IMG/VR virus record: IMGVR_UViG_3300028025_000604
Coordinates: 1-31,321 of that record
Strand: one strand, 5' to 3'
DNA length: 31,321 nucleotides
Source: a virus
Both the position numbers and the translations under genes were made by a program. The notes under the pieces are model-generated. The model was given only the letters and a program-made list of their open reading frames with translations, made no database searches and was not told where the DNA came from. Below, piece after piece: positions 1 to 31,321 of this stretch (position 1 is the first letter of the stretch; each line of letters opens with the position of its first letter).

Positions 1-2
1 TT

Positions 3-104
3 GGCGATACAGAACGTGCTAGACAAACTCTTAATGTTGCCAAAACCATTCTGTTCAACATCATGGATGGCGAACTGGTTGGCACACAGCCTTCACGCAT
101 TTAA
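3..104 (+). CDS. 3' end of an unidentified phage protein (partial)
   Basis: The third plus-strand frame is open from the window edge to a TAA at 102-104. It encodes 33 residues, beginning GDTERARQTLNVAKTILF and ending GTQPSRI. The other two plus frames are less convincing here: one stops at once, and the third has only a weak TTG start. A good Shine-Dalgarno (AAGGGGC) overlaps this stop and serves the next gene, which fits an operon junction. The start is outside the window and I do not recognise the family from so short a fragment. Confidence 0.55.
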   Translation, partial: GDTERARQTLNVAKTILFNIMDGELVGTQPSRI

Positions 105-114
105 GGGGCTGCAC

Positions 115-297
115 ATGAACCGCAAAACAGTTTTTACCCAGGGCAACATCACAATTGTTCGTGTTCAAGACTATGGTTTTCGCTGCAACACATTGTCATC
201 CAGTTGGGAAATTTTTGTTGATGGAAAGTTTCGTTGGACTTTTGCCAGATTAAAAGACGCAAAAAAAACCATTGCTCAAAACTTAATCCCAAATTAA
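115..297 (+). CDS. Small hypothetical early phage protein (60 aa)
   Basis: This is a 60-residue protein, MNRKTVFTQGNITIVRVQDY onward. I chose the ATG at 115 because AAGGGGC lies just upstream. The same frame is open back to a TTG at position 1, but that longer form would read over the end of the preceding gene and has no visible ribosome site. The composition (short beta-like stretches, aromatic residues, a basic C-terminal third) suggests a small folded beta/alpha protein. No motif is recognisable. It is the second gene of the plus-strand early operon and is followed by a small hairpin. Confidence 0.6.
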   Translation: MNRKTVFTQGNITIVRVQDYGFRCNTLSSSWEIFVDGKFRWTFARLKDAKKTIAQNLIPN

Positions 298-303
298 CTA
301 ACC

Positions 304-317
304 AGGGCTTCGGCCCT
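304..317 (+). promoter_or_regulatory. UUCG-tetraloop hairpin between two early genes
   Basis: AGGGC and GCCCT form a perfect 5-bp stem around a TTCG loop, the unusually stable C(UUCG)G tetraloop in RNA. It lies 6 bases after the stop of the 115-297 gene and just before the AAGGAA ribosome site of the next one. No T-run follows, so a standard intrinsic terminator is unlikely. mRNA stabilisation, a processing site or a weak attenuator are all possible. Confidence 0.5.
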
Positions 318-330
318 CTAAGGAAACCAA

Positions 331-603
331 ATGATTGATTACAAACTGCACTATTACTTTGATGACGTTGTGTCTTATGACAATGGCACAACGCTTGAAA
401 ACGTCAAAGTTGGCTATGACTATTACCCCGCAGAAATCAATATGCCGCATGACCACAACTCAGCGGAAATCTACGATGTGTCTGTCTATAACTTAAAGGG
501 TGACGATATTTCTTACGATCTGCCCTTATCAGAATTTGAACACATCATGTCTGAAACCAAGATTCACCACGCCCGTATGTTAAAGGAACAAAATGAAATC
601 TAA
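331..603 (+). CDS. Hypothetical acidic early phage protein (90 aa)
   Basis: The ATG at 331 is preceded by AAGGAAACCAA, a good Shine-Dalgarno. The 90-residue product is acidic and rich in Tyr and Asp (DYKLHYYFDDVVSYDNGTT near the start). Its C-terminus is predicted helical and more basic (HARMLKEQNEI). There is no signal peptide, membrane segment or recognisable motif. Its last 11 bases overlap the following small membrane-protein gene, so the two are probably translated together. Function unknown. Confidence 0.6.
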   Translation: MIDYKLHYYFDDVVSYDNGTTLENVKVGYDYYPAEINMPHDHNSAEIYDVSVYNLKGDDISYDLPLSEFEHIMSETKIHHARMLKEQNEI

Positions 604-685
604 GATTATTCAAACCCTTGTTGAATGCGTGTTAGCCATCGTTATCTTTGGCGGCATTGGCGTAATGCTGGCCTGGAGGGGCTGA
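593..685 (+). CDS. Tiny single-pass membrane protein (30 aa)
   Basis: The ATG at 593 opens a 31-codon frame ending in TGA at 683-685. It has a TAAAGGAAC ribosome site about 6 bases upstream. The peptide has a short basic head (MKSKI), then a hydrophobic helix from about residue 8 to 27 (VECVLAIVIFGGIGVMLAW) and an Arg-Gly end, so it is a classic inner-membrane miniprotein. Its start overlaps the previous gene and its end lies 2 bases before the next start, which argues for a real operon member. Function unknown. Confidence 0.55.
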   Translation: MKSKIIQTLVECVLAIVIFGGIGVMLAWRG

Positions 686-687
686 CC

Positions 688-873
688 ATGATTGACAAAC
701 TAAAAGATTATTTCCGCTTGCCATCGGCTAATGAGTTGGCGGTCAAAGAACTTGAAATGGCACATCGCAAGCTGCTAGTGGCTCTTAGCGCTCAAGAATA
801 TGCCAAGCGTATGTGTGACTACCACTCAGACCGAATCAAACGCCTAACGGCTTATTTAAAGGAAGAAACATGA
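688..873 (+). CDS. Small helical hypothetical protein (61 aa)
   Basis: I start this gene at ATG 688, because GGAGGGG sits 5-11 bases upstream. An in-frame ATG at 625 would run through the preceding membrane-protein gene without a ribosome site. The product is mainly helical and amphipathic (ELAVKELEMAHRKLLVALSA), ends with basic and acidic residues, and contains one Cys. It overlaps the start of the erf gene by ATGA, indicating translational coupling to the recombination genes. It may be a small accessory of that module, but nothing in the sequence shows its role. Confidence 0.55.
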   Translation: MIDKLKDYFRLPSANELAVKELEMAHRKLLVALSAQEYAKRMCDYHSDRIKRLTAYLKEET

Positions 874-1442
874 AAAATCTAGCAACCGCATTGGTTAAGG
901 CTCAAAAGGCTTATTCACCAGTTATCAAAAACTCAACAAATGAATTTTTTTCTAAGGGCAACAAAATTTCACGTTACGCAGACTTGGCTGCTTGTGTGGA
1001 CGCTGTGCTTGATGCGCTCAACAACAATGGCATTGCCCTGGTGCAAAAATCTTATGACTGTGAAAATGGCGTAATGGTTGAGACAGTCTTTATCCATGAA
1101 TCAGGCGAAATGATGGAGTGCGGGATTTTGCACTTCCCTGCAAGCAAAGCAGACCCACAGGGCCACATGAGCGCTTTGACCTATGCCCGCAGAGGATCGC
1201 TGATGGCAGCTTGCGGGATAGCCCCTGAAGATGACGATGGCAACGCAGCCAGCCGCAAAACGGTGATTACATCAACAATCAATGAAAGCGCCCTTATAGA
1301 CCACTTGGCAGCTATTGAGGCATCTACCGATCAAGACAGTTTGAAAAACGCCTACAAAGCCGCTTATGCCGCTTGTAACGGTGATTCTGAGTGGCAAAAG
1401 AAAGTTATTGCAGCCAAAGACAAAGTAAAGGCAAAAGTATGA
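870..1442 (+). CDS. erf: ERF-family single-strand annealing recombinase
   Basis: This 190-residue protein matches the ERF superfamily of phage annealing proteins (P22 Erf type), which coat single-stranded DNA and promote strand annealing during phage recombination and concatemer formation. Family signatures are ISRYADLA (residues 33-40), the strand ETVFIHESGE (71-80), DPQGHMSALTYARRG (95-109) and the acidic patch DDDGN (121-125). The C-terminal third is helical and Lys/Ala-rich and may carry partner contacts. The start overlaps the previous stop (ATGA). The stop overlaps the exonuclease start (ATGA), so annealer and nuclease are co-translated, the expected pairing for a two-component recombination system. 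Confidence 0.88.
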   Translation: MKNLATALVKAQKAYSPVIKNSTNEFFSKGNKISRYADLAACVDAVLDALNNNGIALVQKSYDCENGVMVETVFIHESGEMMECGILHFPASKADPQGHMSALTYARRGSLMAACGIAPEDDDGNAASRKTVITSTINESALIDHLAAIEASTDQDSLKNAYKAAYAACNGDSEWQKKVIAAKDKVKAKV

Positions 1443-2065
1443 TTGAAATGATTGAACAACGCTCAGACCAATGGTTTGCAGCACGAATTGGTAAGGTCAC
1501 CGCTTCCCGTGTGGCTGATGTGCTTGCCAAAACCAAAACGGGCTATTCAGCAACCCGTGACAATTACATGGCTCAATTGGTGTGTGAACGCCTAACGGGT
1601 GAAAAAGGGGAAAGTTTTACCAATGCTGCCATGCAACATGGCACAGACACAGAACCCCTTGCCAAAGCCGCTTATGAGGCTCATGCAGACGTTTTGGTTG
1701 ATGAAGTGGGGTTTGTGCCTCACCCATCCATCATTATGGCGGGCGCTTCCCCTGATGGCCTGGTTGGTGATGATGGCTTGTTAGAAATCAAATGCCCCAA
1801 TACAGCCACGCACATTGAGACTTTGCTAAGTCAAACTGTGCCAGGCAAATACAACACCCAGATGCAATTCCAAATGGCTTGCACAGGGCGCAGCTGGTGT
1901 GACTTTGTGTCTTTTGACAACCGTCTGCCCGCAGAACTTCAGTTGTTTGTTAAACGTGTCCCAAGGGACAATATGTATATCAGACTAATGGAAGAAGAAA
2001 TTGTCAAATTCTTAAATGAACTTGATATAAAAATTGCTCAACTTATGGAAATTAAAAATGTCTAA
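1439..2065 (+). CDS. YqaJ/lambda-exonuclease-type recombination nuclease
   Basis: This 208-residue PD-(D/E)xK nuclease belongs to the YqaJ viral recombinase family, which resects double-stranded DNA 5' to 3' and hands single strands to an annealing protein. Visible motifs are QRSDQW (7-12), the GTDTEP-x4-AYE helix (68-80), the catalytic ASPDGL with Asp106, LEIKCP with Glu116 and Lys118, and the downstream QMQFQMACTG helix (141-150). I chose ATG 1439 because it overlaps the erf stop as ATGA and the N-terminal motif follows at once. An in-frame ATG at 1391 lies inside erf. It pairs with Erf much as lambda exo pairs with Beta. Confidence 0.88.
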   Translation: MIEMIEQRSDQWFAARIGKVTASRVADVLAKTKTGYSATRDNYMAQLVCERLTGEKGESFTNAAMQHGTDTEPLAKAAYEAHADVLVDEVGFVPHPSIIMAGASPDGLVGDDGLLEIKCPNTATHIETLLSQTVPGKYNTQMQFQMACTGRSWCDFVSFDNRLPAELQLFVKRVPRDNMYIRLMEEEIVKFLNELDIKIAQLMEIKNV

Positions 2066-2291
2066 ACTTTACGAAATTACCGTTGTTTCTGGTAAATACA
2101 AAAACAAAGATGGTGTGGAAAAATCCCGTTACACAAACATTGGATCAGTTCTTGAAACCAAGAACGGGCCGATGCTAAAGCTGGACGTTATCCCTTTGAT
2201 GGATGGCGGCTGGTCTGGTTGGGCTTATCTCAACACGCCAAAAACCAAAGAAGATCAAGGTTTTCCAAAAGACGATGACATAGATTTTTAA
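2058..2291 (+). CDS. Small ssDNA-binding-like protein with SSB-type acidic tip
   Basis: This is a 77-residue protein starting MSKLYEITVVSGKYKNKDG. An earlier in-frame ATG at 2034 lies inside the exonuclease gene and would add an unlikely leader. The body reads as alternating beta strands with basic turns, consistent with an OB-like fold. The last six residues are DDDIDF, closely resembling the DDDIPF tip by which bacterial SSB recruits repair and replication proteins. Following an annealer and an exonuclease, a role in protecting or presenting single-stranded DNA is likely. The fold is inferred from pattern only. It overlaps the exonuclease end by 8 bases. Confidence 0.55.
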   Translation: MSKLYEITVVSGKYKNKDGVEKSRYTNIGSVLETKNGPMLKLDVIPLMDGGWSGWAYLNTPKTKEDQGFPKDDDIDF

Positions 2292-2308
2292 TTAACGGGG
2301 GGAAAGCC

Positions 2309-2338
2309 ATGCAATTTTGCTTGCGGACGAATGGTTAG
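2309..2338 (+). other. Possible 9-codon leader ORF in the 2292-2362 gap
   Basis: An ATG at 2309 follows GGGGGGAAAGCC and encodes MQFCLRTNG before TAG at 2336-2338. The strong purine run and the short frame could be a leader peptide or simply the remnant of a gene start. CCCCC at 2341-2345 could pair with the G-run at 2297-2302, closing a loop that would contain this mini-frame. I cannot show that it is translated. Confidence 0.2.
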
Positions 2339-2362
2339 TACCCCCACCAACAAGGAAACATC

Positions 2363-2689
2363 ATGGACTATAAAGAAACATTTAAACGCATTTTTGCCAT
2401 GCCCGAATTCCCAAGAGTTCGTGCGAATGATCCCTTAACATCGTTTGAGGCAGCTGAGTCAATTAAAGACGCTGCACCCCAACATCACCAGGTTATTTTT
2501 GATTGCCTCAAGTTTTACGGGCCGTTGGGCAAAGATGGCATTTCAGCTTTGACAATGCTAGACGGTAACCAAGTCGCCAGGCGCTTAAACGAAATGAAAA
2601 TAATTGGGCTTATCCAGTTAACAGGCAACACGGTTAAATCCAATTCAGGCAGAAATGAAAGAGAATGGCAATGTATCCACTCGGACTAA
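2363..2689 (+). CDS. Winged-helix-like phage DNA-binding protein
   Basis: The ATG at 2363 follows AAGGAAACATC. The 108-residue product has the layout of a widespread phage family with a small winged-helix domain: a leader RVRANDPLTSFEAAESI (residues 18-34), a helical segment with HHQVIFDCLKFYGPLGKDG (41-59), a probable recognition segment DGNQVARRLNEM (67-78) and a wing-like IGLIQLTGNTVKSNSGRNER (80-99). Such proteins are usually annotated only as helix-turn-helix proteins. Here it may regulate the early operon or bind replication DNA. It overlaps the following zinc-ribbon gene by 19 bases. The DNA-binding fold is inferred and the target unknown. Confidence 0.6.
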   Translation: MDYKETFKRIFAMPEFPRVRANDPLTSFEAAESIKDAAPQHHQVIFDCLKFYGPLGKDGISALTMLDGNQVARRLNEMKIIGLIQLTGNTVKSNSGRNEREWQCIHSD

Positions 2690-2859
2690 ACGGCAACCAG
2701 CCCGTCCACAAATTAAAATGTTGCAACAAATGTGATGAAGTCAAGCCTCCAGAGGGGGGTATTGACATGGGGCATAAGTGGATTTGCCAAGCCTGTTGGA
2801 TTGCTAGGAAAATAGGCAGACACCAAAGGACTACAGATGACCAAAGACGATCTAATTAG
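2671..2859 (+). CDS. Small zinc-ribbon-like protein (62 aa)
   Basis: I start at ATG 2671 because AAAGAGA lies about 7 bases upstream. The in-frame ATG at 2665 has that sequence only one base away. The product carries CCNKCDEV and, some 20 residues later, WICQACWI, a C-x2-C...C-x2-C pattern expected to hold one zinc ion. The C-terminus is very basic and Arg/Gln-rich, so nucleic-acid contact is plausible. It overlaps the genes on both sides. No specific family can be named. Confidence 0.55.
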   Translation: MYPLGLNGNQPVHKLKCCNKCDEVKPPEGGIDMGHKWICQACWIARKIGRHQRTTDDQRRSN

Positions 2860-3031
2860 TTTGCTACGCATGACAGGCGCTCAAGAAGCCTCTATAGACG
2901 CTGTATGCGCTGCTTATGACGCTGGTTGGAACGATGCCCTTGACGATTACGCAAAACGCATAGAGCCGCTTCCTTTTGGAAAAGACACAATTGGCAGCTT
3001 TGGTTGTTTTATCAAAGACGCTAAGAAATAA
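2837..3031 (+). CDS. Hypothetical protein (64 aa), last gene of the early operon
   Basis: The ATG at 2837 is preceded by AAAGGACTACAG. The 64-residue product begins with two probable helices (MTKDDLISLLRMTGAQEASI and a segment with AAYDAGWNDALDDYAKRI) and ends in FIKDAKK. The AYDAGWNDAL pattern occurs in many small phage proteins of unknown role. Its final 11 bases overlap the end of the oppositely oriented endolysin gene. This is therefore the point where early and late transcription converge, with no terminator hairpin visible between them. Confidence 0.55.
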   Translation: MTKDDLISLLRMTGAQEASIDAVCAAYDAGWNDALDDYAKRIEPLPFGKDTIGSFGCFIKDAKK

Positions 3032-3470
3032 GGGCGCACTCGGCTTGTCTGCGTTTCAGTAAGCCTGGCAATACTTTGCCGCCCCCTTTTGTCCACAGCA
3101 TCAATTGCTCTTTAGCGCCTTCCCAATCCCCTGCGTTAATCTTACGCTTAAGGGTTGAAGTTTGGAGTCGCCCATTCCCCAGGTTATAAGCAAAGTCAAC
3201 AATGGCGTTGCACTTGCGCTCATCAGTTGCCAAAATGGGGCATTGCCTCAAAACGCCTGGCAAGTAAGTATGTTCAAGTTCCACCATAAGCAGCGCTCTT
3301 GCTGTAGGCTCATCCATAGGGGCATCTTCCAAAGTCACTTTGCGCCCGTCAGAATAGTAAGTTGACCCGTAACCAATCGTAGGAATTCCAGCAGGGCATA
3401 TATAAGGTTTGCCCCCTTTAGGGAATCCCTCAAAATGCCTACACAGAGCAGCAGCCAGTTCTAAGTTCAT
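3021..3470 (-). CDS. Endolysin: GH24 (T4/P22-type) muramidase
   Basis: This 149-residue lysozyme cleaves the MurNAc-GlcNAc bonds of peptidoglycan to lyse the host. The catalytic glutamate is Glu14 in CRHFEGF and the family turn is PAGIPTIGYGS (26-36) with Thr31. At the position of T4 lysozyme Asp20 this protein has Cys25 (PYICPAG), a substitution seen in part of the family. Later features are AIVDFAYNLGNGRL, and GLLKRRQAE near the C-terminus. There is no signal peptide or anchor, so it should depend on a holin for export. It overlaps the upstream holin gene by ATGA and is the last gene of the late minus-strand block. Confidence 0.9.
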   Translation of the reverse strand: MNLELAAALCRHFEGFPKGGKPYICPAGIPTIGYGSTYYSDGRKVTLEDAPMDEPTARALLMVELEHTYLPGVLRQCPILATDERKCNAIVDFAYNLGNGRLQTSTLKRKINAGDWEGAKEQLMLWTKGGGKVLPGLLKRRQAECALIS

Positions 3471-3961
3471 ATACCCCTCTTAGACAATGTACGGTCAAGA
3501 AACCAATAATTGATTGTTCCTGAAAGCAAAGCTGAAAAGTCAGGGGTCATCATGGTTTTAAACACTTCCACAGCTGGCGCACCATTTAACCAGGCATTGT
3601 AGGCAAACCAAACATGGATAAATGACCAAACAAACAAAACCCAATATGTGACCATAGGGCGCACAGAAGCGGAAAGGGAAGCTACCCACCCACCAGCTGC
3701 TTTGACCATCTCGGCCTGTTGAACAATTGCGTTGTTAAAAGCATCCATCACGCCCACATCAATGGCTGCTTCCCGCTGTGCGCCAATCTCAGCTAACTTC
3801 TGTTGACCACGTTGAGCCTCAAGATCGCATTGGAACTTAAACATATTCAGTTCATGCTGGCGCTCATTCTTTTTATCCAGCCACTTTAAAACTTCGGGGG
3901 CCATCCTAAAAATGCCGCCAAAAATAGAACCCAATAATCCACCGCTTAAAACTTCAAACAT
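3467..3961 (-). CDS. Putative holin of the three-TM GTA type
   Basis: This 164-residue membrane protein resembles the '3TM holin' family described for gene-transfer-agent release. It has a glycine-rich hydrophobic N-terminus (LLGSIFGGIF), then a family-like PEVLKWLDKKNERQHELNMF, a long helical middle, and two hydrophobic segments near VRPMVTYWVLFVWSFIHVWF and the C-terminus. I start at ATG 3961 because GGAGG lies 7 bases upstream. A TTG at 3967 would sit only 1 base from that site. The gene abuts the endolysin, supporting a lysis role by context. Formation of membrane lesions is inferred from the family, not shown. Confidence 0.65.
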   Translation of the reverse strand: MFEVLSGGLLGSIFGGIFRMAPEVLKWLDKKNERQHELNMFKFQCDLEAQRGQQKLAEIGAQREAAIDVGVMDAFNNAIVQQAEMVKAAGGWVASLSASVRPMVTYWVLFVWSFIHVWFAYNAWLNGAPAVEVFKTMMTPDFSALLSGTINYWFLDRTLSKRGI

Positions 3962-3963
3962 GA

Positions 3964-4689
3964 TCAATCCTCCGACATATCAGTTGCAGCCAGGTTAATG
4001 CGGGTTTTTAATGCCACAATATCCTCTGGCTTATCTTTAAAACCAATGGCTACATATCCCGCAAATTTTCCCATATCTGGCGGAATAGAGCCACGGCACA
4101 TAAACTTAACACCTTGCTTTATGCCCCATTCACCCACTTTGGATGACGGTTTAAATTCCTCACAAAGAACCTCACCATTGAGCATAGAAACCATTGCACC
4201 ATTGCGGTCTGATGACGCATTAAACAATGAAGTAATAGAACCTTCAATAGATTTTTCCCGTGATCCATCAATATTTAACGCCAAAACCGTTGTTCGGCTA
4301 TTAGTTGACAAATTGGCTTTGTGAACCAAAAGAACAATGCCATCCACATCTTTGAGCAAACTACGGGCAGGGGCAAGCAAGTTTTCTTGTTTAGCCAACT
4401 GAGGCATTTTGTCTTGAGTGGTAATTGCGTGAAGAATGACTTGGCGGGAATCCCAAGCAAAATACCCTGCAAAGAACAGGAACGACAGCAGAATGACCGT
4501 AAACAGTTTGAAAGGGTTATCTACCCACTCAATTAGGCCAATAACTTTACCAAGGGCGCTATCGTCTTTCTTGGCTTCAGGTTTAGCAGCTGGTGCAGCC
4601 AAAGACACATTGATTGTTTGTTCTGGTTTAGGTCTGGGTGTACGCCTTTTAACGGGCGCTACCTTGGCAGGGGGTTTTTTTGTAACCAT
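3964..4689 (-). CDS. Single-TM protein of the lysis cassette, unknown function
   Basis: This 241-residue protein has a strongly basic, Pro/Lys/Ala-rich N-terminus (residues 1-42, with VKRRTPRPKPE). One transmembrane helix lies at about 61-79 (KLFTVILLSFLFFAGYFAW), and a soluble C-terminal domain of about 160 residues contains three cysteines. By the positive-inside rule the tail is cytoplasmic and the large domain periplasmic. It ends 2 bases before the holin start, and the holin ribosome site lies inside its last codons. It could be a holin partner, a spanin-like or an envelope-damage protein. I do not recognise the family. No strong ribosome site precedes it. Confidence 0.6.
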   Translation of the reverse strand: MVTKKPPAKVAPVKRRTPRPKPEQTINVSLAAPAAKPEAKKDDSALGKVIGLIEWVDNPFKLFTVILLSFLFFAGYFAWDSRQVILHAITTQDKMPQLAKQENLLAPARSLLKDVDGIVLLVHKANLSTNSRTTVLALNIDGSREKSIEGSITSLFNASSDRNGAMVSMLNGEVLCEEFKPSSKVGEWGIKQGVKFMCRGSIPPDMGKFAGYVAIGFKDKPEDIVALKTRINLAATDMSED

Positions 4690-4691
4690 AT

Positions 4692-4931
4692 TTAAACCAA
4701 TCTATCTATGTTGCGTTTTAAATTTGCAATGTCAATATTTATCGTGATCTGTCGCATCCTAAATTCATAAATTTCATACTCATATTGATGAAACTTTTTG
4801 ACTTGTTTATCCACTTGCACTTGAACCGCCCGTTCAGCATCTAATCTTTCTACCCGCTTGGCAAACGCTTCTGTTTGCATTGCATGGTTTGGCTGAACTA
4901 TTGGATACCATTTGTCGTAACTGATCTTCAC
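4692..4931 (-). CDS. Small helical protein with GTG start (79 aa)
   Basis: The start is a GTG overlapping the previous stop as GTGA, preceded by GGGAAAAGAA. The product is rich in charged residues and aromatics. The middle (AFAKRVERLDAERAVQVQVD) and the end (NIDIANLKRNIDRLV) look like amphipathic helices, possibly a coiled coil. There is no membrane segment or signal peptide. It lies between a signal-peptide protein and a single-TM protein in the lysis cassette. It may act in the cytoplasm on lysis timing, but no evidence fixes its role. Confidence 0.5.
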   Translation of the reverse strand: MKISYDKWYPIVQPNHAMQTEAFAKRVERLDAERAVQVQVDKQVKKFHQYEYEIYEFRMRQITINIDIANLKRNIDRLV

Positions 4932-5215
4932 TTCTTTTCCCGATCAAGCGCATCTTTGTACCCGTAAATTATCTTTGATCTAAGTATTACTGTGTCGGCT
5001 GTTCCCGCCCAATCTGGCAAATTGTTCCACATCACCACATAATCTTTTGACTTGCAATGTTTTGCGTTGTGGATCAGCCATGCCAGCATTTCCTTATGAC
5101 GTTCTGTGGGGTCATGGACGGTGTAACCAATGCCATAAAACTCCCTAACGTGACAGCCATTTTTAGCTACCGCACTTACTAGCCCAAGCAACAAAAGCAG
5201 AATGAGCCAGCGCAT
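4928..5215 (-). CDS. Small secreted or membrane-anchored protein (95 aa)
   Basis: The first 18 residues (MRWLILLLLLGLVSAVAK) form a short, strongly hydrophobic signal sequence or anchor. The mature part contains two cysteines (NGCHVRE and KHCKSKD), the stretch HDPTERHKEMLAWLIHNAKH, and a C-terminus with TVILRSKIIYGYKDAL. Cys21 does not sit in a proper lipobox, so a lipoprotein is doubtful. The two cysteines could form a periplasmic disulphide. Similar short proteins occur next to phage lysis genes but I cannot name a family. It could replace an outer spanin functionally; that is only an inference from position. Confidence 0.5.
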   Translation of the reverse strand: MRWLILLLLLGLVSAVAKNGCHVREFYGIGYTVHDPTERHKEMLAWLIHNAKHCKSKDYVVMWNNLPDWAGTADTVILRSKIIYGYKDALDREKK

Positions 5216-5219
5216 TCAT

Positions 5220-5423
5220 TTACTTTGACCAATAATGTGAAATGTAACCAAAGATTGAGGAAACGCCTGACACAAGCGCCATGCCCATCCAAAAGCCACC
5301 ACGCCCCTTGTTAGCCAGGGCAATCAGGGTTTCCATGTTGGCCTCTAGCTTGTCAATCTTTGCTTCCATTGATTCAACTTTTTGCCAAAGAACCCCGTAT
5401 TTGACCAAATCAATGTCAGACAT
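5220..5423 (-). CDS. XhlA-like coiled-coil/TM lysis-associated protein (67 aa)
   Basis: I start at ATG 5423, one base after the stop of the upstream fibre gene and with AGAAAG 6 bases ahead. An in-frame ATG at 5453 lies inside that gene and adds only a basic leader. The product has an N-terminal amphipathic heptad helix (LWQKVESMEAKIDKLEANME), a short basic linker NKGRGGF and a C-terminal transmembrane helix ending SHYWSK. This matches the layout of haemolysin XhlA-type phage proteins, which help holins. It opens the lysis cassette. Confidence 0.6.
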   Translation of the reverse strand: MSDIDLVKYGVLWQKVESMEAKIDKLEANMETLIALANKGRGGFWMGMALVSGVSSIFGYISHYWSK

Positions 5424-5424
5424 T

Positions 5425-5967
5425 TCAGGCTTTCTGGATAAACGCAAGCGCATAGTAAAGCGGCAAGTTTGTGCCGCCCGATCCCGTTACTGAGGAAGTG
5501 AAACCGCCCGTGTTGCCAACAGCGTAAGTGCTGCCAGCACCCACCACAAAACGATCACGCAAGTCTGGTGTGCCGTTAGAACCGTTACATAAGTAATACC
5601 CAGTTGGAATAGCGCCAATAGAGCCTGACCACATGATGATGCCGCCAGCGGGAATTGGGTTTGTGCTTGCGGCTGTTCCCAAAATGCCATAAAGGTTGTC
5701 GTAAGTTCCAATTACCACATTGGCAGAATCGGTCAAAACAAACTTGTATGAGTAACCATCAGTTAGCCAAATTTCTTGTGGGGGGCGACCGCTTGTCCCC
5801 AATTGAATAGGATTGGTATTGGCAATCGTACCCGTTGAAGTGGTGTAAGTTGCAAGCGGGGTTGTAGAGCCAGCCTGGTAGGTATAGATAAACCCGCCAT
5901 TGAGGGGAATTCCTGTGTTGGTAAAGAATTGAAAACCGTTACCAATGGGTGCAAGATTGACTGCCAT
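5425..5967 (-). CDS. Tail fibre protein with phage collar domain
   Basis: This 180-residue fibre has an N-terminal domain (residues 1-100, with NTGIPLNGGFIYTYQAGS) typical of particle attachment in aquatic phages. A phage tail-collar domain follows with the hallmark GYYLCNGSNGTPDLRDRFVV and a glycine-rich loop ending in ALAFIQKA. Collar domains trimerise at the distal end of fibres and take part in receptor contact. AGGAAAATAAC precedes the ATG. It lies between the ejection genes and the lysis cassette, apart from the main fibre island at 15271-19704, so the phage has at least two receptor-binding candidates. Confidence 0.8.
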   Translation of the reverse strand: MAVNLAPIGNGFQFFTNTGIPLNGGFIYTYQAGSTTPLATYTTSTGTIANTNPIQLGTSGRPPQEIWLTDGYSYKFVLTDSANVVIGTYDNLYGILGTAASTNPIPAGGIIMWSGSIGAIPTGYYLCNGSNGTPDLRDRFVVGAGSTYAVGNTGGFTSSVTGSGGTNLPLYYALAFIQKA

Positions 5968-5968
5968 G

Positions 5969-8464
5969 TTATTTTCCTAAGTCTGAAAGTTTAGTGCCAA
6001 GTTGTGCAGCCTTTTGCATCTCTTTTTGAGACTTTTGGGCTTCTTTACCTAATGCTCTAGTAGCAAGTTTTTCTGAACCCGCCACGCCCGCTTTGCCGCC
6101 CAAATAGCCACCAACGGCAGTACCAACGCCAGGGCCAAAGATTGCAGTTCCCGCAGCTGCGCCAGTAGTTGCACCAATCTTACCAAGGTTGCCCTCAATC
6201 ATGCCAACTCTACGCATTTGCTGACCAGCGCCCTCGTAGCCGTGAACGCCAGGCATCAAGTAACCACCCATATTTAATGTGTGGAATGCTTTTTGTTCTT
6301 CAGGAGAAAACGCCACTTTGATCTTGTCGGCTCTAGCGTTTAAAATCTTGTTGACAGAGTTTTGATTCCACTCACCCGCTTTGGCTGCGCCCGCTTGGTA
6401 GATTTCACGGGCAAGGTTGCCACGCATTTCGTTCATTGCTGATTCAGCAGAAATCCGCAGTTCTTGTGGAACTTCAACAGTCCATTTTGGCAAACCCGTT
6501 GCTTTATCAACAGGGCCAGTAATTGTTCCCTTAGAAACTTTCTCAGCTGTGTCGTAAATATGCCGCCATTGATCAAGGGGCATACTGTTTAGTTTTTGGG
6601 GAATTGCGTCAAAAGCTGTTGCTTTCTGAACGCCATTAGGGTCAATTTCACCAAATATTTCTTTAATACCTTTAGAGCCAAACAGCACTTTTTCAGCCTG
6701 GTGCAGACTTCTAGCTTTCTCATAAAGACCAGGGCCGCCAGCTTTTGCAATGTCTGTATCAATAGCATCAACAGCTTTACGAATTGCATAGGCATTGTCT
6801 GGAGTCCATTGAGCATTCAAAGATTGACGCAGTTTTTCTAATCCAGCAATGCTGCTTGGTAATGTGCCTTCCAAACCTTGTGTAGTGTGCAAGTCCAACA
6901 ATTCTTTTAAACCGCCAGTAAAGTCAGCTTGTTTTCTAATTTTCAATTCAGCTTTGAATTGAGGGGAATTAATTAGACTTTCTAAAGTCGGAGATTGAAC
7001 AGGATTGTCACCAACGGTCAGTTTTGCATCATCATAAAGTTTGGTCTTTTCATTTTTAAAGAAACCAGACAAACCATCTTGACCAGCAAATGTGTCATTG
7101 ATACGCTCACCACGTTCATAAGGCGTAACCAATGTTGGACTAGCGCCTGTGTTCTCAATACGTTTTTGGGCATAGTTGGACAACGCCACTTGTTCATTGG
7201 CAATCTGTTGTTTAAACAATTCGCCCTCGGGAGTGGGATTAGCCATTTTTGCTTTGGTGTGTTCATTACGCAGCGTGTTTTCGTTGCCCGTAATTACGCC
7301 AGGGCGAACCTGACCCGTATCACCCATAATTTCATTTGCAATTTGCGCTCTAGTTGTTTGTTCAGTACCTGGCACATCTTGAGCAGTCTTAGACAACTTG
7401 ATTTGAGGAAACTGACCCCTTGCTGATTCTTCGCCAGTAATTGCGCCAGCGTAAGGATTAGCCTCAACTTTGGCTGCACCAACGCTGCCTAACGGGGCTT
7501 GAACTTGTGGTTGAACTTGACCGCCTTTGGCCTCAAACTGTCTTTGTAACTCTAGTTCTCCAACGCCAAGTTGTTTGCCAATGGCTGCGGGAATTTGCTT
7601 TCCAACTTGAACGGCTTGACCTACGGCTTGTCTTGCTTGCTGTGCAGCTGGCGCAGCCAACGGTGCAAAACCCTGCAATTCAGGCATGATGTTTGGAGGG
7701 ACTTTGCTTGCTTCAAACGCTTGCTGAAGTCCACCCAAAACCGCTTTTGCTTGTGGTGTTCTAATTTCAGGCGACAGCTGCCGTTGTAAGTTTTCGGATT
7801 GCTCTTGACCCGCCCTAATAGCTGCTTGTGAGCCAAATTCAGGGTGACGCATTGTTGCAACAATACCCGTTGCAGGGCCAAGAACGCTTGTTGCCATGCC
7901 AGCTAGCGGTGCTGTAATGATCTCACCCAGCGCCCGTTTGCCTTCTTGCACTTGACCCAAGAAATTGCCCGCCATGCGGCCTAATGCCGTTCCTTCGGGT
8001 TGTCTTGGGCCACGGGTTGATTGACCTTCAGCAATAGCTTTGGCTTGTGGATCAAAGCCCGCATAAGAACCACGCCCACCGCCAGCGGTGCTTTCTTGCT
8101 GGCTTGGTTGGCCTGGCTGCGTTTGCTTGCCAAGAATCATTGCCCCTAGTTCATCTTGAGGGGCTTGTTGTTGCGGCTGTTGCGTTTGCTGCGTTTGCTG
8201 CGTTTGTTTTGGCGCTAGTGGTGTTTTAGACTTTCGTGAAATTTCATTCAGCAAAGCATCTACATCACCCTGCAAGCGCCTTTTTTGTTGCGGATCAGTT
8301 GTTTTGCTTAATTTATCTTGTGTGTTTGTAAGTTCGTCTTGAAAAACTCTCAATGCTTCTTGATCACGTTCAGACTGCGTTTTTGGTGAGCCTGTGGTAA
8401 ATTTTTTGGGGGAAGCAGTAGATTCTGACGGTTTACCTAAAATAAGTGCGCCAAGTTCATCCAT
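5969..8464 (-). CDS. Large ejection / internal virion protein (831 aa)
   Basis: Start: ATG 8464, which shares one base with the previous stop (TGATG) and has GGAGG 6 bases upstream. The N-terminus carries DELGALILGK (2-11). After a helical stretch and a Gln/Thr-rich linker the peptide recurs as DELGAMILGK (104-113). Long Ala/Gln-rich helices follow. Near the C-terminus is a glycine-zipper-like hydrophobic stretch (GATTGAAAGTAIFGPGVGTA and onward), which could insert into a membrane. Size, composition and position after two similar proteins match P22 gp16-type DNA-ejection proteins, released through the tail into the host envelope. Sequence identity to gp16 is not evident; the role rests on synteny and composition. 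Confidence 0.6.
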   Translation of the reverse strand: MDELGALILGKPSESTASPKKFTTGSPKTQSERDQEALRVFQDELTNTQDKLSKTTDPQQKRRLQGDVDALLNEISRKSKTPLAPKQTQQTQQTQQPQQQAPQDELGAMILGKQTQPGQPSQQESTAGGGRGSYAGFDPQAKAIAEGQSTRGPRQPEGTALGRMAGNFLGQVQEGKRALGEIITAPLAGMATSVLGPATGIVATMRHPEFGSQAAIRAGQEQSENLQRQLSPEIRTPQAKAVLGGLQQAFEASKVPPNIMPELQGFAPLAAPAAQQARQAVGQAVQVGKQIPAAIGKQLGVGELELQRQFEAKGGQVQPQVQAPLGSVGAAKVEANPYAGAITGEESARGQFPQIKLSKTAQDVPGTEQTTRAQIANEIMGDTGQVRPGVITGNENTLRNEHTKAKMANPTPEGELFKQQIANEQVALSNYAQKRIENTGASPTLVTPYERGERINDTFAGQDGLSGFFKNEKTKLYDDAKLTVGDNPVQSPTLESLINSPQFKAELKIRKQADFTGGLKELLDLHTTQGLEGTLPSSIAGLEKLRQSLNAQWTPDNAYAIRKAVDAIDTDIAKAGGPGLYEKARSLHQAEKVLFGSKGIKEIFGEIDPNGVQKATAFDAIPQKLNSMPLDQWRHIYDTAEKVSKGTITGPVDKATGLPKWTVEVPQELRISAESAMNEMRGNLAREIYQAGAAKAGEWNQNSVNKILNARADKIKVAFSPEEQKAFHTLNMGGYLMPGVHGYEGAGQQMRRVGMIEGNLGKIGATTGAAAGTAIFGPGVGTAVGGYLGGKAGVAGSEKLATRALGKEAQKSQKEMQKAAQLGTKLSDLGK
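8176..8206 (-). repeat. Short tandem repeat coding a Gln/Thr tract
   Basis: A 9-base unit (TTTGCTGCG on the plus strand) is repeated about three times, encoding the QTQQTQQTQQ run at residues 87-96 of the 831-residue ejection protein. It lies in the linker between the two DELGAxILGK peptides. Such repeats can change length by slippage without breaking the frame. Confidence 0.55.
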
Positions 8465-9921
8465 CACAAACCTCCAGTTTCAGACAGTTTCTTAATGTTC
8501 TGATACTTATTGTAAAACTCTTGACGCTTTGCGGGGTCACTTCCTAGAAGTTTTTCAATCTCAAATTTGCGTTTAGTTGGGTCAGTTATGTCTTTGTAAA
8601 TATTCATGGCTTCAAAAACCCTAGTATCAGCATTAGCATTCCACAATTGCTGATAAGCCTTAATGTTGTTGTCGCCATATTGTTGTGCAAACTTTTGTGC
8701 GCCATTAGCTTGCATATCAATGTTGGTCTGATCGGCTTGAACTCTACGGGCAATTGCAATTAAAACGCCTGTTGGCACTTTGGCTGTTCCATTTGCCACG
8801 GCTTGCATATCCAAGCCCGCCACGGTGTTGCTAACGCCACCCATTGCCTTTGTGTTTGACAAGGCCATGTTAGCCAAGTCTTTGGCAAGCATATCGTACT
8901 CATCGCTTTTCATAGCCATAAGCACTCTTTGCTCTAGTCGGCCTAAAACACCACCGCTAGGGAATTGTAGGTTTTCACCAATCCCTGTGGCTTGCTTAAT
9001 AACTTCCTCAACATTCCTTCGGCTTTGTGGCAAACCGCCTTGAGCCTCAACTAAACGGTTACGGTAGCTTTGACCAGCAGTTTGGTCTGCTGCCTCTGTT
9101 GGCTCTGGTGCATAAGGCTGTGAGGCGCTTCTAACAGGGTAAGGCAGCGGCACATTGCCAATGGTAGGTCTTTGACTAGGAACACCGCCAGGCTGCAATG
9201 GAGTGTTCTGCAAACCGCCCGCCACGCCAATAGTTGCTGTGGGCGCAGCATTAGCCACGCTAGGCTGCGTAAGAATTGTTTGGCCCTGCGCTGTTGTGCT
9301 AATGCTTGGGGTAAATGCAGTTTGTTTTTGTGCTGGCGACAACAACGATTGTTCTTGTGCAATCAAGTCTTTTACAACATTTGGGCCTTTTTGCGCTTGT
9401 GCAAGTGGAACTTTATAAGCCTCAATTAAGTCATGCACCTCACGGCTATCAGGGTTTTCCTTTTTAAGACGATCTAATTCACCAATAACCACTTGTGGGT
9501 CATCAATGTTCATACGTCCCAAAATTCCTAAACGGCCACCAACAATTTGGCGCATATCTTGCGTCATGTCATTTTTAGCTTTAGTGGCAGCAGTTTGGCT
9601 TGTGCTTAATCCACTCAATGAACTAATCACATCAGCGCCTGTTAACGGGGCAATTTTAGGAATAACCGCATTGATCTTATCCATGTCAATGCGACCATTT
9701 GTCTGCCAGTTTCCAGGGTTGCTTGTAAACTCTTGAAGTTTCAAACGCTCATCATTTTTTTGACGCAAAACTTGATTTTCAATTTGCTTTTTTTCTAACT
9801 CTAAAGGATTGATCTGCTGCGCTTGTTGATAGTTTTGGATGCCAGAAGCCATGTTTACCAATTCCCCAAGACTTGTTTGTTGGGGTTTTGCGTAATTTAC
9901 GTTCATTTGTAAGTCAGCCAT
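8464..9921 (-). CDS. Ejection-type internal virion protein (485 aa)
   Basis: The ATG at 9921 follows AAGGATAAATC. The N-terminal 70 residues are helical and charged (LELEKKQIENQVLRQKNDER), consistent with a coiled coil. A middle region is rich in Ser/Thr/Pro/Ala and probably flexible (about residues 195-280). The C-terminal half is helical again, with RRVQADQTNIDMQANGAQKF. There is no signal peptide or membrane segment. It is the middle member of three large ejection-type genes, the place taken by gp20 in P22, and its stop overlaps the next start. It is probably packaged in the head and expelled with DNA; I infer this from position. Confidence 0.55.
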   Translation of the reverse strand: MADLQMNVNYAKPQQTSLGELVNMASGIQNYQQAQQINPLELEKKQIENQVLRQKNDERLKLQEFTSNPGNWQTNGRIDMDKINAVIPKIAPLTGADVISSLSGLSTSQTAATKAKNDMTQDMRQIVGGRLGILGRMNIDDPQVVIGELDRLKKENPDSREVHDLIEAYKVPLAQAQKGPNVVKDLIAQEQSLLSPAQKQTAFTPSISTTAQGQTILTQPSVANAAPTATIGVAGGLQNTPLQPGGVPSQRPTIGNVPLPYPVRSASQPYAPEPTEAADQTAGQSYRNRLVEAQGGLPQSRRNVEEVIKQATGIGENLQFPSGGVLGRLEQRVLMAMKSDEYDMLAKDLANMALSNTKAMGGVSNTVAGLDMQAVANGTAKVPTGVLIAIARRVQADQTNIDMQANGAQKFAQQYGDNNIKAYQQLWNANADTRVFEAMNIYKDITDPTKRKFEIEKLLGSDPAKRQEFYNKYQNIKKLSETGGL

Positions 9922-9930
9922 GATTTATCC

Positions 9931-12018
9931 TTATGTCGCTTTGATCATAGAGCCAAGCAAAGCAGTATTGCCAAGATTACTCAAAGCAGTTGCGTTGTTT
10001 GCGCCTGTTGCTGTGGCGTTGCTTGCCAGGGCTGATCCAAGACCAGTAGCAAGGTTGGCTGAATTCAAACCATACACATTTGCGGCATTCATGCCTTGAC
10101 CGTAATTGGTTGTCAAATTGCCACCATAAGTATTTGCCGCATTGGTCAAATTGCTACCATACTGGTTGTAAGCGCCCTGCATTTGTCCAAGGTTAGATGA
10201 CAAGACATTGTTCAAATTGTTTGTCACGCCTGATGTGTTAGTGCCGTAAGCAGTACCAGCATTCAATAGATTGCCTGTGTTGCTTGTTAGGTTACTTCCA
10301 AGAGTATTAGACAATGAGCCTAAATTACCGCCCAATGTATTGCCAAGGCTTGCCAATTGACCGCCTGATGTTGTGCCAATGTTAGCCATTCCAGCCAATG
10401 TGCTGTAAATGTTTTGGCGCTGTGTGTTAAAGTTGTTAAACGCATTTTGATATGCACCAGAAGCATAATTTTGCGTGTAATCTTGCAAACCTTTTGCCAC
10501 ATTTCCACCAATAGCGCCACCGCCCATGTTGCCAAGACGTTGGTTGGCCATTTGACCTTGAGCCAATTGAAATGCGTAGTTAGGCGCTAAATTAGAATTT
10601 AGGTCAGCCGCATTAAACTGTCGAGTTAAATAATCTTGATTGTTAATTAAACCTTGTGAACCCGCCCGACCAACATCTTGATAAGGTTGTTGAAATCCAA
10701 CTTGTTTGTTGTAAATATCATATAAATCACCACGGGCATTCCCGTAATTGGTGTTTAAAGCAGCTGCATTTGCCGCAGCTTGGTCTTTTTGACCTTGGTA
10801 AGTGCTACCTAATAAACCCAATTGTGTTGCGGCATTTGCTTTAATGCCTTGATTGGCTAAATCATAAGCACCCGCTTGGGCGTTAATTGTATTGTTTAGA
10901 TTAGTATTGGTATTAGCGTAAATGTTGCCCAAATCTGTGCGACCCGCAGCACCTAAGTTTCTAGCATCGTTGTATGCAGTATTAAGTTGGGTGTTTGCAA
11001 TTCCACCGTATTGGTTAATCGCATCCCTTGCGTTGTTAATGCCAGATTGATTTGCGGCAGTACCAAGCAAGTTACCAGCGGCATTTAAAGCCAAACCTTG
11101 ACCTAAAGTAGTTCCCAAAGCAGAACCCGCAGCAGCGCCCGCACCCGCATTTAATAATGAACCACCCACACCAGCCGCCCCTAAAGCCCCCAATGTTGTG
11201 CCAATAGGAAGTGTAGAAGCACCCCCCAATGTTGAACCAAGAGCCGCATCGCCAAGCAGGGCGTTTGTAGCGCCTAAAGAACCGCCAGTTACACCGCTAA
11301 GACTGCTACCAGCATTCAAACCACTAAGGCTACTACCAGCAGTAAGTCCTGTTCCACCACCATATAAAGCGGCAGATTCTGCGGCTGTTAAAGCGCCCGT
11401 TCCACCAGCTACACCACTCATGGCCGTTAAATCTGAGCCAACAGTTCCTAATGTTCCAAGCGTAGAGCCTCCAGTTGTTCCAGCCGCACCTGTTGCACCC
11501 AATAAACTATCGAAAGCACCAGCACCACCAGCCACGCCCAATATGGCAGCTTGAACATAAGGGTCTTTTAAGGCATCAACCATGCCACCAAAAAATGATT
11601 GATCTTTTTTAGTTTTAACTGTTCCAGTAAGTTCACCATTAGCATTGTAAATTTGCATTGGTGTGCCGACAGGGGCTTTATAGTTAGGATTACCATTGCT
11701 TTTAGATGTAGCAAAACCCTCAAGGCCACCAATTTGCTCATCCATGCCAGAACCAGTAGTGCGGTACTGAGGAACAATAACAGTATCACCTAGCGTAGCT
11801 GACGAGCCTGGGGGAATGGTTGCCGCAACCCTAGCCGCTACTTGTCCTTCTGGAATATTAGCAACCCTAGACATTTGAGATGGCGAGACCCCATTAGTCT
11901 GCATGAATTGACTTAATTGAGCATCATTCATGTTTGGTCTAGCCAACAAATTATCTTTAACTTGTTGGTCAGTTAAACCAATAGTTTTTGAAACCAATGA
12001 ATTTACTAGGTTGTCCAT
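9931..12018 (-). CDS. DNA-transfer / ejection-type virion protein with hendecad repeats (695 aa)
   Basis: GAGAGAG precedes the ATG at 12018. The N-terminal ~130 residues are mixed and followed by a long Gly/Ala/Ser-rich hydrophobic region (about 150-320). A conserved block found in many phage DNA-transfer proteins lies near residues 430-550, with FQQPYQDVGRAGSQGL and GNVAKGLQDYTQNYASGAYQ. The last ~140 residues are Asn/Gly/Leu/Ala repeats with an eleven-residue period. It is the first of three large genes in the ejection block, the place of P22 gp7. A role in building a DNA conduit through the envelope is plausible from family and position. It is much longer than gp7 (229 residues). Confidence 0.65.
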   Translation of the reverse strand: MDNLVNSLVSKTIGLTDQQVKDNLLARPNMNDAQLSQFMQTNGVSPSQMSRVANIPEGQVAARVAATIPPGSSATLGDTVIVPQYRTTGSGMDEQIGGLEGFATSKSNGNPNYKAPVGTPMQIYNANGELTGTVKTKKDQSFFGGMVDALKDPYVQAAILGVAGGAGAFDSLLGATGAAGTTGGSTLGTLGTVGSDLTAMSGVAGGTGALTAAESAALYGGGTGLTAGSSLSGLNAGSSLSGVTGGSLGATNALLGDAALGSTLGGASTLPIGTTLGALGAAGVGGSLLNAGAGAAAGSALGTTLGQGLALNAAGNLLGTAANQSGINNARDAINQYGGIANTQLNTAYNDARNLGAAGRTDLGNIYANTNTNLNNTINAQAGAYDLANQGIKANAATQLGLLGSTYQGQKDQAAANAAALNTNYGNARGDLYDIYNKQVGFQQPYQDVGRAGSQGLINNQDYLTRQFNAADLNSNLAPNYAFQLAQGQMANQRLGNMGGGAIGGNVAKGLQDYTQNYASGAYQNAFNNFNTQRQNIYSTLAGMANIGTTSGGQLASLGNTLGGNLGSLSNTLGSNLTSNTGNLLNAGTAYGTNTSGVTNNLNNVLSSNLGQMQGAYNQYGSNLTNAANTYGGNLTTNYGQGMNAANVYGLNSANLATGLGSALASNATATGANNATALSNLGNTALLGSMIKAT
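9934..10356 (-). repeat. Eleven-residue repeats in the C-terminus of the 695-aa protein
   Basis: Residues 555-686 divide without gaps into twelve 11-residue units, such as LASLGNTLGGN, LGSLSNTLGSN, GSNLTNAANTY and GGNLTTNYGQG, followed by LLGSMIKAT. Hydrophobic residues recur at fixed positions, with Asn and Gly between them. An eleven-residue period is typical of right-handed helical bundles. The stretch just before the conserved block also shows a weaker period (NTQLNTAYNDA, RNLGAAGRTDL). Confidence 0.55.
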
Positions 12019-12031
12019 AATTTAGGCTCTC

Positions 12032-12271
12032 TCAAACATTGTAGTAAGGCACTTTGTAAGCCTGACCATTTACCGTGACATTTATAAAGCCAACAGGGTT
12101 AGCTGGAAGCGTTCCTGACCCTGCCGTAGCAGTTGTGGCAGAACTGAAATTTAACAAATTAAGAAAAAACTGCTGCCACGACCGTGATGGACGGTTAGTC
12201 GCCCCATCCAAAAACGGTGCTTGTGGATAAGGGTTAACTTGCTGTGTGCTGGAAAGTCCTGAAGTAGCCAT
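12032..12271 (-). CDS. Small structural protein between gp10-like and ejection genes (79 aa)
   Basis: AAGGGGCAGAAAACTA precedes the ATG, whose first base overlaps the end of the gp10-like gene. The product has an N-terminal Pro-rich part with PFLDGATNRPSRSWQQFF and a C-terminal strand-rich part with GFINVTVNGQAYKVPYYNV. The latter pattern is common in short virion proteins of aquatic podoviruses, often at the tail. In P22 this slot belongs to the tail needle gp26, but this protein is far too short and lacks needle heptads. It may be a tail-tip plug or adaptor. The exact role is not known. Confidence 0.55.
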   Translation of the reverse strand: MATSGLSSTQQVNPYPQAPFLDGATNRPSRSWQQFFLNLLNFSSATTATAGSGTLPANPVGFINVTVNGQAYKVPYYNV

Positions 12272-14271
12272 TAGTTTTCTGCCCCTTGCACTTTAAGATT
12301 TGCCGAAATAATGACAAAGTTCACAGGATCGCTCACAGAAACTTCAAAAATTCTGTCACGGGCTGTTCCCAATCTGCGCCAAATGGCACGATTCCTGTAT
12401 TTGCCAAGTTGACCAACGCTTGTCCAATGCTCATTTGACCAGGTTGAACCACCATCATTTGACCATCTAAGCATTGCTTGAGGGTTGTTAGTGGTTGTAG
12501 TTATTACGGGTTGTTGAGTGGCCAAAATGTAAGTTTTTTCAGCTTCAATGGTCAAAGTTGCACTTGCCGTAATTGTGTAATTATCACCCAAATAAATAGT
12601 GTTTGTAAGGTCAACTTGTGCAACGCCAGAAATGCCCGTAGTTCCCACGCCTGGCTGAAACTGAATCTGCAATTCATCAAAATACTGCCGTTGAAACTCA
12701 GTCACCAGGTGAGGCGCTCTACGCAATCTGCGGATATTTTGACCATCGTCTGTATAGTTGGTTTTGTCCAACTCATACAATTTGCCGTTTTCATAGTCAC
12801 CAACAATAACCAATCCTTGAAACACCGCACAGCAATTTCCACGATGGCGCTGATATACATTTTTATCTGTTGTATAAAGCCATTTGTGCCACATTGCTGT
12901 GGTTGCGTCATAAGCCCATGTCAATTGAAGTGATGGGAAAGTGACAACAAAAACCTCATGCCCCTCAAGCTGATAAGTCCAAGAAATAGCATCAGCCACA
13001 TATTGATTAGCTAATGTGTTCTCAACAGCATGAGTGGAAATCCTTTGTGGGATGTAGCCTTGCATTTGCATGATTTGCGCTTGACCACGGTTGTTTCGTG
13101 AAACATAAGCAAAGGAATTGCCAAGACGATACAAAGAAAATGGCGCTGCAATGCCGTGTTGGGTAGAAGTGCCAGGAATCCTTTGGAAAGGAAACGGCAC
13201 AGTTCCCACATCAGTCCAGACCTCAGACGAAATTTCACCCATCAAATAAATTTCACGGTGATCAACAATTAAAGCCACCAAATCATCTGGTGCGCCATCT
13301 TTTAACGAAAAACTCAATGCTGGTGAAATAGGCGACAAAAGGTCACTAGCGCCAAATTGCTGAGTTGTTGGGTTGTTATAGACAAAATAGTTGTCAATAA
13401 TGTCCACGGTGTTTGCACCGCTAAACGCACCATCAGTAGAGGGTAGAACAGAGAAGTTCAAACCGTACATGGTCACGCCAACAGCTACGGTGCTTGCCAC
13501 GCTTAAAGTGTAAGTTCCAACACCGCCTGTTCCCGTACCCAAAGCTGTAATGATTGTGCCAAGGGTTACGCCAACGCCACTAATAGTCTGACCAACGTGC
13601 AAAACGCCTGATGCAACGGCAGAAACAGTCATTACTGTTCCCGCAATAGTGGCAGTTACTACAGCCCCTACGGTTGCAGAATTCATTGACCGTTCTGCTA
13701 AAGTTTGGCTTCTGTTAATGGTGTATGTACCAATGCCGCCAGTTCCTGTGCCAAGCGCAGTAATCACGGTTTGCGCCAAAACATCTACGCCAAAAAGTGA
13801 TTGACCAACCGCAATCGTGCCACTAGAAACATTTGTAACTGTCAATGTTGTGCCACTTGTTGAGCCATAAAACACGGCAGAAGCAGGGCTTGATATGTAC
13901 CAGGTATAACGATAAGCACCGTCCACAATGTAAACATTGATGCCATTATCAGTAATTCTTACTATTCCAGAACTGGAATTCAGTTGCCCAATTACAGCGG
14001 GGACAAAATTAGCTGTTAGTGCATAGACGTAAGGCCCACACACAGCAATCATTTGTTCACCACCAGAAACGGTGTGAAGCCCACGAACTTCTTGCTGGTT
14101 AGCAAAAAGTGCTTTAAGCGTTAAGCCAGGTGTGGGGTAAAGCGCAATTACCCCACGCTCACCCTGCTGTTTTACAGGGTCAACTTCAGGAAAGAAATTG
14201 ATGCACTCTTGAGCATCTTGATAGATGCTAGGTGCTTCGTATGATGCGCCAACAAAACCAAAATCTGGCAT
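12271..14271 (-). CDS. P22 gp10-like packaged-DNA stabilisation / tail-hub protein
   Basis: This 666-residue protein resembles the P22 gp10 family, which closes the filled head below gp4. The N-terminus ([20 protein letters not shown], 10-29, then YPTPGL) is the usual family opening, and [20 protein letters not shown] further on is also typical. The C-terminal half is beta-rich (propeller-like), with [16 protein letters not shown]. It is about 190 residues longer than P22 gp10. Much of the excess is two tandem copies of an inserted beta domain at 139-270. AAGGGGCTACC precedes the start. It lies directly after the gp4-like gene, as in P22. Confidence 0.75.
13462..13857 (-). repeat. Two tandem copies of an inserted beta domain in the gp10-like protein
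   Basis: Residues 139-198 and 208-270 are related to each other. Both have a TVTNV/TVSAV strand, GxIAVGQSL or GVLHVGQTI, then [17 protein letters not shown] or [17 protein letters not shown]. The copies differ at many synonymous sites, so the duplication is not recent. A third relative lies in the neighbouring gp4-like gene. Confidence 0.75.
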
Positions 14272-14280
14272 GGTAGCCCC

Positions 14281-15261
14281 TTAAATAAAGCCGCCAGTAA
14301 GAATCCAACCCGCATCCTTTGCCTTGTTAACCAACAAGGCGTCAGGATAACGTGCCACTTGCAATGGCGACATATTGGTGCGTTTTAGAGTAGCTTTAGC
14401 TTGCCCTGCAAACGTCTGAATCATCGTTATTTGCGTTGGAGAGGCTTTGCCATACATGGGCATTAAACGCTCTGCCAAACACCATCTAAGGGCCATTGAA
14501 TAGCCTTGTGGCAGCGCTATATCTTCATACATTGAGTCATAACGGCTAAACAAGGTATTTGCAAACAAGTGCATTTCGCCCTGGGAGGGGCTGGGCCAAA
14601 TAAACAAATTGCCTGAATCAGCGCCAGGATTAAAGTAAACCGCCTTGGGCCACGGGCCACTCAGCGTCTTTAAGCCAATCATTTGATAGCTGTGCAATTC
14701 CAAAACAGACATTGGGTAATCCAAACCACCACCCGTAATGGGTTGGCCATTGGCAGTAGTGTTTACCCTAACAAACGCTGAATCAATGTTTAAGGGTTTT
14801 TGGTAATAACCCGTAATTGTTGTAGATGCAACAGTTTGGTTGATGTTGACCTGGTAAGTGCCTGTTTCGTTGATGTTGCCACCAGCACCCGTCAAAAACT
14901 GTGTGATCTTTGTTCCAGCTGTAATTCCTGTGCCACTTAAGGTTTGACCTTGTGCAATAGCACCTGAAGCAATAGCGGTCACGGTCAGGATATTGCCCGT
15001 AATTGAGCCTGTAAACGATGCCCCAATAAAGTTCTGGGTTGATGGATTAGGGCCAATTGTGTATTGAGTTTGACCTGAAATAACAGGGCAAATAATTTCT
15101 GTGACATTGAAAACCATCATGTTTTCGTTTGACCATTGGTCAATTATGTCGTTTAGCATCTCAAACGCATCAAGCGCTGCGTCTGGAGTAGGGGTTTCAC
15201 CAGCTTCCAATGCACCAATGTCTTTTAGCGCTCTGCTAACAATGTCATAAGGCACAGCCAT
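14281..15261 (-). CDS. P22 gp4-like tail accessory / head-completion protein
   Basis: This 326-residue protein matches the P22 tail accessory factor family, which binds below the portal and prepares the head for the hub. The N-terminal helical part is characteristic: [20 protein letters not shown] (residues 5-24), then [20 protein letters not shown] (29-48). The C-terminal half contains [20 protein letters not shown] and a final helix region. P22 gp4 has 166 residues. The extra length includes an inserted beta domain at about 80-153 and extra strands. AAGGAATCACT precedes the start. It lies immediately upstream of the gp10-like gene, as expected. Confidence 0.78.
14803..15024 (-). repeat. Copy of the inserted beta domain in the gp4-like protein
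   Basis: Residues 80-153 read [20 protein letters not shown], then [17 protein letters not shown] and [18 protein letters not shown]. These parallel the two insert copies in the gp10-like protein strand for strand. The copy lies between the helical N-terminal region and the QKPLNID strand, as if added to a surface loop. Confidence 0.65.
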
Positions 15262-15270
15262 AGTGATTCC

Positions 15271-15582
15271 TTAACTTAATCTAAATGTTGGCGGCTTCCA
15301 AGGCAAAGCAATCTCTTGCTGTTTTTTGACCGCTTCAAGTTGCTCTATTAGCCTTGATTTTATGCTACTTACACCGTCTTGGGTAGTGCCTTGGTCAATC
15401 CAATTTGCAACCATTTCCTCAGTCACTTGGGATGTGGGAACTGTCGCCTTCTTAGGGTCAAAATCCCAATAACCTTCTGTCTCAATTCTTAGGTCATCTT
15501 CAATCAAAGCAAGGTGATACTTAGCCTGATAAATGGCTTTTTCATCACCTTTTAACTCTGATATTTTCCAAACAAATCTCAT
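15271..15582 (-). CDS. Small fibre-island protein (103 aa), unknown function
   Basis: The ATG overlaps the previous stop by ATGA. The product has an N-terminal WKISELKGDEKAIYQAKYHL, a short acidic middle with YWDFDP, a helix with SIKSRLIEQLEAVKKQQEIA and the ending LPWKPPTFRLS. The Leu-Pro-Trp-x-Pro-Pro ending is common to small phage proteins next to fibre genes. No enzyme motif is present. It may be a minor virion protein or a fibre chaperone. Ribosome-site strength is low, so translation probably depends on coupling to the gene before it. Confidence 0.55.
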   Translation of the reverse strand: MRFVWKISELKGDEKAIYQAKYHLALIEDDLRIETEGYWDFDPKKATVPTSQVTEEMVANWIDQGTTQDGVSSIKSRLIEQLEAVKKQQEIALPWKPPTFRLS

Positions 15583-15989
15583 TGATATTCAATCCATGCC
15601 ACTTGTTCTTCATTCCAATAATAGCTTTTTCCATCATCAGGATATGGGATAGGGGGTTGCCATGTCATTGCCTCTACATTACCAATCCAACTTGGATAAG
15701 GCTTTCGGGCTTCATGTTCAGCAGACTTTAACGCTTGATATTCTTCAGCCGTATAAGTAGCAACAACGCCAGTAACAGTCAAATTTGCATCATCAGCACA
15801 AGTGCCAAAAAACAAAGGGGCTACCGTATGTGCGCCTTCAGGTGTAGTGGCGATAGGCCAAGTGGATTGATTCCACCAGTTCACAACCCAATCCTTAATC
15901 TGTGGATAAGATGGCCCTGTACGCATTGGCTCTGCTGTGCAAATAATGCCTGTATCTGCATCTATTTGAGTAATTGATAAGTAAATCAT
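15579..15989 (-). CDS. Probable fibre-associated protein or chaperone (136 aa)
   Basis: AAAGGTAAAAAAC precedes the ATG. The first half is beta-rich (MIYLSITQIDADTGIICTAE), and a helical segment carries YTAEEYQALKSAEHEARKPY. The C-terminus is MTWQPPIPYPDDGKSYYWN followed by a Trp-rich end. The PPxPYPxDGKxYxW pattern occurs at the C-terminus of many phage fibre-assembly or tail proteins. Position directly behind a receptor-type fibre supports an assembly role. This is family-level inference without a named family. Confidence 0.55.
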   Translation of the reverse strand: MIYLSITQIDADTGIICTAEPMRTGPSYPQIKDWVVNWWNQSTWPIATTPEGAHTVAPLFFGTCADDANLTVTGVVATYTAEEYQALKSAEHEARKPYPSWIGNVEAMTWQPPIPYPDDGKSYYWNEEQVAWIEYQ

Positions 15990-16000
15990 GTTTTTTACCT

Positions 16001-16654
16001 TTAAGCCAATACTCTACGGACAGCACGAACAAAATTTGCTGTGTTGGTTTTGGTAGTGGCATTGTTGTTGCCATTTGCAAAATTGATTGCTATTCCAGCA
16101 TTAGCATCTGCCTCTGTGCTTGTCCACACAATTTCAAATTGAGGACAAACCACTTGTGCGCCACCAGTTTGAAATGCTGTTGCGGTTGTTTGAGTAGGGT
16201 CAAGAAGTGTGTAATTTGTGTTTATTGGCTGTGGAAAAACAGCATTAGCGTTTGCACCAACACTAGTGTTATTTGCAAATGTTCCGGGCTTTAAGAAATA
16301 ATAAATAACATTCATTTCATTCTGTGCGGGTAAATACCAGTCTGTAAATCCACCAGTATTTAAATTCTCACAAAAAACTGCGGCTTGGTAGGATGCGCCA
16401 AGTGCGGCTAATCCTGCTGAATTAGTTGGGCCAGTAATGGCAGAAGTGTAACCCGTAGTAGTACCAGAAGCACCCCAAGTCTGGTTTGTAGCTTGTCCAA
16501 CACTTTGGTCAGAAACAACCAAATTGTAAACAACACCACTCACATTTATTTGACCAGCAAAGTATCCACCACCATAAGCCGCACCAATGGCGGCTGGAAT
16601 AGGTGCGGCAAATCCTCGTTGGTTTTGATAAACAGCTTGTAATGCACCACTCAT
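16001..16654 (-). CDS. Fibre with DUF1566/Lcl (C-type-lectin-like) receptor-binding domain
   Basis: I start at ATG 16654, which overlaps the previous stop by ATGA and has AGGGAG upstream; an ATG at 16681 lies inside the neighbour. The 217-residue product has a beta-rich N-terminal part and a C-terminal domain with DWYLPAQNEMNVIYYF, then IVWTSTEADANAGIAINF and, at the end, FVRAVRRVLA. The DWYLP...WTSTE...VRAVR order is the signature of DUF1566/Lcl domains, related to C-type lectin folds and often placed at phage fibre tips. The stretch before FVRAVR is unusually Asn/Thr-rich (NGNNNATTKTNTANF). Receptor binding is likely. Confidence 0.72.
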   Translation of the reverse strand: MSGALQAVYQNQRGFAAPIPAAIGAAYGGGYFAGQINVSGVVYNLVVSDQSVGQATNQTWGASGTTTGYTSAITGPTNSAGLAALGASYQAAVFCENLNTGGFTDWYLPAQNEMNVIYYFLKPGTFANNTSVGANANAVFPQPINTNYTLLDPTQTTATAFQTGGAQVVCPQFEIVWTSTEADANAGIAINFANGNNNATTKTNTANFVRAVRRVLA

Positions 16655-17289
16655 GTCAATCCACTCCCTGAAATAAGCCATTCAGTTGATGTAATTTTTA
16701 TTGCCGTTGCAGAACCATATCTAGCAAGGCTTCGTGAGCCAGTAGTTCCAGCAGAAGATAAATACATTGTGTCTGTCGTAATTGCAATCGTTACAACTGC
16801 GGCAGTCATGTTAATAAATGTGATTGCTGTTCCAATAGGATAAGCAACAGAACTATTTGCAGGGATTGTAAAAGTTCTTGCGTTGGCATCACTTGATGGG
16901 TGAAAGATGTGCTTGCCAGCGTCTGCTAAAACCAATGTGTAAGCCGCAGATTGGCTATTTTGTGGAATGTTTAAGTATCCAACGCTATTTGTGCCATCAA
17001 CGGTGCAACCACTCAATGTTCCGCTTGTTGGTGTGCCAAGAATAGGCGTTACAAGAGTGGGGGAAGTTGATAAAACAACGCTTCCTGTGCCTGTTGATGT
17101 TGTTGTGCCAGTACCACCACCAGTTACAGCCAAAGTTGCTAATGACAGCGTACCGCTTCCATTTGTAACCATTGCTTGCCCAGCAGTTCCATCAGCCGCT
17201 GGCAACGTGAAAGTTGTTGTGGCGGCAGTATTAGGGCCAGCCAAATTGACCGCACCGCCCAAAGTTGCTTGAAAAGTTAACTGTCCCAT
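16651..17289 (-). CDS. Tail fibre segment protein (212 aa)
   Basis: AAAGGAAAATC precedes the ATG. The Ala/Gly/Thr/Ser-rich sequence starts MGQLTFQATLGGAVNLAGPN, followed by a shaft-like repeat region (GTGTTTSTGTGSVVLSTSPT, then LGTPTSGTLSG). The C-terminal beta domain holds QSAAYTLVLADAGKHIFHPS, a motif common in aquatic phage fibres. It is co-translated with the lectin-like tip protein downstream and with the long fibre upstream, so the shaft and tip appear to be encoded by separate genes that assemble in series. Confidence 0.68.
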   Translation of the reverse strand: MGQLTFQATLGGAVNLAGPNTAATTTFTLPAADGTAGQAMVTNGSGTLSLATLAVTGGGTGTTTSTGTGSVVLSTSPTLVTPILGTPTSGTLSGCTVDGTNSVGYLNIPQNSQSAAYTLVLADAGKHIFHPSSDANARTFTIPANSSVAYPIGTAITFINMTAAVVTIAITTDTMYLSSAGTTGSRSLARYGSATAIKITSTEWLISGSGLT

Positions 17290-17298
17290 GATTTTCCT

Positions 17299-19158
17299 TT
17301 ACGGTGCAATAATTAGCTGATTGGCGGTAAAAGCGCCTGTGCTTGGATTAAATTGAAGTTTTGTTGAACTTACATTTTGTGTTGAAACTGTGCCTGTTGT
17401 GGCACTTGTAAACAACAAATAACGTGTGGCATTTGTGCTTGTGTCGTCAGCTATCGTAATACCAGCCGCAGGGGTTGCCCATACAGCGGGAGAACCAGCA
17501 CCCGCAGAAGTCAACACTTGACCGTTTGAGCCAACAGAACCATTCACAGAAACTGTTGAAGTGGCTGACAAAGTGGTAAACGCACCCGCTAACGGGGTTG
17601 ATCCACCAATGGCCATGTTGTTCATTGTTCCCGCAGTTGCAGGGTTGACCGTCAAAGTTCCTGTGCCTGTGGGTGAAATCTGAATGGTTGCATTAGCGGG
17701 ATTCATGTTAAATGCGCCATCAAGCGTCAAGTTAACACCACCGCCCGCACCCCATTGCAAACAAGCCGCACCGCTATTAGTTCTTAAAGAACCGCCACCA
17801 GAGCCTGAAGCATCAAAATTAGAACTAACAAACTTTGTGTTTGCCGTAATTGTTGTGCCTGTAATCGTGTTGGCAGTCGTTCCACCAATGGCAGGGGGCG
17901 CTGACAAATCAAGCGTTCCACCAAGGGTTAAATTGCCTGTGCTTGTGACCGTTCCAGACAAAGTGATGCCAGAAACTGTACCCGTACCACTAACAGAAGT
18001 CACAGTTCCAGTTGTGGGTGTTGCCCATGATGGGATGCCACTAGCCAAAGTCAAAACTTGACCGTTAGAGCCAGCCGCCAACAACGCTGTGGTTGATGAT
18101 GCGCTTTGATAAGGAACAGAACCCGTAGCACCACCAGCAAGGTTTGTAGCCGTTGTAGCGCTTGTGGCTGTGGCGGCATTACCACCAATGGATAAACTTG
18201 TTGCAGTACCCGTTAAGCCCGTTCCAGCGCCTGTAAACTGAGTGTTGGCAGTAACTGTAGTGCCTGTAACGGCAGCAGCTGTTGAACCGCCAATTGTCGT
18301 GCCGTTGATTGTGCCGCCCGTGATTGCCACGCTTGAAGCGGCTTGAGTGGACATTGTGCCAAGGCCAGAAACTTGAGTGTTTGAAATGGCAATGTTTGTG
18401 TCAGCCAACACGGTCAGTTGACCTTGTGCGTTAACAGTAGCGGTCAGAGTCTTAGAAGCTGAACCGTATGCACCCGCTGTAACGCCTGTGTTTGTGATGC
18501 TGAATTGATTAGCGGCAAGGGTTAGACCCGTTCCCGCTGTGTACGATGCGGCAACAGAAAAGTTTGACCAAACAACCGCTGTTGTGCCAATAGTTCCACC
18601 CGCTTGGGCTGTGCAATACCATGCAGTTCCCGCTAAAGTGCTTCCTTCTTCCACAAAGCAAATTGCGGAAATAAGTTCATTCCATGTGTCAGCATCAGGC
18701 GATCTTGACCATGCCGTAGCAGAAGCCAAGTAAATGCCGTTCTGTGAGTTAGTAGATTGGCTCTTGACCAACACACGATCACCCGCCACCACCGTCACGC
18801 CATCAATGGCTTGCAAGCCTGACAACGTAATGTTTGTGGTTGTTGCACAAACAACAGGCTGTTTCCATGACAGACCCGCAGCAAAGTAATCAAGGTATGT
18901 CTTGTTAACAACATCGTTACCGCTGACAGGCGCTGTTGATACAGTCGCTGTCGTAAATGCGGCAGACGATGGTGTAGTAGCCCCAATAGTCGTGCTATTG
19001 ATGACGCTGTTTGTTATGTTTAGACCAGACTGATTAGGGTTTGGAATAGCGTAAAACGGCTGACCCTGACCAATGAATGTCTGAAATGCGCCATCAACAG
19101 AAAAATAAGCCTGAACGGGCAATAAATTCTGAACGTCTGAGTTTGATGGGCTTGTCAT
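17299..19158 (-). CDS. Long tail fibre (619 aa)
   Basis: This is a repetitive fibre. Residues up to about 60 form an attachment region shared with the gene before it (LLPVQAYFSVDGAFQTFIG). Residues about 85-210 form a domain with SWKQPVVCATTTNITLSGLQ and DTWNELISAICFVEEGST, well known from phage fibres. The rest is a beta-helical shaft with repeats such as GGTINGTTIGGSTAAAVTG and IGGTTANTITGTTITANTKF. The end (TKLQFNPSTGAFTANQL) is a sequence that in other fibres is followed by a chaperone or tip domain; none is fused here. The ribosome site is weak, so coupling to the previous gene is likely. Confidence 0.75.
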   Translation of the reverse strand: MTSPSNSDVQNLLPVQAYFSVDGAFQTFIGQGQPFYAIPNPNQSGLNITNSVINSTTIGATTPSSAAFTTATVSTAPVSGNDVVNKTYLDYFAAGLSWKQPVVCATTTNITLSGLQAIDGVTVVAGDRVLVKSQSTNSQNGIYLASATAWSRSPDADTWNELISAICFVEEGSTLAGTAWYCTAQAGGTIGTTAVVWSNFSVAASYTAGTGLTLAANQFSITNTGVTAGAYGSASKTLTATVNAQGQLTVLADTNIAISNTQVSGLGTMSTQAASSVAITGGTINGTTIGGSTAAAVTGTTVTANTQFTGAGTGLTGTATSLSIGGNAATATSATTATNLAGGATGSVPYQSASSTTALLAAGSNGQVLTLASGIPSWATPTTGTVTSVSGTGTVSGITLSGTVTSTGNLTLGGTLDLSAPPAIGGTTANTITGTTITANTKFVSSNFDASGSGGGSLRTNSGAACLQWGAGGGVNLTLDGAFNMNPANATIQISPTGTGTLTVNPATAGTMNNMAIGGSTPLAGAFTTLSATSTVSVNGSVGSNGQVLTSAGAGSPAVWATPAAGITIADDTSTNATRYLLFTSATTGTVSTQNVSSTKLQFNPSTGAFTANQLIIAP

Positions 19159-19161
19159 GGT

Positions 19162-19704
19162 TTATGCGCTGTGAATGATTGCGTAATTGATCACAATGGC
19201 TTCAGCCAATGCGCCAGCCGTATTGTTGTAAACACCAATTACAGCAGTACCCGCAGCCACGTTTGCCACATAAGGCCAATAAGCGCCTGATGTGCCACCA
19301 CTACCCACATTCACAATTAAAACGTCTTTGGCGGTCAAAGTGCTGTTTGTCAGGGTAAACAAAACCGTTGTGCCAGCTGCCAATGAAGCGTTGTTCATGG
19401 TGATCTGACCACTAGACTTATTTAAAGTCACGCCTGTTGACTTGCTTGTAGCCTGGGTAACAGTTCCTTGGGCCGTTGCGTTGTAGCCAATTTCGCTTGA
19501 GGCAAGAATGGTTGTTCCCGTTACAGCCGCAGGGGTTGTGCCGCCAATGACGGTGTTATCAATGGTTGAACCAGTTAGAGGGGGGCTAAAGTAAGCCCCG
19601 CCTGGGCCAACCAAACCCACGCAAACACCAGCTGAATTGAACTCAGCTTGCACAGGGACAAGATTTGTAGATGATGTATATGCAACAGAATTAGTGCTTG
19701 ACAT
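19162..19704 (-). CDS. Fibre-base or decoration protein (180 aa)
   Basis: AAAGGAAAAAACCC precedes the ATG. The N-terminus (NLVPVQAEFNSAGVCVGLVG) resembles the attachment region of the long fibre next to it, and GGTTPAAVTGTTILASSEIG is one unit of the same shaft repeat. The C-terminal part is beta-rich (LFTLTNSTLTAKDVLIVNVG) and ends AIVINYAIIHSA. It probably arose from the same fibre family and may form a short fibre or base trimer. Which particle part it decorates cannot be decided from sequence alone. Confidence 0.6.
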   Translation of the reverse strand: MSSTNSVAYTSSTNLVPVQAEFNSAGVCVGLVGPGGAYFSPPLTGSTIDNTVIGGTTPAAVTGTTILASSEIGYNATAQGTVTQATSKSTGVTLNKSSGQITMNNASLAAGTTVLFTLTNSTLTAKDVLIVNVGSGGTSGAYWPYVANVAAGTAVIGVYNNTAGALAEAIVINYAIIHSA

Positions 19705-19716
19705 GGGTTTTTTCCT

Positions 19717-20064
19717 TTAGCTTTGATCGCCAACAGGGGTCACATAAACGATTGATGGGCCAGAGGCCGAACCAATCATGCGGACGTAATAGGGACTTGC
19801 GGGTACTGCCAGGACAATTGGAACTGTCATAGAGGCGGGTAACACAAAGTTCCCTGTGGTTGAACCGCTTACGGGCAAAACAGCCGCAGCCACGTTAGCA
19901 TCGCCAAGACTGACAGCAACATAGGTAGCACCCGTGTTGATGAAAGAGGCATAGTTAACCTGGTCATTGGTGCTTGCAGTAATAAGCGTTGCAGCAGTAG
20001 AAGTCGCACCCACCGAAATGGCGGTTGTGACCCCTACAGGGCGTAAGACCGTTGTATTAGACAT
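19717..20064 (-). CDS. Small beta-rich virion protein (115 aa)
   Basis: The product is Ala/Thr/Val-rich and all-beta in pattern, with NYASFINTGATYVAVSLGDA and MTVPIVLAVPASPYYVRMIG. This resembles jelly-roll or Ig-like decoration or fibre-associated proteins of phages. The start lies 2 bases after the preceding stop with no clear ribosome site, so it is probably read by coupling. Position between the head genes and the fibre island fits a capsid decoration or a head-fibre base. Assignment to a specific role is not possible from the sequence. Confidence 0.55.
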   Translation of the reverse strand: MSNTTVLRPVGVTTAISVGATSTAATLITASTNDQVNYASFINTGATYVAVSLGDANVAAAVLPVSGSTTGNFVLPASMTVPIVLAVPASPYYVRMIGSASGPSIVYVTPVGDQS

Positions 20065-20066
20065 GA

Positions 20067-20393
20067 TTAAACAGCGTTTGAATCAAGGGGCAAATACTCA
20101 GGACGATTCACAACCACGGTGTAAGTACCCGCAGCAGCAGAAGCGCTAGAGCCTGTTGCATTGACAAACTGAACAATCAAAGTGTCAGCAGCTGAAACAT
20201 AAGCATTTGCAACAGCAACGCCTGTAGTTTGAGCAGCTGGGAGGGACACTTGAACCGCATCACCGACTTTCAGGCCAGCAACGGTAACAGTCTTAGAAGC
20301 GCCAGAAGTGGCAACGGTTGTGGCTGTAAAAGTCACACCCATAACGAATGCGTTAGAGATGTTTCCACGCAAAATAGTCGTTTGGAGAGCCAT
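20067..20393 (-). CDS. Small beta-rich virion protein, first gene after the terminator (108 aa)
   Basis: TAAAGGAATCATC precedes the ATG. The sequence begins MALQTTILRGNISNAFVMGV and continues with alternating strands (GASKTVTVAGLKVGDAVQVS, ADTLIVQFVNATGSS, GTYTVVVNRPEYLP). The compact beta-sandwich pattern is typical of head-decoration or minor capsid proteins. It is the first gene downstream of the intrinsic terminator at 20437-20464. Its expression therefore depends on readthrough or on a promoter in the short gap, where TACAAT at 20419-20424 is a candidate -10 box. Confidence 0.55.
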   Translation of the reverse strand: MALQTTILRGNISNAFVMGVTFTATTVATSGASKTVTVAGLKVGDAVQVSLPAAQTTGVAVANAYVSAADTLIVQFVNATGSSASAAAGTYTVVVNRPEYLPLDSNAV

Positions 20394-20436
20394 GATGATT
20401 CCTTTAGAGAATGATTAAATTGTAACGCCAAATAAA

Positions 20437-20464
20437 GAAAAAGCCACCCCTTTTAAGAGTGGCT
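20437..20464 (-). terminator. Intrinsic terminator behind the head genes
   Basis: Read on the minus strand, AGCCACTC pairs with GGGTGGCT (8 bp including one G-T pair) around a 7-base loop, followed directly by TTTTTCTTT. It lies 23 bases after the stop of the 20487-20912 gene. The plus-strand reading has fewer following T residues, so it acts mainly on leftward transcripts. It probably sets the high level of the coat-gene transcript apart from the fibre genes beyond. Confidence 0.8.
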
Positions 20465-20486
20465 CTTTCTCACATCACATCAGGAT

Positions 20487-20912
20487 TTAGCTGAATGTGC
20501 TGAAGTCGTAGCCATAGACATAAACGTCCATTGTGGCGGCTGCGCCTTGTGCTGTACCAACATTCAAATATAGATTTTGGGCTGATTGAGTGGCGGTAGA
20601 AGCAACGGTGCGCTGTGACACAACGGTTGAGCCTGTCAAAGCTGACAAAGCGGCATTGGCAACAATAGCAGTACCCGCTGCGCTAGGGGCTGTAAACAGG
20701 CCCGCTGCGGCAGTAGTCAATGAAATTGAAGCGTTGGTGAAAACCACGTTGCTAACAGAGTAGTTTGTGGAATTGTTGATTGCGATAACCGCTTGATCAC
20801 CAGTTGCATTGACGCTCACACCAGTTGCAACGCCTAAAAGACGAATTGCTTGGTTAGAGGCCAAATTAGATGGGTGAATCGTTGTGGTACTGGATGGGCC
20901 TGGATTTGCCAT
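20487..20912 (-). CDS. Small structural protein next to the coat gene (141 aa)
   Basis: AAGGAAATATC precedes the ATG. The Ala/Thr/Ser/Val-rich product begins MANPGPSSTTTIHPSNLASN and has a beta-rich body with TNYSVSNVVFTNASISLTTA, ending MDVYVYGYDFSTFS. Its place directly after the major coat gene and before a strong terminator suggests high expression. A capsid decoration or stabilising protein is the simplest guess. It has no resemblance I can see to P22 genes, which lack a gene here. Confidence 0.58.
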   Translation of the reverse strand: MANPGPSSTTTIHPSNLASNQAIRLLGVATGVSVNATGDQAVIAINNSTNYSVSNVVFTNASISLTTAAAGLFTAPSAAGTAIVANAALSALTGSTVVSQRTVASTATQSAQNLYLNVGTAQGAAATMDVYVYGYDFSTFS

Positions 20913-20939
20913 GATATTTCCTTAAATTAAGTTAATGAC

Positions 20940-20958
20940 GGGGGGTGATTAGCCCCCC
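20940..20958 (-). promoter_or_regulatory. G6/C6 hairpin between coat and the next gene
   Basis: Six G and six C residues form a perfect stem around a 7-base loop, extended by two weaker pairs on the minus strand. It starts 8 bases beyond the coat stop codon. No T-run follows, so full termination is unlikely. A 3'-end stabiliser for coat mRNA or a partial terminator is more likely. Confidence 0.5.
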
Positions 20959-20965
20959 ATGACCT

Positions 20966-22204
20966 TTAGGCTGCAACTCGGCAAGCAAGTTCAGGATAGA
21001 GGGGCGCCCAACCATACAAAACGTCCAAACGTGTGGGAATGGAGTCATTGTTAATTGTGTATTGACGCACAACACGCATTGACAAACCAATTTCCTTATC
21101 GCTTGCACGACCAGCAAAATGCACACCTTCTGGCAATTCCAGATCGGCTACTGCAAGCGTAAACGCATTGCGGTGCATGATGATGTTTTGTGGGGAAACA
21201 GTACCCGTCTTGTTAAAGAACGTGATGGCGGCTGTGGTGCTAGTTGTTGGGATTGACACGTTCTGGAATTGACCAGCGCTAATCACAGCAGGGCTAACAA
21301 CAACAGACATAGTGCCATCAGTAGCGGCAACGGCAGTCTTAACCACGAAATTACGCAGTTTGTTAGTGCCGTAGGCTTGACGGTTCTGGGGGTTGACCGC
21401 ATAAACACCAGCAATTTGGAATACATCGCCAGCGTTAAGGGAAACCGTACCAGTAGCGGTCAAAGTGATGGTGCTAGAGGATGCCCAACCAGAAGTCAGG
21501 AAGCCAGAAGCAGCAGTCGTTGAACAGACAGCAGTACCCGCAAATGAGCCAAAGGTTTGGCTTACCACGTTCTGATCCATCTTCCAGTTCATGCCAGCAG
21601 AGTCACGGCCCATCAGACCTTTTTCGTACTGTGAACCAATACGGTCATTAGGAACGAACAAACCCTTCAAGCTGTCAACAATGGTTGCTGATGTGAAAGG
21701 CTCAACAATGCACGATCTACGACCGTCACGGGGTGCGCCTTCAGAATCAAGGTAAGCGCCAGCAGTTAGATAAGTAATCAAGCCTGTGGGCGGTGTACCA
21801 GCTGTGCCAACGATGTTAGCGGTTTGCAGGGTAGCCATAGACATACCATCACGGTCAATCTTGTTGGCAATCGCTGCAATAGCGGGCTTCAACACACGGT
21901 CAGAGAACATATCCAAGGACAATGCCAGGTCTTGTGTTGTGAACTGTGTGTCAACGTGAAACTGCGTAGATAAAACAACGGGGACTGAAGTCTCGTTGAA
22001 ATCTTCCACGTTCAACGCAGGGCCAGTAGTACCAATGAAACGGCCAGGTCTGCGGACATTGACTGTGTTACCAATCTTTGCACCGACAACAGCGAACTGG
22101 TCATCATAGTTGCGGTCAACTTCACTTGTGAAAGTCAACTCATTCTCTAAGACCATCAACGCTTCGTTGGTGATCTTGCTTATCGTCAATAAATTATTAG
22201 CCAT
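20966..22204 (-). CDS. Major capsid protein, P22 coat type
   Basis: This 412-residue protein matches the P22 coat family (P22 gp5 has 430 residues). The opening MANNLLTISKITNEALMVLE is the usual N-arm. It is followed by NRNYDDQF-like EVDRNYDDQFAVVGAKIGNT, VNVRRPGRF (49-57), and TQFHVDTQFTTQDLALSLD. A beta-rich Thr/Ser/Val region around residues 215-340 corresponds to the inserted domain that gives P22 coat its telokin-like extra fold. The end is LDVLYGWAPLYPELACRVAA. GGAG precedes the start by 7 bases. Scaffold lies just upstream, as in P22. The shell would be an HK97-fold T=7-type head. Confidence 0.87.
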   Translation of the reverse strand: MANNLLTISKITNEALMVLENELTFTSEVDRNYDDQFAVVGAKIGNTVNVRRPGRFIGTTGPALNVEDFNETSVPVVLSTQFHVDTQFTTQDLALSLDMFSDRVLKPAIAAIANKIDRDGMSMATLQTANIVGTAGTPPTGLITYLTAGAYLDSEGAPRDGRRSCIVEPFTSATIVDSLKGLFVPNDRIGSQYEKGLMGRDSAGMNWKMDQNVVSQTFGSFAGTAVCSTTAASGFLTSGWASSSTITLTATGTVSLNAGDVFQIAGVYAVNPQNRQAYGTNKLRNFVVKTAVAATDGTMSVVVSPAVISAGQFQNVSIPTTSTTAAITFFNKTGTVSPQNIIMHRNAFTLAVADLELPEGVHFAGRASDKEIGLSMRVVRQYTINNDSIPTRLDVLYGWAPLYPELACRVAA

Positions 22205-22228
22205 TTTTAAACTCCAAAAAGATTAGGT

Positions 22229-23125
22229 TTACCGAATTTTTCCCGCTTTGCGTGCCAATTTCCAAGCCTGGTAGCTTCCATGCCATTCGCCATTAGCGGA
22301 CATGGGTACATCAGGCTGACCTTGACCACCACGAATCGGTTGAATCGGTGCTGGTGCTTTACTTCTAACAACAGGGGCTGTCTGCTTAGTTTCAGTTTTT
22401 ACCTCAAACTTTGCTTCTAGTTTCCCAATCTCTCTAAGCGCTGCATTTGGATTCAAGCTGGCGATCTTTTTGGCTAGGTCATTGTTTTCAGCTAGGTGAT
22501 ACAGGATTCTTGGGCCTACATCACTCTCCAGAATTGCATCTCGGACTGCGTTGTTTACAACTACGTCACTTGCTGCGACCAAATCATCAAAATCGGGCAG
22601 TTCTGCTTTGGCATCTTGAACCTTCTGCGCCCAAGATTGGATAATCTTTTGCTGCGCTTCTTGCTCTCGTGCCTGGGCAACTTGCCTGTCCCGTTCCGCT
22701 AACGCCTTTTCTGTCGAAAACTCGGCTAGAGCCTTCGCATATTCAAACGCATCAGCGAACTGGCTTGGTTGTGGCTCTTGATCAACATAAGACTGCTGTT
22801 GAGGCTGTCTCTGCTGCTCTAGTGCCGCCAAACGCTGTTCCAGTTCTACCCTAGCTTGGCGTTCCCGCTGGGCTTCTTGCCTAGCTTCCTCACGCTGCTT
22901 GGTTATCTCTGAAAACCGCTTTTCAAGTTTAGGAGGCTTTCGCTCACCCTCTTGGTTTGCTTCCTTTTCTGCCTCTTTCGGTTCACTCTGTTCGTCCTCG
23001 GCTAACGGCTCAGTTTCTTCAACTGCCTCATTCTCCGCAGGGGATTCAGCTAAACCTAATCTGTTTGCATAAAATTCTGCTGCATTCTCGCTAGTCAATA
23101 CTTGACTTGCTTCTTTATCGGACAT
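22229..23125 (-). CDS. Capsid scaffolding protein
   Basis: This 298-residue, highly charged helical protein is close in size to P22 scaffold (303). The N-terminal third is very acidic (ENEAVEETEPLAEDEQSEPK). Residues about 70-165 form a Glu/Gln/Arg-rich coiled coil (REEARQEAQRERQARVELEQ). The last residues SYQAWKLARKAGKIR form a basic helix, the place where P22 scaffold binds the coat. It lies between portal and coat, the standard scaffold position. It should direct procapsid assembly and leave before DNA filling. No protease gene is visible, so it is probably recycled intact as in P22. Confidence 0.82.
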   Translation of the reverse strand: MSDKEASQVLTSENAAEFYANRLGLAESPAENEAVEETEPLAEDEQSEPKEAEKEANQEGERKPPKLEKRFSEITKQREEARQEAQRERQARVELEQRLAALEQQRQPQQQSYVDQEPQPSQFADAFEYAKALAEFSTEKALAERDRQVAQAREQEAQQKIIQSWAQKVQDAKAELPDFDDLVAASDVVVNNAVRDAILESDVGPRILYHLAENNDLAKKIASLNPNAALREIGKLEAKFEVKTETKQTAPVVRSKAPAPIQPIRGGQGQPDVPMSANGEWHGSYQAWKLARKAGKIR

Positions 23126-23145
23126 ACGTTTCCCAACGATTTGAC

Positions 23146-23185
23146 CCTGTGACCCTCACAGGTAAGGTTTAGTGGTTTTTACCAC
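23146..23185 (-). promoter_or_regulatory. Two tandem hairpins between portal and scaffold
   Basis: CCTGTGA/TCACAGG (23146-23162) forms a perfect 7-bp stem with a 3-base loop. GTGGT/ACCAC (23172-23185) forms a perfect 5-bp stem with a TTTT loop. Both sit in the 75-base gap that follows the portal stop. No T-run follows on the minus strand. They may mark an mRNA processing site or damp readthrough, letting scaffold and coat reach different levels than portal. Confidence 0.45.
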
Positions 23186-23200
23186 AAATTCATTTAAAAC

Positions 23201-25282
23201 TCAAATAGCCCGTTCTGTTGCTTCTGCATTGGCAGTATTTAATGCGCCTTTGTCCACTTGAGCCAACAAAAGGGCAATTTCTTGTTTCATGCGTTCAATT
23301 TCAAGCTGTGTCTGTGTCCTAATAACCGTATCGTTTGCTTGACCTTCAACACGCATTTGCATTTCAGCACGATCACTTGCTTCACGCAATTCAGCTTCAT
23401 TTGCTCTGCCCGTCTCTTTCATCAGGGTGCGCTTAGTCTCTGCATCTTGTCGCATTTGCTCAACGTCCATGCGGCTCTGTAACATCATGTCTCTAGCCTG
23501 AACCGCTTGTGTAAGTTCTTGAATCTGCTTCTGTGACATAGCCAGCTGCATTTGAACCTGGGGAGGAATCTTAGACTTATCGTCAATCTGAGCCATTGGG
23601 TTAGCAGCTGCTAGGCGGTCAGCAATAATGTCAGCGCCAGGCCAATCCATGTTTCTAAACACCAAATCACCCGCCACTTGCATCAACTCAGGCGCAGCTG
23701 ACAACAATGGCAGCATATTGTCCACGGCTTCTTGGCGCTTGCTGTTGTAGCCTGGGCCTGTTTCCATGACCACGTCATATTGACCCACAGAAATGTCGTT
23801 TAGCACTCGGCCCACAGAATCCCGTTGGTTAATTGTCAATAACTCTGGCTTGCCATCATCACCAATGATCCGCATTACTCGCTCTGTGTCGTAAATCTTA
23901 GGGATTAAATCTAAACAAATTTTGCCAACGTGAGAAATTGAACGGGTCAAATTGTCGTAATAGTCAAAGTTTGTCAGGTCAACTTGTTGTTGCTGACCGT
24001 TTAATGCTTTGCCTGAAATGTTGCCTTGACCAAGTTGTGCGGGGTCAAACACGCCCATGATCGCTTTAATGTCGTTGTCCACACCCATAGCCGCAGCCAT
24101 GATGCCCGCCTGTGGGGGTTCAGGCTGCAACCTTGTTGGCGGGGGCGCTGGGCGACCGTCAATATCAGTCTGTTTGTATCGCAGAAGTGGGAAAGACTTG
24201 ATATTGGCATTTGTCCAATCGTTTTCGTGTCCCTCATCCTGACCTTCAGCAAGCAGCCATTTGGCTTTAGGGGCAAGCGCCACGCCTTCTGTGATAGAAG
24301 TCTGCCAAAAGTTATACATCCTTTGCGGGTCTTTGGCATAGCGGATCATGCCAAACTTTTTGCGCTTGTCACCAATGACAATATGTCTGCCATATACGGG
24401 GACAATCGGAATGTATTTGCCCGCCCAATCCCGTTCTTCAAGCACTTCAACCGCAGTTAATTTGCAGTATTTAATCGTTTTCTTGTAGGAATCACGGGTA
24501 TCAACCACTTCAATCCCGTAAGCAGCCAAACGTGTAAAGAAGTCTTTGTCATCAGCAAATGTTGCTGTGCCATCGCTCAAAAGGTACAGCTTTGCCTTTT
24601 CTTTGACTGTGTAGTAATACTCAGCCAAGCGAATATCCTCTTTTGTAATCCACTCAGATTGTGAGTCGCCTGTGCCACGCTGGGTAAAACTTGTGCCGCC
24701 ATCATCAGCGTCTGGATACAACTTGCGGAATTCTTCCTTAAGCATCATTGTTGTAATCAAACAACGGTCAGCGTCAGAGCCATCAGGTAGGACTGAATTA
24801 GGGTCAAAGTAAACCGTGAATGGGTTATCTACAGGGTCAATGTAGATTTCCTGATCAAACGAATCCTCTGAAATGTAATCAGTTCTGACACGCATATAAC
24901 CCCAACCCATGCGAACTGCGTATTCAAACGCATTGTCATAGGCGTGATCAGCGTTGGAATTAACCTCAATGTGCCGAATAATTCCGCTAATGGTTTGTGC
25001 GTCAACCATGTCCTCATGCGTATTTGTGGCATGAACCTTAATTCTTGGGCGCTGCTGTCTTTGTTGGTTTGAGACCTGGCGGCAATAATTGTCCACCTTG
25101 TTCACCACAATAACGGGGCGTGATTCAAGATTGCGTGAGTTTTGCAGTTCTACAGGCCATTGATCACCAGCGCCAAACTTCAAATCTTCAAGCGCTTCCT
25201 GACGATTCATTGTGTCTGCGTCATTGGCAAACTTTAAGAAGTCAATTGCTTCCTGAATTCGTGAGTCGTAATCATCAGCCAT
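23201..25282 (-). CDS. Portal protein, P22 type
   Basis: This 693-residue protein matches the P22-like portal family (P22 gp1, 725 residues). A twelve-subunit ring at one vertex would serve for DNA entry and exit. Family-like parts are the opening SRIQEAIDFLKFANDADTMN (7-26), the NSRNLESRPVIVVNKVDNYC block, DPVDNPFTVYFDPNSVLPDG, and YGRHIVIGDKRKKFGMIRYA. The C-terminal ~120 residues are Gln/Glu/Met-rich heptads (MDVEQMRQDAETKRTLMKET), matching the long helical barrel seen in P22-type portals. AGGGCAACATC precedes the ATG. It lies between terminase and scaffold. Confidence 0.88.
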   Translation of the reverse strand: MADDYDSRIQEAIDFLKFANDADTMNRQEALEDLKFGAGDQWPVELQNSRNLESRPVIVVNKVDNYCRQVSNQQRQQRPRIKVHATNTHEDMVDAQTISGIIRHIEVNSNADHAYDNAFEYAVRMGWGYMRVRTDYISEDSFDQEIYIDPVDNPFTVYFDPNSVLPDGSDADRCLITTMMLKEEFRKLYPDADDGGTSFTQRGTGDSQSEWITKEDIRLAEYYYTVKEKAKLYLLSDGTATFADDKDFFTRLAAYGIEVVDTRDSYKKTIKYCKLTAVEVLEERDWAGKYIPIVPVYGRHIVIGDKRKKFGMIRYAKDPQRMYNFWQTSITEGVALAPKAKWLLAEGQDEGHENDWTNANIKSFPLLRYKQTDIDGRPAPPPTRLQPEPPQAGIMAAAMGVDNDIKAIMGVFDPAQLGQGNISGKALNGQQQQVDLTNFDYYDNLTRSISHVGKICLDLIPKIYDTERVMRIIGDDGKPELLTINQRDSVGRVLNDISVGQYDVVMETGPGYNSKRQEAVDNMLPLLSAAPELMQVAGDLVFRNMDWPGADIIADRLAAANPMAQIDDKSKIPPQVQMQLAMSQKQIQELTQAVQARDMMLQSRMDVEQMRQDAETKRTLMKETGRANEAELREASDRAEMQMRVEGQANDTVIRTQTQLEIERMKQEIALLLAQVDKGALNTANAEATERAI

Positions 25283-25311
25283 GATGTTGCCCTAAGTGAT
25301 TTTGTGCCATT

Positions 25312-26595
25312 TTAACTCATCCAAGAATGTTGGCTACCATAATTTGCGGTAGGTCTAGGCTTTCTGGCTTGTCTCGGCTCATTGACCATCAGACCAATAT
25401 ATCTAAACGCATCAGCGCCATGCGAGTAATTGTCGTGTAGTGGCGTTCTACTGAATTGCTTAGTCTCTGGGTCAACATCGTAACGGTAATGCCGTAAGCA
25501 TTGCAAGCCTTCGTGACAATTTTCCCTATCAAACCAGCAATTGATAAAGATTGTCCTGGCTGCATTGATTGAATCAAGAATGGGCGTTTTTGGGATTATC
25601 TTGGTTTTGTAGCCAGCAGCCCTTACGATTTCTTCAATGCTTCTGCCGTTGGCTGCAAGGGTTTTATTCTCTGCATCGTGTGGCAGCCATAGCGTGTCAT
25701 AGATATAGCCAAATGTCTGCATCTTAGCCAGGTAGTCGCTCATGGTCTGCTGATTGCCTTCAATGTAGCGAATTAAGCGGGTTTCCATGCCTATGAATTG
25801 TAAGAACCAAATGGCTGTGGCATCAGACCACCCAAGGTCAAAGATGGCGTGAACTGGCTTAGTTGCGTCATAGTTAACTTTGGTAATGCGCCCGTCTAAC
25901 TCTGCCATTTGCATTTCTTTGGCAAAGATAGCCCCATCTACTGTCTGTCTGCAAAGCCCTTCCCAAACCACGTTATAAGCCTGTGGATCACGGTGTTTAA
26001 GCGCATCTTTCTCAAGTTTCAAGGTTTCGGGAAACCACGGGTTATCTGACCAGTTGACCTTTTGAACTATGCAATCCTCTGGCGGCTTTAAAACAAACCG
26101 TTGATAAGTCTCGTCTGTCTCTAACTCAGGATTAAACGTAATCCAGATTTCTGACTTTTCTTTTCGGATAGTAGGAATCAATACATTCCATGACATACGG
26201 CTGGTTGTCTGGGCTTCCTCAACCCAGCAAACGTCAACACCTTCATAAGACTTGACGTTAGCCACATTGTTCTTTAGGCCGACAAAGCTAAACTCTGTGC
26301 CGTTCTTTGCCCTGATTGAAGCCTGGGTGATTTCATAAAACCCTTCCAAACCAAGCGCCATGATCTGATCGCACAGCAGCTTGTGAACTGAGTCTTTGAT
26401 TGAAGTCTGGAATTCACGGGCGCAAAGCACTCTTAACGGGGCTTGAGCGCCTTTAATGAGCAATGCCCTAGCAACTCCCCAAGACTTAGCCCCGCCCCGT
26501 CCACCATATAAGACTTTATAACGTGATGGCTTAAACAGGCACTCCAGCTTAAGCGGAAACTCAGCCTTTGCAACTGCCTGGCTAATGTCACTCAT
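25312..26595 (-). CDS. terL: Terminase large subunit (packaging ATPase-nuclease)
   Basis: This 427-residue protein drives DNA into the head and cuts concatemers. The ATPase has Walker A GGRGGAKS (31-38), Walker B with VDVCWVEEA (120-128; Glu126/127) and the coupling stretch WITFNPE (151-157). The RNase H-like nuclease begins with FDLGWSDATAIWF (252-264; Asp253), and a later acidic site lies near HDNYSHGADAFRY. Length and motifs fit PBSX/P22-style terminases. The start overlaps the small subunit gene by 8 bases, and the gene ends 30 bases before portal, as expected. Confidence 0.9.
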   Translation of the reverse strand: MSDISQAVAKAEFPLKLECLFKPSRYKVLYGGRGGAKSWGVARALLIKGAQAPLRVLCAREFQTSIKDSVHKLLCDQIMALGLEGFYEITQASIRAKNGTEFSFVGLKNNVANVKSYEGVDVCWVEEAQTTSRMSWNVLIPTIRKEKSEIWITFNPELETDETYQRFVLKPPEDCIVQKVNWSDNPWFPETLKLEKDALKHRDPQAYNVVWEGLCRQTVDGAIFAKEMQMAELDGRITKVNYDATKPVHAIFDLGWSDATAIWFLQFIGMETRLIRYIEGNQQTMSDYLAKMQTFGYIYDTLWLPHDAENKTLAANGRSIEEIVRAAGYKTKIIPKTPILDSINAARTIFINCWFDRENCHEGLQCLRHYRYDVDPETKQFSRTPLHDNYSHGADAFRYIGLMVNEPRQARKPRPTANYGSQHSWMS

Positions 26596-26998
26596 TGGGC
26601 TTCACAAAGCTGACTTGAATGCCCGTCAGGAATGGCGCACCATCAGCACCCGTGATCTCTTGCTTGACTTGCTCACGGTACTTTTTAGGGAATCGTGCAG
26701 CCATAGACCTTGACCAAATTGTTGCGTTCAGTCTCGGCCCGTCTTTAGTCTCAACCATGTAAGAATCGGCTTGATCTTCCCACCAGGCTAGTTCATGTTG
26801 CTTGGCTTCTTCCAAGGCGTGCAGAAATTCGGGGTGATTGTCCCGCCAATCGTACATGACCCTAAGTGAAAACCCTAACCTTGAAGCAATCTGTTCTACG
26901 CTTTTTCCGATCTTGCCCAAGGCTATTACTTCCTCACAATATTCTGGTTTGTAGAGGGTAGGGCGACCAACGGGGCGTTTTTCGGTTGTTTCAGTCAT
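26588..26998 (-). CDS. terS: Terminase small subunit
   Basis: This 136-residue protein has an N-terminal KRPVGRPTLYKPEYCEEVIA, a helix-turn-helix with VEQIASRLGFSLRVMYDWRD (34-53), and the ring-forming helices HPEFLHALEEAKQHELAWWE. The C-terminal part with ARFPKKYREQVKQEITGA probably contacts the large subunit. The layout is that of small terminases which recognise the packaging site and activate TerL. It overlaps the previous small gene by ATGA and the terL start by 8 bases. A packaging (pac) site would be expected in or near this gene, but I cannot point to one. Confidence 0.82.
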   Translation of the reverse strand: MTETTEKRPVGRPTLYKPEYCEEVIALGKIGKSVEQIASRLGFSLRVMYDWRDNHPEFLHALEEAKQHELAWWEDQADSYMVETKDGPRLNATIWSRSMAARFPKKYREQVKQEITGADGAPFLTGIQVSFVKPNE

Positions 26999-27140
26999 TC
27001 GGTAATTCTAAGGGTTTCTCTAATTGGCGCAACCATGCTTCATTTTCGGCAATAGCGCCAGATATGGCATGGAAGTTAGCCAACATTTGCTCTTTTTGCT
27101 TCTCTAGTTCAGCAATACGGGCTTGCAGTTGTTCTTTCAT
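26991..27140 (-). CDS. Small coiled-coil protein before terS (49 aa)
   Basis: I start at ATG 27140, which has GGAGGAA upstream and overlaps the co-chaperonin stop. A longer reading from 27173 would lie inside that gene. The 49 residues form one charged heptad helix (MKEQLQARIAELEKQKEQML), a short break and a second helix ending EKPLELPND. It may dimerise. Its stop overlaps the terS start by ATGA. A role beside the terminase is possible by position, but no homologue is recognised. Confidence 0.5.
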   Translation of the reverse strand: MKEQLQARIAELEKQKEQMLANFHAISGAIAENEAWLRQLEKPLELPND

Positions 27141-27421
27141 TCTTCCTCCATTACAAAACAAACATCTTGCCAACTCATCTTAAGTAGGCGTTCGTTATTG
27201 TGCTTGATTTCCTCAAACTTCAAGTATTCGTCCTTGTAGTCTTTGTGGAATGTACCGAAAGCGATCTTGTCACCCACGTTTAGACCCTCGGCTTGTGCGT
27301 CTGGGCCTACTGCTATGACTGTTCCACGGCTTTCAGCTTCTGCTGATTGGAAATAAATTGTGCTTTGAATGCGTTGTTCAGGGCGAACAAGAATCTTGTC
27401 TTTCAACGGCTGCAAGTTCAT
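27137..27421 (-). CDS. Phage co-chaperonin, GroES/Cpn10-like
   Basis: This 94-residue protein (GroES has 97) follows the Cpn10 plan: PLKDKILVRPEQ (5-16), a flexible mobile-loop segment with Ile22-Tyr23-Phe24 at the place of the GroEL-binding Ile-Val-Leu, ESRGTVIAVGPDA (30-42), LNVGDKIAFG (47-56), YLKFEEIKH (66-74) and the closing strand WQDVCFVMEEE. It would cap the host GroEL so that the coat or another virion protein can fold. No GroEL gene is in the window. AAAGGAAGCTAA precedes the ATG. It lies a few genes before terS in the late block. Confidence 0.75.
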   Translation of the reverse strand: MNLQPLKDKILVRPEQRIQSTIYFQSAEAESRGTVIAVGPDAQAEGLNVGDKIAFGTFHKDYKDEYLKFEEIKHNNERLLKMSWQDVCFVMEEE

Positions 27422-27636
27422 TTAGCTTCCTTTGCTGGTCTGCCTCGTTTTTTAGGTAAAAAAGAACCCGCAGCTGGTGCGGGCAAAACATCCTCCTCAC
27501 GGATGATGGCAACTACAATTTGAAACTCGCCACACCAATCGTTAGCGTGTTTGTTTTGTAATGTTGGATAGCGTCTACAACTACCCATAATCTGAGAGTC
27601 ACGAAAGTATTTGCAATTTTCGCATTTCTCAGTCAT
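27418..27636 (-). CDS. Small four-cysteine protein with AT-hook-like tail (72 aa)
   Basis: The ATG overlaps the previous stop by ATGA and has AGAGG upstream. Cys5, Cys8, Cys20 and Cys35 (CENCKYF, GSCRRYP, DWCGEF) form a probable zinc or iron-sulphur cluster, a pattern found in many unnamed phage proteins. The C-terminal KKRGRPAK (62-69) resembles an AT-hook, which binds the minor groove of AT-rich DNA. It may be a DNA-binding accessory of the packaging block. The metal and the target are unknown. Confidence 0.58.
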   Translation of the reverse strand: MTEKCENCKYFRDSQIMGSCRRYPTLQNKHANDWCGEFQIVVAIIREEDVLPAPAAGSFLPKKRGRPAKEAK

Positions 27637-27827
27637 TTTGCCTCTCTAGCCAAAACTGCTTTGTTTAATCCCGCAGCCAGGCGTTCAGCAAAACCCTTGT
27701 TTTCTAAATCAAAGGTTCTTCCTTCTTTGTAATCAGCGAACTTTTCCTGATGTTCCACGGTAGATGGCATCGGAGATTCTCTCCTTGCCGCCAATGCCGC
27801 TGCTTCTAACTCGCTCAAGTGTTTCAT
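27633..27827 (-). CDS. Hypothetical protein (64 aa) overlapping the kinase gene
   Basis: AGGAGGTTAA directly precedes the ATG, one of the strongest ribosome sites in the window. The product is charged and helical, with HLSELEAAALAARRESPMPS near the start and NKGFAERLAAGLNKAVLARE at the end. No motif is recognisable. The first 95 bases also encode the C-terminus of the zeta-like kinase in another frame. Its stop overlaps the start of the four-cysteine gene. It may be a small partner of one of its neighbours; no evidence for this beyond position. Confidence 0.55.
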   Translation of the reverse strand: MKHLSELEAAALAARRESPMPSTVEHQEKFADYKEGRTFDLENKGFAERLAAGLNKAVLAREAK

Positions 27828-28620
27828 TTAACCTCCTACGAACTTCATTTTCCTCTAGTTTAGGTAGCTTGTCAAGCTGGCTTGCAATAGCCTTACCCTT
27901 ACCTTTGGAGTTATCAACGATTTGTATGTTTACCCTGGGGTTGCCCTTGTATTTCTTTTGAAGTTCCTCAATGACCTGGCGTGCGCCAATGTGGGTCTTT
28001 AAATGTTCTTCAATTGGGACGGTGCGGCCTGAACCCTTTTCTTTTTCCATGCGGCTGGCCCTGCTCAATGCGCCAAACTCCAACGCTTCAGCTGGGTCAC
28101 GGTATGTGTAAACAATACGAACCTTGCGCTTGGCATCTAATGCCTGTTGAATCTTTTTGTCAGCTGAATCAAACTTATTCATGTTTGTGTCGTAAATCAT
28201 TTCCGACCGTTTCAGGGCGGGATCGACACTTTCCAATAAATCTAACGCTGTGGTCTTACCAGCACCAGTTCCACCAGCACTAAAGACAACGGTGTTATCC
28301 ATGCCTTTGGGTGTGGGGTTCTTTAGCTTTTCCGCATACAGCTGTTTCATAAAAGCGCTAGACGGTTCATGCACATCAGCTGACCTGGTGCGGTCTGCCC
28401 TGTATTCAGGGGACATTTCCCTGGCTACGTCTGTGTTAATAATGCGTCCACCCTTTGATTCAGGATGTGCTGCATATTCCTGAATCAATTGCGGGTAGGC
28501 TTGCATCAGGCGTTGGAAATACGCCTGTTCTGTAGCATTAACAGGGGCTTGTTCAGGGACAACTCCCCTTGCAGGGGCTGGCTGTCCCATCCCCATCATG
28601 GAGGACAGGGGGACAGCCAT
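27733..28620 (-). CDS. Zeta-toxin-like P-loop kinase (295 aa)
   Basis: The N-terminal ~60 residues are Pro/Ala/Gln-rich. Then come RIINTDVAREMSPEYRADRT (59-78) and VHEPSSAFMKQLYAEKLKN (83-101), a P-loop VVFSAGGTGAGKTTALD (111-127; Lys122), MIYDTNMNKFDSADKKI (141-157) and VYTYRDPAEALEFGALSRAS (170-189). The end is SDAIYRGTSGK. This matches a phage and bacterial branch of zeta-toxin-like kinases, which in canonical members phosphorylate UDP-GlcNAc. Here the Asp-Val-Ala-Arg block precedes the P-loop instead of following it. Substrate unknown. No antitoxin is evident. Start-codon choice is uncertain because several Met codons follow within 11 residues. Confidence 0.65.
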   Translation of the reverse strand: MAVPLSSMMGMGQPAPARGVVPEQAPVNATEQAYFQRLMQAYPQLIQEYAAHPESKGGRIINTDVAREMSPEYRADRTRSADVHEPSSAFMKQLYAEKLKNPTPKGMDNTVVFSAGGTGAGKTTALDLLESVDPALKRSEMIYDTNMNKFDSADKKIQQALDAKRKVRIVYTYRDPAEALEFGALSRASRMEKEKGSGRTVPIEEHLKTHIGARQVIEELQKKYKGNPRVNIQIVDNSKGKGKAIASQLDKLPKLEENEVRRRLNETLERVRSSGIGGKERISDAIYRGTSGKVR

Positions 28621-28623
28621 TTT

Positions 28624-28836
28624 TTAACGATACTCTGATTTGGTCTTGGTGTAGCAAATACCGTCTGTGCGACCAGTATTAAATTGCTTGTCAGCACCCA
28701 TCTTGTCCTCTTTACCCATAGCCACGCCACCACGCATTTTTTCCATGCGTTCGCCTGTACGGTCAGAAGATGCCGCACCTTTGGGGGGTGTTGCGCCAGT
28801 TGTGCTTTTAGCCATTGTTGTATCAGCTTTTCCCAT
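28624..28836 (-). CDS. Small basic Gly/Lys/Thr-rich protein, first gene of the late block (70 aa)
   Basis: I start at ATG 28836 because CAAGGAAAAATC precedes it; the frame is open to 28896 but that adds sequence overlapping the promoter. The product is low-complexity, basic and probably disordered (KSTTGATPPKGAASSDRTGE, then RGGVAMGKEDKMGADKQFNT). Small proteins of this kind are found near terminase genes of aquatic phages. It lies 25 bases from the predicted transcription start at about 28861 and would be the first gene expressed from that promoter. Confidence 0.52.
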   Translation of the reverse strand: MGKADTTMAKSTTGATPPKGAASSDRTGERMEKMRGGVAMGKEDKMGADKQFNTGRTDGICYTKTKSEYR

Positions 28837-28864
28837 GATTTTTCCTTGCAAAGAATTTATGGTT

Positions 28865-28896
28865 TTGACTTTATGTCCAATATGGCACAATGTCAA
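28865..28896. promoter_or_regulatory. Dyad-symmetric promoter region between divergent genes
   Basis: On the minus strand a perfect TTGACA (28896-28891), a 17-base spacer and TAAAGT (28873-28868, 4 of 6 to consensus) form a sigma70-like promoter for the 28836 gene and the late block. On the plus strand TTGACT (28865-28870) is in the mirrored place, but the matching -10 position is poor. The whole 32 bases form an imperfect palindrome, 11 of 16 positions matching between arms (TTGACnTTnTGnC). It could bind a dimeric regulator or two competing polymerases. Confidence 0.55.
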
Positions 28897-28919
28897 TCAC
28901 CATTTTAACAGGATTTATC

Positions 28920-29090
28920 ATGGCTTCAAAATTTATCATCACCCCAGCTAAATCAAAAACTCCCCGTGAGCCTATGCACTACGAAAAAGTCTCTGAACAT
29001 CGCTCTGAAATGTCACGCATTAAGGCTGTGGAAAAGGAATTGAAGCAGCATGAGGCACAGGGTTTAGACAAGGCTCACAGGGGTAAGTAA
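28920..29090 (+). CDS. Lone plus-strand small basic protein (56 aa)
   Basis: The ATG at 28920 follows AACAGGATTTATC. The 56 residues are basic and mostly helical after a short strand (MASKFIITPAKSKTPREPMH, then MSRIKAVEKELKQHEAQG). It is the only plus-strand gene I can support to the right of position 3031 and is transcribed against all its neighbours. Its last 16 bases overlap the end of the HNH gene. Divergent placement across a dyad promoter suggests a regulator or an antisense-controlled gene. No DNA-binding motif is certain. Confidence 0.5.
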   Translation: MASKFIITPAKSKTPREPMHYEKVSEHRSEMSRIKAVEKELKQHEAQGLDKAHRGK

Positions 29091-29395
29091 GGAATTGGCA
29101 CTTCTGGAGGCCATCTGTCTCCAAGTGCCTTAATCGTTGCTTTGTGGGCTTTTAGCCACATTTCTTTGCGCTCATCTTTGGATAAGTGCGCCCCCTGGTC
29201 AATTTCATAATGGCATTTAAGGCACAGCGCAGCCACCAGGTTATCGTCTGCCTTTATTCCTTTGCCTTTGCCCCCGCCCCAATTACTATGGGCCGCCTGA
29301 ACCCCGTTATCTATGCCACAGTTTTGACAGGCTAAACCCGCTACTAGCTTTAACAACTTCTGGCTTCTCACATACTGGTGTTTCAGGTATTGCAT
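29075..29395 (-). CDS. HNH-type nuclease, YbcO/DUF1364-like
   Basis: This 106-residue protein has the cysteine/histidine pattern of small lambdoid HNH nucleases: CQNCG (Cys23, Cys26), AAHSN (His36), GKGIKADD (45-52), ALCLKCHYEID (Cys58, Cys61, His62, Asp66). YbcO-type proteins are found next to RusA and NinB in lambdoid phages, which agrees with the neighbours here. The start is uncertain: a GTG at 29371 would give VRSQKLLKLVAGL, the usual family opening, while ATG 29395 adds 8 residues and a larger overlap with the preceding gene. Activity is likely on branched or single-stranded DNA, by family inference. Confidence 0.7.
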   Translation of the reverse strand: MQYLKHQYVRSQKLLKLVAGLACQNCGIDNGVQAAHSNWGGGKGKGIKADDNLVAALCLKCHYEIDQGAHLSKDERKEMWLKAHKATIKALGDRWPPEVPIPYLPL

Positions 29396-29513
29396 ATTCT
29401 TTGGTTTGGTACTTGTGGCCGTTTTCGCATTCCCGCCTTCTAAGGATAAATTCGGGGCTTGCTTTTGTGTCTAAAACTTTGTTCTTGCGTATCCCGCAAA
29501 CTGGACACATCAT
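29307..29513 (-). CDS. NrdR-like zinc-ribbon protein (68 aa)
   Basis: I start at ATG 29513, overlapping the ninB stop, with AAGGGA 8 bases upstream. MMCPVCG (Cys3, Cys6), KVLDTK (12-17) and LRRRECENGHKYQT (24-37; Cys29, His33) copy the N-terminal zinc ribbon of the bacterial regulator NrdR, which represses ribonucleotide reductase genes. The ATP-cone that senses nucleotides in NrdR is absent; instead there is a short tail ending LSKLWHR. The fourth metal ligand would be His instead of Cys. It may bind DNA as a reduced NrdR mimic, or be a general ribbon. Confidence 0.6.
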   Translation of the reverse strand: MMCPVCGIRKNKVLDTKASPEFILRRRECENGHKYQTKEYAIPETPVCEKPEVVKASSGFSLSKLWHR

Positions 29514-29911
29514 GCTTCTATTCCCTTTTCTGCCATCCAGCACAATAGCCATTCAATAAACTCAGAGCCTTCTTCCACGGTAAATTTGTGGCTTTGCAAT
29601 CCCAGCTGCACAACTCTTTCACCGTCTAGGCTTGGGGCAACCTTGCCAATCTTGCGCCCTGTTTCATGCGCCCATTGGTCAATAAGCAATCTTTTCCAAT
29701 CGTCTGATGACCAGGCAGACCCTGCCGTTTTCATTTGTTTGGCAACCAAATCAATCAAACTGTGAAACATGGCGTTTTGGTCAGAACTGCGTGTGGCTTT
29801 TTTGACTTCAAGGCGCAGCTGCTTTCCCGCCTGGAGTGTTTCTTTGATCTTGGGCCACAAGTCTTTTAGGACGGTGTGGGCTTGTTGGCTGTTGTGCAGG
29901 GTGTAAATCAT
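29510..29911 (-). CDS. ninB: NinB-family recombination protein
   Basis: This 133-residue protein matches lambda NinB (Orf), which binds single-stranded DNA and helps load recombination proteins. Visible features are LRLEVKKATRSSDQNAMFHS (33-52), a helix LIDLVAKQMKTAG, WSSDDWKRLLIDQWAHETGR (67-86) and the C-terminal HKFTVEEGSEFIEWLLCWMA. It is coupled by ATGA both to the small membrane-protein gene before it and to the NrdR-like gene after it. With RusA two genes upstream and the HNH gene downstream it reproduces a lambdoid nin region. Confidence 0.82.
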   Translation of the reverse strand: MIYTLHNSQQAHTVLKDLWPKIKETLQAGKQLRLEVKKATRSSDQNAMFHSLIDLVAKQMKTAGSAWSSDDWKRLLIDQWAHETGRKIGKVAPSLDGERVVQLGLQSHKFTVEEGSEFIEWLLCWMAEKGIEA

Positions 29912-29997
29912 GACTTAGACCCAATAAAGTAAGCAACCAATCCCCAATGGACAATCAGTATTAAACATAAAAGGACATAAACAGCTTTATTGCTCAT
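29908..29997 (-). CDS. Tiny membrane protein between rusA and ninB (29 aa)
   Basis: A 30-codon frame starts at ATG 29997, which overlaps the rusA stop as ATGA, and ends in a TGA that overlaps the ninB start as ATGA. Two exact four-base overlaps make chance unlikely. The peptide has a short head MSNKAV, a single hydrophobic helix (YVLLCLILIVHWGLVAYFIG, 7-26) and SKS. It fills an 82-base gap that would otherwise break the coupled chain. Function unknown. Confidence 0.65.
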   Translation of the reverse strand: MSNKAVYVLLCLILIVHWGLVAYFIGSKS

Positions 29998-30413
29998 GCT
30001 TGCCTCACCATGACTTCAACCTTTGCCACCTCACCATAAACTTTGGTTGAGTGGATAGAAGTTATTTGTGAATCGTTAAAAAACACGATTTTGTCCATGC
30101 CATCAATAACCGATTTAATTACGTTATCCAAATCGGGGCGTTTTGTGTGTTTTTCGGTATCGTTTAAACAGGCTTCTGTGCGTTTTTTGGAGTAAGAGGG
30201 GGGGACGGGAAAGGTAACGTAAATAAACGCTTCTAATGCCCCTTCTAGGGCTTGTGAAGCACCCATTGCCGCCTTTGCCATCATTCCAACTTCAGATTCA
30301 TAGGTTTTTGTCTTTTCAGGGGTGTAAGCAACAGGAAATTTTCCCCTGGTTGAAAACCTTGGTCTGCCTTTGGCTATTGGATGCCCATAAACCGTAAACA
30401 TGATGGAAATCAT
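29994..30413 (-). CDS. rusA: RusA-type Holliday-junction resolvase
   Basis: This 139-residue nuclease resolves four-way DNA junctions made during phage recombination. The N-terminal strand MFTVYGHPIAKGRPRFST (5-22) is typical. The active site is KRPDLDNVIKSVIDGMDKIV (91-110), with Asp94, Asp96 and Lys100 at the positions of the catalytic residues of E. coli RusA, and Asp114 in FFNDSQI as the third acid. The ATG at 30413 overlaps the previous stop by ATGA; an internal ATG at 30401 is a possible alternative. It pairs with the Erf/exonuclease system and NinB. Confidence 0.88.
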   Translation of the reverse strand: MISIMFTVYGHPIAKGRPRFSTRGKFPVAYTPEKTKTYESEVGMMAKAAMGASQALEGALEAFIYVTFPVPPSYSKKRTEACLNDTEKHTKRPDLDNVIKSVIDGMDKIVFFNDSQITSIHSTKVYGEVAKVEVMVRQA

Positions 30414-30589
30414 TTTTTGTCTTTCTGCTCATTCATACGTTTGCGTAAGTCATCAGCAGCTGCTTGGCCTCGCCTCTTGGCAATGTCTGCCAAAGTCTGC
30501 TGCCACCAATATTGGGCTTCCCCCCTGCCTTCCTCTAGCGTTTTCTTTTTGAATCGCTTGATCCATTCCATTGCTTCCGATTGCCTCAT
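30410..30589 (-). CDS. Basic helical protein overlapping a second frame (59 aa)
   Basis: This frame is open from 30679. I give the internal ATG 30589, preceded by GGGAG only 3 bases away, because from here the sequence looks protein-like: EAMEWIKRFKKKTLEEGRGE, then WWQQTLADIAKRRGQAAADD, ending MNEQKDKK. The earlier codons look like out-of-frame text of the neighbouring frame. Its stop overlaps the rusA start (ATGA), so it is in the coupled chain. It may be a separate gene, or the second part of one protein joined to the 30689 frame by a +1 shift. Confidence 0.5.
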   Translation of the reverse strand: MRQSEAMEWIKRFKKKTLEEGRGEAQYWWQQTLADIAKRRGQAAADDLRKRMNEQKDKK

Positions 30590-30689
30590 AGTCTCCCGTA
30601 AGTTCAAGCGCTCTTGTAATGACAAACTCGCTAAATTGCTGGCCTTCTCTGACCCGATCAAGAATTCTGTTTGCTTCATAGTGGGTCAT
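30453..30689 (-). CDS. Frame with a plausible N-terminal half, partner of the overlapping gene (78 aa)
   Basis: ATG 30689 overlaps the stop of the replication-P-like gene as ATGA, so initiation here is likely. Residues 1-35 are convincing (MTHYEANRILDRVREGQQFS, then FVITRALELTGDYE). After about residue 40 the text (NARGRQGGSPILVAADFGRH) looks like the shadow of the overlapping frame, and the 30453 stop lies far inside the next gene. So the true product may be short, frameshifted into the other frame, or read as it stands. The opening resembles short helical proteins found in lambdoid nin regions. Confidence 0.45.
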   Translation of the reverse strand: MTHYEANRILDRVREGQQFSEFVITRALELTGDYEAIGSNGMDQAIQKENARGRQGGSPILVAADFGRHCQEARPSSC

Positions 30690-31075
30690 TTTGCGTATTG
30701 CTTTTTTATTGCAGCCAATTTAGCAAGCGCCTCTGCTCTGATTCTGTCGCTTTCAATTTGTTCGTGAATTGTCTTTTTACGCTCAATCAAAACTTCAGTT
30801 GGCGGTTTAACAGGGATTGACGGGCCTTGGTTGCACATATCCCGAAAAGCCAATGCGCTGGGGGGAAAGTCTTTGTCAAGTTTGTCAAGCGCAAAATCTA
30901 GGCTTGGCTTGTAAGTCAAGAATCTGCCCAAGCATCGTTTCCATGTTTCACGCACCAGCGTTGGGTCAACGTCTTGCCAATGCGTAATAAACCGTGAACC
31001 GTAAATGGCGTTCATCATGCCAAAAATGTAATCAAAGCCTGAGTCGGCATCACAAAAGTCGTGTTCGTTCCACAT
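30686..31075 (-). CDS. Phage replication protein P-like (129 aa)
   Basis: This protein resembles the replication-P group of phage proteins (helicase loaders such as lambda P) in a shortened form. The core YIFGMMNAIYGSRFITHWQD (17-36), then VRETWKRCLGRFLTYKPS and FPPSALAFRDMCNQGPSIP, is the usual pattern, followed by a charged helical tail ESDRIRAEALAKLAAIKKQY. Lambda P is longer (233 residues). It overlaps the end of the probable initiation protein by 26 bases and is coupled to the next gene by ATGA. It would recruit the host replicative helicase; that role is inferred. Confidence 0.6.
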   Translation of the reverse strand: MWNEHDFCDADSGFDYIFGMMNAIYGSRFITHWQDVDPTLVRETWKRCLGRFLTYKPSLDFALDKLDKDFPPSALAFRDMCNQGPSIPVKPPTEVLIERKKTIHEQIESDRIRAEALAKLAAIKKQYAK

Positions 31076-31321
31076 TTTCAGCCTCCAAAATTACAGTCTC
31101 AGGTTTAGCCCAGAATGGCGTTTGTGGGATTGATTTGCCCCTGGTCAATTCAGCCATTACGTTTTGACGTTCCTCAGAACGGGTTAATTTTTCTTTCACC
31201 CATGAAGCCTTGAATGTTTGCCAGTTCCTGACAACAATTTCATTCAATGCTTCCTCAAGTGTCCAGCCAGCCAACTTTGCCTGTCCAACAATGGCATCCA
31301 TCACCCGTTCAGTAATTTGCG
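31050..31321 (-). CDS. C-terminal part of a probable phage replication-initiation protein (partial)
   Basis: The frame is open to the right edge of the window, so the start lies outside; internal GTG and ATG codons near 31304 are not convincing starts. The visible ~90 residues include RVMDAIVGQAKLAGWTLEEA, then IVVRNWQTFKASWVKEKLTR, a pattern usual at the C-terminus of O-type phage replication proteins, and a tail ending AENVERTRLL. Position just before the P-like gene supports an O/P replication pair. The DNA-binding half, and any origin inside it, are not in the window. Confidence 0.5.
   Translation of the reverse strand, partial: QITERVMDAIVGQAKLAGWTLEEALNEIVVRNWQTFKASWVKEKLTRSEERQNVMAELTRGKSIPQTPFWAKPETVILEAENVERTRLL

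Follow-up and report, generated by a model that had tools for sequence, protein, structure and literature searches.

What does a near-symmetric stretch of DNA do between two divergent genes at the head of a phage late region? The window, by which we mean the whole 31.3 kb stretch analysed here (positions 1 to 31,321 of the IMG/VR record IMGVR_UViG_3300028025_000604), encodes a P22-type portal, coat and scaffold, which place this freshwater phage in a P22-like podovirus group. In it, an 83-base gap separates a minus-strand gene for a 70-aa protein (m70) from a plus-strand gene for a 56-aa protein (p56), and a sequence-only reading took the palindrome in that gap to be the heart of a small self-contained switch between an early and a late gene block, gripped by a dimeric protein.

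The junction and its genes

The m70 gene (28624..28836, minus strand, ATG at 28836) opens the late block of terminase, portal and coat genes and shows a pN/pS of 0.182. On its other side, p56 (28920..29090, plus strand) stands opposed to the surrounding minus-strand genes and converges with an HNH endonuclease gene (29075..29395, minus strand; phrog_131, E 2.4e-24), whose 3' end it overlaps by 16 bases, so that the earlier description of p56 as antisense into this gene was correct. The nin-type genes NinB and RusA are located upstream of the HNH gene on the minus strand, and the gene order around p56 is preserved across the group. The picture of a lone reversed gene in a minus-strand genome holds within a minus-strand run of about 28 kb but not for the entire window: Erf and YqaJ-type exonuclease genes occupy the plus strand at 1-2700, in a block that converges on the lysis end of the minus-strand genes.

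The closest GenBank relatives of the window are two metagenomic phages (about 71-76% over a small part), and the closest named relatives of the group come from a spring; among GenBank phages, relatives of m70 were found only in two Manatee Spring phages and none of p56. A search of genome contigs with an m70 relative for a prophage or host gave no match.

In IMG/VR, homologues of p56 are present in 76 loci. Its pN/pS is 0.195 in frame and exceeds 1.2 in the other two forward frames; p56 is a real, selected protein gene. AlphaFold models it as one long helix over residues 24-46 (pLDDT near 90), flanked by ends of low confidence. As a candidate classical DNA-binding protein it was rejected, there being one helix in the model, neither an HTH nor a ribbon fold, and no match in Pfam. 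Segments resembling p56 (VEKELKQHE...KAH) occur inside longer glycine-rich proteins in loci L065-L073 and L076, including a 243-aa protein whose gene in L069 lies between those for head and tail, and a further one follows the endolysin gene in L074. Such late-gene neighbours suit an accessory protein, made late or linked to the virion, better than they suit a repressor, both roles being conjectural.

Several other features of the region were noted. Directly after m70, the gene at 27733-28620 has a product with a kinase domain of the zeta-toxin type (PF06414, E 2.5e-14); it is found only in some relatives and is hence a variable cargo inside the late block. A GroES-like co-chaperonin gene (phrog_3188, 27137-27421) near the terminase is present in nearly all relatives, and a small NrdR-type Zn-ribbon protein (PF22811, E 3.6e-9) is encoded at 29307-29552 among the nin-type genes. 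A search of the window for known RNA families returned none.

The palindrome and its conservation

The palindrome spans 28865-28896 (TTGACTTTATGTCCAATATGGCACAATGTCAA), and a recount bore out the account given of it, with 11 of 16 mirrored positions matching and TTGAC beginning both arms. Its outer arms (TTGACTTTATG/CACAATGTCAA; left, 28865..28875, and right, 28886..28896) are complementary at 9 of 11 positions and enclose a centre at 28876..28885. By itself the palindrome is not beyond chance: upon dinucleotide shuffling of the gap, a dyad as good as 9/11 arose in 27% of shuffles, one with 16-base arms as good as 11/16 (spacing up to 24) in 41%, and an equal of the spacer-less 32-mer in 5.6%.

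We then compared the locus across 60 relatives and the window, which collapsed to 53 unique haplotypes. Both 11-base arms are invariant in all of these, and variation in the 32-mer is confined to the middle 10 bases (6/10 positions variable, mean diversity 0.20); the flanks of the dyad are nearly invariant (25/28 and 18/23 positions). The four-fold sites of m70, p56 and HNH, in contrast, have a mean diversity of 0.37-0.43 and are almost never invariant. Thus, the gap is strongly conserved, unlike the synonymous sites of its flanking genes. A scan for the exact dyad, which by design selects for it, matched 82 contigs; those beyond the first set show this junction too, with p56 genes that have diverged further, or are contig ends. 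Among them is L116, which keeps both arms perfectly despite a diverged leader.

Since such a scan selects for the dyad, relatives were next collected through m70, blind to the gap (370 in IMG/VR, of which 80 were kept). These temper the expectation that the dyad and p56 are conserved together: this is true of close relatives, but among relatives gathered in this way L242 and L245 have a broken dyad. L063 and L064, too, are without it.

Promoter elements on the two strands

On the minus strand, a predicted late promoter comprises a TTGACA -35 element (28891..28896) and, across a 17-base spacer, a TAAAGT -10 element (28868..28873), with a predicted start near 28861; an AAGGAA ribosome-binding site for m70 lies at 28842..28847 and is invariant. 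No promoter-like match between 26.5 and 31.3 kb outscores the pair (28896 to 28868), which at 10/12 positions shares the top score, in a region where such matches are not enriched over shuffles (4 found vs 6.2 expected). The case for it comes from comparison. An exact TTGACA precedes m70 in 28 of 38 gap clusters, p56 clusters included, where shuffles gave 1.4 expected and at most 5, and it is usually followed by a -10-like hexamer at 16-17 bases; these cluster counts, like the lineage counts below, are not independent, as lineages share ancestry. Beyond the window's own clade, p56 is missing from most m70 relatives, which still have TTGACA upstream of m70; this argues that the late promoter is old. 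The minus-strand promoter proposed from the sequence for the late block is thereby backed by deep conservation. We infer that it is ancestral, and that p56 and its promoter were most simply added in one part of the tree. As to the polymerase, the early promoters of relatives are canonical (TTGACC/TATAAT) and point to a sigma70-type enzyme in the host. Separately, a near-palindrome, TTCCTTGCAAAGAA, overlies the m70 ribosome-binding site at 28842-28855; its place is taken in relatives by CTTTGCAAAG or CCTTGCAAGG, and in some by TTTAGCTAAA.

On the plus strand, the sequence-only reading had a mirrored element facing p56. A plus promoter is indeed supported, though not with the 17-base spacer that the mirror image implies: the corresponding -10, CAATGT, matches at 2/6 positions, is not kept, and was rejected. 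Instead, a -10-like hexamer is found 26-29 nt before the p56 ATG in all 10 p56 lineages (chance, 13.5% per gap), being CACAAT in the window and CATAAT, TACAAT or TATAAT in the others, and this fixed distance identifies the probable plus -10 as the extended element TGGCACAAT (28883..28891), with a predicted start near 28898. A candidate TTGACT -35 (28865..28870), invariant in the 53 haplotypes and in L116, precedes it at 15 bases, a short spacing, and the -10 of the window's clade matches at only 4/6. An AGGA ribosome-binding site (28910..28913), likewise invariant, precedes p56. The right arm of the dyad is thus shared by the minus -35 and the plus -10, and the variable centre sits within both promoter spacers: every promoter-element position is invariant in the 53 haplotypes, and variation falls in the shared spacer.

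Diverged lineages separate the palindrome from the promoters. In L242, where the arms are GTTACTTTACG and CATAATGTGAA and match at 7/11, the late promoter persists as TTCACA-N17-TAAAGT along with a plus -10, TGGCATAAT. In L245 and L267, 18 bases separate a TTGACT -35 from a plus -10 of CATAAT; the candidate -35 as placed in the window (28865..28870) is kept in none of these three. L261, L301, L306 and L317 show a different layout upstream of m70, with one shared symmetric -10, ATTGTACAAT, and predicted starts about 23 bp apart in the L261 type. Comparison thus supports both genes, their predicted promoter elements and the conservation of these, with the dyad breaking in diverged lineages while the putative promoter elements are retained or re-formed.

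Immediately beyond the p56 stop codon, inside the 3' end of the HNH gene, lies a plus-strand hairpin, GGCACTT...AAGTGCC (29097..29129). The fold of 29085-29145 has z=-5.2, six predicted outer-stem pairs are kept in 52-53 of 53 haplotypes, and the HNH third-codon bases 29099 and 29102 in its stem are invariant. Its possible roles are to end the p56 transcript or to protect it, though with no U run behind it the hairpin departs from the textbook terminator.

A reader of the dyad or an overlap of promoters

Were the dyad an operator, both arms would be gripped by a dimeric protein, of phage or host origin, that shuts or flips both promoters. The invariance of the arms, even in L116, would be explained by this, and the arm centres are 21 bp, or two helix turns, apart, which suits binding on one face of the DNA. 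Against it stands the ordinary strength of the dyad for such a gap, as well as its loss in L242 and L245 and its replacement in L261-type phages. Nor does it behave as a repeated operator, a candidate role that we discarded: six full relatives carry one copy apiece, and half-sites are not in excess in the window. No cognate reader emerged either, P22 Cro being the only repressor family to turn up. Among the complete or near-complete relatives that we gathered, four of them with 127-base end repeats, one Cro-like gene (Pfam P22_Cro) is present in the control region of 8/8, the early control region itself not being found in the window record. However, the contigs examined hold 19 types of Cro recognition helix, nearly all of them on contigs with the identical dyad; a varying recognition helix over a constant dyad implies that Cro is not its reader, and the dyad as a Cro operator was ruled out. 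The NrdR-like Zn-ribbon neighbour was discarded as a partner, being undetected in several dyad-bearing loci, and p56 models as one helix. Searches of the eight relatives gave no CI-type HTH (HTH_3) above the cut-off, no integrase, and no Q-type antiterminator of the one family covered (PF06530, 0/8, with the E. coli control positive). On this evidence we regard an operator as unlikely. As the dyad is broken in promoter-keeping relatives not selected for it, no cognate regulator was found and p56 models as a single helix, the proposed dimeric protein is not supported, and the early/late switch is an unsupported addition. On the Cro-like genes themselves, the inverted repeats near them differ among relatives (among L001-L169), and the cro promoter -10 lies very close to the ATG, such that the cro message may be leaderless.

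It is also rather improbable that only the minus-strand promoter is real, with p56 weakly or otherwise expressed and the plus -10 incidental. The minus promoter does have the better consensus and the deeper conservation, against 4/6 for the plus -10; however, p56 is under selection, nothing else upstream on its strand is an evident source for it, and 10/10 lineages have a -10-like hexamer at a fixed distance. That the palindrome acts as RNA, forming an attenuator or terminator hairpin when transcripts of the minus-strand block upstream read through it, strikes us as extremely improbable. A fold is available to the 32-mer, at -10.5 kcal/mol for the minus strand and -6.9 for the plus, but no U-run follows it, the terminator scan listed none there, it would be absent from both predicted transcripts, and its pairing is weakened in L242 and L245.

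The gap is therefore best read, and probably so, as two overlapping divergent sigma70-type promoters used by the host polymerase, the late one ancestral, with no need for a protein switch. Each strand has a -35/-10 pair (28896-28868 on the minus, 28865-28891 on the plus), as sequence and conservation agree, and the polymerase footprints of the two would overlap, in keeping with the original argument that two polymerases could not bind at once. The host polymerase would read either promoter, with the overlapping footprints making binding exclusive. From the minus start, presumably near 28861, it would produce a 25-base leader and the late block; from the plus promoter, where TGGCACAAT would be helped by TTGACT, a short message serving p56 only, starting near 28898 by prediction and perhaps ending at the conserved hairpin at 29097-29129. 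Since only a single polymerase could occupy the site at once, competition between the two transcripts is expected. Transcription itself, its start sites, the competition, the function of the hairpin and any timing are here deduced from the DNA. With the -35 of each promoter set opposite the -10 of its partner, the sequence takes on a palindromic look; the mirror image is most likely a by-product of promoter overlap and not the docking site of a switch.

Some observations count against overlapping promoters: besides the 4/6 match and short spacing of the plus-strand pair, a plain sigma70-type late promoter gives no account of its delay, and the perfect arms of L116, with its diverged leader, would be equally expected of an operator. 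A true early/late switch, with an unrecognised phage or host protein reading the 11-base arms and p56 or antisense transcription as the second state, seems to us a doubtful proposition; it would have to operate in a phage group that appears to be without Q and integrase.

The late region of lambda and P22 runs through the nin genes, Q and pR' to the late operon. Our locus resembles it in the succession of nin-type genes (NinB, RusA, HNH) and a predicted sigma70-type promoter before the late block, and in having relatives that carry Cro in their early control region; it differs in that no PF06530 Q-type antiterminator was found in eight relatives and in the reversed gene at the junction. The gap is a new instance of an already known arrangement, overlapping divergent promoters, in which a polymerase at one promoter can exclude another (PMC4207663; PMC12825309). 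In the mutually exclusive overlapping divergent Pc/Pr promoters of pLS20 (PMC4207663), too, a long operon and a single reversed gene share DNA with room for one polymerase at a time. In pLS20, however, the product of the lone gene is the regulator RcoLS20, and operators and looping are involved (PMC4207663); here no regulator was found and p56 does not resemble a DNA-binding protein. The bidirectional promoter class of Warman and Grainger (PMC10268837, PMC12825309) has a shared symmetric -10, with starts 7-25 bp apart by its published definition (PMC10268837). Divergent starts from near-symmetric DNA and polymerases that can compete are common to both, but the window falls outside this class, as its predicted starts at 28861 and 28898 are 37 bp apart and its symmetry comes from a -35 facing a -10. 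By their predicted starts, the L261-type relatives with ATTGTACAAT would fit it.

Together, these comparisons show where the late promoter probably lies in a P22-like phage group that is abundant and uncultured. The group presents a natural series, from the late promoter alone, through a reversed gene interlocked over the same promoter, to a bidirectional layout with a shared core, and so offers a way into the question of how divergent promoters arise. Should competition between the two starts prove to set the time of late expression, this would constitute a simple, regulator-free form of phage timing.
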